Virus record (IMG/VR): IMGVR_UViG_3300028800_000061
Span: 62,001 to 126,000 of that record
DNA length: 64,000 nucleotides
From: a virus
Reading direction: 5' to 3' (one strand)
The translations under genes were made by a program, and so were the position numbers. A model generated the notes under the pieces. That model made no database searches. It saw nothing but the letters and a program-made list of their open reading frames with translations, and was not told where the DNA came from. Each line of letters begins with the position of its first letter. The first letter of the stretch is position 1. Positions 1 through 64,000 of the stretch are shown here, in pieces.

Positions 1-1
1 C

Positions 2-283
2 CGCCATGTCGTGCAGGTTAGCCCCGGCCCGAACCGGTTCATGGCCCCGGTGCCGCTCTCACAGGTTGACGATATGGGCGGCAACCTGGACGGCGCGGGC
101 GCTTCGTACGGCTGCTCGGTCGCACCACAGTTATCGTCGGGGCCCCCCGGAAGGGGTTCTGGAAGCAACACGCCGGGTATGCCAGCTACTTTCCGTGTCG
201 CGCCGCTCACCGGGACACGGCATGATGATCTGCGTGAATCACCGGAATCCCGCACCACCCGACGGGCCAGGTTCCGCCTCTGA
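2..283 (+). CDS. Partial 3' end of an unknown gene
   Basis: This frame is open from the first bases of the window to a TGA at 281-283. Its first 40 or so codons have the G/C-ending third positions typical of real genes here; the last part is less biased. No start is visible, so the gene would begin upstream. It would overlap the AAA ATPase start by about 60 bases. No family was recognised, and the frame could be non-coding. Confidence 0.35.
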   Translation, partial: RHVVQVSPGPNRFMAPVPLSQVDDMGGNLDGAGASYGCSVAPQLSSGPPGRGSGSNTPGMPATFRVAPLTGTRHDDLRESPESRTTRRARFRL

Positions 284-1520
284 CCTGATTGCCGCGCTGC
301 GGGAGCGGGCGCCCCGCCTGGCGGTCGCGGTCGCTGCCGGGCAGGCGGCGTGGCCGGCGGTGGCCCAGCTGAGGGTGAAGGCGCGCGAGCGCTCCACTTA
401 CACCGTCAAGATCCCCGGCACCGACGACATTTACGACGAACTGCACGAGTGGGTCCTGGGCCTGCTGCCATCCCGGGAGCAGCGTGCCCTCGTCGCCTGG
501 TCCTCGAAGCGCTCCGCCGTGGACATGGACGACCTGGGGCAGCGGCGGGCCGCGCCGGCGCTGCGGCTGCGGTACGACGGGACCCGGGAGCAGTCGATCA
601 CCATCGGCGGGCACAAGGTCAAGGTGATCGTGTCGGACGGCGGCCCGGTCGCGTCCGCCGGGGACCGGTGGCGGCCACCGGAGATCATATTCACCGCCGG
701 CTCGCTGCAGGCGCGGGAGGCGCTCCTGGGGGAGATTGACGGGGTGCTGAGGCGCACCCACCAGGCGAGGCGGCAGCCGTCGTTCCGGATGCTTGACAAG
801 TGGGGCGACTGGGAGCGGCTGGACGACCTGCCGCGCCGCGGCCTGGACAGCGTGATCCTCCCGCCGGGGCAGCTGGAGCGGCTCACCGCCGACGTGGGCC
901 GGTTCCTGGCCGCCGAGCAGGACTACGTGCGCAGGTGCATCCCCTGGCACCGGGGCCACCTGTACGAGGGCCCGCCGGGGACCGGGAAAACGTCGGTGGC
1001 CAGGGCGCTGGCCAGCCACTACGGCATGGACGTGTGGTACCTGCCGCTCGCGGACGTGGCGAAGGACGGCGAGCTGCTGCGGATGGTGACCCGGGTCACG
1101 CCCCGGTCGATGCTGCTACTGGAGGACATTGACGTGTTCAGCGCCGCCGCGCAGCGCGACGACAGCACCGCCGCACAGGACGACGGGGGGAACGTGACCT
1201 TGTCCGGGCTGCTCAACACCCTGGACGGGATCGCCACCCCGCACGGCCTGCTGACCGTGCTGACCACCAACAGGCCTGAGGTGCTCGATGACGCGGTGAT
1301 CCGGCCGGGCCGCATTGACCTGACCGAGCATTTCTCCGTCGCCGACGACGACCAGGTGGCCCGGCTGGTGGGCCGCTACTACGACCAGCCCGCACCGGAC
1401 GCGGCGGGACTCGGCGGGGTCGCACCAGCGGACGTCGTTGAGGTGTGCAAACGGCATGACGACCTGGTGGCAGTGCTCACCGAGCTCGCCGGTGGGGCCG
1501 AAATGGTCCGGGTTCCGTGA
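222..1520 (+). CDS. BCS1-like AAA ATPase
   Basis: A 432-aa protein with one AAA module in its C-terminal half. Walker A GPPGTGKT starts at about residue 250, Walker B LLLLEDID at about 297, and the sensor/arginine-finger segment TTNRPEVLDDAVIRPGRID follows. The order and the RPGRID motif match the BCS1-like AAA branch, which unfolds or translocates folded substrates. The N-terminal 240 residues are not a recognised domain. ATG 222 was chosen because the longer upstream frame (from base 6) reads as low-quality Arg/Ser-rich sequence. Function here is inferred only: a chaperone or remodelling ATPase. The next gene may start inside its last codons. Confidence 0.8.
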   Translation: MMICVNHRNPAPPDGPGSASDLIAALRERAPRLAVAVAAGQAAWPAVAQLRVKARERSTYTVKIPGTDDIYDELHEWVLGLLPSREQRALVAWSSKRSAVDMDDLGQRRAAPALRLRYDGTREQSITIGGHKVKVIVSDGGPVASAGDRWRPPEIIFTAGSLQAREALLGEIDGVLRRTHQARRQPSFRMLDKWGDWERLDDLPRRGLDSVILPPGQLERLTADVGRFLAAEQDYVRRCIPWHRGHLYEGPPGTGKTSVARALASHYGMDVWYLPLADVAKDGELLRMVTRVTPRSMLLLEDIDVFSAAAQRDDSTAAQDDGGNVTLSGLLNTLDGIATPHGLLTVLTTNRPEVLDDAVIRPGRIDLTEHFSVADDDQVARLVGRYYDQPAPDAAGLGGVAPADVVEVCKRHDDLVAVLTELAGGAEMVRVP

Positions 1521-1569
1521 CGGCAGCTTAGGCGCGGGTGAACCAGTGTCCCTGGTAGATTTTCTGGTC

Positions 1570-2022
1570 ATGAGGCACTTGTCGGTTAACGGTGAAGACG
1601 GCCACTATTCTGCAGATCTCGAAGGCCTGCCCCCTTTCAGGTTTGCTGACCCCGAGCAAGCCAACCAGTGGCTCCGTAACCTGGTGAATGCAGGTGACCT
1701 AGATCTGGTGAACGTAGTACTTGCTGGTCATCAGCCTTGCGCTGCCCTGGGGTGCAGGTACCTTGCGTCGCGCCTAGTCATTTGCAATGAGGCAGAGAGG
1801 TGGATGCCGAATCTATCCTGCGGAGGTCACGAATTGGGTTTCGTGGATCACGCGAAGGCGTGGGGATACAAGAGCCAAGTGGTCACTCCGTACACGTCCG
1901 AGATGGGCGACAGGGTCGCGCAGTACGGGTTTCAGCTCTACAAGGCCGACCCAACCTCACGGAAACGACTGCAAGAGATCGCTGGAACTCACATCATCCG
2001 ACGAGAGGTTTGCGAGCCATGA
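1570..2022 (+). CDS. Hypothetical protein, 150 aa
   Basis: Unrecognised soluble protein rich in charged and aromatic residues, with several Cys (positions roughly 58-95) but no clear CxxC pair. ATG 1570 is one choice; GTG 1546 lies eight codons upstream and neither has a strong ribosome site. Its TGA overlaps the next ATG (ATGA at 2019-2022), so the two genes are probably translationally coupled. Confidence 0.6.
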   Translation: MRHLSVNGEDGHYSADLEGLPPFRFADPEQANQWLRNLVNAGDLDLVNVVLAGHQPCAALGCRYLASRLVICNEAERWMPNLSCGGHELGFVDHAKAWGYKSQVVTPYTSEMGDRVAQYGFQLYKADPTSRKRLQEIAGTHIIRREVCEP

Positions 2023-2459
2023 GAATGCCCATGTGTGCCAGCTTGGCTGTGGCCGCCCTAGCGACCGCAGGCGCCACCGTCCCCCTGGTGTCCGCCTCGG
2101 CCGCGGCTAAGCTGCCATGCCACGCTTCGATGTCCGTCACCCACCCGTCGCACAACACCACCACGGATGCCAAGGTCACGACCGCGGGCGGGGCCTGGGT
2201 GGCGACGTTCGCCCACTACAAGACGGTCCGGCGGGAGAAGACCACCCACGCGAACGCGGCCGGGCACGCCACCCTCGCCTACGACATCAGCAGGGCGACA
2301 TACGGGTACAAGGTGGTGGTCACCGTCTACGTGGACAAGGGCACGCGGAAGGGCAGCTGCAAGACGTCGTTCACGCCCATGGCGGCGTCGGCTTCCACTC
2401 CGGCCCCGAATCCCACACCGTCCGGACCGGCTCCCACACCCACCAGCACCCCCGGCTGA
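2019..2459 (+). CDS. Secreted protein with Pro/Thr-rich C-terminus
   Basis: A 146-aa protein. Residues 1-30 form a typical signal peptide: short basic start, Ala/Val/Leu-rich core and an Ala-x-Ala type end. The mature part is a small beta-rich domain with two Cys that could form a disulfide, followed by about 25 residues of Pro/Thr/Ser/Ala repeats that look like a wall-spanning linker. Coupled by ATGA to the preceding gene. Exported by the host; role unknown, possibly a surface protein made during lysogeny. Confidence 0.7.
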   Translation: MRMPMCASLAVAALATAGATVPLVSASAAAKLPCHASMSVTHPSHNTTTDAKVTTAGGAWVATFAHYKTVRREKTTHANAAGHATLAYDISRATYGYKVVVTVYVDKGTRKGSCKTSFTPMAASASTPAPNPTPSGPAPTPTSTPG

Positions 2460-2516
2460 ACCCCTGCGCCGTGCCCCAGCCATCCAATGTCCGGCGGGCT
2501 ATGTAGACTCCGGAGC

Positions 2517-2825
2517 ATGGCAGCACGAAGTGTTCAGGTCACCCTGCATGTGGCGCTTGTCCTGCGGGAGTTCCTCGCGGACCCGGAGCGGCCCCGGTAC
2601 GGCCTTGACCTGATGGGGGTCACCGGGATGCAGGCCGGGACCATGTACGTCATCCTCGCCCGGCTCACAGCCGCCGGGTGGCTGGACCGCGCCTGGGAAG
2701 ACGTTGACCAGTCCGCAGCCGGGCGGCCCCGCCGCCGCTTCTACCGGCTCACCGGGGACGGCGAGCAGCTGGCCGCCGCCGCGCTGGCCGCGCTCAACGC
2801 ACGGCTGCAGCCGCCAGCACCCTAG
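2517..2825 (+). CDS. PadR-family transcriptional regulator
   Basis: A 102-aa winged-helix protein. The sequence around GTMYVILARLTAAGWLDR and GRPRRRFYRLTGDGEQ is the PadR signature: recognition helix, wing, then a C-terminal helix. It lacks the long C-terminal dimerisation region of larger PadR proteins, so it is the short form. ATG 2517 follows CCGGAG. PadR proteins are usually repressors of nearby genes; the target here is unknown. Its stop overlaps the convergent minus-strand gene. Confidence 0.8.
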   Translation: MAARSVQVTLHVALVLREFLADPERPRYGLDLMGVTGMQAGTMYVILARLTAAGWLDRAWEDVDQSAAGRPRRRFYRLTGDGEQLAAAALAALNARLQPPAP

Positions 2826-3070
2826 CCGCGGCGGGTGAGCACGGCCCAGATGTCGCGGCACCCAACATCCGGGTCGGCCCGCACCTCGCGGGCGAACGAG
2901 CGCGCGAAACTGGCGGCGAAGACGGCGGCCAGGGCCCCGCACAGCGCGAGCGCGGCGGCAGCCCAGCCCTCGGTGCGGGCCAGCTCGCCGACGAGCAGGC
3001 CCCCGGTGAGCGGCCAGGCCGCACCGGGAACTGAGCGCAGGAGCCTGCGGGCACGTCTCATCCCGGGCAT
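2822..3070 (-). CDS. Small membrane protein, 82 aa
   Basis: After a basic N-terminus there are two hydrophobic stretches (about residues 16-27 and 32-50) separated by a short polar turn, then an Arg/Asp-containing tail. It probably sits in the cytoplasmic membrane. The frame continues upstream to 3292, but ATG 3070 fits better with the hydrophobic profile. It converges on the PadR gene with overlapping stops. No family was recognised. Confidence 0.45.
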   Translation of the reverse strand: MPGMRRARRLLRSVPGAAWPLTGGLLVGELARTEGWAAAALALCGALAAVFAASFARSFAREVRADPDVGCRDIWAVLTRRG

Positions 3071-3125
3071 AGCATCCCACTGGGGATGACGTCGCACCAT
3101 GCCCGTTTGTCCGGCCGGTGGCAGA

Positions 3126-3557
3126 ATGCCCCGCATGGCACACCGGGGGGCGCCAGCAGGCAGGTCGCGGGCACGCAGGGCGGACATTGTGGTCGGCGCC
3201 GTCGCCGCGGTCACCGTCATCGTGGTCGCCGCGGCGGGCGGCGGGGTCAGGGACGCTGCCGTGAGCGCCAGGTCCGGGCCCCGGACCGTCACCTATTTAG
3301 TGACCGGCTCCCCCGCTGCCGTGACGTACGGTCCCACGGGGATGGTGTTCATGTCGGGGGTGCCGCTGGACCGGACGGAACGGCTGCGGGCACCCCTGTA
3401 CTACGACATCCGGGCCCGGCTCCGCGGCGGCGGCCTGGTGCGGTGCGCCATCAAGGTTGGGCGGCGGGTGGTGGTGCGGGCCACGGCGGAGGGCAGGCAC
3501 GGCGTGGCCGTGTGCGAGGTGTCGCAGGACCCGGCCGGGCGGTGGCACGGTGACTGA
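3126..3557 (+). CDS. MmpS-like exported protein
   Basis: A 143-aa protein with an N-terminal signal anchor (about residues 20-40, VVGAVAAVTVIVVAAAGGG) followed by a small beta domain. The pattern TYLVTGSPAAVTYGPTG, then RCAIKVGRRVVVRATAEGRHGVAVCEV with two Cys, resembles the MmpS-type domain common in actinobacterial membrane and surface proteins. Its TGA overlaps the GTG of the next gene, so the pair is likely coupled. The role in a phage is unknown; a host-surface change during lysogeny is possible. Confidence 0.6.
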   Translation: MPRMAHRGAPAGRSRARRADIVVGAVAAVTVIVVAAAGGGVRDAAVSARSGPRTVTYLVTGSPAAVTYGPTGMVFMSGVPLDRTERLRAPLYYDIRARLRGGGLVRCAIKVGRRVVVRATAEGRHGVAVCEVSQDPAGRWHGD

Positions 3558-3891
3558 CGGGGCGGCACCCGGCTCTCCCCGGCCATCGCTGGAGCGCGCC
3601 ATGCCAGCTGACGCGGTGCCCGGCTCCACCGTCCCGGAAGACACCGAGGCCGAGGTCCTGATGAGTGATGGAACGTGGGATGTCGTGCGGGTGATGGGCC
3701 AGCGGCGCGACCGGCACGGCCGGTGGTGCATCGGGCTCCGGTGGTTCGCCGGCCCGGCGGCAGGCGGCAGGGAGGGATGGTTCCTGCTCGACCGGGGGCG
3801 CATCAGGCGCCCCCGGTCGAGCAGGCTAAGCGGCCCGGCCCGGGAAGCCCCTTTGCGCCATGGCAGGGCGGGTTCGCCGTTCACGTGGTAG
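3550..3891 (+). CDS. Hypothetical protein, 113 aa
   Basis: Starts at GTG 3550, overlapping the stop of the MmpS-like gene. The middle is a compact Trp-rich segment (MSDGTWDVVRVMGQRRDRHG, then WCIGLRWF) that reads like a small beta-barrel such as an SH3-like fold, but no family was identified. The last third lies in a very strong inverted repeat (3783-3825) and is Arg-rich, so the true functional end may be earlier. Confidence 0.6.
   Translation: MTDGAAPGSPRPSLERAMPADAVPGSTVPEDTEAEVLMSDGTWDVVRVMGQRRDRHGRWCIGLRWFAGPAAGGREGWFLLDRGRIRRPRSSRLSGPAREAPLRHGRAGSPFTW
3783..3825. terminator. Strong hairpin between convergent operons
   Basis: A perfect 19-bp stem (3783-3801 with 3807-3825) around a 5-base loop. 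It lies in the last codons of the plus-strand operon and about 125 bases from the end of the convergent minus operon. There is no T-run, but the stem is strong enough to act in either direction. The bidirectional terminator role is inferred. Confidence 0.55.
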
Positions 3892-3948
3892 GCCCGTAGC
3901 GCGCTTGCACGGGACAACTCCGGGACTGACGCCTCCCGGGCCGGACGT

Positions 3949-4245
3949 TCAGTACCTGTGCCAGTTCTCCGGGTCGTCAGGGTCGTAGGTGAAAACGAGC
4001 ACGGCGGTGCCCGGGTCGCCTTGCTGCTCGCCGAGCCAGACCGAGATCCGCAGGGGCAATGAGAGCCACTGGTTCGCGGCGGCCTCGTCAAGCCGGCTGC
4101 TCAGGACGTCCTCAACATAGGCGCGAGGTTCGTCGCTGGTGGTTTCGGTGCCGGCCTGGCCAGGTTCAGCCATCCAGATCTTCGACGGCTCAGCGATCGG
4201 CAGGCCGTCATCGCTGGCCTCAATGAGGTAGGTGTAGGTAGGCAT
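3949..4245 (-). CDS. Hypothetical protein, 98 aa
   Basis: Acidic small protein with many Asp/Glu near the C-terminus. ATG 4245 follows a GAGAGAG-type ribosome site and overlaps the upstream gene's stop (TGATG). Last gene of a minus-strand operon (6871 to 3949) whose members overlap by a few bases. No family was recognised. Confidence 0.65.
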   Translation of the reverse strand: MPTYTYLIEASDDGLPIAEPSKIWMAEPGQAGTETTSDEPRAYVEDVLSSRLDEAAANQWLSLPLRISVWLGEQQGDPGTAVLVFTYDPDDPENWHRY

Positions 4246-4580
4246 CAGGCACTCTCTCTGTGCGGGCCCGCCTCGGCGCGTTTGTGCGCTTCCGCGGCCC
4301 TGTCCGCGCGGGCATCGTAGCCAGTGTCGCGTTCCATGTCCCCTGCGTACTGGTGACGCGGCGAGCCGTCCGGCCAGTAGTCGACGAGCAGCTCGGCGTC
4401 GTGCTCGTCGCAGTTCCCGAACGATGCGCCAGGCTTCGATAGGGTGCCGCAGATTTTCGGCGCACCCCAGTTGCCGTACTCGACCAGCCACCCGCAGATC
4501 CCAGCCCGGAACGCGGCGGTCTCCTCTTCGGTGAACCGGTCGGGGTCGGTGTCCGGTGTGATGATCCGGTTGCGGTCCAT
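4245..4580 (-). CDS. Hypothetical protein, 111 aa
   Basis: Acidic protein. The pattern CGWLVEYGNWGAPKICG followed by FGNCDEHDAELL places C..C..C.xxH residues that could bind a metal. ATG 4580 is preceded by GGGGAAA. Member of the 6871-3949 operon. Not recognised. Confidence 0.65.
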   Translation of the reverse strand: MDRNRIITPDTDPDRFTEEETAAFRAGICGWLVEYGNWGAPKICGTLSKPGASFGNCDEHDAELLVDYWPDGSPRHQYAGDMERDTGYDARADRAAEAHKRAEAGPHRESA

Positions 4581-4594
4581 GCTGATTTCCCCTA

Positions 4595-5149
4595 TCAAGT
4601 TGCGTCGATCACACCTACGGTCGGCTGCCGTTTCTGGCGTCGCTGCTCGACCAGTGCGGGATCTGGCCGGGGTCTTTCGAGTAGCCAGGCGTCGGTGCAT
4701 TTGGCGTGCACCCACGCACCTCGAGGCGGGTTGAACTCCGGGTGCCGCACGGGGACCTCGTAGGTGTAGTAGCCGGTCTCGGGCAGCTCGTCCGGGTCGT
4801 TGACCGCGCACAGGTCGGTGCCGCAGTACCGGCACCCGCCCGGCACCCGCACCGGCGGTGTGTTCACGCAGCACGGCCCGAACGTCTGCGGGATGGTCAC
4901 CAGGATCGTCCCGCAGTAGCACGGGCGCAACGGCATCCCCATGTACCCGAGATCCTGCGGGGTGCGCGGGCAACCGTACGGGTGGCCATCCAGTGAGCAA
5001 TCGACGATGCAGCGGCGGCATTGCGGGCCGTGGCCGGCTGGCCACTCCCCCGCGCGCTGCGCGCCGCACAACTGCCCTGGCACGGCGGCCCGGCCGACCG
5101 GCCGGTTGTGCCACGCTTCCCACTCCGACCAGTCGTGGCCTGCGGTCAC
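4595..5149 (-). CDS. Cysteine-rich zinc-binding protein
   Basis: A 184-aa protein with about 13 Cys in pairs: CRRCIVDC, CYCGTIL, CCVN, CRYCGTDLC. The paired spacing suggests two or three zinc ribbons, often seen in small phage proteins that bind nucleic acid or protein. It starts at GTG 5149, which overlaps the upstream stop (GTGA). No named family was identified. Confidence 0.6.
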   Translation of the reverse strand: MTAGHDWSEWEAWHNRPVGRAAVPGQLCGAQRAGEWPAGHGPQCRRCIVDCSLDGHPYGCPRTPQDLGYMGMPLRPCYCGTILVTIPQTFGPCCVNTPPVRVPGGCRYCGTDLCAVNDPDELPETGYYTYEVPVRHPEFNPPRGAWVHAKCTDAWLLERPRPDPALVEQRRQKRQPTVGVIDAT

Positions 5150-5553
5150 TGGCTCGCCCTGTCCGCAGGTAGAAGGTCACCTGATCGCCACGGCTCGTCT
5201 TCGTAACGCCAGGACCAGCGCAGTTGGCACCCGGTCAGTTGTGCACCGAGAGCGCGCATCAGCTGCAGGTGGCGGCGCCGGTCAGCATCGGGCTCCCCCG
5301 AGCCTGTGGTGAATGAAACCAGGACGTAACCTGCTGGCCAGGTTTCGTCTTCCTTGTTGTTTTCCTTGTAGAGTCCGCCAGCGGCCGGGAAATGCACGCT
5401 TACCCGGGCAGGCCCCGGTCTTTGGAGCATGTGGTGAATGCCATCGAGATTGGTCAGGTGCCAGGCCCGGTCTGATGCTGGCAGGCCCGGGCCGAGACAC
5501 ACCGCGTGAGGATCAACTGGGTCTTGGATGATAACGGCTGAGTCGGCGCTCAT
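5146..5553 (-). CDS. Hypothetical protein, 135 aa
   Basis: Soluble protein with a Trp-rich C-terminal part (LRWSWRYEDEPWRSGD). ATG 5553 overlaps the upstream stop, and its own stop overlaps the GTG of the next gene. Operon member; no family recognised. Confidence 0.6.
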   Translation of the reverse strand: MSADSAVIIQDPVDPHAVCLGPGLPASDRAWHLTNLDGIHHMLQRPGPARVSVHFPAAGGLYKENNKEDETWPAGYVLVSFTTGSGEPDADRRRHLQLMRALGAQLTGCQLRWSWRYEDEPWRSGDLLPADRASQ

Positions 5554-5795
5554 CGCTTGTCCTGCCGTATCGTCATGCGCTCAGCCATCTCCCGGGGCGT
5601 GATGAGCGCCGCGGCGACCTCGGCCTCATCCAGCCAGTACAGGGCATCACCATGGTCCTGAAAACCGAACTGGCGGCGGGCCTCAGCGACCGCCTCAGTG
5701 GCACCCCGCCGCCCGCCAGCGTGCGCCAGGACGTTCGCCGCCCGGCGTTCCAGTTCTCCCGCTGTCAGATCGGCGTTCCTGGTGATCAGCTTCAT
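5550..5795 (-). CDS. Hypothetical protein, 81 aa
   Basis: Short, Ala- and Glu-rich and mostly helical (ELERRAANVLAHAGG, ATEAVAEARRQFGF), so probably a small coiled-coil or helical-bundle protein. ATG 5795 was chosen over a longer frame because of the clear AAAGGA site eight bases upstream. Operon member. Confidence 0.6.
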   Translation of the reverse strand: MKLITRNADLTAGELERRAANVLAHAGGRRGATEAVAEARRQFGFQDHGDALYWLDEAEVAAALITPREMAERMTIRQDKR

Positions 5796-5836
5796 GGCCG
5801 TTCCTTTCCGGGGGTCAGAGCTGGTCCGGGTGCACT

Positions 5837-6301
5837 TCAAGCAGCAAGATCCGTGCAGGTATGCCGCTTGCCATCAGGGACAAGGACGCTGCACTTGCGG
5901 CACTGGCGGAACACTTTCGCATCAGCCGGGAATCCTCGCTCGGTGCCATCCCAGTCCGATGGGGATCGGGTGCCGCAGTGGAGGTCGATGGCATGTCTCC
6001 ACGCTTCCTCGGCGCCGCCAGCGGCGGTGAGCGCGTGCCTCTCAGGCCGCACAATGCTGTAGGTGCATCCCCGGACTATCTCGTTCTCCTGCGCGGAGTC
6101 CGCAAAGATGATGTGGTCCACAGCGGCCCGCGTCTGGAACTTGCGCCATCCGCTCCGAGCGCCGAACACCTCCACAAGGAGCAGTACGTTTGGGTTCCCC
6201 TCGTGGAGGAACCTCAGCCCGTACTCTTTCCCGACTACGTGGTTTGGCACGGAAGGCTCATTGACGATCATTTTCCCGTCCGCACGCCATTGCTGCTTCA
6301 T
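5837..6301 (-). CDS. Hypothetical protein with C-terminal CxxC
   Basis: A 154-aa protein. The last 30 residues hold FRQCRKCSVLVPDGKRHTC, a CxxC...HxC arrangement that could bind zinc. The N-terminal two-thirds is mixed alpha/beta and not recognised. ATG 6301 is preceded by AAGGAG at good spacing. Operon member. Confidence 0.65.
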   Translation of the reverse strand: MKQQWRADGKMIVNEPSVPNHVVGKEYGLRFLHEGNPNVLLLVEVFGARSGWRKFQTRAAVDHIIFADSAQENEIVRGCTYSIVRPERHALTAAGGAEEAWRHAIDLHCGTRSPSDWDGTERGFPADAKVFRQCRKCSVLVPDGKRHTCTDLAA

Positions 6302-6305
6302 CCCG

Positions 6306-6662
6306 TCACTCCTTTCGCGATCGGCCCTTGGGGGTGATGTAGTAGATGGGCTCCCAGCTCCACCGCGGTAGCCGGCCGGGCCGCCTGATCTGCCGCTCCC
6401 ACGGTGTGAGTGTCACCGGGTAGCCGAGTTCGGCCGTGACCGCGGCTTCCAGGGTCGCTTGTTCGGTGTCGCGGGAGTCGGTGAACAGTTGTGGTGCCCA
6501 GTGGCCGCCGTGGCAGGCGTCGTAGTCCGGGCGCAGTAGCAGTTCCCAGCCGCCATCTTCCTCGGTGGCCGTGTCGCCGAGCATGAACGCGGGCCACCAG
6601 GCGAGCACGTGGGTGGCGGCCGCGGGCGCCACCGGGTCGGCTGCGGCTGTCTGGAGGCTCAT
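6306..6662 (-). CDS. Hypothetical protein, 118 aa
   Basis: Trp- and acidic-rich soluble protein (WELLLRPDYDACHGGHW, LTPWERQIRR). ATG 6662 overlaps the previous stop (ATGA). Not recognised; operon member. Confidence 0.6.
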   Translation of the reverse strand: MSLQTAAADPVAPAAATHVLAWWPAFMLGDTATEEDGGWELLLRPDYDACHGGHWAPQLFTDSRDTEQATLEAAVTAELGYPVTLTPWERQIRRPGRLPRWSWEPIYYITPKGRSRKE

Positions 6663-6871
6663 TGCTCGATCTCGATGGCCCGAATGGCGCCGGCGCGGAC
6701 GAGGCGCTCGCGATCCGGGCCGCCAAGCGTGAGCCGGCATGTGATCCGGGCCACGACTTCGGGCTTCCCTTCCATGAGCTTCCGGAATTCGTCCACGTGC
6801 AGTTCGTCTGCACCTGTTTTGATCAGGGTTTGCGGGCCGTTTCCAAAATCACAGATGATGAGCAAGTTCAC
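6659..6871 (-). CDS. Hypothetical protein, 70 aa, first gene of the minus operon
   Basis: The frame is open further upstream (to 7102), but GTG 6871 has an ideal GGAGGA site seven bases away, and the sequence before it overlaps the GTACGTAC operator region. The protein is a small mixed alpha/beta polypeptide. It is the first gene transcribed from the divergent promoter region at 6.9-7.17 kb. Confidence 0.6.
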   Translation of the reverse strand: MNLLIICDFGNGPQTLIKTGADELHVDEFRKLMEGKPEVVARITCRLTLGGPDRERLVRAGAIRAIEIEQ

Positions 6872-7172
6872 AAGGTTCCTCCGGGGATGTTTGTACGTAC
6901 CATCGCACCGTACGTCAATAATGCGTGATCTTGTACGTACAACACGCCCGGGTTTTGCGTACGTGGCATGCTCCGGCCGGAACCGCCCGCGACTGCGATC
7001 GCGGACGGCACCAGGCCGGGGGCAGGATGGGTCCATGCGGTAACGCTGGGCCGCTTCTCGGGCTGTGAGCGCTCTCGGGGAACCAGAACGTCCTGCCCCC
7101 AATCGGCCCTATACGCCTACACCGGGCGCGTTCCCTCACCAGGGCTGACATGGTGGAAGTAAGTTCGCGCGC
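6872..7172. promoter_or_regulatory. Divergent promoter region with GTACGT palindromes
   Basis: This gene-free stretch separates the minus operon (start 6871) from the plus operon (start 7173). It holds a perfect 12-bp palindrome TTGTACGTACAA near 6935, a second TTGTACGTAC near 6891, and CGTACGT-like copies near 6909 and 6959. Repeated palindromes between divergent operons are typical operator sites; the GTAC cores resemble GntR-type sites of actinomycete mobile elements. The regulator is not identified. Confidence 0.55.
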
Positions 7173-7409
7173 GTGACTCCACGCAAGCCACCCCGCCCTG
7201 GGGCTGTGCCCCGGCCAAGAACTGGCTCGCCCGCGTTCCTCACCAACGAGGACCTGGCCGCCCGGTACGGGGTGGCCGTGGACACCATACGCACCTGGCG
7301 GAAACAAGGCCAAGGTCCGGTGGCGACGAAACTGGTCAGCTTGGTGCGGTACGCGATCGCGGATGTCACATCCTGGGAGAACGCCGGCCGGGAAGACGGC
7401 CCGCGGTGA
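7173..7409 (+). CDS. Small helix-turn-helix protein
   Basis: A 78-aa protein with an excisionase/MerR-like HTH: FLTNEDLAARYGVAVDTIRTWRKQGQGP. This type of short DNA-binding protein is common in actinomycete plasmids and phages, as an excisionase or regulator. It starts at GTG 7173 behind a GGTGGAAG site and its stop overlaps the next GTG. As the first gene of the plus operon beside the palindrome cluster, it could be its regulator; excisionase is unlikely, as no integrase was seen. Confidence 0.7.
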   Translation: MTPRKPPRPGAVPRPRTGSPAFLTNEDLAARYGVAVDTIRTWRKQGQGPVATKLVSLVRYAIADVTSWENAGREDGPR

Positions 7410-7894
7410 GGGCCAGCGGGCTGGCCGGCGGTGCGTGTTTCGCAGCCGGGCTGGCAGTAGGCAGCTTCCTCAGCTGGGCCCGTTACCGGGCGCTGATCCG
7501 GCACCGGGACGCGGCCCGCCGCGACGACCTTTTCGCCGAGTTCGCGCAAGGGTGCGCTCACCTGTCGACAGCCGCGAGGATGTACCCGGGATCGCTGATC
7601 CCCGGCGCGCAGGAGCGGGCGTTGCGCCAGGGCCTGATGCCCGCGGTAGAGAAGGTCACCGCGGCCGCCACTTCACTGTCCATGCTGAGCGGTGCGTTCA
7701 GTGAGGCCGTCAGCGAGCTCCCCCGCGCCGTGGACGCCCTGATCAAGAGTGTCGGCCAGCCGGATGACATCCGCACCGCAGCCGATAGCGAACTGCAGGC
7801 GGTGCTCACCCTGGTCCGCCGGGCCCGCGACGAGTCCGCCCGCGGCGCCCTGCGGCGCAGGCTGAATCCGGCCGGTGTCGTGTGGAGAAACTGA
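7406..7894 (+). CDS. Membrane-anchored hypothetical protein
   Basis: A 162-aa protein with one N-terminal hydrophobic segment (about residues 4-23) followed by a long helical, Ala-rich cytoplasmic or periplasmic part. GTG 7406 overlaps the preceding TGA. Similar anchored helical proteins are frequent in actinomycete plasmid operons; no family could be assigned. Confidence 0.6.
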   Translation: MRASGLAGGACFAAGLAVGSFLSWARYRALIRHRDAARRDDLFAEFAQGCAHLSTAARMYPGSLIPGAQERALRQGLMPAVEKVTAAATSLSMLSGAFSEAVSELPRAVDALIKSVGQPDDIRTAADSELQAVLTLVRRARDESARGALRRRLNPAGVVWRN

Positions 7895-8136
7895 TCCGCC
7901 GGTGGGTGCTCACGGCCGTGGCCGCGGCCCAGTCGGAGTGGGAGCGCCCATCCCGTATCACGGTGATCCTGATGGTCGCTTTCACGTGGGGCCTGGCCGT
8001 CGCCGCCTGCGTGTTCTCTGTGTGGCATCCGTGGAGCCGGTTACCGGTGAGCAGTGGTCGCGGCTGCCTGCGGCACTGCAAACTGTCACCCCGATCTTGT
8101 GCTGCCAGGGTTGCCGCCGCACCAAAAACCGCCTGA
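7882..8136 (+). CDS. Small membrane protein, 84 aa
   Basis: Starts at GTG 7882 inside the last codons of the previous gene. One clear membrane helix (ITVILMVAFTWGLAVAACVFSVW, about residues 26-48). The C-terminal 35 residues overlap the next gene in another frame and are low-quality, so the functional protein may depend mainly on the anchor. Confidence 0.45.
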   Translation: MEKLIRRWVLTAVAAAQSEWERPSRITVILMVAFTWGLAVAACVFSVWHPWSRLPVSSGRGCLRHCKLSPRSCAARVAAAPKTA

Positions 8137-8363
8137 CCGAAGATCCGACAGATCTTTTCCCCGCCGACAGGTGCGGCGAGTGCCAGCCGCGGGAGTGCAC
8201 CGTGTGCGGGCGCATGGACTCAGCGGATGATCATTGCCCGTGCTGGATCAGCCTCGATGGCATGCCACTAGCGGACATCAAAAGCTTGTTCGCAGCCGAC
8301 GGCACATTCCACGTCGGCGGGCTCGCCAGCGAGGGCGGGGAAGGGCATGAGGCCGGTGCTTAA
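8031..8363 (+). CDS. Zinc-ribbon-like hypothetical protein
   Basis: About 110 aa from GTG 8031 (GTG 8022 is also possible). It has a Cys cluster CCQGCRR, CGECQPRECTVCG and CPCW that fits one or two zinc sites. It overlaps the preceding membrane gene by about 100 bases in a different frame, and the next ATG lies within its 3' end. Confidence 0.55.
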   Translation: MEPVTGEQWSRLPAALQTVTPILCCQGCRRTKNRLTEDPTDLFPADRCGECQPRECTVCGRMDSADDHCPCWISLDGMPLADIKSLFAADGTFHVGGLASEGGEGHEAGA

Positions 8364-8595
8364 ACTGCGTTGCCAATCCGCCGATGGGCACCCTGTGCTG
8401 CTGCTCGGGCTGACCCCAGCGAACATCGAGCGACTGACCGGCGGCTCCCCCATTGTCCTCGATCCGGCCGATCTGGGGGACCTGGCGCTGCCACCGATGA
8501 TGGTTATCGTCCACTACGGCCAGACGGATGCTGCCATTCTCGCCGAGGTGGACACGCGCGGTGTGGTCATCATCGCGGCGCCGCCACAGGATTGA
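8347..8595 (+). CDS. Hypothetical protein, 82 aa
   Basis: Small alpha/beta protein (LKLRCQSADGHPVLLLGLTPANIERL, PPMMVIVHYGQ) starting at ATG 8347 within the previous gene. It resembles no named family I can identify. Next is the polynucleotide kinase gene, 25 bases downstream. Confidence 0.6.
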   Translation: MRPVLKLRCQSADGHPVLLLGLTPANIERLTGGSPIVLDPADLGDLALPPMMVIVHYGQTDAAILAEVDTRGVVIIAAPPQD

Positions 8596-8620
8596 CAGAG
8601 CCGGATGTTACCGTTCCGGA

Positions 8621-9097
8621 ATGCTTGAGTTGCGTGCTGCCTGCGGCCTGCCTGGCTCGGGGAAGACAACCGAGGGCCGGCGTTGGGTGAGCGCCGATCC
8701 TGACCACCGGGCGTACGTCGACCGGGATAGCCTGCGGGCCATGCTGCATGACGGCAGGTTTGTCGCGGATATCACCGAGCCGGTCATTGTCGCCGCCGAG
8801 ACAGCGCTGATCCGGGCACTGCTCGCCCGCGGGATCTCCGTGTTCTGCGGTGACACGAACTTCCCTGAGCCGGTGATGGCCATGTGGGTGGAGCTGGCCG
8901 CCGAGGCGGGCGCGGTGTTCACAGTGGCCGATCTGCGGGATGTGCCCCTGCTGGTGTGCATCGGCCGGGACGCGAAGCGGCCGTGCCCGGGCGGCGGCCT
9001 GCGGTCGGCCGGTGAGGGATCGCAGGTCGGTGAAGCGGTTATCCGCCGGTACCACACGCAGTACATCGAGGGCAGGTCCCCGGTCATGGCGAGCTGA
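8621..9097 (+). CDS. Polynucleotide kinase-like P-loop kinase
   Basis: A 158-aa single-domain kinase. Walker A GLPGSGKTT is at residues 9-17, DRDSLR follows, then GDTNFPEPVMAMW and LLVCIGRDAKR. These match the kinase half of T4 Pnkp-type proteins, which phosphorylate 5'-OH ends of RNA or DNA. The phosphatase half is absent. In T4 the kinase works with an RNA ligase to undo host anticodon-nuclease damage; no ligase was seen here. ATG 8621 places the P-loop at the usual distance from the N-terminus. Confidence 0.8.
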   Translation: MLELRAACGLPGSGKTTEGRRWVSADPDHRAYVDRDSLRAMLHDGRFVADITEPVIVAAETALIRALLARGISVFCGDTNFPEPVMAMWVELAAEAGAVFTVADLRDVPLLVCIGRDAKRPCPGGGLRSAGEGSQVGEAVIRRYHTQYIEGRSPVMAS

Positions 9098-9331
9098 GCG
9101 CCCGGTCCTCTCCCCCGCGCCCGGGTGCGTGCAAGCTGGGGCCCAGTTGGGGGTTGAGTAACCGGGGGTTCCCAGCCCGCACACACCCTGTGACGGGCAA
9201 GGGTGATTTTAACGCATTGTGACCGGGTCTGGACAGGTTTGCGGTTGTCCTGTTAGGTAGATCATTGGGGTGGCAACAGTAAACCAGCAGTAACCCGGGG
9301 GACGGGGCGGGCAATGGTAACTGCGTGTTGT
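9098..9331. other. Gene-free stretch upstream of a consensus promoter
   Basis: No convincing gene. The first 80 bases are G/C-run rich and could hold a weak terminator for the kinase operon, but no perfect hairpin was found. The rest becomes more A/T-rich toward the promoter at 9332. Confidence 0.4.
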
Positions 9332-9361
9332 TTGACAATACTAGGTTTAACTTGGTATTAT
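9332..9361 (+). promoter_or_regulatory. Near-consensus sigma-70 type promoter
   Basis: TTGACA at 9332-9337, an 18-base spacer, then TATTAT at 9356-9361. Transcription would start near 9368, about 40 bases before ATG 9409. The surroundings are AT-rich compared with the rest of the window. It probably drives the 9409-11319 genes. Confidence 0.75.
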
Positions 9362-9408
9362 CCGGCTATGCAAAGTTACAGTGCGCGTGGGAGCGGGGGC
9401 TCAGCGTA

Positions 9409-9684
9409 ATGCGCAAACGATTCACCCCCGCCGAACGTAAGCAGTTCACCCCCGGAACATCCGTCGAGTGGCGGAACGGCGGCCACTGGCACCCCGGCAC
9501 GATCTCCGGCCCCATCGAAACCAACAATGGCTGGCACTCGATTCCCCTGACGAACCACGCCGACACGCGCACCGTCGTGTCCGGCCAGCGCATCAGCGGC
9601 AGCCCCGCTTTCATCCGGCTCCCCGCTCCCCCAGCCGCCGAAGCCGCCACAGTGACACAACCCGCCCCGGAGTCGCTGGTCTAA
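9409..9684 (+). CDS. Hypothetical protein, 91 aa
   Basis: Small basic protein; the centre SVEWRNGGHWHPGTISGPIE reads like a short SH3-like beta-barrel, and the tail is Pro/Ala-rich. ATG 9409 is the first start after the 9332 promoter; the longer frame would begin inside that promoter. Confidence 0.6.
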   Translation: MRKRFTPAERKQFTPGTSVEWRNGGHWHPGTISGPIETNNGWHSIPLTNHADTRTVVSGQRISGSPAFIRLPAPPAAEAATVTQPAPESLV

Positions 9685-9728
9685 GAGCGCCCCCGGCCAA
9701 CACCCCCGCGCAGACGGAAGGAAACCAC

Positions 9729-10004
9729 ATGGCACGTATCCCACTCCCCCGCACGCTGATGCTGCGCCTCGCGCTACCCGCCGGCGTAGCCCGCCACTTC
9801 ACCGGCGATGAGATCGAAACCCTGGTACGCACCGCCGGCGAGGTCACCGGCGGCGGCTTGACCGAGGATGATCTCAGCACGCACCAATGCGACCTGGCCG
9901 TTCAGGTCTGGAATGCCCAGAACGACCTCGATGCGATGCTCCTGGAGCGCGCCCCTGGCGGCCGTGCGATCGCCCGCAATTCCCGCTCTCGCCCTCGCAG
10001 ATGA
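9729..10004 (+). CDS. Hypothetical protein, 91 aa
   Basis: Preceded by GGAAGGAAA at good spacing. Mostly helical; TEDDLSTHQCDLAVQVWNAQNDLDAM is amphipathic. The last 15 residues are Arg/Ser-rich and overlap the NADAR gene start (ATGA), so the two are coupled. No family recognised. Confidence 0.6.
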   Translation: MARIPLPRTLMLRLALPAGVARHFTGDEIETLVRTAGEVTGGGLTEDDLSTHQCDLAVQVWNAQNDLDAMLLERAPGGRAIARNSRSRPRR

Positions 10005-10711
10005 TGCCCGAACCCGACCCGGTCGCACACCGGGATCTAGCTGCCGTGATCGCCCAGCAAGCCACGGCGATCGCCGATGGCCGCGCGAGCAGTGCCTCGG
10101 CACAGGATCTGCTCAGCAAAGCGCCGATGCTGGCATCGTGGACAAGCCCGGGCCCGCTCACAGTCGCCGGGCTTGCTGACCTGATGGCAGGCGGCTACCA
10201 GCCACAGTTTCTCTACTTCTGGCAACCACCTGACTCCTCGTGCCTGGGCCTGGATGCGTCATGCCTATCCCAGTGGTACCGGGCATCGTTCACGGTCAAC
10301 AGCGAGTGGTATCCGACCGCTGAGCACTACATGATGACAATGAAAGCAGGGACCTTCGGCGATCTGGGCACTGCCCGGCGGATACGGAACGCACCTCATC
10401 CCCGCGATGCCCGCTCGCTCGGCCGCAAGATCACGCCGTTCGATGAGGCCATATGGGCGAGGAACCCGGTCCAGGTCGTCACCAGGGGAAACCTGGCAAA
10501 GTTCTCCCAGAATCTGTCGCTGCGAGAGTACCTGCTGTCCACAGGCGACAAAGTCCTCGTCGAGGCCAGCCCGCACGATCCGGTATGGGGCATTGGCCTG
10601 GCCGCCGGTCACCCGCAAGCCGCCGACCCGCGGCGCTGGCGCGGGCTCAACCTGCTCGGCTTCATCCTCATGGACGTCCGAACTCAACTGCAGACGTCCA
10701 GCCGGCTCTGA
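10001..10711 (+). CDS. NADAR family protein (YbiA/DUF1768-like)
   Basis: A 236-aa protein. From about residue 65 the NADAR pattern is clear: FLYFW, then WYPTAEHYMMTMKAGTFGD, NPVQVVTRGNLAKFSQN, LLSTGDKVLVEASPHDPVWG, and W.GLNLLGFILMDVR. Characterised NADAR members act as N-glycosidases (YbiA), or remove ADP-ribose from guanine in DNA. In DarT1-NADAR toxin-antitoxin pairs they reverse DNA modification. No DarT partner lies next to it, so a free-standing phage copy may counter host ADP-ribosylation defence. That role is inference; the family call is firm. Confidence 0.85.
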   Translation: MMPEPDPVAHRDLAAVIAQQATAIADGRASSASAQDLLSKAPMLASWTSPGPLTVAGLADLMAGGYQPQFLYFWQPPDSSCLGLDASCLSQWYRASFTVNSEWYPTAEHYMMTMKAGTFGDLGTARRIRNAPHPRDARSLGRKITPFDEAIWARNPVQVVTRGNLAKFSQNLSLREYLLSTGDKVLVEASPHDPVWGIGLAAGHPQAADPRRWRGLNLLGFILMDVRTQLQTSSRL

Positions 10712-10782
10712 GTTTCCCCCTGGGGATGCACCCCCAGATCTGGTGCCTCACTACTTCTCCCATCTGCCGGAGGCAAGGACCC

Positions 10783-11319
10783 ATGACGGTCATACCAGTC
10801 GATCATGCGATGTGCAGGGATGTCTTGCGTGCGCTAGCAGGCGCCGGCGGCGCCCAGCGGGTGATGCACAGCCTGGGGGCGATGTCCTGGCTGACCCGCG
10901 CCGGCACCCGGCATCCGGCCATGGCTGTGAGAGTCCCTCCCGGGCAGAAGGAGCGGCTGCAGGCACGCGCTGACGCGGCCGGGGTGACACTCAGCCAGCT
11001 CGCCCGGGCACGATTCGCCGAACCGGAGGACTGGATGCACGGGCACTGGGAGGCGATCTGCGAGTGGGCCGTGGTGCACCGGCTGCCCGTTCAGATGGTC
11101 CGGGACATCCTGGCGATCGGCGCGACCCACGAGTACGAGCCGGAGGACAACCGGCGCCCAGAGATGCGCGTATTCGATACGGCCATGCAGCTCGCTGCCC
11201 GGATGCCAGGCATGAGTCATGATGCTGCGTACCACGCGGCCCGTGCGTGGCTGCTGGCGATGGATTTCCCTCCTGAGAGTGTGTTAGCCGGTCGCACGAT
11301 CGCACTGTGTGACGCATAG
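10783..11319 (+). CDS. Ribbon-helix-helix domain protein (possible partition protein)
   Basis: A 178-aa protein; ATG 10783 follows GGAGGCAAGGA. Residues about 47-78 (MAVRVPPGQKERLQARADAA, then GVTLSQLARARF) form a typical RHH segment: a basic beta strand, then two helices. The C-terminal 100 residues are helical and unrecognised. The gene's 3' end overlaps an array of TCGCAC repeats and ParA follows 500 bases downstream. RHH proteins such as ParG and omega bind short tandem repeats and pair with ParA, so a centromere-binding role is a reasonable inference. Confidence 0.65.
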   Translation: MTVIPVDHAMCRDVLRALAGAGGAQRVMHSLGAMSWLTRAGTRHPAMAVRVPPGQKERLQARADAAGVTLSQLARARFAEPEDWMHGHWEAICEWAVVHRLPVQMVRDILAIGATHEYEPEDNRRPEMRVFDTAMQLAARMPGMSHDAAYHAARAWLLAMDFPPESVLAGRTIALCDA

Positions 11320-11353
11320 TCGCACTGTCGCATTGCCGGTGTCCCATGCGACA
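11292..11353. repeat. TCGCAC direct repeats, array 1
   Basis: Copies of TCGCAC/T at 11292, 11300, 11320 and 11328; the close pairs are spaced exactly 8 bases apart. TGTCGCAT (11326-11333) is repeated in inverse orientation at 11346-11353. The array covers the end of the RHH gene. Candidate centromere or operator for the partition module. Confidence 0.6.
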
Positions 11354-11486
11354 GATTCCTGTGTCCTGCCTGGTGGTTGCGGCCCTGGTCTTGCGCGCCC
11401 CAGCCGGTACTACCTGCTGAGACTCTGCTTTCTCGTTCGCGGTCGCCGTGATCCGGCCAGGTCAAAGGCGGGCGGCGCACTGTCTG

Positions 11487-11516
11487 TCGTACTGTCGCAC
11501 GCTCGCACTGTCGCAC
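11487..11516. repeat. TCGCAC direct repeats, array 2
   Basis: Four tandem 8-bp units beginning at 11487, 11495, 11503 and 11511 (one TCGTAC, three TCGCAC). The same motif and period as array 1 within the 500-base gene-free region before parA. Confidence 0.65.
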
Positions 11517-11780
11517 GCCGTGGCCCCTTGTCCGCCGCCATCCCGGCGTGGCCCCCGGCCGCACCACCTTTCCGTTCCCTCCCCATGCTGCGCGGCGCTC
11601 GCCCTGGGGTGCCGCCAGGCGTGCGCCCGTCGTTGCGCGTCCTGGCACGCGCCGCGCGTCCCGCGACTCCCATCGCCCTGTCCCGGCCTTGCAAGTGGCC
11701 GTGTGCTGTGCTAACCGCCACGGCATGCGCTATCCGTTACTGGCGTACCACGGGCCATCAGGGGAATGTGGCGGATGTAC

Positions 11781-11810
11781 TTCACAACGCCCGCGCGAAC
11801 GGTCTACGAT
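11781..11810 (+). promoter_or_regulatory. Candidate parA promoter
   Basis: TTCACA (11781-11786), 18-base spacer, TACGAT (11805-11810). ATG 11819 would be at or next to the transcription start, giving a leaderless mRNA, which is common in actinomycetes. The remaining 11354-11780 holds array 2 and no gene I can support. Confidence 0.5.
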
Positions 11811-11818
11811 CCGTGCAC

Positions 11819-12580
11819 ATGACCTCCAGGACGGCTGCTGCTACCACCAGCAACACGCCCGCTGCGCATCCACTGTTCAATGTCACCTACGTGCCCGGCC
11901 GGCCGGTCACGGTCATCGCTGTCGCCTCCCAGAAGGGAGGGGTCGGTAAGACGACTGTTGCCATGACCTTCGCAGCGGCGTTCGCGCACATCGGCTATAA
12001 GGTCCTGCTTGTTGACATCGATCCGCAAGCGAGCGCGTACGACATGTCGCAGCTGATGGGGGACGCGTGCCCTTACCAGGTCGTGCACGAGGTCAACCCA
12101 GCCGAGCTCGCCACGTTGCGGGATATCGGCGGGGTAGAACTCATCTTCGTCGACTGCCCGGGGCATCTTGAGAACGCCCCCGTTCTCGGCACAGTCGTCA
12201 AGTCGGCAGACAGCGTGATCATCCCGTATCCGCATCAGATCGCGGCCATGCAGATGACGGTGAACACGGTCGATTTCGTCAACCGTGCCGCGGCTGAGGC
12301 TGGCCGGGAGGTCCCGTGCTGGGTCCTGCTGAACAACATCGACGCCCACTGGGGTTACGCCCGCATTGAGGACGCCTGGCGCACTCTCGACCAGGAAGGC
12401 ATCCGGTCTTTCCGGTCGTACCTCCGCGCATATCAGGCGTACCCGGACGCACAGGCCCTGGGCATACCACTGATCGAGATGCGCGGCGGATCTATGACCC
12501 GGGTCCGTGACAACCTGGCCCGGGTCATAGAAGACTTTGATGAGATTGTGCTCGGCAATCCGCGTTGGCGGCGCGGGTGA
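11819..12580 (+). CDS. parA: ParA-type partition ATPase
   Basis: A 253-aa deviant-Walker ATPase. KGGVGKTT is at residues 39-46, VLLVDIDPQAS (Walker A') follows, and LIFVDCPGH is Walker B. This is the ParA/Soj family that moves plasmids or chromosomes on nucleoid DNA. There is no N-terminal HTH, so it is the short type whose partner binds the centromere. ATG 11819 was chosen because of the leaderless promoter; GTG 11768 is an alternative. The next gene overlaps its stop by GTGA. Evidence that the element can be kept as an extrachromosomal replicon. Confidence 0.85.
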   Translation: MTSRTAAATTSNTPAAHPLFNVTYVPGRPVTVIAVASQKGGVGKTTVAMTFAAAFAHIGYKVLLVDIDPQASAYDMSQLMGDACPYQVVHEVNPAELATLRDIGGVELIFVDCPGHLENAPVLGTVVKSADSVIIPYPHQIAAMQMTVNTVDFVNRAAAEAGREVPCWVLLNNIDAHWGYARIEDAWRTLDQEGIRSFRSYLRAYQAYPDAQALGIPLIEMRGGSMTRVRDNLARVIEDFDEIVLGNPRWRRG

Positions 12581-13260
12581 GTCCGCAGCCGCGCGTGTCG
12601 CTCGCCGCAGTGCGAGCCCAGCAGATAGCTGATGCGGCGGCCAGCGCGCCGCCTGGCGAAGACGACCAGGGGCCCGCGCTTGAGTCCGTGCCGCCCACCG
12701 CGGGCGCACCAGCCCAGGCGGCAGCGCCGGCCCTCAACCCGATGCCGGCCAGCGCGCAAATCGCTGTCATGCCCGCGGTGGCAACACCCGCCACGGAGGC
12801 AGTACCCGCATCCGGGCTGCTGCCACGGATCTCTTTCACCTCGATCCTGGCCGCGTGCGATGACGCCAAGATGTCCCGCAGGTGGGTGATGTACTCAGTC
12901 AAGATGCCCGATCCATTGCGGGCCCGGCTGACAGGGCTGATGCTCGAGCATCGTGAAGCAACCGGCGATTACAGGCTGGCCCTCAACCACTACCAGAATG
13001 TTGCGTTCGCTCAGATCCCCGCCGATGTGCGGGAGGCAGCCGCATGGGGTGTGATGTGGCGCGACCAGCAGGAACTCCGCCTGACCGATGCGCCGGGATC
13101 GGGAACGAAACTGCACGGCGATGTTGTCGAATCAATGCGGCAGCTCGGCGGCCGCTTGCGGACTTTGGAAAGCCGGGTGTGGCTGTGGGAGATTCAGGCC
13201 GCAGCTATCGAGCGGCTTCTCAGCCAGCTGGATCCTCCGGGCCGGCAGCCGGTTCAATAG
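12577..13260 (+). CDS. Putative ParA partner protein
   Basis: A 227-aa protein coupled to parA by GTGA. Residues 1-80 are an Ala/Pro-rich linker-like region. From about 85 a helical domain follows (MYSVKMPDPLRARLTGLMLE, YRLALNHYQNVAF). Genes in this position usually encode the centromere-binding or ATPase-stimulating partner. No ParB helix-turn-helix is seen, so the assignment is by position only. Confidence 0.55.
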   Translation: MSPQPRVSLAAVRAQQIADAAASAPPGEDDQGPALESVPPTAGAPAQAAAPALNPMPASAQIAVMPAVATPATEAVPASGLLPRISFTSILAACDDAKMSRRWVMYSVKMPDPLRARLTGLMLEHREATGDYRLALNHYQNVAFAQIPADVREAAAWGVMWRDQQELRLTDAPGSGTKLHGDVVESMRQLGGRLRTLESRVWLWEIQAAAIERLLSQLDPPGRQPVQ

Positions 13261-13516
13261 GCTGGTATCCCAGTGGTTCCGCCGCCCACTCGTGCAGCTT
13301 CGCCGCCGCCAGGCGCAGCGCCGGGTCATGGTCGTAATCGTCGGGTGCAGCCAAGATGTAACTGATCGTGCCGCGCACTTTCGCCGCGCGCCTGCCCCAC
13401 GCCCTGATCCAGGCCTGGTCATCCCTCGAGTTCGCGGGAAGCGGTACATCGAGAGCTACGAAGATGGCGGATAGGAGATCACGCATCGGGCTCATGCCGT
13501 CTGGTTGCACGCTCAC
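13220..13516 (-). CDS. Hypothetical protein, 98 aa
   Basis: GTG 13516 overlaps the stop of the Rep-like gene. Helical protein (MRDLLSAIFVALDV, LRLAAAKLHEWAAEPLG). It converges on the parA partner gene with about 40 bases of overlap. Not recognised. Confidence 0.5.
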   Translation of the reverse strand: MSVQPDGMSPMRDLLSAIFVALDVPLPANSRDDQAWIRAWGRRAAKVRGTISYILAAPDDYDHDPALRLAAAKLHEWAAEPLGYQPIEPAAGPEDPAG

Positions 13517-14490
13517 TGTTCACCTGGTCCTGATCTGCGTGGTTGTGCTGGTTTAGCGTACATCTGGGTGCGCTGGATGACCCGGGCGGCTTCTGGGCTT
13601 GCCGCGGCCAGCAAAGTGCGGGCGTGACGGGCGTGCCGGGCCCGGGCGACCTGGTCGAGGGGCACTCGGCTCGCCGCTTGCCGCCGGCCGGCGGCAAGCT
13701 CAGCGCGGTGCGCGGCCGCGCGGTCCCGCAGGACCTCGCTATGCGGACGGGCCGGAGTGCCGCGAGCATCCTGCCAGGCTGCGAGCCGGGCCCGCGCCCA
13801 CCCAAACGGATGCCTGACCTGATGATCGTGTGTGCGCACCAGGCCGTCAGGGGTGCAGGAGATCGCGTACACCAGATCGGCGGCGGTCCACCCGGCGGCG
13901 AGAAACGGGTACGCCAGGCGGCTCAGCGCCTGCGGGCGGATGTTCCGCAGGTCCCTGAATGTGATCTGCAGCGTTGTTACTACCGGGTCCGCCCCTGTCA
14001 GTGCTGCTTTTGGGCCCTTTTCGGGGCGGTCGCTCTCGCGCGCGGGAGGGGTTGTCGACAACGGTGGTGATGGGGTGACACAACTTCGCACAGGGACATT
14101 GACTGGGACCATCAAACGGAACTCCTTCGCCAGTGGGCCGTCCGGGTTGCGCGCAATGATCCCGGGCCGGTGACGGGGCAAAGTCCCTGGTTCGGTGACG
14201 GTAAGCAGCCGGCGGTCTTCGAGCCACTTCCACCACCGGGTGACTGTGCGCTCACTGCACCCGCACGCTGCGGCAACGCCGGCCCGGGTCGGTCTTGTGA
14301 GCTGTGTTCGCCAATCAGCGCGCCACGCGAGGACCCGGACCACGGAAAGCAACGTGTCGTAGCCGCGCGCATTCAGCATGATCACTTCGGGGCATGTTGT
14401 GGCTGCGCGCATCCACTCCCGGTAGGAGCGGGCTCGCCTGTATTTCACTGGGTGCACGACTGGCAGCTGCAGGCGCCCACGGATGGACAC
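13513..14490 (-). CDS. Replication initiator-like winged-HTH protein
   Basis: About 325 aa from GTG 14490 (frame open to TTG 14541). Near the N-terminus YREWMRAATTCPEVIMLNAR is followed by VAAACGCSERTVTRWWKWLE, a clear HTH and wing. This layout resembles the Rep/helix-turn-helix proteins of actinomycete plasmids. The C-terminal half is Arg/Ala-rich and helical. A 12-bp palindrome GTTGTCGACAAC lies inside the gene (14051-14062). With the adjacent gene-free region containing a DnaA box, replication initiation is the likely role; a transcription regulator is the alternative. Confidence 0.55.
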   Translation of the reverse strand: MSIRGRLQLPVVHPVKYRRARSYREWMRAATTCPEVIMLNARGYDTLLSVVRVLAWRADWRTQLTRPTRAGVAAACGCSERTVTRWWKWLEDRRLLTVTEPGTLPRHRPGIIARNPDGPLAKEFRLMVPVNVPVRSCVTPSPPLSTTPPARESDRPEKGPKAALTGADPVVTTLQITFRDLRNIRPQALSRLAYPFLAAGWTAADLVYAISCTPDGLVRTHDHQVRHPFGWARARLAAWQDARGTPARPHSEVLRDRAAAHRAELAAGRRQAASRVPLDQVARARHARHARTLLAAASPEAARVIQRTQMYAKPAQPRRSGPGEQ

Positions 14491-15102
14491 GCCCGGAAAA
14501 GGGAATAGCTGGCCAGCCGAGGTGGTAGCTGGTATTGTCAACCTCGGTTGAGACGGGCGAAGCCCAGCCCTCCCGCTAAGGGGGCTTTGGTTCGCTCAGG
14601 TGGTTGGGTGCCGCGGGTTTGGTTGCGAGCCTGTGGCCGCGGGCCCAGATGAAGTTGTGATGCGCTCCCCGCCTGGGGGGCGCTTTCGTCGTCTAACGGC
14701 GGCTCCTCGCGCATGCGGATCGAAGATCGGGTACAGGTGCATGATGGCCGGCCTGGTGGGCGCGTGTCTTTAGCGTCGCAAGTTTCGGCGTGTCGCAGTC
14801 AAAGTCTCCGCTTGTCACAGTCGGCGGTGGTCCCGGCGTGGGGTGTCGAACCGGGCGGGTATGCCCCAAAATGGCTACGTAGTGTTATACCGCCGGGCAA
14901 TTCCAACCGGACATCACGGGCGTTCTGCACCTCTAGAACCATTGCTAACAGTTAGATGATCGTTACTCACCTCTGTCAACCAAACGCCTACCTGCGGTTA
15001 TAACCCAAGGACTTGTCCACAATGTCTGTTGAGCCCCGCAACGATCTGTTATGGTCAGCCACGGTTACTGCAAGTGACTGGAACTAGGGGGGATACACCA
15101 TC
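14491..15102. other. Candidate replication origin region
   Basis: About 600 bases without a convincing gene, between the Rep-like gene and the BldC-like gene. The right half (14850-15060) is AT-richer than its surroundings and contains a perfect actinomycete DnaA box TTGTCCACA at 15013-15021. These are usual features of a plasmid-type origin, but clear iterons were not found. The plus-strand frame 14713-14955 has poor coding character and was not called. Confidence 0.45.
14662..14690 (+). terminator. Hairpin in the candidate origin region
   Basis: GCGCTCCCC, short loop, GGGGGGCGC, then CTTTCGT on the plus strand: a 9-bp stem with one G-T pair and a weak T-run. No plus-strand gene ends just upstream, so it may end a small transcript or shield the origin. 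Confidence 0.4.
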
Positions 15103-15333
15103 ATGACGGGCGGTAGGCGTCTCAACGCGGCACCAGGTGATGAGCAGCTGCTCACAGCGGGAGAGGTCGCAGCAAAGTTCCATGTCTCTCCCAAGACAGT
15201 CGGCGCCTGGGCGGCGCAGAGCAAAATCCACTCAATCCGGACCCCTGGCGGCCACCGCAGGTTCCGTGAGCAAGACGTGCGCGCGTTCCTCAACGGAGAA
15301 GGCGGCGGCACCCGGCTGCAGGCCGCAGGGTAA
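15103..15333 (+). CDS. BldC-like MerR-type DNA-binding protein
   Basis: A 76-aa protein. LLTAGEVAAKFHVSPKTVGA, IRTPGGHRRFREQDVRAFL is almost the same pattern as Streptomyces BldC, a small developmental regulator that binds DNA cooperatively on direct repeats. ATG 15103 has a GGGGGGA site. It follows the candidate origin. It may regulate phage genes or interfere with host development; a plasmid excisionase-like role is the alternative. Confidence 0.75.
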   Translation: MTGGRRLNAAPGDEQLLTAGEVAAKFHVSPKTVGAWAAQSKIHSIRTPGGHRRFREQDVRAFLNGEGGGTRLQAAG

Positions 15334-15371
15334 CCCCTCGATCACAGCCAGCCACCCAGGGGGAACCGACC

Positions 15372-15908
15372 GTGCACCCATTGCCATGGGTCGACGACAC
15401 AGGCGAAACGCCTGACAACGCCGACCTCGATCCGCTGCCTGTTGTCATGGACCGCCGTCCGGGCATGCACCGGAGCCATACCACCAGGCACCAACCGCAA
15501 ATCGTCATAGCAAGCGTGGTGATCGCCGCCATCGTGGCGATCACGCTCGCCACGATGCTCGCCGTAAGCCTCATCGGCAACGGCACCACCAAAACTGCCG
15601 GATCGCAGTCCAGCGCAACCTCCCGGATTCTTGGATCGTTCAAAGGCACTGGTAGCGGCCGGACTCCCGCATTCACGGCAGGCGGCGAGGGCACATGGGA
15701 GCTGATCTGGTCTTACGACTGCGCAAACGCCAGCCACCCAGGCACCTTCGCGGTCACAGAGGCACCACCCAACCCGCGAGCGGTCACCGTTAACGCAACT
15801 GGTGACAGCGGCCACGGCAGCACCTACGCTTACGCCGACACCGGCATCCATTACCTGCGCGTTACTTCAACATGCGCATGGAAAACCCGCGTGAAAGGAC
15901 AACCCTGA
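15372..15908 (+). CDS. Single-pass membrane protein with extracellular domain
   Basis: A 178-aa protein starting at GTG 15372 behind AGGGGGA. One membrane helix (about residues 44-69), then an extracellular beta domain: GEGTWELIWSYDCANASH, with a second Cys near the end (TSTCAW) for a disulfide. This W-x-WSYDC style domain is common in actinobacterial lipoproteins and membrane proteins of unknown function. Confidence 0.65.
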   Translation: MHPLPWVDDTGETPDNADLDPLPVVMDRRPGMHRSHTTRHQPQIVIASVVIAAIVAITLATMLAVSLIGNGTTKTAGSQSSATSRILGSFKGTGSGRTPAFTAGGEGTWELIWSYDCANASHPGTFAVTEAPPNPRAVTVNATGDSGHGSTYAYADTGIHYLRVTSTCAWKTRVKGQP

Positions 15909-15959
15909 CCCTCCCCAGCCCATCCAAGGCCCGCTCAGACCAAGGAGAACGCAACAACG

Positions 15960-16928
15960 ATGGCAGCACGAGCAGCAATAGCGAAAGAAATCGCGACACC
16001 CTTCAGAGCACCGGCAGGCGACAGTGAGCCGCCTGCCGGCGTGAGGAAACCCGCCTCAGTCAAACTCGCCGCCGCAGCCACAATCGCCGCCAACCCCGAG
16101 CTCCCCGGGCTGGAAGCCGAGTGGATGCTGGTCACACCGGAGCAAGCTGCGGAGTGGCTGGCCGAGTGGAACGAAAGCAACAGATCACGTCGCGACGACC
16201 ACTCCGAAGCGCAGCACCGGGACATGCTCAACGGCGACTGGATGATCAACGGCGCCACCCTCGTGTTCGATCCGGACGGCAACATGCTCGACGGCCAGCA
16301 CCGTTGCGAAGCCATCGTCAAAGCCGCCCAGGCCCAGTGGTCACTCATCGTCCGGGGCATCCCCAAAGAAGCTCAGACGACCATGGACAGCAACACCCCC
16401 CGCAGGCCGGGCGACCGGTTCGCGTTCGATCGCGTCCCCCACCCGACCGTCGTCGCGGCGCTGGCCCGCCGCTGGTGGGCATGGGAACGCGGTGAGCGCG
16501 CCCAGATCGGCCACGCCCGGCCTACCCACCGGGAGATCCTGCACGCGCACCGCGACCACAGCGAGCAGATCCTCGCCGCGGCCGAGTTCGCCGCGGCGGC
16601 ACGCTCAGTGAAAGAGCTGCGCAAGGCAACCACCACGGTGTGGGGCACAGCGTTCCTGATTTTCACTGAGACATCCGACCAGGCAACGGCCCGGTTCTTC
16701 CTCGAGCACGTCCTCTCCGGCGAGGACCTCGGCAAGGGCAACCCGATGCTGGCGCTGCGGAACCGGCTCATGTCCGCCGCAGTCCCCCCCGGCGAAGCGC
16801 TCGGCGAAGTCAAACTGCTGTACCTGTTCATCGCCGCATGGAACCTCTTCCGGGGCGGCCAGACCGTTGAGCGACTGCAACTCCCCAAATACGGGGTGTC
16901 CGGAAAGAACTTCCCAGAGCCATACTGA
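15960..16928 (+). CDS. DGQHR-motif (ParB-like) protein
   Basis: A 322-aa protein with AAGGAGAA before ATG 15960. Residues about 70-130 contain HRDMLNGDWMINGATLVFDP and MLDGQHRCEAIV: the DGQHR motif of ParB-like/DndB-like domains, where this loop binds nucleotide. No C-terminal DNA-binding HTH is evident. Phage ParB-like proteins have been linked to nuclease or methyltransferase-associated roles; the exact activity here is unknown. Confidence 0.65.
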   Translation: MAARAAIAKEIATPFRAPAGDSEPPAGVRKPASVKLAAAATIAANPELPGLEAEWMLVTPEQAAEWLAEWNESNRSRRDDHSEAQHRDMLNGDWMINGATLVFDPDGNMLDGQHRCEAIVKAAQAQWSLIVRGIPKEAQTTMDSNTPRRPGDRFAFDRVPHPTVVAALARRWWAWERGERAQIGHARPTHREILHAHRDHSEQILAAAEFAAAARSVKELRKATTTVWGTAFLIFTETSDQATARFFLEHVLSGEDLGKGNPMLALRNRLMSAAVPPGEALGEVKLLYLFIAAWNLFRGGQTVERLQLPKYGVSGKNFPEPY

Positions 16929-17010
16929 TCACCATCTGATTCGTCGCGGGTTTAGCCCCCCGGCGCCCGCGGCGGCGCAACCCCCCATGTGGCGGGCGGG
17001 TTGCGAAGGT

Positions 17011-17047
17011 CCCCGGCAGGGCTACATCTCCCGTGACCCTGCCGGGG
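17011..17047 (+). terminator. Hairpin terminator after the DGQHR gene
   Basis: A perfect 11-bp stem CCCCGGCAGGG/CCCTGCCGGGG around a 15-base loop, 80 bases after the stop. No T-run follows, which is usual for actinomycete terminators. Confidence 0.6.
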
Positions 17048-17428
17048 GCCGCACCGCATACAAGGTCATACCGCCGTAACTGAACGGTGACCGCAGGTCA
17101 GTAATCTCCTGACAGGCCGGAAACGTCCAGTTAGTAGCGGGCAGCCTCACATGCCAGCGCACCCCTGGGATGCACCCCCGGGACTGCGCTTCGAGCCGCC
17201 ACCCTGATGACACCAGGACAGGACCCTTGACCGGCCACAATAACGCCCCGACTCCAGTAGCGGAACCACCAACCCCGCAATGGTCCCAATCCGCACAGCA
17301 ACAACAAGCTGGCCTCGACGCACTGGTGGACACCGCGGTCGGTGCCGCGCTGACCCGCCCGTTCGCCTCAATCACTTTGCCGGCATCGAATCCAGGGTCA
17401 CGCCGGCGTAGAAACCAGGAGACATCTC
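17048..17428 (+). other. Gene-poor stretch before the polysaccharide genes
   Basis: The GT2 frame stays open backwards to 17170 without a stop. Codons from TTG 17227 to about 17390 (Pro/Gln-rich, then GLDALVDTAVGAALTRPFAS) look partly coding, with GGACAGGA upstream. This could be a small separate gene or an extended N-terminus of the synthase, but coding quality drops after 17390. I cannot decide. Confidence 0.35.
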
Positions 17429-17548
17429 GTGCGCGCGTTCCTGCCCACCCTCATGATGATCACGCTCGGGTCGGTGGCTGTGACGGCGATAGTCGTGGTG
17501 CTGGCCCGGCACACATGGCGCCGCGGCAAATCACTCCGGGAGCCCTGA
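17429..17548 (+). CDS. 39-aa membrane peptide
   Basis: GTG 17429 follows AGGAGA at ideal spacing. The peptide has one membrane helix (LMMITLGSVAVTAIVVVLA) and a basic tail (RHTWRRGKSLREP). It overlaps the GT2 start at 17515 in another frame. Possibly a small subunit or regulator of the synthase; function unknown. Confidence 0.5.
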   Translation: MRAFLPTLMMITLGSVAVTAIVVVLARHTWRRGKSLREP

Positions 17549-18948
17549 ACGCCCACTACAACATCCCGGTCTGCTCCCTGCGTCGACGGGAGGCCCGCGG
17601 CATCATCCTGACGTCGATCCTTCTCGCAGGCATGGGAGTTCGCTTCGGGTTCCTGGTCGCCTCGTACCCTGCGTTCTGGCCGCTAGAGGCTGTCTGGCTG
17701 GTGCCGCTCGCCAGCATGGCATTCCAGTGGACGGTGTCATGGCGTGACCGGCCCGTGGCTCCTGATCCCCGGGTGGAGCGCTGGCTCGCGCGTCTCAACG
17801 TCACGGTCAACATTCCTGTCTACAACGAGGACCCCGCGCTCCTTGACCGATGCTTGTTCGCGCTCATCAACCAGTCCAGGCCACCTCAGAGAATCGACGT
17901 GGTCGATGATGGCTCGAAACTCGACTACACCCTCCTGCGATCCCATTGGGAACGGCAGTGGCCAGGTGGCCCTGAAATCCGGTGGTTCCGCCAAGCAAAC
18001 GCCGGGAAGAAGCATGCGCAATCCCTGACGTTCGCCAGCGCTCCCAACGCCGACGTCTTCGTGATCATCGACTCAGATACCTGCCTTGACCACCGGGCGC
18101 TAGAGGAAGGGCTGCGGCCGTTCGCCAACCGCAGCGTCGCCTCGGTGGCAGGCATCGAGCTCGCGATGAACGCGGCCAAGAACTGGCTCACCAGGACTGT
18201 CAGCGTCCGCGCCCTGTTTTTCCAGATGCTCCCCTGCGCCGCGCAATCGGCAGTAGGTGACGTGCTCATCAACAGGGGTGCGTTCTTCCTGATCCGGGCT
18301 TCGGTTGTCCGAGAGTATCTGCGGGCATACCTGGACGAGACGTTCCTTGGCCGGCCGATAAAGCTCGGCGATGACGCTGCGCTCACCCTGTTCGCCCGGG
18401 CGAGTGGCCGGACCGTGCAGCAGTCCACCTCGTTCGGCCTCACCATGTACCCAGAGACCCTCTCGCACCACTTGCGGCAGTGGACTAGGTGGATGCGCGG
18501 CTCCACAATCCGGACCGTGTGGCGGCTCCGGTATCTCTCCCCGCTGACTTTCGGCTGGTGGTTCAGCGTGCTGGGGGTCTACTCGCTCTGCATGTCTACA
18601 GCTTTCCCGGTGATGCTCACCGTCATGTGGCCGAACTCCGAGCGGGCTATCGAGTACGTGATCGCGGTCATGATCCTCTGGGGTTACGTTTACGGCCTGC
18701 GGTCCTTGTCGATCCGCCGCAGCGACCAGACCTTGGCCTACCAGATCGGATCCTTGCTGGCTTATCCGTCAGTGCTCCTATGGGGACTCTTTGTGCTGCG
18801 CCCACTCCGGTTCTACGGCACGTGCACATTCCTCAAGCAGAACTGGGTGACGCGCGTCAACGGCGCTGAGATCGTCTTGGCTCCCCAGGCGCCAGAGCCT
18901 CACGCCGCCGGCGCACCGGAAGCGGCCACAGCCGGCGTTGCCCCATGA
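17515..18948 (+). CDS. GT2 polysaccharide synthase, hyaluronan-synthase-like
   Basis: A 477-aa membrane glycosyltransferase. Two N-terminal membrane helices (about 29-75), then the GT2 domain: NIPVYNED (99-106), VVDDGS, IDSDT (the metal-binding DxD-like site), GDDAALT, and QWTRWMRGS, the processive QxxRW motif. Three or four membrane helices follow. This order matches hyaluronan, chitin and cellulose-type synthases, closest in layout to HasA/NodC. ATG 17515 gives the usual length. Its stop overlaps the GH26 gene (ATGA). It likely makes and exports a surface polysaccharide; the sugar cannot be told from sequence. Confidence 0.85.
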   Translation: MAPRQITPGALNAHYNIPVCSLRRREARGIILTSILLAGMGVRFGFLVASYPAFWPLEAVWLVPLASMAFQWTVSWRDRPVAPDPRVERWLARLNVTVNIPVYNEDPALLDRCLFALINQSRPPQRIDVVDDGSKLDYTLLRSHWERQWPGGPEIRWFRQANAGKKHAQSLTFASAPNADVFVIIDSDTCLDHRALEEGLRPFANRSVASVAGIELAMNAAKNWLTRTVSVRALFFQMLPCAAQSAVGDVLINRGAFFLIRASVVREYLRAYLDETFLGRPIKLGDDAALTLFARASGRTVQQSTSFGLTMYPETLSHHLRQWTRWMRGSTIRTVWRLRYLSPLTFGWWFSVLGVYSLCMSTAFPVMLTVMWPNSERAIEYVIAVMILWGYVYGLRSLSIRRSDQTLAYQIGSLLAYPSVLLWGLFVLRPLRFYGTCTFLKQNWVTRVNGAEIVLAPQAPEPHAAGAPEAATAGVAP

Positions 18949-19910
18949 AGCGGCGCAGCGTAGGAGCCGCCACGGTGATCGTGATCCCTGCCGCGCTGCT
19001 AGGGGTGTTCGCCGCGCTGGTAGTCGCACATCATGTGACCCAGCCGGGCATCTATACCGCACCGGCGCCTGGCACTCCCGTTCACGCCACCGCAGCCCAA
19101 GGGCGATACGTAGGCGTCTATGAGCCCGGCTCTCCAGGCTCCTACGCGCCAGTTCGGGCATTCGAGGCGACATCTGGCGTCAGGCCCAACCTTGCGCTCT
19201 ACTACAGCAGTTGGTGGGAGCCGTTCCGTTTGCAGTTCGCTAAGGCTGCCTACACGAACGGCGCCATGCCGTTCGTGCAGATGATCCCCCATGGCCGGGG
19301 CGTGTCCGTGGACAGGGTTGCCCAAGGTCAGTACGACGGATACCTGCGGACCTTCGCCGAGCAGGTCAGGCGGTACGGTCATCCGGTCGTTCTGGGCTTC
19401 GCCGCCGAAGCCAACGGGTCCTGGTACAACTGGGGCTTCAAGCATCTCTCACCGAAGGTGTGGATCGCAGCGTGGCGGCACGTAGTGACCGTCTTCCGGG
19501 AGCAGGGCGCTGACAACGTCACCTGGCTGTGGACCATAAACCGCAGCGGGAAGCGCACTGGCCCGGTCCGCGACTGGTGGCCCGGCTCCACATACGTCAA
19601 CTGGATAGGCATCGACGGCTACCTCGAGGAACCGCCGTCTACATTCAGCGGCGTGTTCGCGCCGACCATCGCCCAAGTCCGCCAGTTCAGTAACGACCCC
19701 ATACTGCTCGCCGAAACGGCAGTCGGCCCGCTCGCGGACCCAGCAGGGAAGATCCCCGGGATGTTCGACAGCATCCGGGCCGATCACCTGCTCGGGCTGG
19801 TCTGGTTCGACAAGGCCCAGCACAACGGTGTCTACCACCAGGACTGGCGACTAGAGGATGATCCGCCAGCACTCGCCGTCTTCCGGAAGGCTGCCAATAA
19901 CTTCAAATAA
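18945..19910 (+). CDS. GH26-like secreted glycoside hydrolase
   Basis: A 321-aa protein with an N-terminal signal anchor (about residues 8-30). The catalytic domain has the GH26 layout: FAAEANGSWYNWG with the acid/base Glu at about 155, and PILLAETAVG with the nucleophile Glu at about 257. GH26 enzymes cut beta-mannans and related beta-glucans. Translational coupling to the GT2 synthase suggests it trims or releases the polymer made by that enzyme, outside the membrane. Confidence 0.8.
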   Translation: MKRRSVGAATVIVIPAALLGVFAALVVAHHVTQPGIYTAPAPGTPVHATAAQGRYVGVYEPGSPGSYAPVRAFEATSGVRPNLALYYSSWWEPFRLQFAKAAYTNGAMPFVQMIPHGRGVSVDRVAQGQYDGYLRTFAEQVRRYGHPVVLGFAAEANGSWYNWGFKHLSPKVWIAAWRHVVTVFREQGADNVTWLWTINRSGKRTGPVRDWWPGSTYVNWIGIDGYLEEPPSTFSGVFAPTIAQVRQFSNDPILLAETAVGPLADPAGKIPGMFDSIRADHLLGLVWFDKAQHNGVYHQDWRLEDDPPALAVFRKAANNFK

Positions 19911-20098
19911 CCGGGACCAGGCCGCGCCCTGGCAGGAATTCAGTCATACGGCCCCTTTGGGCTTGTTAGGTCCAATGTGCCGCCGAATGACCCAGCGAAT
20001 CCCTGTAGCAGGCGGTATGGCGCTATTCTTTGACCGCCCGCAAGGTGTAACAGGTGCGATGCAGTGAATGGTCTCACGGGGCAGGGGGTGAGCATTCC

Positions 20099-21598
20099 GT
20101 GACCGTGGCAACGGTAACTCAGGCGTACAAGTACGAGCTGGACCCAACCCCCTCACAGGCGCGGATGTTCGCCTCCCATGCTGGTGGGGCCAGGTTCGCG
20201 TACAACTGGGGTATCGCCACGATCATTGCCGCACTGGATGCGCGGCAAGCTGAGAAGGACGCGGGCGCCGAGCCGACCGTTCCGGTGCCCGCCCACTTCG
20301 AGTTGTGCAAGATGTGGACGGTGTGGAAGGACACCGCCGAGTGGACCGACCGCGCTACCGGGAATGTCACTGATGGTGTGGGGTGGGTCGGGGAGAACTT
20401 CGTCGGCACGTACCAGGCGGCGTTGCGTGATGCGGCCGGCGCATGGAAAGCGTTCTTCGCGTCCCGTTCGGGGAAGCGGAAAGGCCGGCGGGTCGGCCGG
20501 CCCCGTTTCCGATCGAAAGGAAAGGCCCGGGAGTCCTTCCAGGTCCACGGCGCCGTGTTCCGGCTGGCGCCCGGGCCTTCGGCCAAGTACCCGGGCACAC
20601 GGCGGGTCCGCGCGCACACACCAGCGCCGATGGCCTCGTACATAATGCTGCCGAAGATCGGCCCGGTCCGCTCGCACGAGTCGACACGGAAACTGCGCCG
20701 CAGGATTGACAACGGCACCGCGAGGATTGTCCGCGGCACCGTAGCGAAAAACGCCGCAGGCCGGTGGCACATCGCGATCACCGCCGAGGTGCAACGGGAC
20801 GTGCGGCTGAAGCCGTCTGCCCGGCAGCTGGCGGGCGGCATCATCGGTGTCGACTTGGGTGTGCGGGACACGATCACTTTGTCCACCGGGGAGTCTGTGA
20901 AGAACCCAGCTCACCTTGAGCGCTCGCTGCGCCGGCTGGCGGCCGCGCAGCAAACTGTCGCCCGGCGTACCAGGATCGGCCGGCCGTCCTCGGCGCGGCG
21001 GTTGAAAGCTGTCGAGCGGGTCGGCCGGATCCACACCCGGGTCAGTAATCTCCGGCAGGATTACCTGCACAACCTGTCCACCCGGCTGATCCACGAGCAT
21101 GCTGGCATCGGGGTGGAAGGTTTCGACCTGCAGCAAGTTGCAGCCCGCGGCGGCAGGAGCGTGCCCCGGCGGGTGCGACAGGTGCGGAACAGGCTCCTGG
21201 CCGGATCCGCACTCGGAATGTTCCGCTGGCAACTGCAATCGAAAAGCGCCTGGTACGGGTGCCAGGTGCTGGTCACCGGCGCGCAAGCACCGTCGGGCAG
21301 GACATGCTCCCGGTGCGGGACGGCAAAAGCCACGCCGATCCCGCCCCATCTGGAGCTGTTCCGGTGCCCGCAGTGCGGCCACGTCCAGGATCGGCGGCTT
21401 AACACTGCCCTGGTTCTGGCGCAGTTCGCGCGTGAAACGAAAACGACGTCCGGGACTGGCTCGGAGTCGCTAAACGCCCGTGGAGAGGATGTAAGCCCCG
21501 GGCCCGTCCGCAAGGGCAGGACCGGGCGATCCTCGTTGAAGCGGGAAGCCCGCCCCAGGGGGCAACCCTCGGGTAAGACGGGCACCCCCAGCACGTAA
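20099..21598 (+). CDS. tnpB: TnpB RNA-guided nuclease (IS200/IS605 or IS607 group)
   Basis: A 499-aa protein. N-terminal QAYKYELDPTPSQARMFASH is the usual TnpB start. RuvC residues are all present: GVDLGVRD (Asp about 252), VEGFDL (Glu about 340), DRRLNTA (Asp about 431). The zinc finger CSRCG...CPQCG is intact. TnpB proteins are RNA-guided DNA nucleases that help keep their transposon. No TnpA transposase is adjacent, so this is a stand-alone copy. GTG 20099 was chosen for the GGGGG site and the canonical N-terminus. Confidence 0.9.
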   Translation: MTVATVTQAYKYELDPTPSQARMFASHAGGARFAYNWGIATIIAALDARQAEKDAGAEPTVPVPAHFELCKMWTVWKDTAEWTDRATGNVTDGVGWVGENFVGTYQAALRDAAGAWKAFFASRSGKRKGRRVGRPRFRSKGKARESFQVHGAVFRLAPGPSAKYPGTRRVRAHTPAPMASYIMLPKIGPVRSHESTRKLRRRIDNGTARIVRGTVAKNAAGRWHIAITAEVQRDVRLKPSARQLAGGIIGVDLGVRDTITLSTGESVKNPAHLERSLRRLAAAQQTVARRTRIGRPSSARRLKAVERVGRIHTRVSNLRQDYLHNLSTRLIHEHAGIGVEGFDLQQVAARGGRSVPRRVRQVRNRLLAGSALGMFRWQLQSKSAWYGCQVLVTGAQAPSGRTCSRCGTAKATPIPPHLELFRCPQCGHVQDRRLNTALVLAQFARETKTTSGTGSESLNARGEDVSPGPVRKGRTGRSSLKREARPRGQPSGKTGTPST

Positions 21599-21954
21599 GG
21601 GCTGGGCGTCCCCAACCACCTGCCGAAAAGCAGGCAGCACAACTCAACAGAGGCAAGCGCAGACGTTCGACCGGTGGGCGAGGGGAGGCTCGCGAATCCC
21701 CTGCTGGCTACTGCTGATGTCCGGGACGAGGGGCCTAGCGCAGGTAACGTCCCATGCCGGCCATGCTGGGCGAGAGGGAGATCACCAGTCACGGGGGTGA
21801 GAGGTGTAGCAGTGGTGCCCCGCGTGGCCCGGGCCGCTCACACGGAGGGGATGCGGGGAAGTGAACGACTTGCCTGGTACCGGGATGAGGGCATCGGCAC
21901 ATTGCTGGGGCTGAGAGCAGTGGCAGCAGGCCGGCGGCGAGAGCAGTAGAGACA
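21599..21954 (+). mobile_element. Probable TnpB right flank / omega-RNA region
   Basis: This stretch follows tnpB and has several short hairpin arms (GGGGAGGCTCGCGAATCCCC near 21683; GGGACG...CGTCCC near 21721-21753). In TnpB elements the guide RNA scaffold lies at the 3' end of the gene and runs to the right end. A 91-codon open frame here (21674-21949) is probably not a protein. The exact element ends were not found. Confidence 0.4.
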
Positions 21955-22005
21955 CAAAAAAGGCCGCCCCTGCTACCCGGCACGAAGCCAGGTAGCAGGG
22001 GCGGC
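21955..22005 (-). terminator. Strong intrinsic terminator of the late operon
   Basis: On the minus strand, a 15-bp perfect stem (21991-22005 with 21963-21977) is followed by seven T. It lies 23 bases after the last late gene and is the clearest factor-independent terminator in the window. Confidence 0.9.
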
Positions 22006-22027
22006 AGAGAGTAAGCGGTGCCTGTGG

Positions 22028-22411
22028 TCAGCTGGTAGCCGACTCCGGTGGTGGGATGACGCTAGGCGGGTTCAGCTTGGCCACAGGCGTGATGGCTTGA
22101 CGGAGCACCAAGGACAGCACCAAGGACAACGCCGGCACCGCGGTGCCGATCTGATCCGCTGTCAGGTGCAAACCAAACGCCGCCGCTGCTGTGGCGATCG
22201 TGGCCACCGCACCGGTCACCACGGGAACGCTCGCCGGCCTGGCCGCGGCCGCCGCGATGAGAGCAAGAACGGCCGTGGCCGCAGTGGTCACCGCACCGGT
22301 TTGGGTGGCCGTCAGGTGCAGGCCAAACGCGACAGCGGCAGCGATCACACTGTTGACACCGCCGACGATAACCGCCGGCTCGTTTCGGATCTCGGTGAGT
22401 AGTTTGTTCAC
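22028..22411 (-). CDS. Membrane protein with an internal duplication (holin candidate)
   Basis: A 127-aa protein, last of the late operon. Two related halves repeat AFGLHLTA(T/D)Q, each followed by an Ala/Leu/Val-rich membrane segment. Small hydrophobic proteins in this position, next to peptidase and lysozyme genes, are often holins. GTG 22411 has the GGAGGC start context shared by several late genes. Holin is an inference from position and hydrophobicity. Confidence 0.65.
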   Translation of the reverse strand: MNKLLTEIRNEPAVIVGGVNSVIAAAVAFGLHLTATQTGAVTTAATAVLALIAAAAARPASVPVVTGAVATIATAAAAFGLHLTADQIGTAVPALSLVLSLVLRQAITPVAKLNPPSVIPPPESATS

Positions 22412-22424
22412 ATGCCTCCGGGGA

Positions 22425-23300
22425 TCAGATGTGGAGTTGCCGGAAATCGCACCAGTGACCTAGCGCGGCGAACGTGGACAAGTGCGCCCGGCCATCACCA
22501 TCCGCTCCCCACGACGTCGACCAGGAGTTGCGGAACCGGATGGTGGTGCGTTGCAGATCGAGGCGGCCGAGCAGATCAAACTGGACGTTCTCGATCGTGT
22601 GCCAGTACGTTTCGTGGCCACCGACGACACCGCCGGCGATATCCCCGGCCAGATGGGTCAGTGATCCGTCGCCGTCGATGAACCCGTCATCGTCTGGGGT
22701 CATCCACGCTGCCAGCCACGGCTGGCCGACGATCAGCCCGCCGTCCTGCATCAGGGACACGATGTTCTCGGCGCCGTGCGCGATTTTGTGGCCGGCGATC
22801 ATCGCTGTGGTTTCGAGCATCTGGCAGACAGCGACACCGCTGGATCCGCAGTCCTCCGGCGGCCACTCTGATGCCGGGTTGCCGGTTTCCATCGTGAGCG
22901 CGTGGTACAGCTTGATGGCAAACTTCTCATCTGCTGCCGGGTCCTGGGTGATGCCGTATTCGGTCAGTTTCGCTTCCGGCAGAATCCCGGCCAGCGCCGC
23001 GGTGGTCGCGTTAGCGACACACGATCCGAGAGAGTCTGCTTTCGGCGCACCGGGCACCAGCTCAGATGTGTCGATGCCCTGGGCGATCAGGTCCTCTTGA
23101 TCCAGGACTGGGATGCGTGGCGGGTGCGCGACCGGTTTGAGTTCGCTTTCACCGCGGTGGAAATGCAGCCTGGCGAGCGACGATGGCGGCTCGGCGACAT
23201 GCAAACGGCCGAACTTGGTTGCGGACAGCGTTAACAGCCCCTTCCTGGGGATGAGGGCAGGTTCGGGTGGCGCGGGGAATGAGGGGAAGGCGGACAGCAC
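22425..23300 (-). CDS. Papain-like (C1) cysteine peptidase
   Basis: About 270-291 aa. The papain triad is visible: SLGSCVANATTAALAG with the active Cys, GGHETYWHT with the His, and FRNSWSTSWG with the Asn, in that order. GTG 23300 and CTG 23237 (behind AGGAAGGGG) are both possible starts; the longer frame upstream is not convincing. C1 peptidases appear in some phage lysis or tail cassettes, where they may cut peptidoglycan cross-bridges or host proteins. Here it sits between a holin candidate and a GH25 lysozyme. Confidence 0.75.
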   Translation of the reverse strand: MLSAFPSFPAPPEPALIPRKGLLTLSATKFGRLHVAEPPSSLARLHFHRGESELKPVAHPPRIPVLDQEDLIAQGIDTSELVPGAPKADSLGSCVANATTAALAGILPEAKLTEYGITQDPAADEKFAIKLYHALTMETGNPASEWPPEDCGSSGVAVCQMLETTAMIAGHKIAHGAENIVSLMQDGGLIVGQPWLAAWMTPDDDGFIDGDGSLTHLAGDIAGGVVGGHETYWHTIENVQFDLLGRLDLQRTTIRFRNSWSTSWGADGDGRAHLSTFAALGHWCDFRQLHI

Positions 23301-23422
23301 CCTGGCCCCCGGGCGCGCTAAAGGGGGTGGGGGGTAGATGTCGCGGTGCGGGCCGCCGGGGATGAGAGGACCAACGAGACTGCGAGCGGGCAATCGGGGA
23401 CGAGAGGCCGCAGGGAGGTGGG

Positions 23423-23644
23423 TCAGGCGCTGATCGTGTACGACGTTCCAGCGCCGCCGGCTGCACCGATGCTGTAGTTGCTGCTGTACCAGGTGACAGC
23501 CGGGTAGGTGTGCGGCCACGGGTGCACGCAGGTGTGGTGATGGCAGCCGTGGCATGCCGGCTGGCCGGCCAGTGCAGTACGCAAGTTCGCGATCTCCTCG
23601 CGCAGGGCTGCGACTTCGGCGGTCAGGTCCTGCTTTCCGCTCAT
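23423..23644 (-). CDS. Hypothetical protein with coiled coil, 73 aa
   Basis: Residues 5-27 form a heptad coiled coil (LTAEVAALREEIANLRTAL), followed by CHGCHHHTCVHPW, a Cys/His cluster able to bind metal, and a Gly/Ser-rich tail. Between the peptidase and endolysin genes. Small trimeric fibre-like or structural proteins look similar; not recognised. Confidence 0.6.
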   Translation of the reverse strand: MSGKQDLTAEVAALREEIANLRTALAGQPACHGCHHHTCVHPWPHTYPAVTWYSSNYSIGAAGGAGTSYTISA

Positions 23645-23664
23645 GATGTTTCCGTTTTCCTTTC

Positions 23665-24597
23665 TCAGATCAGCGCAACAGCACCGGCGACATCGGAATC
23701 GCTGGTGACAGCGAGGGTGATGAACGCGCTTGTCTTCCCCGCTGGAATGGCCACGTCCTGATTGCCGCGGCTGGCGAACACAAGCTCGTAGCCGGGTTTG
23801 CCATCGACGAAATCCACATCTGCCTTGCCGGGGGCGTTCAGGCAGACCCGGACACCTTTGGCGGCTGGGATGATCGGCACCGGGGTCGGTGTTCCGTGCG
23901 GCAAAAGAGGGAGCATGGGGTCCTCCATGGTCGTGATGAGCGATGGCCCGGCTGGTTTCGGGACGGGCACTGGTTTCGGGTGCGGCTTAGGTGCAGGTTT
24001 GCCGATCACGGCCCGCATGCCGGTGAGCGTGGTGAAGTTCGCTACATCCCGGTCGATAGGCCCGGTGATCGTGTGCTGGTGGATGGTCCACGCTTTCCAC
24101 GGCACTGGCACCCGCGGGAACCCGGGCGCGCTCGACGGGTCGGAAACCCACAGCGGGAACCGGCTCAGGTGCCGGCCGTAGGCCGCGGCGTAGCTGAGGT
24201 TGACGTACAGCACCGGTGCCCGGCCGGTGCGCTCTTGCAGCAACGCGAGCACTTCCGCTGCCCACCCGGCCACCTGGGCGCCTGTGCGGCCATCGGTGGT
24301 TTCCAGGTCGAGGCACACACCGTCGTGGTCCGTGAAACCGATACGGGTGAGCTCGGCGAGGAACAAGCCGGCAGATGCGGCCGCGCCGACTGCCGGGTGC
24401 CCGAACATGTACCCGATCCGGCCTTTGCTGTTGGCTCCGAGCCACGCCCAGTCGGCGCCCGCGTCAGGGTTGGTGTACGGGCCGGCCACTGATAGCTCGG
24501 TGATTTTCACGCCAGCCCAGGAGATCGCGCCGGCCTCAGCGCGCCACGCTCCTGGCGGCCCTTGGTAGCTTGATACGTCGACGCCGGGTAGGGTCAC
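23665..24597 (-). CDS. GH25 lysozyme, endolysin
   Basis: A 310-aa protein. GVDVSSYQG at residues 4-12 and CLDLETTDG carry the GH25 acidic residues; YMFGHP, PLWVSDP and IDRDVANF complete the fold (about residues 1-200). GH25 muramidases cut the glycan strand of peptidoglycan. A Pro/Lys linker leads to a C-terminal domain of about 85 residues that may bind the wall. GTG 24597 lies in the GGAGGCGTGTGA start context and overlaps the upstream stop; the longer frame upstream is a shadow. Confidence 0.85.
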   Translation of the reverse strand: MTLPGVDVSSYQGPPGAWRAEAGAISWAGVKITELSVAGPYTNPDAGADWAWLGANSKGRIGYMFGHPAVGAAASAGLFLAELTRIGFTDHDGVCLDLETTDGRTGAQVAGWAAEVLALLQERTGRAPVLYVNLSYAAAYGRHLSRFPLWVSDPSSAPGFPRVPVPWKAWTIHQHTITGPIDRDVANFTTLTGMRAVIGKPAPKPHPKPVPVPKPAGPSLITTMEDPMLPLLPHGTPTPVPIIPAAKGVRVCLNAPGKADVDFVDGKPGYELVFASRGNQDVAIPAGKTSAFITLAVTSDSDVAGAVALI

Positions 24598-25049
24598 ACG
24601 CCTCCGTTGAGGGTGTTGAGGCTGGACACATGGATTTCGCCGGGTAGCGGGCCCGCCTCGGCGGCCAGTCGTGTCCCGGCGGGTGTGAGTTGCCACAAGC
24701 AGATACGGCGCCCGCGGGCGGCGGGCGCGGCCGACCGGATTGTGCCGGTGGCGGCGGCCAGGCCGGCCCGGGCGAGCGCTTGCAGCGCGTTGGAGATCAG
24801 CGGCCGGGCGCGGGCGGGAAGGACTGGGCGCAATGTGTCAGCGGAGAATTGCTGCCCGTGCCGGGCCCGGACGATGATGTGCCGGGCGGTCCGGGGTATA
24901 TCCCACGACCAGGTGACATCCTGCAAGCCGAGCGCGTCGAGCAAAAGCTGGGCGTCCTCGAGGTCGGCGGCTTCACGCAGGATCGTCCAGGCGGCCTCGG
25001 TGGCGGCGGCGTTGTCGTCTGCGTCCAGTATCTGCGCGGCTAGGGTCAC
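24594..25049 (-). CDS. Hypothetical protein with winged-helix-like C-terminus
   Basis: A 151-aa, Ala/Leu-rich helical protein. The C-terminal segment (PLISNALQALARAGL, then ICLWQLTPAGTRLAAEAG) resembles the recognition helix and wing of MarR/ArsR-type proteins. Stops and starts overlap both neighbours. A DNA-binding role is possible but unproven. Confidence 0.6.
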   Translation of the reverse strand: MTLAAQILDADDNAAATEAAWTILREAADLEDAQLLLDALGLQDVTWSWDIPRTARHIIVRARHGQQFSADTLRPVLPARARPLISNALQALARAGLAAATGTIRSAAPAARGRRICLWQLTPAGTRLAAEAGPLPGEIHVSSLNTLNGGV

Positions 25050-25444
25050 TCTTCTCCTTCGGCTGGCAGGCCCACCGGGGGCCGGGCAGCGAGCATGGTT
25101 TTGATCTCATCGACAGTGGTTGCGATGTGGGTGAGGGCCTGGTGCTGCGCGTCGGATTGCGCATCGGATGAACGCTGCGTCTTGTTGCCCACGTACACGA
25201 GCAGTGGCAGCGCGAACAGCTGGATCCACCCGGAGGAGTAGAAGAAGAACCGGGATTGCACGCTGGCGGGGAACAACTGGACGAGCAGAGGTGCGGCGAT
25301 GAACGCCCACACGGTCCAGATCAACCCGAACAAGATGGCCAGATGGGTGGCGGCCCAGTCGTTGAACCGGCCGACCGCGTTTCTTTCCTTGGCCAGCAGC
25401 TCGGCCGGGTGGATTACCTGGTCATGGGTGCGGCGTTGGGTCAC
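25046..25444 (-). CDS. Two-helix membrane protein (holin candidate)
   Basis: A 132-aa protein with two membrane helices (about 33-54 and 70-87) joined by a short loop, and a hydrophilic helical tail. The layout NDWAATHLAILFGLIWTVWA is like small DUF1003-type or holin proteins. GTG 25444 uses the GGAGGCATGTGA context. With the nearby endolysin it could be a second holin or lysis regulator. Confidence 0.6.
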   Translation of the reverse strand: MTQRRTHDQVIHPAELLAKERNAVGRFNDWAATHLAILFGLIWTVWAFIAAPLLVQLFPASVQSRFFFYSSGWIQLFALPLLVYVGNKTQRSSDAQSDAQHQALTHIATTVDEIKTMLAARPPVGLPAEGEE

Positions 25445-25459
25445 ATGCCTCCGGGTGGG

Positions 25460-25705
25460 TCACAGGATGTCGCCGATGGTTATGTGCACCCAGTCCGGGC
25501 CGGCTTCCTCGGCGGTAAACGGCAGCCCGCGTGCCTCAGCGACCCGCATCACCATCTCGGCGTTATCCGAGTGCAAAGTCGCGATCACGAACGGCTCGTA
25601 TTGCAACCGGGTCCACAGCATGCCGATCTCCACACCACGCCGGAACTCGGTGCTGTCCGTGTCGAACGGCAGCAGCAGCCCGAACTCGTGCTCGCTGCCG
25701 CTCAT
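25460..25705 (-). CDS. Hypothetical protein, 81 aa
   Basis: Acidic alpha/beta protein (FVIATLHSDNAEMVMRVAEA). ATG 25705 overlaps the stop of the tail protein gene (ATGA). Not recognised. Confidence 0.6.
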   Translation of the reverse strand: MSGSEHEFGLLLPFDTDSTEFRRGVEIGMLWTRLQYEPFVIATLHSDNAEMVMRVAEARGLPFTAEEAGPDWVHITIGDIL

Positions 25706-26331
25706 GCGGCCGCGAGGATCTGGTAGGCGACAATGCTCGCATCCGCGCTCGATGTGGACTCGATGGTGAACGACACCCCGGGTGCGCGTGCTGCGACATA
25801 CAGCGCACCGGGTGTGCCGGAGGGTGTTTGAGCAGTCAGGAAGATCGGTGTACCGGTAGCTACCGCGGCGGTAGCCACCGTGGCGGTCCCGCCTGTGAGA
25901 GTCACGAACCCTTGCTCGGACGGCAACGACACCGCACCGGAAACACCGTTGACGGAGATCACGTACAGGCCGGGCTGGGCCGGGATGAGCGGCACCGGCC
26001 CCAGCCGGCTGATATCGACCGTGGAGCCCCAGGATGACGGCAGGTATGCGTCGAACGCGATCGCGGCACCGGGGACATTCACTTGCACGCTGTACGCCCA
26101 CCCGGCAGGCAGCAGATCGGCGTTATCGGTGCACGGGAGAACCACCGAGAACTGGCCGGTGGAATGTGACACCGCGGCGACAATCGGGTTGGCGGACAGG
26201 ACTGCCTGACCGGTCATATCGGTGAGCGGCACCGAGGGCGCGAACAGCACGGTCCCGCCGAGCGGCGTCCCTGCTGCGGTCAGGTAGGTGCCGGTGACCG
26301 TGATCGTGGTCAGGCCGACTGGAAGGCTCAC
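25702..26331 (-). CDS. Minor tail or fibre protein
   Basis: A 209-aa beta-rich protein. The last 70 residues (IFLTAQTPSGTPGALYVAAR followed by SFTIESTSSADASIVAYQIL) match a small C-terminal domain widespread on actinophage tail and fibre proteins. The N-terminal part (TVTGTYLTAAGTPLGGTVLF) is Ig- or carbohydrate-binding-like. Likely at the tail tip. Confidence 0.7.
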   Translation of the reverse strand: MSLPVGLTTITVTGTYLTAAGTPLGGTVLFAPSVPLTDMTGQAVLSANPIVAAVSHSTGQFSVVLPCTDNADLLPAGWAYSVQVNVPGAAIAFDAYLPSSWGSTVDISRLGPVPLIPAQPGLYVISVNGVSGAVSLPSEQGFVTLTGGTATVATAAVATGTPIFLTAQTPSGTPGALYVAARAPGVSFTIESTSSADASIVAYQILAAA

Positions 26332-26807
26332 TCGTGGCCTGCTTTGCTGATCAGCCCGTGCACATACTGGCTGGCCTCGTAGTCGGAATGGCTCGCTGTG
26401 TGCGCGCCGGCGGCGCCGCGATGGTGCCAGGCGCACAGCCACCGCAGGTTCTCGGCCGACTCCACCCACGCCCCCACCTGCGACGGGTCGCTGATACCCG
26501 GGTAGTCCTTCTCGAGGGCGGTCAGGTCAACGCCCTGCTGCAAGGAGAACTCAACGTGTGCGTGGTGCAACTCCAGGCCGGGCTGCTCGCCGGCATCGTC
26601 CGCCGGGGGGCACGGGTGCATTTGCGCGTCCATGCAGTCGCCGAACCCGATCCGCTCCCCGATGTGGCAGCGGGCTGTGGCGCGGGTGGCCTGGTGGTAG
26701 TGGTGGAAGTCCCTGTAGTGCGGGTCGTCCTCGCGGGCCGGGTGCGGCGGGAAGTGCATGACGTACCGGTGGGTTTCAGCCTGCGCGTGTGCGGCGACTT
26801 CGGTCAC
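26328..26807 (-). CDS. HNH endonuclease-like protein
   Basis: A 159-aa protein. LELHHAHVEF carries the first His pair; ENLRWLCAWHHRG and GAHTASHSDYEASQ complete a His-Asn-His arrangement typical of an HNH fold found in several actinophage genomes. It lies among tail and lysis genes. It may be a homing-type nuclease or a structural protein that kept the fold. GTG 26807 is in the shared GGAGGCATGTGA context. Confidence 0.65.
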   Translation of the reverse strand: MTEVAAHAQAETHRYVMHFPPHPAREDDPHYRDFHHYHQATRATARCHIGERIGFGDCMDAQMHPCPPADDAGEQPGLELHHAHVEFSLQQGVDLTALEKDYPGISDPSQVGAWVESAENLRWLCAWHHRGAAGAHTASHSDYEASQYVHGLISKAGHE

Positions 26808-26835
26808 ATGCCTCCTGGGTGCAGCAAAAAGGGCG

Positions 26836-27156
26836 TCAGCGGCGGACGGCCGGGGCGTTGCATCCCAGGTCGGTCCCTAGCTGGTCGAGCGTGGCGTGGA
26901 GCCGCTGGTCGTACGCCCGGGACGGGTTAGTGACCGGGTTGCCGGCCGGAGGCTTCAGTGCGGCCAGCTCGCGCATCGTCGTGCAGATCTTGCGTTCCAC
27001 GGCGATCCCCTGATGTTGCTGCACTGCTTGCTCCCGGCGTTGCGCGGCTTGCGCGGCGCGCACCTCGGCCCGGGTGGCCAGCAGGTTCCCGGCGCCGACG
27101 ATCAGCACCAGTGCCAGGAGTGCCGCCATCGCGCGCTGACCAGTGATCCATCTCAT
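26836..27156 (-). CDS. Membrane-anchored coiled-coil protein (spanin candidate)
   Basis: A 106-aa protein: one N-terminal membrane helix (about 8-26), then a long charged helix (RAEVRAAQAAQRREQAVQQH). ATG 27156 overlaps the preceding gene's stop. The layout is that of an anchored spacer or inner-membrane spanin, although actinomycete hosts lack a classical outer membrane. Not recognised. Confidence 0.6.
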   Translation of the reverse strand: MRWITGQRAMAALLALVLIVGAGNLLATRAEVRAAQAAQRREQAVQQHQGIAVERKICTTMRELAALKPPAGNPVTNPSRAYDQRLHATLDQLGTDLGCNAPAVRR

Positions 27157-27527
27157 GAGGAGATGTCCATCTCCTTCCCGTCGCTGCGCTGAGGATGATG
27201 GGACTCCATGCGGTCACGCATCGCTGCCTGCTCCGCTTTGATTTCAGCGACGTCCTCTGCGGTGCGATGCACGATGTCACGCAGGGATTTGCCGTGGTTA
27301 GGGCTTGTCTCAGCGACGACGTGGGCGATGGACGCCTCAACGGCCTGGAGCCGGGCCATCACCCCGGGCCGGGACGGCACTCCAGGCCGGCCCGGCTCAC
27401 CGAAGTAGTCGTCCAGGAACTGAGTGGTGCGCACGAGAATCCGCCACGCCTGCCGGGCACACCAGGCGAGGCATCCAATGACGGCGGTTGCCAGGGCTAC
27501 GGCTGCAACTATCCATGCCGGGTCCAT
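27153..27527 (-). CDS. DUF2746-like membrane protein
   Basis: A 124-aa protein with an N-terminal membrane helix (about 4-24), a Pro/Gly turn and a charged coiled-coil tail. This pattern (VAAVALATAVIGCLAW; RDIVHRTAEDVAEIKAEQA) is typical of the DUF2746-like small proteins of mycobacteriophages and other actinophages. Function not proven. Confidence 0.6.
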   Translation of the reverse strand: MDPAWIVAAVALATAVIGCLAWCARQAWRILVRTTQFLDDYFGEPGRPGVPSRPGVMARLQAVEASIAHVVAETSPNHGKSLRDIVHRTAEDVAEIKAEQAAMRDRMESHHPQRSDGKEMDISS

Positions 27528-27538
27528 TCACCCCCCAG

Positions 27539-28681
27539 TCACAGCGATATCCAGGTGATTTCGATCGTGCATCGCTGCCCGGCGGTAATCACCGGTGTGC
27601 CGTTCCCCCCGCTGGAGGCGTAGAACGCCCACCCGGAGATTGTGTCCGATCCGCCGTACAACTGGAATGCCGCCGAGCCGGAGACGATCCCAGCGGATGT
27701 TTGCGGCACCCATCCCCGGTCACACGTGTAGGTGATGGCGCCGTTAAGGCCCGCGGCCGCCTCCACTTTGGTGACCGCGTCAGCGGCTGCGGCGGTGGAG
27801 ACGGTGACCGACACCTCATAGGTGCCGGAGTATCCGGCCGGGCATTCCCATGCACTGCTACCGGAGTTCCACCCGGAAAACGGGTCCTCGATGATGCTGT
27901 TGAACGGGATGACAACATCCACGTTGTTCGTCCACGTCGCGGAGTTGGTCAACTCGGCCCGGAAAACCACTCTGCTGGTGAGAAACGCGAACGGTGCTTG
28001 CACCCAGCCATCAAAATCGGCTGCCAGCGGGGCGTACCCGGCGATGAACACAGGCACCGCGGGCTGCAAGGACACCGTGAACGTGAGAGTGATCTGCCCT
28101 GTGTGGCCGGCGCCGCCAAGCTTGCCCTTACCGGCCCCGCCACCGCCACCGCCGGGGCCACTGCCCGGTGCAGCCCCGGCCACCCCGTTGTTCCCGCCGG
28201 CCCCACCGGGGCCGCCGCCGGTGACCGCGCTCGCACCGGAGGCACCGGTGCTGGTGGTCGAGTTTGAGCCATTGTTCCCCGCCGCTGCGCTGCCACCGGA
28301 TCCGCCGCCGCCACCGCCACCGGTGCTGGTCGCTGTGCCGCCCTGGCCGCCGTCATGCGTGACGCTGTTAGTTGAGCTGGTGCCACCGAACTGGAGCACA
28401 GCTCCGTTCGCGATGACCGCGCCGGCGAACACTGTGGCCTGGCCGCTGCTGCCGTGGGCGCCGCCTGCGCCGACCGTGAAGCTGTACACCGTCCCTGGGA
28501 CCACGGTGAACGCGGGCTCGGCGGCGTACTCGCCTCCGCCTCCGCCGAGGCCTCCGGTGGTGCCGGAGGTTTCGTCTTCCCCGCCGGATCCGCTGCCCCA
28601 GCACTCAACCTGGATCTGGGTGACCCCGTTCGGGCACAGCCATGTGCCGGAACCGGCTGCAGCGAATGTCTGGGTGGCCAC
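27539..28681 (-). CDS. Glycine-rich tail fibre protein
   Basis: A 380-aa protein starting at GTG 28681. The N-terminal 200 residues are a Gly/Ala/Ser-rich stretch (runs of GGGGG) as in glycine-rich fibre adhesins. The C-terminal 170 residues are a compact beta domain ending in TISGWAFYASSGG, likely the receptor-binding or trimer-forming head. A neighbouring paralogue-like fibre gene ends at the same base (TAGTG overlap). Confidence 0.7.
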   Translation of the reverse strand: MATQTFAAAGSGTWLCPNGVTQIQVECWGSGSGGEDETSGTTGGLGGGGGEYAAEPAFTVVPGTVYSFTVGAGGAHGSSGQATVFAGAVIANGAVLQFGGTSSTNSVTHDGGQGGTATSTGGGGGGGSGGSAAAGNNGSNSTTSTGASGASAVTGGGPGGAGGNNGVAGAAPGSGPGGGGGGAGKGKLGGAGHTGQITLTFTVSLQPAVPVFIAGYAPLAADFDGWVQAPFAFLTSRVVFRAELTNSATWTNNVDVVIPFNSIIEDPFSGWNSGSSAWECPAGYSGTYEVSVTVSTAAAADAVTKVEAAAGLNGAITYTCDRGWVPQTSAGIVSGSAAFQLYGGSDTISGWAFYASSGGNGTPVITAGQRCTIEITWISL

Positions 28682-29799
28682 TAGGAGGATTCCCAGCAGA
28701 TGACCAGGTGCGTGTCGCCGTTGAGTGCGAGAGCCCCGCCAGTGTTCTGGCTTCCTTGCAGGGAGATGGTCTGCCCGGCGGTGACCCGGACCCGCCGGCA
28801 GATGGCCACGTCGACGACGTGGCCGGTGTCCGCGTTGGCGTTGACCCGCTGACCCCAGGTGGTGGTGCCGCCGTTGACGGAGATCCCGGCGGCGTACGCC
28901 CCGCTGCTACCGGAGCCGGCCAAGCCGACCTGCCCGTACACGTAGTAGACGCCGGCGACCGGGCACACGTACTGGTTGTTGGTGCCATCCCAGGCGGTGT
29001 AGTTGTCCACCGTCGCCGTGCCCATGGCGATCTTCGACCCGGCCGGGAACGTCTGGCTGCCCAGGGTCGCGCTACCGGGGGTGTAGGTGTAGCGGAGGAT
29101 CGGCGGGTTCGCCAGGAAAGCGATCGTGTCCCGGATGTTGGTGTTAAGGAACGTGGAGGTCACGATGCTCGGCGGGGTCACCCATGACGCGTTCGCCGGG
29201 ATGGCCAGCGAGGTGGCTGCGCCGGTTGCCACCCACCGGAGGGTGAGCCGCGGCTGGTTCGGCGAGGCTGACTGCACGCTGACCGAGCCGGCACTGGACT
29301 GTTTCGCGATGAGGGTGACGTAATCGACGGCCGCGCCGCCGATCGCCCCGGCGCGGGACAGCTGGATGAGGTCCGCCCCGAACACGCCGGGGTTGCGCTG
29401 GGAGTCAACCGGGTGATCTTGTCCCGGGTAGACGGCTGATCCGGCGGCGGTGACCGCCCCGATCGACACCTGGAAGTTGACTTGCGTGGCCGTGGTGTAC
29501 GCCCACGGCATGTACCCCTCGCACAGGTACCAGCCGGGAGCCTGGCACCAGTAGCGGTCCGGGTTAGCCGACAGAGGGTCATGCCCGGCCCAGGTGTCGT
29601 ACACCTCCGTGTCGAGGGCGAGCGTTGTGTTGGTGGCCGACGGGATGGCCGGGCCGCCAGTGCACAGGCCGGTGAACGCTGGCCTTTGCGAAAGGAACAG
29701 CACACCGTTGGTCACATTCGAGCGGAGAGACGAGGTGAGGACCGGCCCGGACGACCAGGTAGACGGACTGGGCACAGGAGGATAAGGGGGAAACGGCAT
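28681..29799 (-). CDS. Tail fibre protein
   Basis: A 372-aa beta-rich protein with two C1q/TNF-like segments: YWCQAPGWYLCEGYMPWAYT and, near the C-terminus, YVCPVAGVYYVYGQV followed by ICRRVRVTAGQTISLQGSQN. Such trimeric jelly-roll heads are usual at fibre tips that bind the host surface. The remainder is Thr/Ser-rich beta structure. Confidence 0.7.
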   Translation of the reverse strand: MPFPPYPPVPSPSTWSSGPVLTSSLRSNVTNGVLFLSQRPAFTGLCTGGPAIPSATNTTLALDTEVYDTWAGHDPLSANPDRYWCQAPGWYLCEGYMPWAYTTATQVNFQVSIGAVTAAGSAVYPGQDHPVDSQRNPGVFGADLIQLSRAGAIGGAAVDYVTLIAKQSSAGSVSVQSASPNQPRLTLRWVATGAATSLAIPANASWVTPPSIVTSTFLNTNIRDTIAFLANPPILRYTYTPGSATLGSQTFPAGSKIAMGTATVDNYTAWDGTNNQYVCPVAGVYYVYGQVGLAGSGSSGAYAAGISVNGGTTTWGQRVNANADTGHVVDVAICRRVRVTAGQTISLQGSQNTGGALALNGDTHLVICWESS

Positions 29800-29827
29800 G
29801 CGCTCACCGCCCCGCCACGCATGTCAC

Positions 29828-32800
29828 TTACCAGGGAAGCGAATTGCTTCCGTTCAGTTGCCCGAAAACTGGATCGTCCGCTATCAGAACTGCACCTTCA
29901 GGGAACGAGTCTGTTTCGATAGCCACCTCGGCTGTGCCCGCTACCCTGTCGATTTTCTTTGTGACTTGCGTAATGATCGCCTGGATTTGCGTTGTGGCTG
30001 ACGCGCTCAGCGGGCGCCTTGTCACCTGAACGATCTGGGCGGGTTCCACACCCAGAACGAACGGCCAGTTGACCGGGTTAGCGTCAGCCGTGACACGCAC
30101 ATTTTCGGCACGGTTGAACACGGTCCCCCGCGTATTCGCGATCCAGTTAGCCTCATCGACCACGGTGTCCGGGTCCTGCTGGTAAACCGTCGCCGAGTAG
30201 GTGTACTGGCCGTGTTGCGCCGCCGATGGCGCGTTGAAAGCCACAACAGCGGTACCACTACCTGTTGACTGGGTGAGCTCAACGTCGTTGTACAGCAGGC
30301 TCTTGTCGTACCCGAAAACGATGTCGGTTTCGTATGGGGTTTCGCCGGAGAGAACATCCTCCCCGAGGAACCATATCGGGGTGTTTCCGTACAGGTCGCT
30401 TCGTGACAGGTAGCACAGGACCCCGTTGCCATCGACACCCATGAACCCGTTATCGCTGACAACAATGTTGGTTATCGCCTCGGCGGCGGTTTGCCCTTGT
30501 GAGGCCGAAACCACGCCATTGGCTGAGATGCTCCCCTCGGAGCCTTGAATATCGGAGATCCCGGCCATGCCGGTTGTGGATTTGTGGCTGATCGACCGGG
30601 CCCCGGTCCACCCGCCGTAGCCGGCGAGCCGCTCGATGCGCAGGTCGGGGTGCTCGGAGCCGAACTGGCCGTTGTTAGCGACGGGGAACCCGGCGCCGAC
30701 GATCGCCGCCAGCCGGTCCTCGGTGAGGAGACGGGGGAAGATGGCAAGGTGGCAGCACGCCCCGTTGATCATGGACCCGGTGAAGTACCGGTCCGCGTTG
30801 CCCATGAAGTCGATCCAGGTCATCGAGGACGGCATGTTGCATGATCCGGAAGCTCCGGTGAACGCGCCGCCGTCCACAACGACTTGCCATGTGCTCTGGG
30901 TGAGCAGCAGCGCGAAGTGGCTGAGGCCACCTGACAGCCAGTTCTGGCTGTTTACCACAGTGTCTGTCCGGGCCCGTGTGGATTGGTCGTACACGGCGAT
31001 CTGCAGGCCGCCTGGGCTGCCTGAGGTGGGACTGTTGAGGTACATCTGGAACATGGGCCCGACACCCGCGTTGGTGCCCCGCATCAGGATCAGCTGATGC
31101 GGGATTTGCACGGTCGGTGAGTCTGGGGCGAACCAGCCCATGATGGTGATGCCGTTGGCGATCGACGGGTAGGACTGGTCGATGCATTGCAGGCAGTAGC
31201 CGTATCCGGTGGCGTCCCCGGCGGTCAGGCCGGTCTGCGTGTAAACGGTTCCGCCAGGATCACCCGGGTCAAGACCGGAGTTATCGCCGAAAGTGAATGT
31301 GGCGGTCAGCGCACCGGATTTGGACTCGACAACTTGCAGCGAGTTACTGTTACCTGGCGCTGAGTTTTGCGCTGCCGTGCTCCCTGCAGCATCACCGCAT
31401 GTCCAGTATGCGTAAGGCTGGTCGAGAAGTATCTCTTCCTGCTGGACTGCGGCCAGTTCCGCTGTTTGCAGTGACCATACATCGACAACGGTGATCTGCG
31501 TAATCCCGTACCACACCGAGTCCCAGGCCTGCGGCCACCGTTCCACGTAGCCGCTGAAGACACTGTATGTGCGGCCATCCCAGGTCATCAGCAGCCGTAC
31601 AGGAACATCCGCGAGGACGAAAGGCGCAAAAGGCGATGCGTCGTTCTCGGGCGTCAGCGCGGCATCGTTATTATCCAGGGTCAGGGTTATTTCCCCAGCC
31701 TGCAACTGATCCAGTTCGTACTGCTTCCCGCGTTTCGCGCTTGTCTCAGTCGAGCCAAGCCACCTGTTAGTGATATCCGTCCAGGTGATCTGCGATGGCG
31801 GGGTCAGCGCACCAGAACCGAATCCCATTTGCAGTTGCGTCGCCGGCCAGGACGCATCCGGCTGCGCGGGCCCGGCGTTGACCACAAGGATCGCCGCGGT
31901 GCACGCCGACAGGTCCCCCGTAGTCCCGGTTGTCCATGATGCGGTTTCCGATGTGGATGCCACCTGCCACGCTGGTGAGGTGTGCAGGATCGCAGGCGCT
32001 GTCCCCGACACGCTCACCGCGGTAAGAGCGGTCCAGCTGCCCCCGGGCCCGGTGCTGAAAGTTGATGCATCACTGGCCGCCACTGTGGCCAGGAACGCTG
32101 CAGCTCCCAGGCCGGGGGCGTTTGCTGCGATCGCGGTGGCCGCGTTGGCGTAGTTGTTCACCACGACAGGCGTACCGGCGTAATCGCTCATGCCGGTGAT
32201 CTCGATCACGGTCACGCCGATAACTGCCGGATAGGTGGGATTCGGGAGGCCGCACGGGGACACGTAAACATGCCCGGCGCCGGGGACGGACGCGCCGGCG
32301 GGCCGGGCCCAGATCGAGCACCTGGTGAACCCGGACGCACTGGAATCCCCGCTGGGTGCGCCGAGCGGGATCCAGTAGCCGTGCACATCATCGGACACGG
32401 CCATGGTGCCGCCGAGGTACCCGGCAGGCAGGGTCCACGAGCAGAACGCGATCAGCCAGTTCCCGGTTGTGCTCGCCACCGGGCAGTCGAGGGATCCGGA
32501 TGGGGGGGCGTTCAGAGAGAAGCCGCTGACAATGGCCCGGTTCGCCGTCCATGTGTTGATCACCGTGATGGAGGACGGCTTGATGGCGGCCGCGGTGATG
32601 CTTGCGCTGGCCGACCTGGTAGCCGACGCGACGTGCACCTGCGTCATGGCCGCGGTGACCGTCGCGGTCACTGCCCGGGCGGCCGACGCGACGTGCACCT
32701 GCGTCATCGACGCGGTGATGGTGACGGTGGCCGACCGGGTGGCCGCCCCGTTGCGCACCCTGGTCGCCGCCGCGGTGATCGCGGCGGTGGCGGTCTGGGT

Positions 32801-33586
32801 GGCGTCGATGGTGACGGCACCGGTGATGACAGTCGCTGCCGCGGTGACTGTTGCGGTGAAGCTCGGGCTTGCCGCACCGTTGCGGACCCGGGTCGCTGCC
32901 GCGGTGGCAGTCGCGGTGAACGTCGGGGTGGTGGCTGCGGTCTGGGTGGCCGGGAACTGCGCGACCCAGACGCCGCCGTACCCGGCGGTGCCGATCTGCT
33001 CCAGCGCCGTCCAGGTCAGGCCGCTGGTGTCAGACACGGCCATGCTGACCGTGCCGGACCCGCTGTAGTTCGCGGAGATGACAGCGACCAGCAGCGCGGC
33101 GGATGGCGGGGTGAAACTCGCCGTCGTGATGGTCTTCGCGGCGTTCGTGTTCGCGCTGGCGGGCGACGACGCGTCCTCGGCCAGGGTGCCCGAGTTCTTG
33201 ATCTCAGCGAGCGCGATCGCGGCATCGCCTGATGTGGTCGTCGGCAGTGTCGCCCCGACAGTGACCGGCGTGCCGCCTGTTGTCGTGGAGGTGGTGCGGA
33301 ACGTGCCGCGTTTCTGGGCGTTGGTCGCGTCAGTGTTGTTCGCGCTGAACGTGGTTGCGGCGTTCGCGGTGAACGTGCCAGCAAGATTCTCGCTGAGCGC
33401 GCCGTAAACCCAGTTGCTGGACCCCGCCGGGGTGATGGCGAGCTGCGGGGTCGTGATCGTCGCCGAGTCGTTGACGGTGCCGGGCTGCGACCCGGCCGCG
33501 GCAGCACTCGTCACGACCTTGACGGTCAGGGTGATGCCGTTCTTCGATCCGGTTCCGCTGGCGGTCGCCGTTACCGTGATCGCCAT
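29828..33586 (-). CDS. Large tail-tip/baseplate protein
   Basis: A 1252-aa protein. Residues about 1-230 are Thr/Ala-rich and beta-like; about 220-335 are degenerate 20-residue repeats (AATRVRNGA, SMTQVHVAS); 335-560 are another beta region. From about 590 the siphovirus tail-tip part begins (TLDNNDAALTPENDASPFAP, RTYSVFSGYVERWPQAW), with a LamG/concanavalin-like insert in the middle. It probably forms the distal tail or baseplate hub that carries the fibres. ATG 33586. Confidence 0.7.
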   Translation of the reverse strand: MAITVTATASGTGSKNGITLTVKVVTSAAAAGSQPGTVNDSATITTPQLAITPAGSSNWVYGALSENLAGTFTANAATTFSANNTDATNAQKRGTFRTTSTTTGGTPVTVGATLPTTTSGDAAIALAEIKNSGTLAEDASSPASANTNAAKTITTASFTPPSAALLVAVISANYSGSGTVSMAVSDTSGLTWTALEQIGTAGYGGVWVAQFPATQTAATTPTFTATATAAATRVRNGAASPSFTATVTAAATVITGAVTIDATQTATAAITAAATRVRNGAATRSATVTITASMTQVHVASAARAVTATVTAAMTQVHVASATRSASASITAAAIKPSSITVINTWTANRAIVSGFSLNAPPSGSLDCPVASTTGNWLIAFCSWTLPAGYLGGTMAVSDDVHGYWIPLGAPSGDSSASGFTRCSIWARPAGASVPGAGHVYVSPCGLPNPTYPAVIGVTVIEITGMSDYAGTPVVVNNYANAATAIAANAPGLGAAAFLATVAASDASTFSTGPGGSWTALTAVSVSGTAPAILHTSPAWQVASTSETASWTTGTTGDLSACTAAILVVNAGPAQPDASWPATQLQMGFGSGALTPPSQITWTDITNRWLGSTETSAKRGKQYELDQLQAGEITLTLDNNDAALTPENDASPFAPFVLADVPVRLLMTWDGRTYSVFSGYVERWPQAWDSVWYGITQITVVDVWSLQTAELAAVQQEEILLDQPYAYWTCGDAAGSTAAQNSAPGNSNSLQVVESKSGALTATFTFGDNSGLDPGDPGGTVYTQTGLTAGDATGYGYCLQCIDQSYPSIANGITIMGWFAPDSPTVQIPHQLILMRGTNAGVGPMFQMYLNSPTSGSPGGLQIAVYDQSTRARTDTVVNSQNWLSGGLSHFALLLTQSTWQVVVDGGAFTGASGSCNMPSSMTWIDFMGNADRYFTGSMINGACCHLAIFPRLLTEDRLAAIVGAGFPVANNGQFGSEHPDLRIERLAGYGGWTGARSISHKSTTGMAGISDIQGSEGSISANGVVSASQGQTAAEAITNIVVSDNGFMGVDGNGVLCYLSRSDLYGNTPIWFLGEDVLSGETPYETDIVFGYDKSLLYNDVELTQSTGSGTAVVAFNAPSAAQHGQYTYSATVYQQDPDTVVDEANWIANTRGTVFNRAENVRVTADANPVNWPFVLGVEPAQIVQVTRRPLSASATTQIQAIITQVTKKIDRVAGTAEVAIETDSFPEGAVLIADDPVFGQLNGSNSLPW
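32590..32930 (-). repeat. Tandem repeats in the tail-tip gene
   Basis: Around five degenerate units of about 60 bases, each coding for about 20 residues. The clearest are near 32622-32650 and 32682-32710, which share GACGCGACGTGCACCTGCGT. Repeats like this may vary in copy number and change fibre length or exposure. Confidence 0.65.
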
Positions 33587-33622
33587 AGCTCACCGCCCCC
33601 CGTGGTGCAGTAAACGAGCGGG

Positions 33623-34015
33623 TCAGGCGGCGAGCGGGGTGAGGGCGACAGTCAGAGTGGTCAACTCCAGCGTGTCCCCTGTGTTCACGGTTTTACTTGA
33701 GGAAAGAGCGGCGGAAAAGTAGAAGGTGCCGCTAGAACTCGCGGACCACACGGAGATATCGGTGACCACTTCACCGTTGGTGCCGGCCCAGCTGGACCAG
33801 GTCGGCGTGTTCGACTCGGAGATAGATCCGCTGCTCGCCGCGTTCCAAGTCACCGAAGGCCGGGTTGTCACACTCGAAACGTTGGCGGTGCCGTTCGCTC
33901 CCGGGGAACCTGTGTGAAGCTGCACGAATGTGGTCGCGATGCCGGTGAAGGTGGTGTTGTTGAGCACATTCAGCCAGGCGTTCGCCAAGTTGGTGGTCTG
34001 CAGGCCGTCAGCCAT
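33623..34015 (-). CDS. Small tail/fibre protein
   Basis: A 130-aa beta-rich protein. LANAWLNVLNN, TTFVQLHTGSPGANGTAN, VTDISVWSASSSGTFYFSAAL and VNTGDTLELTTLTV match a small protein family often next to tail-tip genes in actinophages. ATG 34015 overlaps the tiny upstream gene. Confidence 0.7.
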   Translation of the reverse strand: MADGLQTTNLANAWLNVLNNTTFTGIATTFVQLHTGSPGANGTANVSSVTTRPSVTWNAASSGSISESNTPTWSSWAGTNGEVVTDISVWSASSSGTFYFSAALSSSKTVNTGDTLELTTLTVALTPLAA

Positions 34016-34130
34016 CTATCTCATCCTTCTTCTCATCAGCCACGTCAGATGCTTTGATCACCCGCGCGTCTGCTTCGATTTCGATGCGCATATCGACGGT
34101 CGGCGGGGTGCCGTGCTCGTTATCTGGCAT
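34008..34130 (-). CDS. 40-aa acidic peptide
   Basis: ATG 34130 follows GGAGCAGGTG at good spacing; the stop overlaps the next gene's start. The peptide is acidic and helical (VDMRIEIEADARVIKASDVA). Coupled overlap and codon usage support a real gene. Function unknown. Confidence 0.5.
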   Translation of the reverse strand: MPDNEHGTPPTVDMRIEIEADARVIKASDVADEKKDEIDG

Positions 34131-34151
34131 GCATCACCTGCTCCAGGGCGC

Positions 34152-34187
34152 GCGAAAGCCCCAGCCCGGAAAGGCCAGGGCTTTCGC
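34152..34187. terminator. Hairpin after the tape measure gene
   Basis: A 10-bp perfect stem GCGAAAGCCC/GGGCTTTCGC, just downstream of the tape measure stop on the minus strand. No T-run; probably a partial terminator or mRNA stability element within the late operon. Confidence 0.5.
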
Positions 34188-34199
34188 TGTTCGTGGCGG

Positions 34200-37100
34200 C
34201 TATTTGGTTGCGAGCGTGAGACCGTTAGTACCGTTCCTGCGGTTGTAACGCAGGGTGTACTTCTGGTCAGTAGCCTGAAGATTGCTGCCGGTCGGCCATT
34301 GCATCTTCAACGTCAAATTCAGTGTCTGCTGGGAAGATGTGACACCGAACCCGCCCGCTCCTTGCGATGCGGCCAGGGCCACGCCTGTGGCCGGGTGCAC
34401 AGTCCCAGGTGCAGTTGCGCTGCTGAGCGCCCTCATGGCAGCAGTCACATGCGGCAGCCCGGCGATGATTCCTTGCGCGAGTCCTTGTGACACCATCATC
34501 CCGTGCTGGTACATCACCGTCGATGGCGACTTGATCCCCAGATCTTTCTTGATCTGGCTGACCATGCCTTTAGCGATCTTCGTCATTTCCTTCGTGATCG
34601 CTTTTTCTTGCGCTTCCAGCCCGGATAGGAAACCCTTCCCGGCCTGGGCGCCCGAGTCATACATGGCGTTAGCGGCGGTTTGCCCAAGCGACTTAGACGC
34701 CGAAGTGATACCAGACTCGGCTTTGTTGATCGCCTTAATGTTCCCCGGGACCTGCAATAGCGCCTTCGCGATGGCCAGGCCCTGCACGGGCCCGGCCTGG
34801 ATGATCTGGTTGATGTAATCCTTGTTCAGCCCCAGTTTCGACAGTTGGCCGATCGCCGACTTGAACTGGTTTATCTGGGACAGGTCGGCCTGCAAGTTGG
34901 CCAGAATGTTCTGCGAGGTGATCGGCCCGCTACCCGCTGCCGACACGAGATCAAACGTGCCAGCGACGCTACTGGCCGTGTTCGTGGCGAACGTTTTCGC
35001 CTTGGAAATCGTTGACATGATCGCGGATCGTTTGGTGGCGAGGGCTTGCAGTTTGTTGTTGTCAGCCTCGATCCACTTGGTTACGTTGCTCTCCGTCTGA
35101 GAGGAGATATCGCCCGCGTCAAACGCTTCCTTGATGTAGGTGACCAGTTTCCCGGCTGCCGATTTGACTTTCGACGCAGTTCCCTCAAGTCCCGCGACTA
35201 TGCCGTTGCCGATTTCAACCGCAATGTTCTGCATGACCTTCGACGGTGAGCTGATCCCGAGCACGCTCTTGATTGACGATATGGCCGCGCTGCCGATACT
35301 GCCTGCCGCGTCACGTACGGCCCCGAGGGACGCGGTGATTCCGTGAACGAAACCCATGATCAGGTTCTTGGCCAGGTCGTACAGCAACGTGACCGCACCG
35401 TTGAAAATGGTCCGCATCACGTTGAGGATGCCGTGGATCTCATCCGAGGTCAGTTTTTTCAGGTCGGTCCACGCTTTCGCCCAGTGCCCGGTGATGATGT
35501 CCAGGAACAGTGCGATGGCGTCGCGGATTATGGCCAGCTCGGCGCGGATTAGCGCGGCGACAGTATCCCAGACTAGTTTAACCGTGTCGCGTATCAGGCC
35601 CCACGCGATAGTCCATGCGGCTTTAATCACTGCCAGGTCGATTTTGATCGTCGCGATTATCTCGGCGAGATACGTCTTGACGATGAAACTTACAACCGCC
35701 CAGACGACCCGTGCGACCTCTTCGATTTCCTTGTGGTTCTGCTCCCACCACACCCTGAATGCTGCAATCTGCTGCTTCACAAACACAAGCGGGCCGTGAA
35801 CGAACCAGTCGATCACGGCACCCGCGGCGCGCATCGCCACCGCCCAGGCGGATTTGAAAGCGTTCGCGACATCATGAACGATGTCACGGACCAGTTTGCT
35901 GTGCTCATACAGTTCGTACAGGCCAAGCGCGAGTGCGCCGATCGCAATGATCGCGACACCGACGGGGTTAGCTGAGAGAACTGCGCCAAGGCCCTCCACC
36001 GAGGCGGTGACCAGCTCCACCCCCACCGCGATAGCGATAACCGCCCCAGCGAACGCCGCCATCTTCTCGTGGTGGGAAATGAACTCCATGAACTTGTCAA
36101 CCGCCCGCACGACTTTGGTGAAGATGGGCAGCAGTTTCGTCCCGAAAGTGATGACCAGGTTCTCGACATCGGCGAGGAACTGAGTCCAGGCGAAGTGCGC
36201 TGTCTTCTCCGTCTCAGACCACGACTTGCCGTATCCTGATACCGCCTTGCCTATGCCTTCGTACTTGGTTCTGATGTTGTCCAGATTCGACATCAGGGAC
36301 AGCATGGCTTTGTCGGACCGGCCGCCGCCGAACAGTTTCGCCATGACCTGCGAGGCCTGGGCTGCTGACAGCCCGGACGCTTTGAAGGCTTTCTCCATGT
36401 CCGACAACGCGATGTAGATGCCGTCAGGTTTCCGCAGATCCGTGGCGATCTTGTTGACTGTCAGCCCGTAGGAATTCATCACATCGGCCAGCGACTTGTT
36501 TTTCAACGTGATATTGTCGGTCGCCAGTCCAAGTGACCGCAGGAACGTGTTCGCCTCCTTCGACCCTGATGTGACCATGGAAAGCCCCATGGTCAACCGG
36601 GTTGAAGCTGTCTCCGCAGTGTTACCCCGGTCAGTCAGGTACGCCAAGGCCGCACCCATTGACCGGATCGAAATGCCCATGGCCGCGGCGGTAGGCGCCC
36701 AGTTCTTAATTGACTGGTTAAAGTTCTGGAAGCGCATGTCGCCCTGGCCGACGATCGCGTTCAGCAACCCGGCGGTCTTGGCGGCGTCACTGGTGTTCAG
36801 GTTGAACGCCTTCATCACCGATGACAGGGCGTACGTTGTGTCTTCCAGATCGGCGCCGTGGATCTGCGCGAGCTTGGCCGAGTTGGCGACAGTCGCAAGC
36901 GAGTTACTCAGACTCAGGCCAGCGCTAATTGGGTGGTAGAGAGCCGTCGCGATGGCTGTGCCAGATTCCCCAGTCTGGTATCCGATCTGGAGGATCTTCT
37001 GGGACAGTGCGGCCATGCTTATACCGGTCAAGTGCGCGGCGGTGTACAACTGGGTGACGGCAGCCTGAAACTTCATCGCTTTGTCGATGGAGTAACCCAC

Positions 37101-37889
37101 GGCGACTGCGACTCCGGCGATGGCCAGCTTCGTTGCTGAGCCGAGTCCGGCCATCGCGCCGGCGTTCCGCTCGTTCGCGGCCGCTTCCTCGTTGGCCATA
37201 TCCCGTGTCAGCCGCTCGTCCGCTGCCAGGGTCTGCTGAGCTTTCGCCGAGGTCGCCGCAGCCCGGGCGGACGCTATGTGGGCATCCCGGAGTGCCGCTT
37301 GCACCTCGAGGGCGCTCTTGGCCATGTCCGCTTCGAGCGCCTCAGCTTCAGCGAGCTTGGATTCGGCGGCCGCCGCTTCAGCCGCCGACGCAGCCAGCGC
37401 TCTCTGCTCCTCCGCTGCTGCTGCGGCGGCGGCGCCGGCCCGCTCAGCTCCGGCAGCCGCCTCAGTTGTCGCCTCGCCGGCGGCCTGCGCACCGGCGGCG
37501 AGGCGCGCTTCCGCTGCGGCAGCCTCGGATGCGGCGTCGATTGCGCGGGCGAGCCCATCCACCAGCAGCCACTCGGCTGAGGTGAGATCTGTTTCGGCGG
37601 CGACGGTTTGCATGGCCGCGGTGGACAGTTCCTCTTGCGCCGCGGCCTGCTCGGTCGCGGCTGCTGTCGCAGCCTCGGATGCTGCGGTAGTGTCGGCGGC
37701 GCCGGTTGCGATCCCGCCCGCGCTGACCGCACCAGCGGTTGCCTCGGTTGATGCGCGAGCCAGATCTTGCACCTCAGCGATTGAGGCCATCAGCCGCTCG
37801 TTGCTGGCGATCATCTCGTCGATGCCCGCAACCCATTTACTGGCATCCGCGACAAACTCTTCGATCGCTGGTGGCAGCAGTTCAGACAC
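34200..37889 (-). CDS. Tail tape measure protein
   Basis: A 1229-aa protein: a long Ala/Glu-rich coiled-coil N-terminus (about 1-230), a TP901-like tape-measure domain (about 250-600), several hydrophobic segments in the middle (about 605-760), and a helical C-terminus. It sets tail length and helps DNA entry. It starts at GTG 37889, directly after the gp10-like gene, and follows the tail-assembly chaperones by two genes' distance, as in most siphoviruses. Confidence 0.9.
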   Translation of the reverse strand: MSELLPPAIEEFVADASKWVAGIDEMIASNERLMASIAEVQDLARASTEATAGAVSAGGIATGAADTTAASEAATAAATEQAAAQEELSTAAMQTVAAETDLTSAEWLLVDGLARAIDAASEAAAAEARLAAGAQAAGEATTEAAAGAERAGAAAAAAAEEQRALAASAAEAAAAESKLAEAEALEADMAKSALEVQAALRDAHIASARAAATSAKAQQTLAADERLTRDMANEEAAANERNAGAMAGLGSATKLAIAGVAVAVGYSIDKAMKFQAAVTQLYTAAHLTGISMAALSQKILQIGYQTGESGTAIATALYHPISAGLSLSNSLATVANSAKLAQIHGADLEDTTYALSSVMKAFNLNTSDAAKTAGLLNAIVGQGDMRFQNFNQSIKNWAPTAAAMGISIRSMGAALAYLTDRGNTAETASTRLTMGLSMVTSGSKEANTFLRSLGLATDNITLKNKSLADVMNSYGLTVNKIATDLRKPDGIYIALSDMEKAFKASGLSAAQASQVMAKLFGGGRSDKAMLSLMSNLDNIRTKYEGIGKAVSGYGKSWSETEKTAHFAWTQFLADVENLVITFGTKLLPIFTKVVRAVDKFMEFISHHEKMAAFAGAVIAIAVGVELVTASVEGLGAVLSANPVGVAIIAIGALALGLYELYEHSKLVRDIVHDVANAFKSAWAVAMRAAGAVIDWFVHGPLVFVKQQIAAFRVWWEQNHKEIEEVARVVWAVVSFIVKTYLAEIIATIKIDLAVIKAAWTIAWGLIRDTVKLVWDTVAALIRAELAIIRDAIALFLDIITGHWAKAWTDLKKLTSDEIHGILNVMRTIFNGAVTLLYDLAKNLIMGFVHGITASLGAVRDAAGSIGSAAISSIKSVLGISSPSKVMQNIAVEIGNGIVAGLEGTASKVKSAAGKLVTYIKEAFDAGDISSQTESNVTKWIEADNNKLQALATKRSAIMSTISKAKTFATNTASSVAGTFDLVSAAGSGPITSQNILANLQADLSQINQFKSAIGQLSKLGLNKDYINQIIQAGPVQGLAIAKALLQVPGNIKAINKAESGITSASKSLGQTAANAMYDSGAQAGKGFLSGLEAQEKAITKEMTKIAKGMVSQIKKDLGIKSPSTVMYQHGMMVSQGLAQGIIAGLPHVTAAMRALSSATAPGTVHPATGVALAASQGAGGFGVTSSQQTLNLTLKMQWPTGSNLQATDQKYTLRYNRRNGTNGLTLATK

Positions 37890-37892
37890 GGT

Positions 37893-38327
37893 TCACGGCC
37901 TGATCACGACAGATTTGAACCGGCTCCGGGCGGTTCGGCTCAGAGCGCCGGAGGCTTCGATCCGTTCCTTGGCCGGCCGGAGATATGGCCGCGCGGGCAG
38001 CGTTGAGCCGCGGCCCGCGGTCCCTCCCAGTTCCTGTATCCGCGCGTAGGGGACAGTGCCGCCGACAGCTACCGACGACCGCGCGCCACCTGCGGGGCCC
38101 TGCTTGATGGTGATCGAGGCGCGCAAGTTCCCGCTGATCCGCGCGGGCGGCTCACCAGGCGGCGACGGCGTCGGCGTGTGAGGTGCGTGCGACCGGCGGG
38201 ACAACTCGTCCCGCTGCACCTCGGAAACCATCAGGGATGCCATGGCGAGCGCGGCCGCACGCGCCCCCCAGGGTGCCCGGTCGCGTATCCTCTGCAGTTT
38301 CTCGTTGATCTCGCGGATGCTTGCCAC
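37893..38327 (-). CDS. HK97 gp10-like tail protein
   Basis: A 144-aa basic protein. AISGNLRASI-type text (PPARISGNLRASITIKQGP) and PYARIQELGG...PARPYLRPA are the hallmarks of HK97 gp10-like/virion morphogenesis proteins, which close the head-tail joint or tail terminus. Its location between the chaperones and tape measure is unusual but seen in some phages. GTG 38327. Confidence 0.7.
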   Translation of the reverse strand: MASIREINEKLQRIRDRAPWGARAAALAMASLMVSEVQRDELSRRSHAPHTPTPSPPGEPPARISGNLRASITIKQGPAGGARSSVAVGGTVPYARIQELGGTAGRGSTLPARPYLRPAKERIEASGALSRTARSRFKSVVIRP

Positions 38328-38349
38328 ACCAGGTCACCCGCTTCCTGGC

Positions 38350-38894
38350 TCATTTCGGGTTGGACATGATCTGGGTGGCGTAATCGCGGGCCTCAGCGAT
38401 TACCGGTGCGACAGTCGCCCAATCGGACGGGAGTGCGTCTACTTGCTCGGGAGTCCACCCGTATCGCTCGGCGAACCAGGACCACTCGATGTACTCGTCA
38501 GGGAGCGGGCAGGCGGCGCCGGGTCGCCTGAGGAAGTAGTCGGCAAGACGCTGCCTGAGATGGTCTGGGGTTTTGGGCCGTTCAGCACCCGGTCGTAGAC
38601 CGGACGGACCGCCTGGTACAAGGCGTCCTGATCGTCCATGGAGAGGTTGTTCAGGATCGCGTCACCGTCAACCGCTTGCCCTGGCAGCGGCTGCGCCAGC
38701 GTCCAGCCGATGATCATGCGTTTCAGCAGGGCATACATGATGCGGTCTTCGAGTTCGGCGGTGAATACCCGCGACTCGTCCCCGTTGATGGTGATGGAGA
38801 TCGCGCCGCGGGCAGCTCGCCGGTCTCCTCCGTTGGGCTCGTCACGCAGATCGGCGTGATTGCCGGCGGACAGTTGCACGCGCAAACCAGTCAC
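38350..38894 (-). CDS. Tail assembly chaperone, -1 frameshift form
   Basis: Joining 38894-38571 with 38571-38350 in the -1 frame gives 181 aa. After the slip the text becomes protein-like: TPDHLRQRLADYFLRRPGA, then DEYIEWSWFAERYGWTPEQV. That is typical of the second chaperone domain. Most siphoviruses make such a GT-like fusion in a fixed ratio to wrap the tape measure. Confidence 0.8.
38439..38894 (-). CDS. Tail assembly chaperone, short form
   Basis: A 151-aa acidic protein (G-like). It is translated from GTG 38894 to the TAG-type end at 38439 when the ribosome does not slip. N-terminal residues include an alpha/beta part (AISITINGDESRVFTAELED) and helices. It lies between the tail tube and tape measure genes, the conserved chaperone position. 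Past residue 108 its sequence is Pro/Ser/Thr-rich and looks like read-through of a non-coding frame, as expected at a frameshift site. Confidence 0.75.
   Translation of the reverse strand: MTGLRVQLSAGNHADLRDEPNGGDRRAARGAISITINGDESRVFTAELEDRIMYALLKRMIIGWTLAQPLPGQAVDGDAILNNLSMDDQDALYQAVRPVYDRVLNGPKPQTISGSVLPTTSSGDPAPPARSLTSTSSGPGSPSDTGGLPSK
38571..38577 (-). promoter_or_regulatory. Slippery heptamer C CCA AAA in the chaperone gene
   Basis: In the zero frame the codons are GGC CCA AAA, giving X XXY YYZ. Slipping back one base reads CCC AAA and enters the downstream chaperone frame. The -1 site is at the point where the zero frame loses coding quality. Confidence 0.8.
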
Positions 38895-38948
38895 AGTCCT
38901 TTCAGGCAGGTAGCTGAATACAGCAGATGGTTTGTTGAAGGCAGCCGG

Positions 38949-40196
38949 TCAGTAGTTGACGACCGCGTTTGTGACCTGCACGACCGCCGGTGAGTACCCG
39001 CCTGATGGGCCAGCGTTAGTGGTGTTAGCCACTGCCTGGACCGTCATGTTGTACCCGAAGGTCGTTTTCGAGTCCTCGATCTGGCCTGTGTCATACGCGG
39101 CGACTTGCGCGCTGATAACCACCTGGACCAGGTTCGCGCCGACCAGGCCGTTGGTTGTCGTGATGGCCAGTGTCGGCTGAGTGTTGTTCAGGTACTCAAG
39201 GAACGGCGACTCGTCAATAGCCGGGTCGTACATGAGCGAGAATGTCGCATCAAGCTCACCGCGTGGGATGGCGAACGGTGTCTGCTGCCCGGCGTTAGTG
39301 AACTTCGGGTCAACTTTCCGGATGAACGTTGATTTCCATTCCATGATGTTGTTCACCGGGGAGCCGCCGACACTGATTGTTGTCTGCCAGTCCGCGTACG
39401 GCTTCACGGTCGAAATAGTCGCAGTCGGGGGCGCCCCGGCCACCGCTGACGAGAACGATGTGGCTTTCCCGTCCCACATCAGCAGCGCTGTTGCGGTACC
39501 TGTGAATGACACTTCCGAGAAGCACGTGTACGCGTAAGCCCGTGCGCCCACTGATGCGGTGACCCCGGTGTAATCGGTGAACGTGTGCGTCGGTGGCTGC
39601 GCCGTCGACCAGCCACCTGCACCGAGCCCGTTGTTCAGCAGGGAGAAGTTGTGCACGTAGGTGGTGACCGCGCTGTACGGGGTGACCGCCGCTCCGGACA
39701 GGTGGTTCTGGTACAGGGGGCTGCTCAGCGTCACCGTGGTGGACACCACGTTGGTGACAGTCCGCACCTCCTCTGCGGTGGTCCCGAGGGCGCCGACCGC
39801 GATAGTGGTGCCGTTACTGATGCCAGTCGCCGACGTCACGGAGATGGTGGCCGCGCCGGCTGTGTAGCCGGAGGCGAGAGTGGTAGGGGTGGCGGAGGTG
39901 CCGTTAACAGCCTGCCAGTAATCCCCGAAAATGTTGACCAGTGGGTACCCGACACCGTCACCGAAAACCGGGGCTTCCATTTCGAGATCACCGATCTCAA
40001 CGCCCTGGATCAGGTTGTACAGCCCGGCCATGGCGTTCCGCCATGCGGTGTCTTTCAGGTAGGTGATGTTGTCTTTGGGTGTGAATTTGGTCAACGGCAT
40101 GGTTGCCGTGGGATCGACTGCGGTTCCCGGGGTGACCTCTTTCGCCACGCCGATAAACCTTCTGGTAACCGGGAAGACAGCACTTGCGGTGCTCAT
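38949..40196 (-). CDS. Major tail tube protein
   Basis: A 415-aa beta-rich protein (RRFIGVAKEVTPGTAVDPTA, KYADWQ-like middle) with an Ig-like insert around residues 105-190 (TSATGISNGTTIAVGALGTT). It directly precedes the chaperones, the standard position of the tail tube gene. Many copies polymerise to form the tube. ATG 40196 overlaps the upstream stop. Confidence 0.85.
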   Translation of the reverse strand: MSTASAVFPVTRRFIGVAKEVTPGTAVDPTATMPLTKFTPKDNITYLKDTAWRNAMAGLYNLIQGVEIGDLEMEAPVFGDGVGYPLVNIFGDYWQAVNGTSATPTTLASGYTAGAATISVTSATGISNGTTIAVGALGTTAEEVRTVTNVVSTTVTLSSPLYQNHLSGAAVTPYSAVTTYVHNFSLLNNGLGAGGWSTAQPPTHTFTDYTGVTASVGARAYAYTCFSEVSFTGTATALLMWDGKATSFSSAVAGAPPTATISTVKPYADWQTTISVGGSPVNNIMEWKSTFIRKVDPKFTNAGQQTPFAIPRGELDATFSLMYDPAIDESPFLEYLNNTQPTLAITTTNGLVGANLVQVVISAQVAAYDTGQIEDSKTTFGYNMTVQAVANTTNAGPSGGYSPAVVQVTNAVVNY

Positions 40197-40447
40197 GCCT
40201 GCGCCCCCTTCTTAGTGCGCGCCGTGGAAACGGCTGGCTCGGGGGCATGCTCGACAGGATCAGGGTCGGTTTCTGGATCTGGTGACCACCGGCCGTCAGC
40301 TGGCGGCACCGGCAATTCCTCGTTACCGGGAGCGGGTGCTATCTCGTACGCGTGGCCAGGTGACGCTTCCAACGGCCTCCCGGCGCCGGCATCCATGTAT
40401 TGCGTGTAAAACAAGTCAGTCGTGCCGAGGTACGGGTAACGCGCCAC
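40193..40447 (-). CDS. Hypothetical small neck-region protein, 84 aa
   Basis: The first 25 residues are ordered-looking; the rest is Pro/Glu/Ala-rich. GTG 40447 has the GGAGGCGTGTGG context. Between tail tube and tail terminator genes, so probably a minor connector or chaperone. Not recognised. Confidence 0.55.
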   Translation of the reverse strand: MARYPYLGTTDLFYTQYMDAGAGRPLEASPGHAYEIAPAPGNEELPVPPADGRWSPDPETDPDPVEHAPEPAVSTARTKKGAQA

Positions 40448-40468
40448 ACGCCTCCGGGTGGATGAAAG

Positions 40469-40990
40469 TCAGGACTGGAAATACTCAATGACGTTGATTG
40501 TGAGCCGGGCGTCGTACCGCAAGTACGCCTGATCGGCCAGGGTGTGCAGAACAGCGAACTCGTAACTCATTTCCTCGCCGATGCCGAGCAGCAGGGAGGA
40601 AATGACTCCGGTAACCGGATCGGTGATCAGCACCTCATCCGTGGATGGGCGCAGTGCGGCCATCACCGCATCCACAACAGCGGGGAAATTTGTGTCCGCT
40701 TGCGGATCGTCAGCAGCACCAACCCAGGCCAGGTACAGGTCAACTTTGTGGGTGATCTGCTTCCACCCGGGCGCGATCACGTTCGGGCCACCTGCCCGCG
40801 GTGGGGTCAGCCGTGTTTCCTCACCAGATCCGGGCCACAGGTACGCCTTCGGTGCGTCCAGGTCACCCGGATCCGGTGGCGTGATCACGCACTCAAGTGC
40901 GCCCTGCTGGCCAGGTTCGGCTGGCAGCGGCAAGCCGTTCAGCAGGCCGGTCAAATAGGTTTGGACGGAGTTCACCGGCACAGGCACCAC
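40469..40990 (-). CDS. Tail terminator / tail completion protein
   Basis: A 173-aa alpha/beta protein. LTGLLNGLPLP, then KQITHKVDLYLAWVG and ADQAYLRYDARLTINV are typical of siphovirus tail terminators (gpU-like), a ring at the tail's head-proximal end. Position upstream of the tail tube agrees. Confidence 0.7.
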   Translation of the reverse strand: MVPVPVNSVQTYLTGLLNGLPLPAEPGQQGALECVITPPDPGDLDAPKAYLWPGSGEETRLTPPRAGGPNVIAPGWKQITHKVDLYLAWVGAADDPQADTNFPAVVDAVMAALRPSTDEVLITDPVTGVISSLLLGIGEEMSYEFAVLHTLADQAYLRYDARLTINVIEYFQS

Positions 40991-41012
40991 CCCCTGCCGG
41001 GCGACCTCGCGC

Positions 41013-41972
41013 TCAGATGACCCGCCGGTACGGCTGGACCAGCGCCTGAGCTTCTTTCATGTACCAGCCAGGCGTGTTCACCGAACTGTCCCCGTGACCC
41101 GGTACGGCCTGGATGGTGGTGGCCGTCGCCCCGCGCACCAGGGCCTGGGAGACAGCGAACAGGATGGCCGCTTGGATGACGGACTGCGGCAGGGTGGTGG
41201 CCATCACCCCCACCGGGTGCTTGTAGGCCAGCGGTGAGGACAGGGTGAGCAGGCCGGGCCCGGACAGTGCGGTCGCGTTGGTGACGGTGAACGTCTCCTG
41301 CGCGCCGGGGTCGTGCAAGGTGCCGGTGGCGCCGGAGACCATCCCCGGCGGCGGTCCCCACCCAGTGCAGTCGTCCACTTGAAGGGTGACGTCATCCTCT
41401 GCGGCTGCAGCGGCAAGTGACCCGTGCGGCCACCCGTTGATGTAGGTGGTTTCGACTTGGTAGCCGCTCCGGCCGCCCCACCACCACGACGCGTACCCGG
41501 GTGCGAGAAGGACCGCCGAGCCGCCATCACCGGAACCGCCAGGGCTGGTGGTGCCGTACACCCCGATGACCGGTTTCTCGATCTTGTAACCGGTCGCGGG
41601 GATCGGGTTCCACTCGGCCGGGAATGTGACCGTCGCGGCTACCCGGCCGGAGAGCACCGCGGTTACCGGCGAGCGGGACAGCAGCAACCGTGCGATCCCG
41701 GGCCCGAACATCTGGAATCGCAGATCTCCTGGCCCGAACAAGGTCTCGGTGTCCACCGTTGCGCGCAGCGGCTGGTTGCAGAACCCGTCGATCATCGAGG
41801 TAGCCCGGCGGCACAAGTTCAACTGCTCATCGAATTGCTGCTGCTCGGTCGGCCTCGATCCGGCCCCCACGGTGTTCCACACCACACCTGTAGGGGCGGC
41901 GATCAGCATCGCCGGCAGTACGTACGGGGTGCCCGGGCTGGCTGGGACACCGGCCGGGTTGTACTCATTCAC
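41013..41972 (-). CDS. Head-tail connector protein
   Basis: A 319-aa protein: a helical adaptor-like N-terminus (EQLNLCRRATSMIDGFCNQ, as in gp15-like connectors) with a beta-rich domain inserted (about 95-240) and helices at the end (QAAILFAVSQALVRGATAT). It is in the usual place between capsid and tail genes. GTG 41972 overlaps the previous gene; longer frames upstream are shadows. Confidence 0.65.
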   Translation of the reverse strand: MNEYNPAGVPASPGTPYVLPAMLIAAPTGVVWNTVGAGSRPTEQQQFDEQLNLCRRATSMIDGFCNQPLRATVDTETLFGPGDLRFQMFGPGIARLLLSRSPVTAVLSGRVAATVTFPAEWNPIPATGYKIEKPVIGVYGTTSPGGSGDGGSAVLLAPGYASWWWGGRSGYQVETTYINGWPHGSLAAAAAEDDVTLQVDDCTGWGPPPGMVSGATGTLHDPGAQETFTVTNATALSGPGLLTLSSPLAYKHPVGVMATTLPQSVIQAAILFAVSQALVRGATATTIQAVPGHGDSSVNTPGWYMKEAQALVQPYRRVI

Positions 41973-42303
41973 CGCGGGCCACAGCCAGGTCCTCGGCTGG
42001 CAGCACGAGGATCTTGAATCCCAGGCCCTGATGTTCGGCAATCTCAGTGGCCCGCTGCTGGTATTCCTGCACTTGCGCCGGGGTGCAATCCGGGGAAATC
42101 CGGACGATCAGCGTTTCGCCAGGAGCGACTACGGTGACGCACTCGCGCAGCAGATCCCGCATCTCATCTGGGGTCAGGGATGACACTGGCGGGAGCACCA
42201 TGAGCCGGTGCCTGTCCTGGGAAGCCATCTGCTCCTGAAACCGGTCACGCCACTCCTCTAGCTGCGGCTGAGTGAGCCGGGCGCCGTCATCCCAACTGTC
42301 CAT
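41965..42303 (-). CDS. Hypothetical protein, 112 aa
   Basis: Helical acidic protein (QPQLEEWRDRFQEQM; TPAQVQEYQQRATEIAEHQG). ATG 42303; the stop lies within the start of the connector gene. Not recognised; perhaps a structural accessory protein. Confidence 0.6.
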   Translation of the reverse strand: MDSWDDGARLTQPQLEEWRDRFQEQMASQDRHRLMVLPPVSSLTPDEMRDLLRECVTVVAPGETLIVRISPDCTPAQVQEYQQRATEIAEHQGLGFKILVLPAEDLAVARGE

Positions 42304-42308
42304 CCTTG

Positions 42309-42500
42309 TCACCGCCCTTGCTTGTGCTGGTCGCGGACGCATTTCGTGCACACCCATCCACCGGTGTCCGGGTCGCTGATCGCATGCTTGAGGCACACCA
42401 GGTCGCCGCACTCGCGGCAGTTGATGGATGCGTCGGATGGGTGGCGTTTAGGGCCGCCGCAGCGGGCACAGTGCGGCCGGCCGTGGCGGCGGGCTCTCAC
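42309..42500 (-). CDS. Small zinc-ribbon protein, 63 aa
   Basis: CARCGG...CRECGDLVC.KH...CTKC: two or three zinc-binding pairs in a 63-aa protein from GTG 42500. Overlaps the upstream gene end. Zinc ribbons of this kind may be decoration or regulatory proteins in late operons. Confidence 0.6.
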   Translation of the reverse strand: MRARRHGRPHCARCGGPKRHPSDASINCRECGDLVCLKHAISDPDTGGWVCTKCVRDQHKQGR

Positions 42501-42504
42501 CCGG

Positions 42505-43044
42505 TCAGAGCGGGCGGGACCGCGGCCGGCCCGGCTTACGCGCTGGCGCAGCCACAGCAGGCGCTGTTCCGGCCGGCTTGTCCTCTGCCACAGGCGTCTC
42601 GGACGGCCCGGACAAGGCCTTGAGCAGTTCGGCGCGCTCGCTGGCTGGCAGTGCTGCCAGTTGCGCCGCAATAGTGGATGCGGACAGCACAGGCGCCTCC
42701 ACTTGCTTCGGGGCCTGAACCATCTCGGCGAGCTTCGTGGAGAAGGTCCGCATGGCGGCCTTCTGCATCAGCTGGCCCTCCCGCTCAGCGATCTCCACTT
42801 CGGAATGCTCATCGGGAGTGAGCGGAACACCGGCCGGGGTGGCAGCCCATCCGTACGCGCCGCCGATCAGGATCGGCACGCAGGCTGGGCACCGGACCAC
42901 AGGGTGCCCGGTGTCGTCGATGGACACGGTGTGGCTGTCACCGCACCCACCGCGGTCTGGTGGCACGTTGACGGTGCCCGGGCCGACCCGCCCGTCCGGT
43001 GTGGGCGCCAGGTCGGACATCCCGTACGCGATGGTGCTGGTCAT
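42505..43044 (-). CDS. Hypothetical late protein, 179 aa
   Basis: N-terminal half has CGD and CPAC Cys pairs; the C-terminal half is a Glu/Ala/Lys-rich helix and tail (EIAEREGQLMQKAAMRTF; ALPASERAELLKALSG). ATG 43044 follows GAGGAGA. Part of the head gene cluster; not recognised. Confidence 0.6.
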   Translation of the reverse strand: MTSTIAYGMSDLAPTPDGRVGPGTVNVPPDRGGCGDSHTVSIDDTGHPVVRCPACVPILIGGAYGWAATPAGVPLTPDEHSEVEIAEREGQLMQKAAMRTFSTKLAEMVQAPKQVEAPVLSASTIAAQLAALPASERAELLKALSGPSETPVAEDKPAGTAPAVAAPARKPGRPRSRPL

Positions 43045-43322
43045 GTGTTCTCCTCGGTTGTTTCCGCCCCGCAGCGGGGGCACAGGAATGACCAGGCGTT
43101 CCATGTGCGCTTGCAGGGGATGCAGCGGCGGCCGCGCCTGGTGCCGAAAGCGAATTGGGGCCCGCCGCGCATCACGCCGGACTGGCCGTACCAGGACCGG
43201 TTGATGTACCGGGCGTCTTTCTCAGACACCTCGACTTGGCCGCCGGACCGGTCGGCGTCGTACTTGATGCCGTTGGCCATGTCGAGGCCTTTGCATCCGG
43301 TGGGCAGTTGCACAGTGGGCAC
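43041..43322 (-). CDS. Zinc-ribbon protein, 93 aa
   Basis: RRCIPCKRTWNAWSFLCPRCG holds a CxxC...CxxC zinc ribbon near the C-terminus. GTG 43322. In the capsid gene cluster; role unknown. Confidence 0.6.
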   Translation of the reverse strand: MPTVQLPTGCKGLDMANGIKYDADRSGGQVEVSEKDARYINRSWYGQSGVMRGGPQFAFGTRRGRRCIPCKRTWNAWSFLCPRCGAETTEENT

Positions 43323-43325
43323 AGG

Positions 43326-43604
43326 TCACGCACCTGTCTGCAGCACGGATACGGCTGCGGTGCTGGATGCGGCGATCGCGTAAATCTGATCGCCGGAGAA
43401 CAGGTAGCCGGAGAATGTGCCGTTTGCGGCAACGGCGGCACCGTTGGATGCGGTGACTCCGGGTCCGCCCAGGTACACGACGATCGACCCGGAGCCGTTG
43501 GCGAAGTAGAACCAGCCCACAGGCCCGGGGGTCTGTGAGACCGGCGCCGCCGCTACCAGCACCGCGGTGCTGGCTCCGGCTGTGTACTGGGCGGACCCGG
43601 CCAT
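43326..43604 (-). CDS. Small beta-rich capsid-associated protein
   Basis: A 92-aa beta-rich protein (VGWFYFANGSGSIVVYLGG). Directly follows another beta-rich gene after the major capsid. Capsid decoration or head fibre is plausible by position. Confidence 0.6.
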   Translation of the reverse strand: MAGSAQYTAGASTAVLVAAAPVSQTPGPVGWFYFANGSGSIVVYLGGPGVTASNGAAVAANGTFSGYLFSGDQIYAIAASSTAAVSVLQTGA

Positions 43605-43605
43605 G

Positions 43606-44076
43606 TCAGCCGACCAGCCGGGCGACGACCGCTGCCGCGTACACCGATGAGGCGGTGGCGTTGGCGATCGCGGTGATGTTCACCGTGTCCGTGGCGGACA
43701 GGTTGAGGATGACCGGCCCGAACTTCACATCACCGCTCGCGCCTGTTGTGGAGATCAGGCCAAACGGGATGGGGCTCAACCTGGCGGTGCTGGTCTGGTT
43801 GAGTGCCGTGTTGTGCGAGTCGGCAGCGACTGTTGTCGTGCCCGATATGGCGACGCTGCCGGTGATCTCCCACAGTCCGGCTGTGCCAGGTGTGCAGGTG
43901 GCCACGACGGTCGCCGCAGTGGGCGCCGTCTGCTTACCTGCACCCTGAACGGTGAGCTGGCCATCTTTGTAGAACGTGACACCCTGGACGACAACACCGG
44001 GTGATGGCTGGATATAAGCCCCGCCGCCGAGTGTCTGCTCGCCCGCTGGGGTTGGGTTAGCGGTGAGGTTAGTCAC
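43606..44076 (-). CDS. Beta-rich capsid decoration candidate
   Basis: A 156-aa Thr/Ala-rich beta protein (TAPTAATVVATCTPGTAGLW, DTVNITAIANATASSVYAAA). GTG 44076 with AAGGAGCATGTGA. It immediately follows the major capsid gene, the usual location of decoration proteins. Confidence 0.6.
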   Translation of the reverse strand: MTNLTANPTPAGEQTLGGGAYIQPSPGVVVQGVTFYKDGQLTVQGAGKQTAPTAATVVATCTPGTAGLWEITGSVAISGTTTVAADSHNTALNQTSTARLSPIPFGLISTTGASGDVKFGPVILNLSATDTVNITAIANATASSVYAAAVVARLVG

Positions 44077-44116
44077 ATGCTCCTTAACCGGTAACTGATT
44101 GCTTTACGAACGGCGC

Positions 44117-44157
44117 GCGTGCGCCCGGCCAGGTGGTGAATCTGGCCGGGCGCACGC
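44117..44157. terminator. Strong hairpin after the major capsid gene
   Basis: A 16-bp perfect stem GCGTGCGCCCGGCCAG/CTGGCCGGGCGCACGC with a 9-base loop, eight bases after the capsid stop. Capsid genes often end with such a hairpin, which raises capsid mRNA relative to downstream genes. Confidence 0.7.
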
Positions 44158-44164
44158 AGCTTTG

Positions 44165-46305
44165 TCAGGACCAGGTACCGGTCGCGCCGGAACGGTCAGA
44201 CTTCTGAATTCCCTGCAGAAGACCGCAGTAGAACGGGGCGTTCACGACGAGGCTTCCGAACAGGAACATGCTGTAACGGAACGAGGCGTCGATCACCGGC
44301 CACGAAATGCTCAGGTAATCCTGCACCGCGACGAATTCGACCACGTTGGAAACGTTGCTCCACGCGAAAGGCATCGTGTAAGACATCAGCATCGCTGTGC
44401 CTTGTGTCAGCCACGGGTGGACGACGACTTTCAGCGGGTTGCGGGTGATCGGGTTCTGGAACTCCGAGACGGCAGCACCCAGCCGAACTCCCGGCACCTC
44501 AGCCTGCTCAACGAACAGGCGGTAAGCGCCGTTAGCGGAGCTTGAGTTGATGATGTCGTTCGACAACCGCATCACATCGCCACCTTCGGCGATGATCTCA
44601 GCCGGGTCGGCCCTGTAAGCCCCGTAGGTGTTGCCCGTTCCGTCCCACAACTGCTGCAGGGCGTTGTTCAGCACCGAGGTTTTCAGAGTGTCACCGATGG
44701 TGTTCGAGAAGTAGCCGGCTTGCCAGTTCGACGGGTAAATCGCACCACCAGTGGTTGCGGAGTGCCCCGACAGAACAGACAGCAGGCCCTCTTGGTCGTT
44801 GCTTGACGACGTTCCCGAGTCCACCGTCGGCGCAACCGTTCCCGACACGGGCAGAGCGCCTTGCAGGGTGTAGTACTGGCCACCGACCTGCGTGACATCC
44901 AGGTAGTACGTTCCCGCGCTGGCCCCCGTGGTGACGTACAGGTTGTACCACTGGGCGCCCGCGACAGGGCTGATCTGGACATCCACAACCTGACCGGATG
45001 ACCATGCGACTGACCCGCCCGTGCTGGCCGCGGTCTCACCGAAGTAGGTGTTAGCCGTGACCTTCACGAACACGTTTGTCGTCACACCGGTCAGCGGGCT
45101 CTCACCGGAGTTCGCGGAACGCGCGGTGAGCGTCGGAGTTCCCGGAGTGGAAACAGCGATCGAAGTAGCCCCAATATGCGCGGCCTCTTCGTTCAACATG
45201 AATTCCTGCAACAGCAGGAGGTTGGCGAGCGCGGAAATGTCTTCGAAGCCTTGACCTGAGAACTGTGCGCATTGATTGTTACTCGCCGTAAATGGCGGGA
45301 CCGGTCATTTCTGCCGGTCTCTCACGGTTTACCATCCCGTGAGATCGGACTGTCTCATAACCTGCGGCCGGTACCCCGTAATGCCCCGGGGTGTCGTCCA
45401 TTGCACAGGTTCCGCACATACAGTCTCTACACGCCGGCGGGCATCGCCAGCGCTCGGGATTCCCCGTAGGTGGTGGGGTTCCCCGAACAGTGCAGTTTGC
45501 TCCGGCACCTCACGGCGCCGGGGGCCCGCTAGTTGAGCCAGGACAGGTTCTCAGACAGACCCCAGAACCGGTAAGGGATCTTGAGGTCAACTGCGTCCTG
45601 TGTGCCAGTGCCTGGCAGGTTGAGTGGCCAGTTGACACTGCCACTGTTACCGGAAATCGACCCCGATCCCTGAACAAGCTCGGGGATGGCCAGACGGACG
45701 AACTTGCCACCAGACGGGCCGGTTTGTGAACCGGAAACACCGGTGATGACTTTCCGCTGCCTTGCAACACCCTGGCCAGGTGTCCTGGCCAGCTTGTTGC
45801 GGATCGGCGAATACACCGGGTAGATGAGAGAGCTCGGTGCAACCAAGTCGAAGGGCACGAAGCCGGACGACAACGGCGACGTGAGCGTAATGCTCTTGCC
45901 GAGCGCGTCGGAAAGCTGGGTGTTCAGCTGGCCGACGAGCTGCTGCACTGCCTGGTTTTGCGGGCTGGCGGCCATGAATGCGCCGAACTGGCCAGCAAAT
46001 TCCGGGCTGAGGCCCTTAATGACCTCGGCTGGGCTTTCGATGCCCTTTTTGATCGCTGAGCGGAACGACAGTTCCGCTTTCATGCTCCGGCGGAAGATCT
46101 GGTCGTCATCGTCCAGTGGACGGTTACCACCAGGGCGGCAATAGCCGACACCCTTGACAAGGGTCGGCATCTTGTCACTCAGCATCAGGTCCGGTGAGTG
46201 GTAATTCTTTGCGTCAGCGTCGGCGTACCACGACGGGTTCGCGTCCGCGCGCTCCAGCGCAGCCTGGCCGGCTGTGCCGTAGGGAAGAACGTCAGTGCTT
46301 GTCAC
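44165..46305 (-). CDS. Major capsid protein, interrupted by a group I intron
   Basis: Exon 1 is 46305-45536 and exon 2 is 45269-44165. Joined, they give 625 codons (624 aa) with no stop. The junction reads ENLSWLAQFSGQGFEDIS, matching the conserved Gln-Phe-x-Gly-Gln-Gly-Phe region of actinophage capsids. The C-terminal exon contains a beta-rich insertion (TPTLTARSANSGE to TDSGTSSS), probably an Ig-like domain on an HK97 fold. Unspliced mRNA stops at a TAG within the intron after 258 codons. Starts at GTG 46305 in the shared GGAGGCGTGTGA context. Confidence 0.9.
45270..45535 (-). ncRNA. Group I self-splicing intron, 266 nt, no ORF
   Basis: The 5' exon ends in GGCU; internal guide GCGGGCC (intron nt 7-13) pairs it, with U.G at the splice site. 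The intron ends in G, and the 3' exon CGC pairs the same guide (P10). Other helices: P2 CCGGCGC/GTGCCGG; P3 TGCAC/GTGCG; P4 TTCGGG/CCCGAG with J4/5 adenines; P5 CCCC/GGGG; P6 CGCTGGC/GCCGGCG; P7 GACTGT/ACAGTC; P8 AACCTG/CAGGTT; P9 TCTCACGG/CCGTGAGA; P9.1 GACCGG/CCGGTC. The core is complete and compact. No homing endonuclease gene fits inside. Confidence 0.93.
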
Positions 46306-46338
46306 ACGCCTCCTGTGCGTGTCGTTACTACTTTTTGC

Positions 46339-49248
46339 TCAGTTAGGAGGGACTGATGCCGCTCCCAGCTTGTCGAGGACCGAGAGGGCCCTTTCCCGGG
46401 TTCCCGGGTCAGATGATTTGGCGCGGTCCTCGATGTAGGCGCGGTAAGACAGTTCCTCGATAGATGCGCGTGTGCGGGCTTTCTCGGCGGCTTCTTCCAC
46501 CAGGTTGCGGCGTTCCACGGGAACGGCCGGCGTGGTGGCTTGCCGGGCCAGTGCGCCCCTGACGGGGGCCATCGCTGGGTCGGGCTTAGAGCCGAGCTCG
46601 TCGACCTGCTTGCGCAGTTCAGTGATCTGGGTGTCGTAACGCTCGGCGAGCGGCGCGATCTGCTCGGCGAGAAGTGATTTCAGCACGTCCGCTGTCAGCC
46701 CTGGTGCCGCAGCCGGCTGGGTGACCGTTTCGGGTGCGGTGTGCGGGTTGCGGCGCTCGTACTTGGCAATGGCCTTCTTGAACGCCTTGGCCAGCTGCTC
46801 CTCAGTCAGCCCATCTGGGGCTTTCCCGACAGTGCTGATTCCTCCCTGCGCGGGTGGAGTGTGCGGTGTCGGGACATTCCTGGCACCAAGATCTGGTGGC
46901 AGGACACTCTTCGATGTGGCCATCGGGCACAGGTCAGGGAACGTCGCCGCGATGTGGTCGTGCATGCTCTGCAGCGCCACCCTGGCCTGCTCACGGGAAC
47001 TGTTGGAGTAGTAGGTGCGCGCCGCGCTCGGGCTCCCCGGTGCGACCCGGTTGTTGTCACCAGTGTTGGCCGGGCTTTCAGCTTCGTGCCCGGCCGTGAT
47101 CAGCGGCCGGTCGAACTGCTCCGGCTCCGGAGTGTGGTGGGATGGCGGGATGTTCGGTGAGCCACGATCTGTGGCGTCCTCCGACGCAGTGGGCCCGGAC
47201 AGGTACGGCCGTTGGAACTGGCCTGGCTTCACGCCATCACCCGGCTTGATGTGCTCAGTCGGGTACATGTCCTGGAAGGCCTTGTGCAGCAGCGCGCGGC
47301 CGTCCTCGACGGCGGCCGGGTGCATGCTTTTCACCGCTTGCGCGGCACCCACCAGGGCGGTCAGGCGGCCCGCTTCGGTGGTCTTGCCCGCGGCCGCGGC
47401 CGCGGCCGCCAGCTCACCAAACCACGACTCGTCGATGCCAGCGCCGATCGCTTTCAACGACGGGTAGCTGTCCATGACGGCCTGCGTGTCGAAGGCCGCG
47501 CAGGCCATGTCGTGCATCCGGCCGACCGTGTACGGCGCATCAGTTTTGACTGAGGACGGCACCTTGTCCGGTGTCCGGTCCGGGTCGGTTGGCAGGCCAG
47601 CATCCGGCTCGAACTGCTCGACGGTGGATGTGCCATCCGGCTCGCGGTGCTCACCGACTGGCTTGGTGTCACCTGGCAACGGCCGGCGTGCGGCTTTCTC
47701 CGTGCCCGCCTGGGCGAGGATCTCGTCGGCGGCAGCCTGGGAGATCATGCCCATCTCAACGGACTTGGCCAGGGTTGCGGTGAGCGCTTCCACTGCGGCA
47801 CGCTTCGCTGCTTTGCCCATGCCGGGGAGCTTCTTGCCGCATCCGCCGCAGAACTTGGCATCGGTGTCGGCGTGGTAGTTCTTGCCGCATCCCTTGCAGG
47901 TGCGCCCGCCGGTCTTCGCTGTGTCCGCCTCGACCGGGGTGGTGCCGGTGTCCGCGGTGTCCTTCGCTGCGGCCTTGCCGGAGCCTTTGCAATCCGGGCA
48001 GTCCATCTTGCCGCCACGGATCTTCCCGTCACCCTTGCAGGTGCCGCATTTCATCCCGGAAGCATCAGGGTCACCGTCGCTAGATGGCGCCCCATTCGCT
48101 TTCACCAGGTCGAGATCGCTGTCGATCTCGCCGGCTCCGCTGGCCTTCCACGTGTCGGGGATCTTGTCTTCCATCCCGAGCGCAGATGCGCGGCGTTTGA
48201 TGTGCGAGCGGGCCGCAGCCGGGTCCTTGGCGTTGCCGGCCAGGTGAATGGCGTTATCCAGGTCCTCCCCGTTCTTGATCGGGAACGATCCGTCGGGCAT
48301 CGCTGCACCCGTGTCCGCTGCGGCGTCACGCTGCGACTGAGTGAAGTCGCGCTTCGCCAGCCACCGCTCGGCGCCGTCGCGGTCACCGCCGAGACCTTCG
48401 GCGTTGCCCTCGGCGTGCCAGCGCATCCAGTCGGCGCGCTTGGCCAGGTACTCGGTACCGCCGGCGATGCCCTTGACTGATGGCTCCCGCGAGAGCCACT
48501 GGCGGCGGGCGGCCTTATATGCGGTGCGGGTTGGCTCATCGGCTTTGGCGACGGCATCAGCGTCGTCATCGTCCGGGTCGTCAGTGCTGGCGTCCTCGCC
48601 GGCGGCGGGCAGGTTTGGTGGCGGCTCCTCTGCGTCCTCACCGCCGTCCGGGTTCTGCCCTTGATCGGCGGGAACAGGGCCGGCTTTGGTCAGCAGGTCC
48701 TCCGTGTCGGCCGACTCGTACTCACCGAACATTTCCCCGACCAGCTCCATGGATCCGCCGTCGGCCGACTTGGCCAGGACCAGCCCGCAGTTTTTGTTAG
48801 CGGGCCTGTCAACAAGTGACAGCTCAGCCAGTTCGCCGCCGTTGATGATCCCACCGCGGGCTTTCCCGCTCGGATCACGGGAAATGACCGGCCGGGCGAC
48901 ACCGATGCTGTACGCGGTGAGGACACCTTTTTCCACCAGCCGCTTTGCGACCGGCTCGACTACGAGCGATTTGACGTAATGCCCGCCGTCGCCGTCCCGG
49001 TCGATTTCGATGGACAGCGCCTTGCCGGCGGGGTCGCGGCGGGACTGGTGCTGAACCCTGACGTTGCCGCCAGTGTCCCGCCACTCCTGCAGCGCTTTCG
49101 CCGACCAGACCGGGTCGACGATCTGCTCGTCAGTGTCAACGCTGCCGTCCGTGGCCTTGCCGTACACGACAAGGTCCCCGTCAGCGTCCTTCACGAATTT
49201 GACAATTGGGAAGCTGACATAGGTCAGTTCGGAAACGGCTGTTGCCAC
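46339..49248 (-). CDS. Capsid maturation protease / scaffold fusion
   Basis: A 969-aa protein. N-terminal 160 residues resemble XkdF-type prohead proteases (SIEIDRDGDGGHYVKSLVVE, LSLVDRPANKNC). A middle segment (KNGEDLDNAIHLAGNAKDPA, RRASALGMEDKIPDTW) is typical of actinophage capsid proteases. Two zinc sites follow: a DnaJ-like CGTCKGDG...CPDCKGSG (about 398-425) and CKGCG...CGGCG (about 447-470). The C-terminal part is helical and scaffold-like. Upstream of the capsid gene, as usual for protease-scaffold genes. Confidence 0.75.
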   Translation of the reverse strand: MATAVSELTYVSFPIVKFVKDADGDLVVYGKATDGSVDTDEQIVDPVWSAKALQEWRDTGGNVRVQHQSRRDPAGKALSIEIDRDGDGGHYVKSLVVEPVAKRLVEKGVLTAYSIGVARPVISRDPSGKARGGIINGGELAELSLVDRPANKNCGLVLAKSADGGSMELVGEMFGEYESADTEDLLTKAGPVPADQGQNPDGGEDAEEPPPNLPAAGEDASTDDPDDDDADAVAKADEPTRTAYKAARRQWLSREPSVKGIAGGTEYLAKRADWMRWHAEGNAEGLGGDRDGAERWLAKRDFTQSQRDAAADTGAAMPDGSFPIKNGEDLDNAIHLAGNAKDPAAARSHIKRRASALGMEDKIPDTWKASGAGEIDSDLDLVKANGAPSSDGDPDASGMKCGTCKGDGKIRGGKMDCPDCKGSGKAAAKDTADTGTTPVEADTAKTGGRTCKGCGKNYHADTDAKFCGGCGKKLPGMGKAAKRAAVEALTATLAKSVEMGMISQAAADEILAQAGTEKAARRPLPGDTKPVGEHREPDGTSTVEQFEPDAGLPTDPDRTPDKVPSSVKTDAPYTVGRMHDMACAAFDTQAVMDSYPSLKAIGAGIDESWFGELAAAAAAAGKTTEAGRLTALVGAAQAVKSMHPAAVEDGRALLHKAFQDMYPTEHIKPGDGVKPGQFQRPYLSGPTASEDATDRGSPNIPPSHHTPEPEQFDRPLITAGHEAESPANTGDNNRVAPGSPSAARTYYSNSSREQARVALQSMHDHIAATFPDLCPMATSKSVLPPDLGARNVPTPHTPPAQGGISTVGKAPDGLTEEQLAKAFKKAIAKYERRNPHTAPETVTQPAAAPGLTADVLKSLLAEQIAPLAERYDTQITELRKQVDELGSKPDPAMAPVRGALARQATTPAVPVERRNLVEEAAEKARTRASIEELSYRAYIEDRAKSSDPGTRERALSVLDKLGAASVPPN

Positions 49249-49291
49249 ATGCCTCCACGGCCGGGGTGCTGGATTAGTTCTGGGGTTGATG

Positions 49292-49963
49292 TCAGGCGGG
49301 CATGCAGAAGGGCCGCCCGCGGAGGACGGCCCTTCTGTCAGTTGCTGGCGGGTGGGTTAATCTCTCACCCTCGGATTGCCGCATCCGTTTATGTATGCCG
49401 TCGCGGCTGTAGCGGGTGGTGCAGGGCGGGCATGCGGGGGCGATGTTGGTGATATCGACGTTCAGGTAGTTGCCGTCGAGTTGGACGGCGAACAGTTCAG
49501 CGGTGCCGCCGATGGTCCGGCCCCACGATGCGAGCTGCCCGCACCAGTGGCACGGGTGCGGGCCCGGGCCGATCGCGTCATACAGCACTTTGCGGTGCAT
49601 GTAGACGTCGCCGTTGGCGTCGGCCAGCGGGTGGGTGCGGGCTTTGACCCGGATCCGGCCGTTGAGCATGATGGCTCCGGCGCCGTTCGGGCGGCGCAGG
49701 ACGATCGCAGGGTCTCCGTGTTTGCGCCAGCGGCCGTAGTGGGTGCTGCACCAGCCCAGCGATCGCGCTCGCTGGGTGCATTCCGGGAACTTGCACACAG
49801 GTGCAGGGGCTTGCCTGGGCGGAGCGATTGGGTCACCTGTGCGCCGCCACTGCTGGTAGTGCCGCCAGCAGTAGCGCATGGCAACCCAGCGTTCGGGGCA
49901 TTCCGGTACGCGGCAGATCTTGTCCCCTGCTGGCAAAGTCAGAAGGCCGGGCTGGTCTGTCAC
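49292..49963 (-). CDS. HNH homing-type endonuclease
   Basis: A 223-aa protein from GTG 49963. Two zinc-finger-like repeats (CRVPECPERWVAMRYCWRHY and CKFPECTQRARSLGWCSTHY) precede an HNH-type domain: VYMHRKVLYDAIGPG, CHWCG, LDGNYLNVDITNIAPAC, CTTRY. Free-standing HNH nucleases with such fingers are common between phage late genes. It lies 3 kb upstream of the ORF-less capsid intron, so it might act in its homing. Confidence 0.75.
   Translation of the reverse strand: MTDQPGLLTLPAGDKICRVPECPERWVAMRYCWRHYQQWRRTGDPIAPPRQAPAPVCKFPECTQRARSLGWCSTHYGRWRKHGDPAIVLRRPNGAGAIMLNGRIRVKARTHPLADANGDVYMHRKVLYDAIGPGPHPCHWCGQLASWGRTIGGTAELFAVQLDGNYLNVDITNIAPACPPCTTRYSRDGIHKRMRQSEGERLTHPPATDRRAVLRGRPFCMPA
49306..49336. 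terminator. Hairpin at the end of the HNH gene
   Basis: AGAAGGGCCG and CGGCCCTTCT form a 10-bp stem at the 3' end of the HNH gene. No T-run. It may limit reading from the nuclease gene into the protease gene. Confidence 0.45.
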
Positions 49964-50340
49964 GGTCCTGTCTGATCTTCTGTAGGCACAGGTGCCTGGT
50001 CCCGGCTGGCTGCGGCGTTGAAGGTGGCGAGGGCCTGTTTGGCGGCACGGTGCTGCATGTGGTCCACTCCCCGCTCGGTGAGGCACCAGCCGGTTGTGGT
50101 TACGACATCACCGCCGGGGGTCGCTTCGGCCATGAACCAGGCCCAGGACCCAATGGCTGCTTTTCTGCGCATGGTGACGGTGGCGTTCACCCGGATCGCC
50201 TGCTCACGTGCGTGAGATTGCGCGCGGGCGCTGAAAAGGTTGCAGATGGCACGTCTGCGCCGTCTCGCGATTATCATCGCGATCATGCCAAAACCGCCCG
50301 TGAGGGCCACTATGGTAACGAATAGCCACGCAATTGTCAC
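49960..50340 (-). CDS. Membrane protein, 126 aa
   Basis: One N-terminal membrane helix (LFVTIVALTGGFGMIAMIIA) followed by an Arg-rich stop-transfer and a soluble domain of about 90 residues. GTG 50340. The stop overlaps the HNH start. Not recognised. Confidence 0.55.
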   Translation of the reverse strand: MTIAWLFVTIVALTGGFGMIAMIIARRRRRAICNLFSARAQSHAREQAIRVNATVTMRRKAAIGSWAWFMAEATPGGDVVTTTGWCLTERGVDHMQHRAAKQALATFNAAASRDQAPVPTEDQTGP

Positions 50341-50481
50341 GCCTGGTAGTGTACCTTTTGTCCTCGGCGGTGCGGATCATGGAAACGGGGGCGAACCCCA
50401 GCGGGGAGTACCTCACCTGGGGATCTGCAAATCCAGAGCCTGAGCGGGCGGTCCGCACCGCCGGGTGCCCGGCACGGCACG

Positions 50482-50742
50482 TCAACCAGGGCAAGGGCAG
50501 CTTTCGTCGCACATCTCGCCGACGGCGGCCGCAAGGTACCCGGCAGCGAATCCGTGAGTAAGCCCGATTACCACCGCCGCTGCGAGCTGCACACCCATGG
50601 CGAGCAGCAACCGGACGAAGAACGCACCATGGCCCGCTTCGAGGATGGTCAGTGCGGCCATCCCGCCGGCCATCTCAAGCTCTGAAATCTCACCGCGAGT
50701 GGCTATCTCGGCCCAACGTGCCGCCTTCATGCCGTGTTTCAT
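50482..50742 (-). CDS. Membrane protein, 86 aa
   Basis: One or two hydrophobic stretches (FFVRLLLAMGVQLAAAVVIG, then LTHGFAAGYLAAAVG). ATG 50742 overlaps the upstream stop; ATG 50727 is also possible. Not recognised. Confidence 0.5.
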   Translation of the reverse strand: MKHGMKAARWAEIATRGEISELEMAGGMAALTILEAGHGAFFVRLLLAMGVQLAAAVVIGLTHGFAAGYLAAAVGEMCDESCPCPG

Positions 50743-50924
50743 GCCGGACTGCCACCATCAGAGCGGGCGGCGCCCCACTCCAGCCGTACCAGCTCAACGT
50801 TCGGCCGGGTGATGATGTACAGCGATTCAAGCCGGCTGAACCCGGCCTCCCGTAGTGAGGTGAACCACTCATGGCAGCCGGCTGCGCTCGCCGCCATTGG
50901 GGACAGACCGGGCATGGAGTCCAT
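50739..50924 (-). CDS. Hypothetical protein, 61 aa
   Basis: Preceded by AGGAGGAA at good spacing before ATG 50924. Contains CHEWFTSLREAGFSRLESLY, a possible small alpha/beta protein. First of a short minus group divergent from the 51013 gene. Confidence 0.55.
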   Translation of the reverse strand: MDSMPGLSPMAASAAGCHEWFTSLREAGFSRLESLYIITRPNVELVRLEWGAARSDGGSPA

Positions 50925-50957
50925 TCCGTCTCGTTCCTCCTGATCGGTGCAGGTTCC

Positions 50958-50979
50958 CTCACGGGCCGTGAGCTAAGAT
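50958..50979 (+). promoter_or_regulatory. Palindrome and -10 site before the 51013 gene
   Basis: CTCACGGGCCGTGAG (50958-50972) is a 7-bp-arm palindrome next to TAAGAT (50974-50979), a good -10 match. A repressor binding the palindrome would block this plus-strand promoter. Confidence 0.45.
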
Positions 50980-51012
50980 GCGTGCGCCCTTGAACCTCGC
51001 AGTCAGGAACTC

Positions 51013-52206
51013 GTGCGCACTGTGGACGATGCGGAACTCAAAACCAGGTACTTGCACGGTGAGGCAGTCGGTGTCATAGCTGCTGCCGCCGGGATGAGCA
51101 GAAAGAAGCTGCGGCACAGGCTGATAAGCCTCGATGTACCTCTCCGTGCCAGGACCGAGCTGATCGTGCAGCGTGCCCGGCAACTCGACGGGACTGATAC
51201 CGACGCCCGCTATACCGCCGGAGCGGGAATCGCCGAGCTTGCTGTCGATCTCACCGCCGAGCTCGGCGTGCACATCAGCGAAGGGGTTGTCCGCACATGG
51301 CTTGAAATGCGGGATGTTCCCCTCCGGGGCCGGTCAGCAGCAGCGAAACTTGCCTCCACTGCCCGGACCCGTGAGCAGCGCATGGAAATGACCGCCGCGG
51401 CGCGTGCGAGCACCCGGGGAATCCCCGTGCCGATCGAACGGCGACTGGCGGCCGCTATCGGCAGGGAGAACCCGCGGCCGGGAAGCTTGCCTCCCGCGAA
51501 CCGGGATCTGGCGCAAATCCTGCAGCGGTCCGGCCGGAGAGTTACCACGCTCAAAGCCGCTGGGCCGTACAGCATTCCCGTTGCGACCGGCACCACGGGC
51601 ATCGACCTGACCGCCAAAAGCACCGAGTGGATGCTGCGCGTACGCGGCCCGCGCTTGAGGTACCTGCTCGAAACCGGATGGGATGTCCTGTTCCTCCGCG
51701 TCATGTCGACCAGGTTCCCGATCCCGCCCGCGATGGCAGATCTGGTTTTCGACCGGCTCGCATGGCGCGACGGGCACCCGGACTCCCCACGCCGGTTCAT
51801 GGTGATCGACCGGAACGGCCAGATCATCCGGCAAGGATTCGCAGACGACTTGCCGCCATCCAACCTGGGTGCCACATCACGGATGATGCGTAAGCAGGAC
51901 TGCGGCAGCCAGTTAGATGACATCCGCCGGCATCATCGACTGCCCGGTGTCTCCCGGGTACAAGGAGCACCGGCAGTTCGGGTGAGCCGGCGGCTGATCA
52001 TCACCGGAGGGAAACTCATCCCCTACCGGGATCAGCCCGGCCGCCTCGTTGCCATCGCACACGGCGCACACCGTTGCGTCCCCAGCGGTGGCCCATCCGA
52101 CCGCCGCGATCCTGGCCTGCTGGTAGTACGCCAGCGCCGCCAAGGACATCGACCAGGTCACCTCGGTCTGGGTCACGACCAGGGCGGCAGGCTCATTTCC
52201 GAGTAG
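51013..52206 (+). CDS. HTH protein, possible homing nuclease, antisense to MuF at its end
   Basis: Up to 397 aa from GTG 51013 with AGGAA upstream. The N-terminus holds two HTH-like segments (HGEAVGVIAAAAGMSRKKLR; ISEGVVRTWLEMRDVPLRG). The middle (TEWMLRVRGPRLRYLLETGW, then RRFMVIDRNGQIIRQGF) may be a nuclease-type alpha/beta domain, not identified. The last 98 codons overlap MuF on the opposite strand, so the protein may end earlier in function. A lone plus-strand gene within the minus late operon suggests an inserted selfish or moron gene. Confidence 0.55.
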   Translation: MRTVDDAELKTRYLHGEAVGVIAAAAGMSRKKLRHRLISLDVPLRARTELIVQRARQLDGTDTDARYTAGAGIAELAVDLTAELGVHISEGVVRTWLEMRDVPLRGRSAAAKLASTARTREQRMEMTAAARASTRGIPVPIERRLAAAIGRENPRPGSLPPANRDLAQILQRSGRRVTTLKAAGPYSIPVATGTTGIDLTAKSTEWMLRVRGPRLRYLLETGWDVLFLRVMSTRFPIPPAMADLVFDRLAWRDGHPDSPRRFMVIDRNGQIIRQGFADDLPPSNLGATSRMMRKQDCGSQLDDIRRHHRLPGVSRVQGAPAVRVSRRLIITGGKLIPYRDQPGRLVAIAHGAHRCVPSGGPSDRRDPGLLVVRQRRQGHRPGHLGLGHDQGGRLISE

Positions 52207-52653
52207 CCCATCGAGTACGCCAGTGAGTTGCCCTGCGGTGAGCCCACCCGCAACCGCAGCGAGAAGGGCTTGCTCCAGCCGTGTCACCCGCGTTGCCACC
52301 AGGCCGCCCACCCGCCGGTCACCCTCGTCAAGGATCGACTGCAGTGAGCTGTCCGGCGCGTCCAGGTCGATGCTGGTGATCTGGACGGCCGAGTTCCGGC
52401 CGAGCCGCCAGCCGTCCGCCCACAACTCCCGCATGATCCTGGTGAGCGCCACAGTTAGCGCTGCGGTAACCCCGGTTCGTTGCAGGTACCGTTTCGGGCC
52501 ACGCGGCCGCGCTGCTGCACCTGCCCCGTTGCCGCTAGCCAGCCACCCGGCAGCGAAATCGGCGGGCAAAACGCCCTGCAGTTCCCTGGCGAGCCGGCCA
52601 GCGTACTGGGCTGCTAGCTGCCGGTCCCGCTCCCACCCGGGCCAGTCAGGGCT
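51913..52653 (-). CDS. MuF-like capsid morphogenesis protein, -1 frame after portal
   Basis: C-terminal text TWSMSLAALAYYQQARIAAV, VGWATAGDATVCAVCDGNEA and PPAHPNCRCSLYP is the MuF signature. The frame is open from 52665, just past a TGA at 52668-52666, to the stop at 51913. There is no ATG or GTG before a TTG at 52569. The 28 codons before that TTG (DWPGWERDRQLAAQYAGRLA) also look like MuF. It is therefore probably made as an extension of the portal through -1 slippage, giving about 1069 aa. MuF proteins sit inside the head near the portal and may carry effectors. Confidence 0.8.
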   Translation of the reverse strand, partial: SPDWPGWERDRQLAAQYAGRLARELQGVLPADFAAGWLASGNGAGAAARPRGPKRYLQRTGVTAALTVALTRIMRELWADGWRLGRNSAVQITSIDLDAPDSSLQSILDEGDRRVGGLVATRVTRLEQALLAAVAGGLTAGQLTGVLDGLLGNEPAALVVTQTEVTWSMSLAALAYYQQARIAAVGWATAGDATVCAVCDGNEAAGLIPVGDEFPSGDDQPPAHPNCRCSLYPGDTGQSMMPADVI

Positions 52654-55121
52654 TTTGGGCTGCCATCATCCCCGCCACCCTTGTTGAGCTTGGCCCGGTT
52701 CATCGCCCCGTCCCACGGCCCGGTGTCCGTGCCCACAACACCGACCCATGCGAGGGTGCTTGTTTTGCCTGCCCGTTTGAGAGCGAGAGTCCGGTGCCAG
52801 CCGTCAGCGATCTCGTACTTCGCCTGGCCGGGTACTTTCACCAGCACGACCGGCGCGAGTTGCGTCCCGGCCCGGATGGATGCGGCGATCGCTTCTACTT
52901 TCGCCGGGTTGCGTGCACCGCCCGGGCGGCGGGCCATCTCGATCCGGGACAGTGCCACGGATACCGGCCCATGCCACCGTGCATCTTTGACCCACTCCAG
53001 CACGGCGGCCGGGTAGTGCCGTGCCAGGTACGCGTACACCTCATGTGTCAGATCGGCGTGGCTGGTCTGCGCCGCGATCTCTGCTGTGCTCTTGGTGCTC
53101 AGCATCGACCGGGCTACATCGCACACCTGATCGGCGGTCAAGCCCTTGCCCAGGTCCTCCTCGATGCTGGCGAGCAGTGCAGCGGGCAGATCTTGCGGCG
53201 CCCACCCGGTGACTGTGCCGCCTTTGCGCAGGTGATTGCGCAGCAGATCCAGTTCTCGCAGTTGCCCTTTCCTCGCGGAGGTTGGAGTGGCGTTCGCGGA
53301 GCCGACCGCACCGGAGCGCGCACCGGAGTGCGCCGGGGTGCCCCGGCCGGACTGGCTGACCGCGCCGCCGATTGCCCGCGGTGCCGGCTGCTGGGCGACC
53401 GTGGCGGGCCCCGCTGGTGGCGCCTGCTGCGGGGCGGTCGACGGGCCGCTTGTTCCTGCGATCTGCGCTGGATCCAGCGGTGCAGGTGTGGGCCGGGAGC
53501 CGGTGACCTGCGGTGCGGTCGGCGCACCAGCGAACGGGACGAAACCCTCGCGGACAGTCGCCCATCCAGGGTCGGAGGTGACAGGAAGGTTCCACGGGTC
53601 GCGGCCCAGCTCGACACGGGCCTCATCGACGGAGCACAATCCTGCGCTAATCTGCTCCACAAGAAGGGTTGTCAGAGTGGCGGCGTCTTCATCTTCTTCC
53701 AATCCTTCCCATTGCCACTCAAGGTCTTCCTGCCCGCACACATCTTGCAAGATCCTGTCGAATACCGCGGCCTTCAGCCACATTAGCAAGGGGACGGTTC
53801 CCTTGCGCTCCTGAATGTCCTGCCCGGCTTTCGCCATCTGGTTCGCCGCACCGACACTCTGGGTCGCGGAGACACGCGGTGAGATGCCCAGTTCCATGGG
53901 CATGACGGAGAACGCCATGCACACCTGGGTCATGATGATCTCATCGAACTGGTCGGCCAGGCTCGCGGGCTTCTGCGGGTCCACTTTCGACCCGCCTGGG
54001 AGAACAATGATTTTGTGCTTCCATGCTTGATCACCGGCAAGGGCATTCAGCGCGTCTTGAAGCTCCCGGATCTGCTGCGGGGTCATGTTCGTGTCACCCG
54101 GCGAAACGAACAGGCCAGGAATGGATCCCTCTTGGAAAAAGTTCAGCTGATACTGCTGCCGGTTCAACCCAGCCATGACCGGGATAATCGCCCGCTCAAT
54201 GGGCGCCTGACCGTACGGTGTCCACGTGCGGGCGGTGTACGGCAGGTACATCAGCTGATCGCCCCGGTACTCCGCGATGAGCCCGTCATCTGCGGTTTCC
54301 TCAACCAGCAGCGTCATCAGGTCCACACGCGGGACACCGTATTCGTATTGCTGATAGGCTGGGTTGGGCGGTGCTGGCACTCCGCCAAGCACATCCACCA
54401 GTGGCCGGATAAGTGTCCCGTCGATAAGATCTAGCGCGGCCACGTTTGATCCGAGCAGGCCCTTGTTCCGCACTTTCGACGGGTGCACGTACAGCGCCAG
54501 GGCGTCGGTAACGAACACTTCCTCAAGCAACGCGTCGAACCATGAGGAAAAATCGCCGTAGCGCGGATCGGGCTGGCGGAAGAACTTGACAGCCTGCGCC
54601 CTGCGCTCCGCGAAGTCGGCCATGCCGCTGTGCGAGCCCCGCAACGATTTCGCGGCGTCCCTTGTCAGGGCAATGTTCCACCCGACGCCACGCAACTCCG
54701 ATTTGCGCAATTCGATGCACGCACGGGCGACACTGTACAGGTCCGCGAGAGTCCGCAGAGTCTGGAAGTCGGCGAGCTTTCCAAGGCCTTCCGTGCCGGG
54801 CATGCCCATAGGCATGTCCCAGCCGATCGGGTACTGGAAGCGCCTTATCGGCGGCCTTTCCTCACCCGGTTCCGGAGTGTCAATCGGGACTGGCTCTATG
54901 GGGGCGAGCGGCCCGAACATGCCGGACAGGAATGTTCGCCAGTCTCGTGGCAGCCCGCCGTGCTGGCCGGCTGACCGGCCGGAGGTCCACTCGTTGTAAG
55001 AGGCAACGAGCGGGGACGGGCCCGGGCTGATCGACGGCGGTGTGACCGTGGCGAATCCGCCTGACCGGCCAGCGGCTGTCGCTTTCAGGGTGCGGGTGAT
55101 GGCGCGCAGGTCCGTGGGCAC
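52614..55121 (-). CDS. Portal protein with C-terminal ParB-like domain
   Basis: An 835-aa protein from GTG 55121. Residues about 100-530 form the siphovirus portal: LYSVARACIELRKSELRGVG, LALYVHPSKV, GLNRQQYQLNFFQEGSIPG, MPMELGISPRVSATQSVGAANQ. A Pro/Ala linker (530-600) leads to a helical part and a ParB/sulfiredoxin-like domain (about 730-805): SRIEMARRPGG, IADGWHRTLALKRAG. The end holds the slippery C CCA AAA. The portal forms the DNA channel at the capsid vertex. The extra ParB-like domain is unusual. Confidence 0.85.
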   Translation of the reverse strand: MPTDLRAITRTLKATAAGRSGGFATVTPPSISPGPSPLVASYNEWTSGRSAGQHGGLPRDWRTFLSGMFGPLAPIEPVPIDTPEPGEERPPIRRFQYPIGWDMPMGMPGTEGLGKLADFQTLRTLADLYSVARACIELRKSELRGVGWNIALTRDAAKSLRGSHSGMADFAERRAQAVKFFRQPDPRYGDFSSWFDALLEEVFVTDALALYVHPSKVRNKGLLGSNVAALDLIDGTLIRPLVDVLGGVPAPPNPAYQQYEYGVPRVDLMTLLVEETADDGLIAEYRGDQLMYLPYTARTWTPYGQAPIERAIIPVMAGLNRQQYQLNFFQEGSIPGLFVSPGDTNMTPQQIRELQDALNALAGDQAWKHKIIVLPGGSKVDPQKPASLADQFDEIIMTQVCMAFSVMPMELGISPRVSATQSVGAANQMAKAGQDIQERKGTVPLLMWLKAAVFDRILQDVCGQEDLEWQWEGLEEDEDAATLTTLLVEQISAGLCSVDEARVELGRDPWNLPVTSDPGWATVREGFVPFAGAPTAPQVTGSRPTPAPLDPAQIAGTSGPSTAPQQAPPAGPATVAQQPAPRAIGGAVSQSGRGTPAHSGARSGAVGSANATPTSARKGQLRELDLLRNHLRKGGTVTGWAPQDLPAALLASIEEDLGKGLTADQVCDVARSMLSTKSTAEIAAQTSHADLTHEVYAYLARHYPAAVLEWVKDARWHGPVSVALSRIEMARRPGGARNPAKVEAIAASIRAGTQLAPVVLVKVPGQAKYEIADGWHRTLALKRAGKTSTLAWVGVVGTDTGPWDGAMNRAKLNKGGGDDGSPKALTGPGGSGTGS
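52653..52659 (-). promoter_or_regulatory. Slippery heptamer C CCA AAA between portal and MuF
   Basis: Portal codons AGC CCA AAA GCC contain the same heptamer as the tail chaperone gene, in the same phase. Slipping back one base reads CCC AAA AGC CCT GAC, which is the MuF frame. The zero-frame portal ends 13 codons later at TAG (52614). Confidence 0.8.
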
Positions 55122-55175
55122 AGGTCACCCCCCGCCCCTGTGCGTGCGTTGTTGCTGGTTTCGCGGGCAGGGGAG

Positions 55176-55215
55176 CTGGCAGGGCCTGCCGGTCAGCGGC
55201 GGCGGGCCCTGCCAG
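55176..55215. terminator. Hairpin upstream of the portal gene
   Basis: CTGGCAGGGCC and GGCCCTGCCAG form an 11-bp stem in the gap between 55225 and 55121. No T-run. Possible partial terminator or processing site within the late transcript. Confidence 0.5.
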
Positions 55216-55224
55216 GTCGTCAGG

Positions 55225-55653
55225 TCAGAGCGAGAGCATCCAGGAGATGCCGTACACCGTGTTGGCCTGCGAGTCGGACGGTGATGTGATCGACACCGAG
55301 AACCCGGTCGCGGAGACGACAGTCACCGCCGGGCTCTTAGCGGCGACAGCTGAGGTGGTCGACGCGATGACCACGATTGGCACTGCGGGCAGTGTGGTGC
55401 CGAACGTGACCGCGACCAGTACGCCGGTCGCTGACGATGTGCCCGTGCCAGCGGTCAGGCTGCCCCTGGTGATCGTTGAGCCTGCCGCCACGACTGGGGA
55501 TGGCGGGGCTGAGCCCGCTCCCGCGCCCGCGGCCGCGGTGACAGTGGTTGAGTCCCATGGGGAGTAGCCCCACTCGGCGGCGGTCGTACTGGTCGCAACA
55601 AGGTACTGGCCTTGTGCGGGAACTCCGTAGGGGACGGCTACTGCGGTGCCCAT
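55225..55653 (-). CDS. Beta-rich structural protein, 142 aa
   Basis: Thr/Ala/Ser-rich beta protein (WGYSPWDSTTVTAAAGAGAG; SITSPSDSQANTVYGISWML). ATG 55653 follows GGAG. The style is that of phage fibre or decoration proteins. It precedes the portal gene; not assigned. Confidence 0.6.
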   Translation of the reverse strand: MGTAVAVPYGVPAQGQYLVATSTTAAEWGYSPWDSTTVTAAAGAGAGSAPPSPVVAAGSTITRGSLTAGTGTSSATGVLVAVTFGTTLPAVPIVVIASTTSAVAAKSPAVTVVSATGFSVSITSPSDSQANTVYGISWMLSL

Positions 55654-55748
55654 ATGACTCCTTCTGCCCGCGCGCTCGCGGGCGGGATGGTTGACCTGAT
55701 TTGGTGATCACAGTGGGCATGCAGGTGAGAGCGGTCGGCAGCCTGTGG

Positions 55749-55973
55749 CTACGCGGTAGCGAGGATGAGCCCGCCGAGGCACGTTTCGGCGTGGTGGCGG
55801 CGCTCGGCGAGCAGCTCGGTGAACTGGCGTTTGCTGTTGGCTGTGCGCTGCCATCCGCACCACCGCTGCCCCTCGTGGCAGAGCAGGACGAACGGCAGCC
55901 GGATCGGCGGGCCGGCGACTTGCCCGTCCGTAAGCGATGCCGGGCTGATAGTGATATCGGAAGGTGCCGTCAT
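55749..55973 (-). CDS. Hypothetical protein, 74 aa
   Basis: ATG 55973 overlaps the upstream stop (ATGA). Short alpha/beta protein with two Cys near CHEGQRWCGW. Not recognised. Confidence 0.55.
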   Translation of the reverse strand: MTAPSDITISPASLTDGQVAGPPIRLPFVLLCHEGQRWCGWQRTANSKRQFTELLAERRHHAETCLGGLILATA

Positions 55974-56245
55974 CGTGGCATCCCGCACCCGTCAGTGAAC
56001 TTGATTGTCGTGCCGTACTCGGGATGGCCGTGGACCGCATAGAAATCATCCCAGCAGGCCCACACCGAGTGGCTTTTGAACTGGGTGCACCACCGGAGGA
56101 CCACAGTGCCGTCCGAGAAGATGGCACCCTCGTAGTCGGGTGAGTGCCCGCTGTTGGTGATGCCCGCGGCCTCGTATTCGGGGGGCGGCTCGGGCCGGTA
56201 ACCGGCGAACGATCGCGGGTACGTGTATGTCCTGGTGTAGGTCAC
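55970..56245 (-). CDS. Hypothetical protein, 91 aa
   Basis: Tyr/Pro-rich N-terminus (YTRTYTYPRSFAGYRPEPPP) and Trp/Cys-containing end (LRWCTQFKSHSVWACWDDFY). GTG 56245 overlaps the upstream stop. Not recognised. Confidence 0.55.
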   Translation of the reverse strand: MTYTRTYTYPRSFAGYRPEPPPEYEAAGITNSGHSPDYEGAIFSDGTVVLRWCTQFKSHSVWACWDDFYAVHGHPEYGTTIKFTDGCGMPR

Positions 56246-56487
56246 GCTGTCTCTTCCGGTTCGGGTGGGAGGGCGTCGGGCCACATGAGGCCGTCTTGCG
56301 GCCACCGGCCGTCTGGCCAGAACTCGACGGCTGCGAGGGTGCCGTTCTGGTGGAATTCGATCCGGCGGATTCTGGGGCAGGCCCGGGCGTGCGCGGCGCC
56401 GCAGTGATCGCACCTGCTGGCCCGGTACTGGGCCCACATGGCGCGGATCTCATCGGGTGCATATGACTGCCCGGTATCAGCCGCCAC
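56242..56487 (-). CDS. Hypothetical protein with CxxC...C, 81 aa
   Basis: CDHCGAAHARAC is a likely metal site; the rest is Trp/Pro-rich. Starts at GTG 56487. First visible minus-strand gene at the head of the late operon, divergent from the 56538 gene. Confidence 0.55.
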   Translation of the reverse strand: MAADTGQSYAPDEIRAMWAQYRASRCDHCGAAHARACPRIRRIEFHQNGTLAAVEFWPDGRWPQDGLMWPDALPPEPEETA

Positions 56488-56501
56488 AACTTCAAATGGT
56501 G

Positions 56502-56530
56502 TTGACAGTGTCCGCCAGTTTCGGTAGGTT
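56502..56530 (+). promoter_or_regulatory. Promoter of the 56538 gene
   Basis: TTGACA (56502-56507), 17-base spacer, TAGGTT (56525-56530). Transcription would start about 56537, so ATG 56538 may be leaderless. The operator-like dyad at 56530-56550 overlaps the start. Confidence 0.65.
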
Positions 56531-56550
56531 TGTCCGTATGACTAGGACAA
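56530..56550. promoter_or_regulatory. Operator-like dyad TTGTCC-N9-GGACAA, copy 1
   Basis: TTGTCC at 56530-56535 and GGACAA at 56545-56550. Overlaps the -10 end and start region of the 56538 gene. Same dyad as copies at 60920, 61842 and 62752. Confidence 0.7.
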
Positions 56551-57005
56551 TGTTGGATATGAGGTCAGCGCTGGTCCCACTCACGCAACTCCGCGAGATC
56601 CAGGGCTGCGCCGGCTCTGGCGGCATGGTCCGCTCGGAGTGGCGTAACCAAAGCAGACTGCGGGCGGGGCAGCTTGTCCGCCGGGACGGCTGGTGGCAGG
56701 TCATCACCGGCATGAGCCTGGACAAGCTGGGCGGCGGCCACCGTGTCCAGTTGCTCAGCGCGGACGGCGAGCGGACCAGCGTCCGCCTGCTGCGCTGCGA
56801 CGGCCTTGAGGTCCGCACCGACACCCGCATCGACCGGGCGACCCTGCAGCTCGCTGAGCGCGGCACGGATACCCGTGGCGTCTTCCACCGCTCCCGCAGC
56901 CGGGAGCGCGCCCGGGCAGTCCGCATTGAACGGCGGCAGAAGCCCTGGCGGAACGGTCACAGGGAGCGCGATCCGGGTCCGTGGCTGTGGGATATGTCAG
57001 CCTGA
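56538..57005 (+). CDS. Hypothetical basic protein, 155 aa (regulator candidate)
   Basis: A basic, Arg-rich protein. MRSALVPLTQLREIQGCAGS and the following QLVRRDGWWQVITGMSLDKL suggest a small nucleic-acid-binding fold (an intein/HINT-like or KOW-like beta segment cannot be ruled out). Its own promoter overlaps the dyad operator, as expected of an autoregulated repressor, but there is no clear HTH. Confidence 0.5.
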   Translation: MTRTMLDMRSALVPLTQLREIQGCAGSGGMVRSEWRNQSRLRAGQLVRRDGWWQVITGMSLDKLGGGHRVQLLSADGERTSVRLLRCDGLEVRTDTRIDRATLQLAERGTDTRGVFHRSRSRERARAVRIERRQKPWRNGHRERDPGPWLWDMSA

Positions 57006-57053
57006 CATCCTGGGACTATTCCCCAGCCCCCGACCGCAGAGGAAACACGCTAA

Positions 57054-57371
57054 GTGACGTTCATCGAGTGCTCGTGGGATACGACTGTCAAGTCGACACT
57101 CCGCATCGATCTGAGCGATGCCCGGGATGTCATTGAGCAGTTGCCCGGCGGGGGATCCGGCAGCGTGGAGCGCAAAGCCATGCTGCTACGGGTGATCGAC
57201 AGGATGCTCACCCCCGGCACATTCATCGCTCCCAGCGATGTCCGGTTCGTCGCCCGAGCTATTGCTGACGCAAAGGATGCGATGATCGCGCACTTGCGCG
57301 ATCCCGGCCGCTACCGCAGTGAAGTAACTTTCGGCCCTCACGCCCTGGCCGCAGAACTGATCGAAGAGTAA
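57054..57371 (+). CDS. Hypothetical protein, 105 aa
   Basis: GTG 57054 follows GAGGAAA. Alpha/beta protein (LRIDLSDARDVIEQL; RVIDRMLTPGTF; RAIADAKDAMIAHLRDPG). Likely co-transcribed with the 56538 gene. Not recognised. Confidence 0.6.
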   Translation: MTFIECSWDTTVKSTLRIDLSDARDVIEQLPGGGSGSVERKAMLLRVIDRMLTPGTFIAPSDVRFVARAIADAKDAMIAHLRDPGRYRSEVTFGPHALAAELIEE

Positions 57372-57385
57372 CGCTCGCCGGGGAG

Positions 57386-57442
57386 CATGGAAGGCGCCAG
57401 CCTGAGTGGCCTGGATTTACCAGGCAGGCGGCGCCTTCCATG
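57386..57442. terminator. Inverted repeat after the 57054 gene
   Basis: CATGGAAGGCGCC and GGCGCCTTCCATG, a 13-bp perfect stem with a 31-base interval holding an inner CCTGG...CCAGG. Likely terminator for the short plus operon; no T-run. The following 57443-57589 holds no supported gene. Confidence 0.6.
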
Positions 57443-57589
57443 TTGCGGGGTCACGTGGCCGGGGACCTGGCAGAGATGGTCAAGTAAGGGGGAACCAGCC
57501 CTGCCAGTGTGCGAGCCCCCGGTTAAAACCTTGGTAGGAGATGGTGCGCCGGCTCGCACTGCCCACCCATATGTGCCGTTAATACCCGT

Positions 57590-57709
57590 TCAGTGGTGAT
57601 GTGTAAACACGGTGACCACCAGCAGGATGAACGTGATGGCCAGCCACAGCAACGCCAGCCACAGAAACCACGATCCCAGCCGGGACAAAATGCGGCCCAG
57701 ATCTCTCAC
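57590..57709 (-). CDS. 39-aa membrane peptide
   Basis: GTG 57709 overlaps the TGA of the 57963 gene. One strong membrane helix (FLWLALLWLAITFILLVVTV) and a His-rich end. Coupled to the gene upstream. Function unknown; small lysis-inhibition or exclusion peptides look similar. Confidence 0.55.
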   Translation of the reverse strand: MRDLGRILSRLGSWFLWLALLWLAITFILLVVTVFTHHH

Positions 57710-57963
57710 TGCTTCTCACCTGGCACAGGCGGCGGCACCCACCCCATCGCTTTCAGCGCTTTCTCAGTTGCCTTATCCACCACGACCCGGGATTGAACGC
57801 CGATGTCGAACGCGTCGAGCGGAAGCAGCGCCACCTTCAGTACCGGCACCTCATCCGCTGCGAGCGTCAACGACGCCTTCACCACGGTGCGCAACTCGAA
57901 ACCGTCCACCCGGATCACCGGGTGCGCGGCCTGGCCGGAGATCTCCACCTTGTGCGCGGGCAT
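57706..57963 (-). CDS. Hypothetical protein, 85 aa
   Basis: Beta-strand-rich N-terminus (HKVEISGQAAHPVIRVDGFE), then a helix. ATG 57963; coupled to the small membrane peptide by TGA/GTG overlap. Not recognised. Confidence 0.55.
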   Translation of the reverse strand: MPAHKVEISGQAAHPVIRVDGFELRTVVKASLTLAADEVPVLKVALLPLDAFDIGVQSRVVVDKATEKALKAMGWVPPPVPGEKQ

Positions 57964-57977
57964 CTCGTGCTGGGATA

Positions 57978-58238
57978 TCACGCTGGCGCAACCCACGGCT
58001 TGTCGACCGGGATGTGCGGGCGCAGCCCGCACCACTGCCCGTACGGCGCGCTGATCTCCTGCGGATCCAGCCGGGCCAGGGACCAGCCCGCCTGAAAGTA
58101 CGCCGAGGTGTCCTTGGTGAATTGCTCAAGATGCTCCGCGCTCTCCGGCTCGAACGCCGGGATCACCTTGACCACGGATCTCGTGATCGGATTGACGATC
58201 CGTGTCACGGGGGTACCGGGGATGAAATCGAGAAGCAC
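57978..58238 (-). CDS. Hypothetical protein, 86 aa
   Basis: GTG 58238 follows GAAAGGA. Alpha/beta protein (LLDFIPGTPVTRIVNPIT; SAEHLEQFTKDTSAYFQAG). Operon with the two genes downstream. Not recognised. Confidence 0.55.
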   Translation of the reverse strand: MLLDFIPGTPVTRIVNPITRSVVKVIPAFEPESAEHLEQFTKDTSAYFQAGWSLARLDPQEISAPYGQWCGLRPHIPVDKPWVAPA

Positions 58239-58273
58239 GCGCCAGTCCTTTCGTGGTGTAGGAAACCGGAGGG

Positions 58274-58594
58274 TCACGTGATGGTGAGGGTGCCGCCCTG
58301 CAGCACCGGTGTTTCCGGGGATGCCGAAATCTGGACCCAGATGTCGTACGTCCCTGTTGCGAGCGTCACAGTTCCGGCCGGACCGACAAGGCACTGCGCC
58401 AGGTAAATCCCAGGAGCTGTCGATGTGTCCCACACAGCGGTTTTCCAGTCGCCGCTGCCGGGCGGGGCCCACGCCGCCATGAACGCCATCTTCACCGTGT
58501 CTGATGTCGGGTCGATTGCCGCACCGGATTCGATTGCCTCAATCGGGACCTGGACGTACACAGTGGAGAGCACGGAGATAGTCACATTGGCCAC
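58274..58594 (-). CDS. Beta-rich protein, 106 aa
   Basis: GTG 58594 behind GGGGGG. Beta-rich; VKMAFMAAWAPPGSGDWKTA and GTYDIWVQISASPETP resemble small phage structural proteins that follow head or fibre genes. Not firmly assigned. Confidence 0.55.
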   Translation of the reverse strand: MANVTISVLSTVYVQVPIEAIESGAAIDPTSDTVKMAFMAAWAPPGSGDWKTAVWDTSTAPGIYLAQCLVGPAGTVTLATGTYDIWVQISASPETPVLQGGTLTIT

Positions 58595-58942
58595 GCCGCG
58601 CCCCCCTGCTGGTGCCTGGTTTAAGCGGGACGAGCGCAGGACGCGGTAGCTGATGTGCGGGACCACCGAAAGGACGCAGTCCCTCCCGTGACCTTGGCTC
58701 CCTGCTGGCCCATGCCCATGGCGCAGCTGGGTGGCTTTAACGCCCGTCCCGGGTTGTGGTGGGGGGTCTTGGCGGGGGGTCGTGTGGGCGTCGCCCGGCA
58801 CCAGATTTTGACGGCATAAGCCTGATGTGGTCGGCCCGAAGTGCAAAATTCAGGAAAGTTGCTCTAAGTAGCGAAATGGTTTGGCCGGTTACGGACAGTG
58901 GCCGGACACTGTGTGTAGTGGCCGGCCACTGTCCGTGATTGG
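58595..58942. other. Gene-free stretch with an inverted repeat
   Basis: No supported gene. It contains an IR of 14-bp arms CGGACAGTGGCCGG/CCGGCCACTGTCCG (58892-58905 with 58922-58935) just after the stop of the repeat protein on the minus strand, probably its terminator. Confidence 0.5.
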
Positions 58943-59557
58943 CTACTTGCCGTTGCGACGGTTGCGGCGTGCCGTTGCCGGCGTGGTGGCCGGAACGGTG
59001 GCCGGAACGGTCTCCGTGTCCGTGGCCGGAACGGTCTCCGTGTCCGTGGCAACGGTGGCCGGAACGGTCTCCGTGTCTCCGGCCGGAACGGTCTCCGTGT
59101 CGTTACCCTCGGACGGCCCTGTAGTGGACTCTGCGCTGTCCGGAACGGTCTCCGTGTCTCCGGCCGGAACGGTGGCCGGAACGGTCTCCGTGGCCACTAC
59201 AGTCACGGGCAGGGACTCTGCCATGCGGAGCGACTGATTGGCCGGCCGTCCGGCTGCGGCATTGGCGTGCTGGCGTTTGTCGCATGCGTTCTGCACACGG
59301 CAGTTTGGGCGGGTCTGAATGGCCTGGAACGGGAAGCCGCAATTGACACAGTGCGCGTATCCGGGCCGCAACGGCTGTCCGTTGCTGCCGGTCCGCAGGA
59401 TGGCGCTTCCGGTGAGCGCGTCCAATCCGGCCTGATTGGCGACGGGGTAGGTGAGTCCGGCTGCGGACAGTATGGCCATGGCGGCCGCTACCGCATCGGG
59501 GGTGGCATTGGCCTGTACAGCGCTGTCTGTGGCCGGGGGGCTAATGGTGTCGGTCAT
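58943..59557 (-). CDS. Zinc-binding protein with DTETVPA repeats
   Basis: A 204-aa protein. Residues about 69-97 hold CVNCGFPFQ...CRVQNACDKRQH, a likely zinc finger. The C-terminal 85 residues repeat TETVPA about six times with GD or TD spacers, then end in a basic RRNRRNGK. This is like a flexible stalk or multi-copy binding site. ATG 59557. Its function is unknown. Confidence 0.6.
   Translation of the reverse strand: MTDTISPPATDSAVQANATPDAVAAAMAILSAAGLTYPVANQAGLDALTGSAILRTGSNGQPLRPGYAHCVNCGFPFQAIQTRPNCRVQNACDKRQHANAAAGRPANQSLRMAESLPVTVVATETVPATVPAGDTETVPDSAESTTGPSEGNDTETVPAGDTETVPATVATDTETVPATDTETVPATVPATTPATARRNRRNGK
58980..59205 (-). repeat. Tandem repeat GGAACGGTCTCCGTGTC
   Basis: About six copies of a unit of roughly 18-24 bases built around GGAACGGTCTCCGTGTC on the plus strand, coding for DTETVPA. 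Copies are nearly identical, so copy number may vary by slippage. Confidence 0.8.
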
Positions 59558-59890
59558 TGTCCTGGTCTCCGATCGGTTGGGATTTGCTTACATTCACCAA
59601 CCTAGTGGAGTGCGGACGCCTGTCAACACGTTTCGACCATACCGTTATGGACCTGTTATAAATGGTTGACGGTTAGCGGATCGCCGTTCGCCTGTCAACA
59701 TGTTACGGAGCCTGTTACCGTACCGTTATGCGGTTACCGTGTGTGACATACTGTTGTCAATACCGGCCCAGCCATTGTTACCGCATCGTTACTGCTATAC
59801 CTGCTATGCGGAGCACTAGCAGCAGTGTGAGCCGCCCCGCCGTGGGCTCGCGGCTCGGACGAACCTCCTGCCCGAGCCCGCCCGCACATC
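59558..59890. promoter_or_regulatory. AT-richer control region with TTGACA boxes
   Basis: Minus-strand TTGACA occurs near 59617, 59694 and 59755, each with a plausible -10 (TAGGTT or TAACCG) 16-18 bases on. GTTACCG and CCGTTATG short repeats occur between them. GGTTGG...CCAACC (59577-59602) lies just upstream of the 59557 gene. No protein gene is supported. Confidence 0.5.
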
Positions 59891-60480
59891 CGATCATGAT
59901 TAGAATTTTTTTTTCTGTTCCGAACCCGCTCGGTCTCGGCTCGGCGGCTCACCCGGGCGAGATCGGAGCGCGATCCAGCTCCGCGACCCGAGCGGGCTCT
60001 CGAGGCGGCCCGCCGCCCTGGAGCGATCCTCCGAGCAGGCCGCGATACCGGGATCGGCCCTCCGAGCGTGATCGCCCGATCGGGAACGATCCTCAGGGCA
60101 GGCTCCCCGACCGAGACCAGCTCTCCCAGGCGGGCTCGCCGATCCCGGTCCGATCACCGAGCGGGATCGCGCTCCGATCGCGGACCTATCTCACGGCCGC
60201 CCGCGAGCGCGCACCCATTCATGATTAGAATTTCTTTTTCTGTTCTAACTCGGATCTGAGATCGCGCTCGGATCGCGGCCGAGTGCGACTGGGGTGCTCC
60301 ACTCGGCGGGCTCTGCGCGGTTCGCCGCAGTGTGCGATCGTGTCCAGATCGCGGGCCCGGGCAGATCGCGCTCAGATCGTGCTCAGGTGTGGCGGGTGAG
60401 CTGCGGCCGCGAGCGGGATCGTGTCCCGATCGGGGATCGTGCTCCGATCGGGGTTGCGGTGTGTGAGCGCGACCGCACAG
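59891..60480. repeat. GATC-dense noncoding island 1
   Basis: By eye there are about 23 GATC sites in 600 bases, where one or two would be expected at this composition. Many are spaced 11 bases apart in a degenerate unit GATCGCGCTCC/A. The island begins with and contains copies of TCATGATTAGAA (59894 and 60219), each followed by a T-run. No gene is supported. Confidence 0.7.
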
Positions 60481-60536
60481 GTGGTTCGTGCGGTCGCGCT
60501 CACATCCCCAGGGCTCGCATACCCAGGGAGCATGGT

Positions 60537-60725
60537 CTACCCCCAGGCGTTCCACTCCCGGGGGTAGATGGTGGAGGTGAACCCGCACCCGGGGGTACGG
60601 CAGGTGCACGGGGCGAACACGATGATCGGGTCGCGGCCGATGATGGTTGCCACGTGGGTATCGGGGTTGTGCTCGGCGGTGGGCCGGGTGCCGCCGGCCA
60701 GCGGGGTCACCTGCCCGCTTGCCAT
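60537..60725 (-). CDS. Hypothetical protein, 62 aa
   Basis: ATG 60725 overlaps the end of the membrane protein gene. APCTCRTPGCGF is a likely metal-binding loop. Not recognised. Confidence 0.5.
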   Translation of the reverse strand: MASGQVTPLAGGTRPTAEHNPDTHVATIIGRDPIIVFAPCTCRTPGCGFTSTIYPREWNAWG

Positions 60726-60895
60726 GACAGGCTCACCTGGTGGCCCTGGATGTACAGGTCGACGTAGGCGGTGTCGGTGCCCACCGCGATGTCGCGCCAT
60801 CCGTGAGCGTGGATCAGCTGGGTGCCCAGGAGCATAAGGGCGCCCAGGGCGAGCAGGCTTAGGGCGGCGGCGAGGGTAGCGCGGGTCTTTGGCAT
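60707..60895 (-). CDS. Small membrane protein, 62 aa
   Basis: ATG 60895 follows AGGAGG. Residues 1-25 form a signal anchor (ALSLLALGALMLLGTQLI), then a small polar domain. Transcribed from the promoter overlapping dyad copy 2. Confidence 0.6.
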   Translation of the reverse strand: MPKTRATLAAALSLLALGALMLLGTQLIHAHGWRDIAVGTDTAYVDLYIQGHQVSLSWQAGR

Positions 60896-60907
60896 GGGGT
60901 GCCTCCT

Positions 60908-60952
60908 GTAGCTGGTAGTTTGTCCTGGCGTGCAAGACAAACATACCAGCTA
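60908..60952. promoter_or_regulatory. Operator-like dyad, copy 2
   Basis: Core TTGTCC (60920-60925), 9 bases, AGACAA (60935-60940; one mismatch). The arms extend to GTAGCTGGTA...TACCAGCTAC, about 45 bases in total. TTGACA on the minus strand at 60966-60961 is the likely -35 for the 60895 gene. Confidence 0.65.
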
Positions 60953-61027
60953 CGCGCGCGTGTCAACACGTTTTGCGGGTGTTTTCTGCGAACGTTTCCG
61001 CAGCTCAGGCGGCGTCGCCGACTGTGG

Positions 61028-61105
61028 TCACCAGCCGAGCGGCATGCTCACCGCGAGAGCAAACGCCACGTAGGCAAGTCCGGCCAGAACAAGAATTACG
61101 CGCAT
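61028..61105 (-). CDS. 25-aa membrane peptide (tentative)
   Basis: ATG 61105 with GGAACTCGC upstream; one hydrophobic helix (VILVLAGLAYVAFALAVSM). It lies between promoter-like direct repeats at about 60957 and 61144. Very short, so uncertain. Confidence 0.3.
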   Translation of the reverse strand: MRVILVLAGLAYVAFALAVSMPLGW

Positions 61106-61184
61106 TGCGAGTTCCAATCTGTTCGTGAGCCCGTGCGGGCTAGGGGGTTCGTGTCAGCACGTTCCGCGGGGTGTTTTCTGCAGG

Positions 61185-61511
61185 TCAAACCCCCGCAATC
61201 GCCTTCTCTGCGAAATCGCGGATCGCCGCCGGCAAATCCAGGTCGTACGAGCCGCCACCACCGGTCCACCCGGCCTCGCCGTACCCCACCACATGGGTGC
61301 TGTACGTCACCTGCCCGCCGCGGTCGTGCTCGACCACGATCGCGTGCCGGCGCGGGTGCAAACTCGCATCGGGACGGAGCGCGAACGCGGCGATCACCGC
61401 ACCACCCTCAAACCGCTGCGGCGGATCCAGCTGGGGGCCCATGGCGTCGTAGGCGGCGCGCAGCCGCCCGCCGATGACCACCAGGCCGTCCGAGCTCGAC
61501 TGCCCGCTCAT
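61185..61511 (-). CDS. Hypothetical protein, 108 aa
   Basis: ATG 61511 overlaps the upstream stop (ATGA). Alpha/beta protein (VIGGRLRAAYDAMGPQLD; HAIVVEHDRGGQVTYS). Not recognised. Confidence 0.55.
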   Translation of the reverse strand: MSGQSSSDGLVVIGGRLRAAYDAMGPQLDPPQRFEGGAVIAAFALRPDASLHPRRHAIVVEHDRGGQVTYSTHVVGYGEAGWTGGGGSYDLDLPAAIRDFAEKAIAGV

Positions 61512-61816
61512 GCGAGATCGGGGCACTGCCGGCAGGGATAGTGACCCTGGTGAACTGTTATGTCCGGGTGACGGTGAGTGGGACGGACGTTCTGCACGCT
61601 GTCGGCCACGATGAAATCGCCTGACGTCATGTCGTCGTAGACCTTGGCGGCCAGGTAGGCGCTGAGCCTGTAGACCTCGCTTATGGCGGTGAGCAGCAAA
61701 CGCTGCGATGCCTTGTAAACGGGCTGGTTGCTCTGCGCGAGGCGGTGATCCTCCGCGCAGGACAAAGCGTAGTGCGTGTCCGCGACTTGCTGGCAGAGCT
61801 TCTGCTGGGGAGTCAT
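61508..61816 (-). CDS. Hypothetical protein, 102 aa
   Basis: ATG 61816 follows GGAGG. Helical N-terminus (QQKLCQQVADTHYALSCAED), then CRQC near the end. First gene behind dyad copy 3. Confidence 0.6.
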   Translation of the reverse strand: MTPQQKLCQQVADTHYALSCAEDHRLAQSNQPVYKASQRLLLTAISEVYRLSAYLAAKVYDDMTSGDFIVADSVQNVRPTHRHPDITVHQGHYPCRQCPDLA

Positions 61817-61841
61817 GCCTGTTGCCTCCGTGCCGTTTGGC

Positions 61842-61862
61842 TTGTCCTACCTACAAGGACAA
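61842..61862. promoter_or_regulatory. Operator-like dyad, copy 3
   Basis: TTGTCC (61842-61847), 9 bases, GGACAA (61857-61862), extended by TTGG/CCAA on the flanks. Just upstream of the 61816 gene on the minus strand. Confidence 0.75.
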
Positions 61863-61919
61863 TCCAACCAGCCGCAGCAGTGCAACGGCAACCAACTCAA
61901 CAGAATTGTTAGCGAACGT

Positions 61920-62190
61920 TTTTGCCGTTCAGATCGTGTTCGCGGCTCTTCGAATCAGCCCCGCGATCCCGTTCCGATCGGGGATGGTGACCATCCCCGG
62001 CCCCGATCACGTTCCGATCCCGGATCGCGCTCCGATCTGCCCTCGGAACGTGATCCCCGATCCGCCGATCGCACTCAGATCGCCCGCGGCGAGCGAGCAC
62101 CACCGGTCCACGACCACCCGCGGCCCGCCCGCCCAATCATGATTAGAACTTTTTCAACCCGGATCGCGTTCAGATCTGCCCCCGAATGCC
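61920..62190. repeat. GATC-dense noncoding island 2
   Basis: About 13 GATC sites in 260 bases, again as a degenerate GATC + 7 + GATC pattern. It ends with AATCATGATTAGAA (62136-62149). No gene is supported from 61863 to 62236. Confidence 0.7.
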
Positions 62191-62236
62191 CGTGCGGCTC
62201 GCGAGCCGGCGTGACCCGCGAGCCGCACAAACCCGG

Positions 62237-62731
62237 TCAGGACCGCTTGTCCTCCATGCGGTTCAAGAGCGCCAGGCCGGCACCGACCGGGTTCTGCTCC
62301 TGAAACGCGCCGATGACCGCCGCCAGCATGTGGTTGTACTCACGATCGAACAGCTCCCGCTCCAGTGAGGTGCCGAAATCCACCGGGGAGCCGCCGGCGA
62401 GCGCTTCCTCCTGGTCCCACCGGGTGAACAGCAACTCCGCGGTGGCGGTGTTGAAGAACCACCAGTCGAGGTCCTCGTGGATAACCTGCGTGCGCTGCCG
62501 GGCCCCTTCGACCAGCGCTGCCGCCAACTCCGCGACCGGACCCTCATGCGCGCTCCGCACCTGGAAAGAGAGCCACTGCGCCCGCAGATTGTAAGCGCGA
62601 GCCAACGATTCGCTGACCCGCTCCAGGCGGATGACTCTATCGTTCACCGCATCCCGGAACCGCTTATCCGCCGCCTCCAAGATCTCCGACACCGTACGCT
62701 CCGCCTGCGTACCTGACTGCGCACCACTCAT
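62237..62731 (-). CDS. Helical hypothetical protein, 164 aa
   Basis: ATG 62731 follows GGGAGGTAG. Almost entirely helical with coiled-coil text (SEILEAADKRFRDAVNDRVI, LERVSESLARAYNLRAQWLS). Transcribed from the promoter carrying dyad copy 4. Not recognised. Confidence 0.6.
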   Translation of the reverse strand: MSGAQSGTQAERTVSEILEAADKRFRDAVNDRVIRLERVSESLARAYNLRAQWLSFQVRSAHEGPVAELAAALVEGARQRTQVIHEDLDWWFFNTATAELLFTRWDQEEALAGGSPVDFGTSLERELFDREYNHMLAAVIGAFQEQNPVGAGLALLNRMEDKRS

Positions 62732-62745
62732 CGAACTACCTCCCA

Positions 62746-62778
62746 CTAGGTTTGTCCTACTTCCAAGGACAAACCTAG
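62746..62778. promoter_or_regulatory. Operator-like dyad, copy 4
   Basis: CTAGGTTTGTCC...GGACAAACCTAG: 12-bp perfect arms with a 9-base centre. Core 62752-62772. The clearest of the four copies, 15 bases upstream of ATG 62731. Confidence 0.8.
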
Positions 62779-63140
62779 CAGCCACACACACCGCACAAGC
62801 AAACTCAACAGAACTGTAAACAACCAGGCACACCGCCCAGATCCGAGCGCGGTCACCCGCCCGTTCGCCACCCCATACGTTCGCCGAACAACCCCCCACG
62901 AGGACGAAAGCGAAAACCCTTCAGGGCGGGTGAGAGGCGCCGGGTACTCGGGGAACTACACCGGAACTCCTGAGGGAGCCTGCGGGAACGCTGATCGCCT
63001 GTGAGTCGCCGCAGATGGCCCTTCGCGGGGCGGGACTGCCGCACCCATTCATGATTAGAACTGCTCGGCGGGTTTTCGCACATTCTTGCGCATCCAGGTA
63101 CCCCCAGGGCGGGGGAATCGGGGGTACCTGGATGGGGGTG
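62779..63140. other. Gene-free stretch with a strong hairpin
   Basis: Contains a fourth TCATGATTAGAA (63049-63060) and a 15-bp perfect stem CATCCAGGTACCCCC/GGGGGTACCTGGATG (63091-63105 with 63120-63134), likely the terminator of the 63626 gene. No gene seen. Confidence 0.55.
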
Positions 63141-63626
63141 CTACCAGCCTGCTTCTGACCGGAACCGCATTCTGGTGACTTGCGTGACCGGGCCAGTAGC
63201 GCGGAGCGGCTGCGACGTAATCTCGAATGTGTCGATGTCTATGATCCGCAGTGCCGCCGGATCTCTTGCCGGGAGAACGAACAGCGAGTTGGTGCCCGCG
63301 TATACCTCCCGGTAGTAAACCGTGTTCCCGGCCATGCCCGTGACTCGCCGGATCGCCGCCGGTGGGCGGACAGGGCAATCGTGGGGCCGGATGACCTCAA
63401 GCTCGGTGCCGACAGTGATCCGGAGCTTGACGTCTCCCACGGTTACCATGCGGCCGCGGCGGGCGTCTGCTTGCCCGGTAGCGGTTATGTACACGGTGTA
63501 GGCCGCTCGGTCGGCGCAGTGGCGGCAATTATCGTCAGGGTGCTCGGCGGGATGCCACAGGCAGGTCGCGTGGTCCCTCAACCTTGCAGCGAGCGAGCCG
63601 GCGATCTCACGCCAGTTGGCGCTCAC
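63141..63626 (-). CDS. Hypothetical protein, 161 aa
   Basis: GTG 63626 overlaps the upstream gene. N-terminal TCLWHPAEHPDDNCRHCADR is a likely zinc site; the rest is beta-rich (VGDVKLRITVGTELEVIRPH; GNTVYYREVYAGTNSLFVLP). Not recognised. Confidence 0.6.
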   Translation of the reverse strand: MSANWREIAGSLAARLRDHATCLWHPAEHPDDNCRHCADRAAYTVYITATGQADARRGRMVTVGDVKLRITVGTELEVIRPHDCPVRPPAAIRRVTGMAGNTVYYREVYAGTNSLFVLPARDPAALRIIDIDTFEITSQPLRATGPVTQVTRMRFRSEAGW

Positions 63627-63964
63627 CGGGAGCGACTCCTGTTAGTGCGCCGGCGGACAAGCTCCGCAGTGCAGGCAAGGTAGGCGTTCTTTGCGTAAGG
63701 GCCGATGATGATGCCGAACTGGGAGAAGTCGGATCCGAGGATGTCCCGGACCTCGCCAAGGTCATCGTCGGTCAGTTTCGCGATCACCCCTGCGACAGGG
63801 CCTTCCATCTCGTCAGCGGATGCGAGCTCTTTGGCGACTTCCATCGCGATGAGTAGCCGCAACTTGGCGAGATCCGGGACATCGCCCGGGACGCAGGGCT
63901 GGTCCTCGTCGATCACCGCGAGGAGGGCCTGCGTGTGACGTCGCAGCTCGTAGTACCACTTCAC
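63623..63964 (-). CDS. Hypothetical protein, 113 aa, near the window edge
   Basis: GTG 63964 is the first start in the frame; the true start could be further right, outside the window. Helical (LAKLRLLIAMEVAKELASAD; LTDDDLGEVRDILGSDFSQF). Not recognised. Confidence 0.55.
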   Translation of the reverse strand: MKWYYELRRHTQALLAVIDEDQPCVPGDVPDLAKLRLLIAMEVAKELASADEMEGPVAGVIAKLTDDDLGEVRDILGSDFSQFGIIIGPYAKNAYLACTAELVRRRTNRSRSR

Positions 63965-64000
63965 GAGGACGCGCGCCGGGAGTAGCAGATCTTCGCGGGG

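Follow-up and report, generated by a model that had tools for sequence, protein, structure and literature searches.

Why should a tailed phage encode, side by side, an enzyme predicted to build a polysaccharide and another predicted to cut one? The question is raised by three genes on the plus strand of a 64,000-nucleotide stretch of DNA (hereafter, the window), which comprises bases 62001-126000 of the IMG/VR virus record IMGVR_UViG_3300028800_000061 (159,823 bp, 65.7 % GC). The three open reading frames of the original prediction are all found at 17429-19910. The first (17429-17548) starts with GTG, 6 nt after a Shine-Dalgarno-like AGGAGA (17417-17422), and encodes a micro-peptide of 39 aa (VRAFLPTLMMITLGSVAVTAIVVVLARHTWRRGKSLREP) with a single transmembrane (TM) segment and an RRGK tail. 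As had been predicted, it overlaps (by 34 nt) the start of the gene for a processive, hyaluronan-synthase-like GT2 polysaccharide synthase of 477 aa (17515-18948), for which ATG 17515 is the start codon, a 592-aa reading frame from 17170 being only the mechanical first start. The predicted ATGA overlap (18945-18948) between the synthase stop and the start of the 321-aa GH26 hydrolase gene (18945-19910) is likewise present. No Shine-Dalgarno of its own is seen ahead of the hydrolase gene, so that, given the ATGA overlap, its translation is probably coupled to that of the synthase. The same 4-nt overlap of GT2 and GH26 genes recurs in loci L023, L024, L025, L040, L045, L130 and L187, and also in L186, there with a GT2 of another kind; an apparent GT2-GH26 fusion in L024 (a 1033-aa open reading frame) was rejected as two genes in different frames. 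A promoter search found no sigma-70 promoter. Directly downstream of the cassette lies an IS607-type TnpB gene (20054-21598, plus strand), with an Rfam Transposase-2 RNA (RF03015; 21538-21610, plus strand) at its 3' end, and this adjoining element may be a trace of how the cargo arrived.

The genomic context is that of a phage. The two ends of the record share a near-identical overlap of 150 bp, so the record is probably complete; it is a complete or nearly complete tailed phage genome of ~159.8 kb. PHROG scans of the record detected a terminase (7.9e-37), a portal protein (2.7e-48), a tape measure protein (6e-43) and an endolysin (9e-18), as well as a head-maturation protease, a DnaB-like helicase and ParA and ParB-like genes. 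A tyrosine integrase was identified with Pfam (1.4e-21), which supports a lysogenic phase; a search of the record for a serine recombinase was negative. Terminase, portal, tape measure, endolysin and integrase in one record are the signature of a temperate tailed phage and bear out the earlier designation of the locus as part of a phage element. The resemblance of the terminase to those of isolates is low and mixed. The GT2 family of the window synthase is overwhelmingly actinobacterial, and the nearest relative of the synthase (59 % identity) lies in a Streptosporangiaceae metagenome-assembled genome, on a contig of 3.5 kb. Because homologs of two window genes located beside the endolysin (22028-22411 and 22425-23300) are found on the same contig, the latter is itself probably a phage fragment. 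We infer from the sequences that the host is an actinomycete, that is, that the virus is an actinophage. Elsewhere in the record, the C-terminal residues 734-786 of the portal protein (window 52617-55121, minus strand) match ParB-like families. There are also four PAPS-reductase-like genes (record 35786-36838, 146508-147824, 147899-149227 and 149862-150662), two of them tandem paralogs (73 % DNA identity) and three near a ParB-like gene, possibly involved in DNA or tRNA sulfur modification. A 1707-aa DarB-like antirestriction/methyltransferase protein is encoded at record positions 20696-25819, and another DNA methyltransferase gene follows.

The identity of the synthase is indicated by Pfam and NCBIfam profiles, sequence alignment and structure modeling. 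It matches Pfam GT2 families above several cut-offs, including PF13632 (6.7e-16) and PF13641 (3.1e-14), and membrane helices flank its catalytic domain on both sides. The motifs DDG, DxD, GDD and QxxRW of class I hyaluronan synthases are present (VVDDGS; DSD, 186-188; GDD, 285-287; QWTRW, 322-326), and the WGTR position reads WVTR (444-447). A PDB profile search retrieved the Chlorella virus hyaluronan synthase first (2.8e-49) and Xenopus HAS1 next (9e-40), with hyaluronan synthases well ahead of chondroitin or chitin synthases. The nearest folds of the AF2 model (pLDDT 90.5) are again the Chlorella-virus and Xenopus hyaluronan synthases (Z 32.9-29), and the superposition on the chlorovirus enzyme CvHAS (Z 32.9, rmsd 3.3, 382 residues) identifies the membrane GT2 fold of hyaluronan synthases. 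Lys177, Arg341 and Arg348 of CvHAS, with roles in UDP-GlcA recognition and priming-loop contact (PMC12987647), correspond in a residue map to K165, R325 and R333 of the window synthase; the priming-loop Cys of CvHAS is replaced by Ile. The protein had been described as HasA/NodC-like: the family resemblance holds, with hyaluronan synthase as the best solved relative, but the enzyme is not a NodC (TIGR04242, 107.5 bits against a cut-off of 550). No Pfam match to PilZ, which would indicate c-di-GMP control, was obtained for the synthase; HAS-type systems need no such control.

The hydrolase matches PF02156 with 42.5 bits (gathering cut-off 20.2), and its AF2 model (pLDDT 85.9) combines an N-terminal hydrophobic helix (residues 15-27) with a (beta/alpha)8 domain. 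The best fold and profile match is CtLic26A, the GH26 lichenase of Clostridium thermocellum (PDB 2cip/2bv9; Z 34.1, 1.7 A over 259 residues, 29 % identity), whereas mannanases reach Z 24 or less; in the PDB profile search, too, CtLic26A entries come first (2e-53) and mannanases far behind. In an alignment with 17 relatives that are 27-45 % identical to the window protein, the catalytic residues Glu155 and Glu257 are invariant, and such conservation at this distance argues for an active enzyme. The His that usually, if not obligatorily, precedes the acid/base Glu in the GH26 family is replaced by Ala154 (among the relatives, by Ala in L039 and by Pro in several), and the substrate may therefore differ from that of every characterized GH26; as judged from sequence, the specificity is probably new. 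CtLic26A is a degradative plant-glucan enzyme, from which the window hydrolase differs both in this Ala and in its N-terminal membrane helix. The substrate of CtLic26A is a beta-1,3/1,4 glucan, and hyaluronan contains beta-1,3 and beta-1,4 linkages in alternation; this parallel is suggestive only. Several relatives carry an N-terminal lipobox where the window protein has the hydrophobic helix, and because of these features the enzyme is probably active while anchored to the external side of the membrane, at the site of chain exit. Thus, the earlier description of a secreted GH26 hydrolase is correct as to family and export, but membrane tethering is more probable than secretion.

The micro-peptide received no usable name from Pfam or NCBIfam. 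Almost all related synthase genes have a single-TM peptide with an RR-type tail encoded ahead of them. In a strict form (TM plus an aromatic-RR-type tail), such a peptide precedes 56 of the 124 GT2 genes and none of the 148 control genes. In most of the loci that lack GH26, the peptide contains LPxTG or LAxTG immediately ahead of the TM, so that the whole micro-protein resembles a bare sortase sorting signal. The window peptide is the counterpart of these LPxTG/LAxTG micro-peptides; it lacks an LPxTG-type motif and hence the mark of a sortase substrate, and no sortase was found in the record. The NCBIfam family NF058583 ('LAXTG motif-containing small protein') does not match the window peptide, and the relatives tested score below its cut-off. 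Among the 99 tree loci with a peptide, the motif is present in 71 of the 86 GH26-free loci and in none of the 13 GH26-linked ones (Fisher 6e-9). On the tree this amounts to three to five independent contrasts, 3 pairs of them on supported branches, and a sign test is not significant; with so few independent events, the mutual exclusion of LPxTG and GH26 is a pattern and not a proven link. Stand-alone micro-proteins of this kind (for example, L009:8681-8851, L042:5675-5839 and L062:3583-3747, with about 70 other loci) immediately precede the HAS-like GT2 genes of Streptomyces phages, prophages, plasmids and Saccharibacteria. In one Pseudonocardia plasmid, a LAYTG micro-peptide and its GT2 have a divergent gene for a class E sortase (L013:4855-5580) just upstream, and sortase matches were obtained near the GT2 of L060 and L120 as well.

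How widespread is the cassette? The combined GT2-seeded and GH26-first scans, with the near-identical contig described below left out, revealed 12 further IMG/VR viral contigs that encode a GT2 of the window family and a GH26. In the GH26-first scan, a GT2 is encoded immediately upstream in 17 of 23 viral loci, 5 of these GT2s belonging to other subfamilies. The original prediction considered a synthase-hydrolase pair in an actinophage unusual; the phage-borne pair is real, but recurrence in many viral contigs makes it less unusual than was thought. In the GT2 tree, the window synthase belongs to a well-supported clade whose ten members are all linked to GH26, seven being from viral contigs, and GH26 linkage is enriched among viral loci (13/46 vs 4/65, p 0.002), a comparison that is subject to query bias. 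When the window terminase was sought in 16 partner records, L045 was found to share it at 63 % identity, one further record gave a weak match and none was detected in the rest, five of which have a recognizable terminase of another kind. With a single close terminase relative among the partners, we conclude that the cassette moves between phages. A tyrosine integrase is encoded in 4 of 13 partner records, and relatives are also present on chromosomes and plasmids. A protein of 490-600 aa that is absent from the window recurs upstream of the micro-peptide and GT2 (L024:4275-5846, L025:4440-5921, L045:4323-5840, L174:2553-4358, L177:2544-4304 and L181); one member is weakly PMT_2-like, and this is maybe a further glycan gene.

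Conservation of the synthase motifs and catalytic Glu residues, recurrence of the 4-nt overlap and linkage of the TM peptide against controls all argue that the trio is more than a chance assembly. A processive GT2 and an extracytoplasmic hydrolase in one operon, recognized here from sequence only, are the hallmark of synthase-dependent exopolysaccharide systems, and the original proposal, a polysaccharide synthase coupled to a hydrolase in a phage, is strongly supported by the gene overlap, the intact motifs and the phage genome around them. The reading we favor, and consider reasonably probable, is that the three genes, translated together, form a cargo (moron) operon with which a temperate phage directs synthesis of a glycan, its trimming by GH26 and its display on, or release from, the cell. 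The fold, motifs and membrane topology of the GT2 suggest that it would assemble a beta-linked polysaccharide from cytosolic UDP-sugars and export it through a channel that the enzyme itself forms in the membrane, like hyaluronan synthase. The near-constant linkage of the 39-aa peptide points to an accessory subunit of the synthase, with the conserved cytosolic RRGK tail as the probable contact. The GH26, exported and held outside the membrane by its N-terminal helix (several relatives use a lipobox instead), would cut the nascent chain and thereby set its length or release it, like the cognate hydrolases of other synthase-dependent systems. As a result, infected or lysogenic cells would bear on their surface, or release, a glycan specified by the phage; its likeliest benefits would be receptor masking against competing phages or altered surface adhesion. 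Coating of the lysogen, blocking of other phages and a change of adhesion, as first suggested, are plausible hypotheses.

Which polymer would be made bears on the main competitor of this reading, namely that the product is hyaluronan proper, a GlcA-GlcNAc polymer assembled from host UDP-GlcA as chloroviruses do, and that the GH26 cuts hyaluronan. UDP-glucose dehydrogenase (PF03721), whose gene often but not always accompanies that of a class I hyaluronan synthase, is absent from the record, so hyaluronan itself cannot be claimed and any uronic acid would come from the host. Relatives show other arrangements: consecutive genes for GT2, polysaccharide deacetylase, GH26 and UDPGlc-dehydrogenase on a 185-kb phage contig, GT2-GH26-dehydrogenase on a Curtobacterium plasmid and peptide-GT2-dehydrogenase on two Streptomyces plasmids. 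These gene sets hint at an acidic amino-sugar polymer, and the dehydrogenase is found near the GT2 in 21 of 68 GH26-free cellular or plasmid loci. That frequency, the hyaluronan synthase as best solved relative and the three residues shared with CvHAS speak for hyaluronan; against it stand the missing dehydrogenase and the WVTR in place of WGTR. Residues equivalent to the three are, moreover, common to other processive GT2 enzymes, and K165, R325 and R333 are not diagnostic of hyaluronan synthases. GH26 enzymes are also not known to cut hyaluronan, and we regard this outcome as rather unlikely. A broader scenario, speculative and quite doubtful in our view, embraces the micro-peptide relatives: an undescribed type of surface-glycan machine of actinomycetes and their phages, in which a HAS-like synthase nearly always comes with a micro-peptide that, in most lineages, would be a stand-alone LPxTG/LAxTG signal. 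A sortase of the host would use this signal to anchor the polymer (or the synthase complex) to the wall. In the phage-rich lineage, loss of the motif and gain of GH26 would have turned a wall-anchored polymer into a trimmed or released one that serves as a phage-specified coat.

The position of the cassette, adjoining the lysis region with the endolysin at 23665-24597, and the presence of some viral GH26 domains in very long tail-like reading frames without GT2 (L192-L195) would fit a role in exit or entry, the GH26 degrading host capsule or biofilm glycan for progeny release or receptor exposure, the GT2 modifying host wall glycan, and the two being neighbors for other reasons. This is improbable, however, because the coupled overlap is kept in distant loci, the cassette lies on the strand opposite to the late genes, and the GH26, which has an N-terminal TM or lipobox, is a protein by itself and no domain of a tail protein. 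Digestion of plant or soil beta-glucan or mannan by GH26 for the benefit of the lysogen, although in line with a lichenase as the nearest characterized enzyme and with relatives in soil actinomycetes, leaves the fixed partner synthase unexplained; no transporter or further catabolic gene was recognized in the cassette, and we find such a nutritional role very improbable. To the idea that the cassette is host DNA, acquired by chance or joined to the phage contig by mis-assembly, we give next to no credence, even with relatives on chromosomes and plasmids and the IS607-type TnpB element next door. A second IMG/VR contig, 99.87 % identical over 14 kb that include the cassette, the lysis genes and some further late genes, repeats the linkage with structural and lysis genes across the junctions, other phages carry such cassettes, and the GT2+GH26 clade is dominated by phages. 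The original prediction named clear membership in a host locus as one finding that would speak against it; the genes lie inside the phage genome, and a host-locus origin is rejected by the linkage unless both contigs share one chimera.

The favored moron operon has partial counterparts. CvHAS of chlorovirus PBCV-1 (PDB 7sp6/9yq5), a class I hyaluronan synthase, is likewise a virus-encoded, membrane-integrated processive GT2, and the comparison with it made in the original prediction is apt at the level of fold and motifs, although the two are only 19 % identical and CvHAS comes from a virus of eukaryotic algae. The chlorovirus gene coats infected cells with polysaccharide; it has no hydrolase in its operon and a viral UDPGlc-dehydrogenase as partner, in contrast to the coupled GH26 and micro-peptide, without dehydrogenase, seen here. 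Further counterparts are gp78-gp79 of Streptomyces phage Kromp and their relatives in Streptomyces prophages and plasmids, with a GT2 39 % identical to the window synthase and, ahead of it and overlapping it, a single-TM peptide that likewise has an RRGK tail; unlike in the window, this peptide has LASTG before the TM and GH26 is missing. In phage Caudovirales GX15bay and Curtobacterium plasmid pTCL, a GT2 overlaps or adjoins a membrane-anchored GH26, as in the window, but the GT2 is of another subfamily and no micro-peptide was recognized; pTCL has in addition a UDPGlc-dehydrogenase and GX15bay a second GH26. A run of further glycosyltransferase genes beside GT2-GH26-GH26 in GX15bay (L010:13126-18249) makes clear that some phages carry still larger glycan loci. 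Among cellular systems, cellulose BcsA-BcsZ and clostridial CcsA-CcsZ combine a processive GT2 and an extracytoplasmic hydrolase in one operon (for CcsZ, see PMC10374906). Their hydrolases are GH8/GH5 enzymes, not GH26, and c-di-GMP control and the co-polymerase parts of cellulose systems are not seen in the window cassette. Viral polysaccharide synthases and synthase-hydrolase pairs are thus both already known, from chloroviruses and cellulose systems, respectively. The open-access literature searched yielded no account of a phage GT2-GH26 cassette, of an LAxTG-peptide system or of a link between such a micro-peptide and polysaccharide synthesis, and the best reading of the sequences is that of a new, mobile, phage-borne variant of the synthase-dependent exopolysaccharide system.

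What a virus gains from making its host produce polysaccharide has been a standing question since the discovery of the chlorovirus hyaluronan synthase. Five ideas have been put forward for the benefit of the chlorovirus polysaccharide, and superinfection was considered and doubted; co-infection experiments had no consistent outcome, and the ideal test would be adding, swapping or removing the genes (PMC5408694). Here, the same kind of synthase comes as a compact three-gene cassette in temperate phages that are mostly unrelated to each other, and because simpler relatives reside in Streptomyces phages amenable to laboratory culture, gain and loss of the genes are testable in lysogens. In addition, the cassette supplies a GH26 whose specificity is probably new, together with a family of micro-peptides that adjoin synthases.

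Follow-up and report, generated by a model that had tools for sequence, protein, structure and literature searches.

What are two gene-free islands packed with GATC tetranucleotides doing in the genome of a tailed phage? Phage genomes are compact and seldom contain motif-dense stretches without genes; those that exist usually mark the control of replication, partition, packaging or immunity. The stretch of DNA analysed here (64,000 nucleotides; the window) corresponds to positions 62,001-126,000 of the virus record IMGVR_UViG_3300028800_000061, and coordinates without an L prefix follow the numbering of the window. The record is 159,823 bases long with a GC content of 65%, and a 122-base direct overlap is common to both of its ends, as expected for a closed circular or permuted genome. 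Portal, tape-measure-like and terminase genes identify its source as a tailed phage (Table 1); a DnaB-like helicase and a tyrosine integrase are also encoded. The phage relatives of its ParA-like partition ATPase include those of Mycobacterium phage Gail and Streptomyces phage ZL12, and it is therefore plausible that we are dealing with a plasmid-like prophage of a high-GC actinobacterium. Elsewhere the record contains an IS605 OrfB/TnpB-type gene (20054-21610, PF07282) with a Cas12f1-like TNB domain, the 3' end of which is overlapped by a match to RF03015 (the Rfam Transposase-2 RNA; 21538-21610). A DarB-like antirestriction megaprotein of 1730 aa is followed by a C5-cytosine methylase-like protein (L002:627-7864), and there are three PAPS-reductase-like genes (L006:1508-4413 and L002:15786-16838), two of which are adjacent.

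The islands and outliers at 59892 and 61932 together account for 36 GATC sites, which confirms the count of an earlier reading of the same DNA (the sequence-only reading). The remaining window contains 7.1 GATC per kb. The enrichment reported earlier is thus present, but it amounts to 6-7-fold instead of roughly ten-fold, with Poisson probabilities of 6e-11 for island 1 and 7e-8 for island 2. Its restriction to this locus also holds: when GATC is counted per 500 bases over the 160-kb record, the densest 500 bp, with 20 sites, lies at the islands and all other windows have at most 11, so that no other region reaches the same density. Exactly 11 bp is the commonest interval between GATC sites (13 of 32, compared with 1.2 expected and a maximum of seven in 20,000 random placements), but it is not the interval of most sites, as had been stated. 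Both islands are intergenic, again as described; the span 59891-62190 as a whole is not gene-free, as several small minus-strand ORFs lie between the islands (60537-60895 and 61185-61816).

Table 1. Positions of the islands, their motifs and the surrounding features.
Feature	Position	Strand	Remarks
GATC island 1	59961-60449	+	22 GATC in 489 bp; 8 copies of the 15-bp site
GATC island 2	61965-62176	+	12 GATC in 212 bp; 5 copies of the 15-bp site
15-bp sites, island 1	59961(-), 60141, 60165, 60260, 60336, 60364, 60417, 60435		
15-bp sites, island 2	61965, 62005, 62023, 62067, 62162		Half-site at 61932
TCATGATTAGAA, copy 1	59894-59905	+	T-rich run after, to about 59920
TCATGATTAGAA, copy 2	60219-60230	+	T-rich run after
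TCATGATTAGAA, copy 3	62137-62148	+	
TCATGATTAGAA, copy 4	63049-63060	+	No adjoining GATC array; one degenerate site at 62840
TCATGATTAGAA, copy 5	L005:1967		One mismatch; outside the window
Perfect 17-bp hairpin	60462-60504	-	After gene ending at 60537; borders island 1
17-bp hairpin	62191-62229	-	Just after gene ending at 62237; borders island 2
Perfect 15-bp hairpin	63091-63134	-	After gene ending at 63141; adjoins TCATGATTAGAA copy 4
TTGTCCT-N7-AGGACAA	60920-60940		One mismatch; before genes 60537-60895
TTGTCCT-N7-AGGACAA	61842-61862		Exact; before genes 61185-61816
TTGTCCT-N7-AGGACAA	62752-62772		Exact; before gene 62237-62731
204-aa gene	58943-59557	-	Downstream of island 1; no family match
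102-aa orphan gene	61508-61816	-	Downstream of island 2
164-aa orphan gene	62237-62731	-	Upstream of island 2
Candidate parS	11292-11516	+	8-bp TCGCACTG-like direct repeats in two clusters; upstream of parA
ParA-like partition ATPase	11819-12580	+	
Tape-measure-like protein	34200-37889		PF10145
Portal	52614-55121		PF04860
Terminase large subunit	L005:3528-5081		

The unit of both islands is a 15-bp site, GATC-RYGYYCM-GATC, in which two GATC sequences are placed one helical turn apart. It is present 13 times (8 + 5), with 12 copies on one strand. Inside an island the copies are irregularly dispersed at 18 to 180 bp from start to start, and no helical phase common to the inter-site distances was seen. 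Among the 13 sites, ten of the 15 columns have a pairwise identity of at least 0.85 and nine are invariant. The GATC arms define the sites and hence have an identity of 1.0; the interior G and C range from 0.85 to 1.0, and in the flanks the identity falls at once to background (about 0.2-0.5). All 13 sites score at least 20 bits, and the best match elsewhere in the record reaches 16.1 bits (at 62840), followed by 15.5 bits farther off. Exact GATCRYGYYCNGATC is found ten times in the window, each time inside an island, where shuffles predict 0. Only three other GATC-N7-GATC sequences occur in the remaining record, and their interiors are unrelated.

What the sequence-only reading took for an 11-bp degenerate repeat consists instead of isolated 15-bp GATC-N7-GATC pairs with a conserved RYGYYCM interior. 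A continuous 11-bp tandem array is rejected, the sites being pairs with unrelated flanks, and so is coding across the islands: in the site list the variable positions of the 15-mer do not fall on third codon positions only in any frame. The sharp borders and unrelated flanks favour dispersed protein-binding sites over a product of slippage, and the conservation of the 15 bp argues for a putative bound site and against slippage or a decayed tandem repeat. Of the functions proposed at the outset, it is the protein-binding array that gains support, from the sharply bounded 15-bp site, the strand shared by 12 of 13 copies, their irregular dispersal and their uniqueness to the locus. We put the probability that the islands are binding-site arrays for a sequence-specific DNA-binding protein at about 0.6.

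The sites are accompanied by a second element, the 12-bp core TCATGATTAGAA. Its four exact copies are found only within 59894-63060, and all five copies, the mismatched one included, fall inside about 6 kb. The T-rich runs that follow it are long at two copies and short at a third. Three modules were compared, 59840-60180 (A), 60165-60510 (B) and island 2 (C). They align significantly before masking. Once the core and the GATC sites are masked, the similarity between A and C is gone and that between A and B becomes marginal, with six of 300 shuffles as good. Duplication of whole modules was rejected on this basis; within island 1, A and B might in part go back to an old duplication. Little beyond the two short motifs is common to the modules, which suggests that these motifs are what is being kept.

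The local genes run on the minus strand. Read in that direction, a gene end is followed by a GC-rich hairpin, the GATC array and/or the core, a promoter region roughly 240-310 bp beyond the core and finally small orphan genes. A conserved palindrome recurring in several Streptomycetaceae genomes, GATCAGCCCGGATCC-N4-GGATCCGGGCTGATC (for example G054:C138:58398, G066:C103:235813 and G049:C3:156458), is probably a terminator hairpin. A different palindrome, TTGTCCT-N7-AGGACAA, is positioned just before the first gene in three operons of the window. When up to two mismatches are allowed in its seven-base arms, eight sites (56530, 60920, 61842 and 62752 in the window, and 1172, 1704, 5509 and 6211 in L005) span 118.5-132.1 kb of the record, and one further match lies at 146.3 kb. 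It sits before small genes and is often extended by TAG/CTA, a form that is absent from the IMG/VR contigs scanned. This palindrome is probably an immunity-type operator belonging to a phage repressor regulon. No constant distance between array and operator was seen. A scan for sigma-70 promoters found none, and the TCTAAT of the core is no more than a weak -10-like string. The neighbouring proteins that were tested have no match to a known or DNA-binding family. In the protein encoded at 58943-59557, a cysteine-rich (zinc-ribbon-like) centre is combined with a TETVPAT repeat tail for which a GGAACGGTCTCCGTGTC minisatellite codes.

Copies of the islands in relatives, which the sequence-only reading had proposed to look for, were sought in phages, plasmids, and viral and genome contigs, and none were found. 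In phages and plasmids, blastn detected no relative of the locus, motif scans of viral (IMG/VR) and genome contigs gave no related array, and a protein search with the neighbouring genes at 62237 and 61508 gave no homologue in viral contigs. The hits in L097-L100 are chance motif matches. L018 was also discarded as a relative; it is an unrelated phage with 53% GC and carries a perfect 11-bp tandem of GATCGGGGCAT upstream of its terminase genes (L018:8401-8437). As far as the collections searched show, the arrays appear to be private to the present record. Host genomes lend no weight to the suggested host-factor decoy. Pairs of sites no more than 30 bp apart were encountered at 44 loci in 84,980 genomes, mostly plain tandem minisatellites, and no dispersed equivalent of the motif pair exists in this set. 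Four GATC phased at 11 bp are seen in 44 of 150 Streptomycetaceae genomes, compared with 12 of 150 for a TCGA control at the same spacing, but GATC at spacings of 10 and 12 bp is seen in 39 and 85 of the 150, respectively. With these spacing controls, the idea of a class of 11-bp GATC arrays spread across hosts falls away. Short GATC-rich repeats abound in Streptomycetaceae at any spacing, the 11-bp phasing is not special, and therefore no host factor or decoy is indicated.

Each array lies between a terminator-like hairpin and the next promoter or operator and is provided with TCATGATTAGAA, from which we infer a regulatory complex. The protein that binds the arrays would probably be phage-encoded. 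Each 15-bp site would offer two GATC half-sites on one face of the DNA, one turn apart, such that one dimer or one two-domain protomer could contact each pair. With the sites near-uniformly oriented (8 + 5), the protein might assemble in a cooperative manner along about 490 bp and 210 bp of gene-free DNA. The resulting nucleoprotein complex, silencer or enhancer-like, would act on the flanking operons of small orphan genes. We rate the chances that a phage protein on the arrays forms such a complex over these operons as slightly below even; local transcription as the role of the arrays is a more tentative proposal, with the odds somewhat against it. Because the searches turned up no relatives for either the arrays or the neighbouring genes that were tested, the function, comprising protein binding, a binder encoded by the phage and transcription as the output, is what we infer. 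A bolder version of this model is rather improbable. Here, an undescribed phage protein would read GATC pairs one helical turn apart and build a large directional complex that, together with TCATGATTAGAA, switches or insulates an entire block of orphan genes for host takeover carried by a plasmid-like prophage.

The regulatory complex has two main rivals, a lytic origin and repeats without function. In the latter case the islands would be a short repeat family, or a mobile cassette of intergenic DNA comparable to the PeSL elements of T4, spread without a function of its own among small-gene operons. All copies indeed lie in an orphan-gene region around the arrays that varies between relatives, a hairpin and a short conserved element are found at operon borders, and GATC-rich short repeats are common between genes in high-GC actinobacteria whatever their spacing. 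This explanation is nevertheless unlikely, given that the irregularly dispersed sites have unrelated flanks and a conservation that ends at the 15-bp border, that masking leaves the modules with little or nothing in common and that the 12-bp core is exact in four copies. In an iteron-type lytic origin an initiator would bind the repeats and melt the T-rich runs beside TCATGATTAGAA; directly oriented repeats do adjoin A/T-rich runs of 15-25 bp in gene-free DNA of 65% GC. However, the genes for a DnaC-like loader, a DnaB-like helicase and SSB form a cluster at record positions 16-19 kb, which places them over 100 kb from the islands in record coordinates, and no turn of the GC skew is present near the islands (122 kb of the record). 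These two results disfavour the replication control proposed in the sequence-only reading, although GC skew proved to be uninformative as an origin marker. Furthermore, 1.5 kb of gene-bearing DNA separates the two islands, the TCATGATTAGAA copy at 63049 has no array, and no initiator gene was found beside or within the repeats, the tested neighbouring proteins matching no family. We consider such an origin improbable. The signal could also reside in RNA, as a structured noncoding RNA or an array of RNA hairpins, since minus-strand fold energies are below those of dinucleotide shuffles (z = -7.3 and -4.4). With the motifs held fixed, however, z drops to between -1.1 and -2.9; the GATC arms never covary, the bases beside them do not pair, and no Rfam family is found at the islands. 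The motifs explain most of the excess in folding, so that a signal at the DNA level is favoured and an RNA structure becomes very unlikely.

Partition was the explanation favoured first. The phage encodes ParA, and the two clusters of 8 + 5 direct repeats are reminiscent of the pair of parS loci of RedRock (PMC7157519), such that the islands might form a second centromere for plasmid-like prophage maintenance. This idea was dropped once the TCGCACTG repeats appeared upstream of parA: two clusters of such 8-bp units directly precede the gene (11292-11338 and 11475-11516), and the islands, 48 kb distant, are built on another motif. The centromere of the phage probably lies at parA, away from the GATC islands, and a second one at the islands is doubtful in the extreme. 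Together, ParA and the TCGCACTG-like repeats suggest a phage-plasmid with RedRock-like partition. Within the ParA region (11292-12580) the DNA upstream is apparently gene-free, and a partner gene (12565-13260) has no family match. The position of the islands between the terminase and portal genes, together with a beta-class adenine methylase and the DarB-like protein encoded by the phage, would be compatible with a GATC methylation switch or with a counterpart of the P1 pac site, at which packaging depends on methylation of GATC by Dam (PMC12707154). A whole-record profile search for the Dam-like methylase that had been suggested as a check, however, gave a best score of 17.3 bits for the D12 family (PF02086), below the cut-off of 22. 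When scanned alone, the matching protein scores 26.3 bits, confined to residues 295-339, and is described far better by N6_N4_Mtase (65.6 bits). The sole adenine-methylase candidate (L003:5828-6919) is of the beta class and closest to CcrM; a C5 methylase is encoded too. With no Dam-type enzyme above the cut-off and this lone CcrM-like candidate, the methylase-binding array of the sequence-only reading finds no backing. The conserved interior and orientation of the sites would moreover be needless for GATC methylation alone. Packaging control, proposed alongside it, is disfavoured by the relative L007, in which terminase and portal are 70% and 59% identical and the 8 kb separating the two genes are free of GATC clusters; such a cluster is absent from every other relative compared as well. 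With no Dam found and relatives without the array, a Dam/SeqA-like or P1 pac-like site was rejected, and we judge methylation or packaging to be highly unlikely.

With the usual candidates placed elsewhere or disfavoured, the locus presents a clean, phage-private signal that has a defined 15-bp consensus and comprises two independent elements. If the protein is found, it would reveal a new DNA-binding specificity and provide a handle on how blocks of orphan genes are controlled in large phage-plasmids.

Several known systems share features with the islands. Like these, the stoperators of L5-like (cluster A) mycobacteriophages are asymmetric, intergenic and mostly in one orientation. They occur singly, as 13-bp sites distributed throughout the genome (PMC9283540), whereas here all 13 strong sites are clustered within 59961-62176. 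RedRock, a phage with ParA, likewise has two direct-repeat clusters, its two parS loci (parS-L and parS-R) with eight direct 8-bp repeats each (PMC7157519), so 8 + 8 there against 8 + 5 here. The present islands differ in not being beside parA and in their 15-bp motif with GATC arms, and a better parS candidate adjoins parA in this phage. The pac site of P1 likewise concentrates GATC sequences in phage DNA and is flanked by late structural genes, but here no Dam was found, GATC is far more abundant, the conserved 15-bp unit is asymmetric and the array is absent from a relative with a 70% identical terminase. Iteron origins of the lambda O and P1 RepA types have direct repeats and A/T-rich runs in gene-free DNA in common with our islands, which in contrast have no initiator gene nearby and are split in two by genes. 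In T4-like PeSL cassettes a short conserved element and a stem-loop border small orphan genes, as is the case here; an early-promoter consensus was not found in our locus, and its GATC array has no counterpart in PeSL. Arrays of sites as such are known, while the motif and its arrangement are new.
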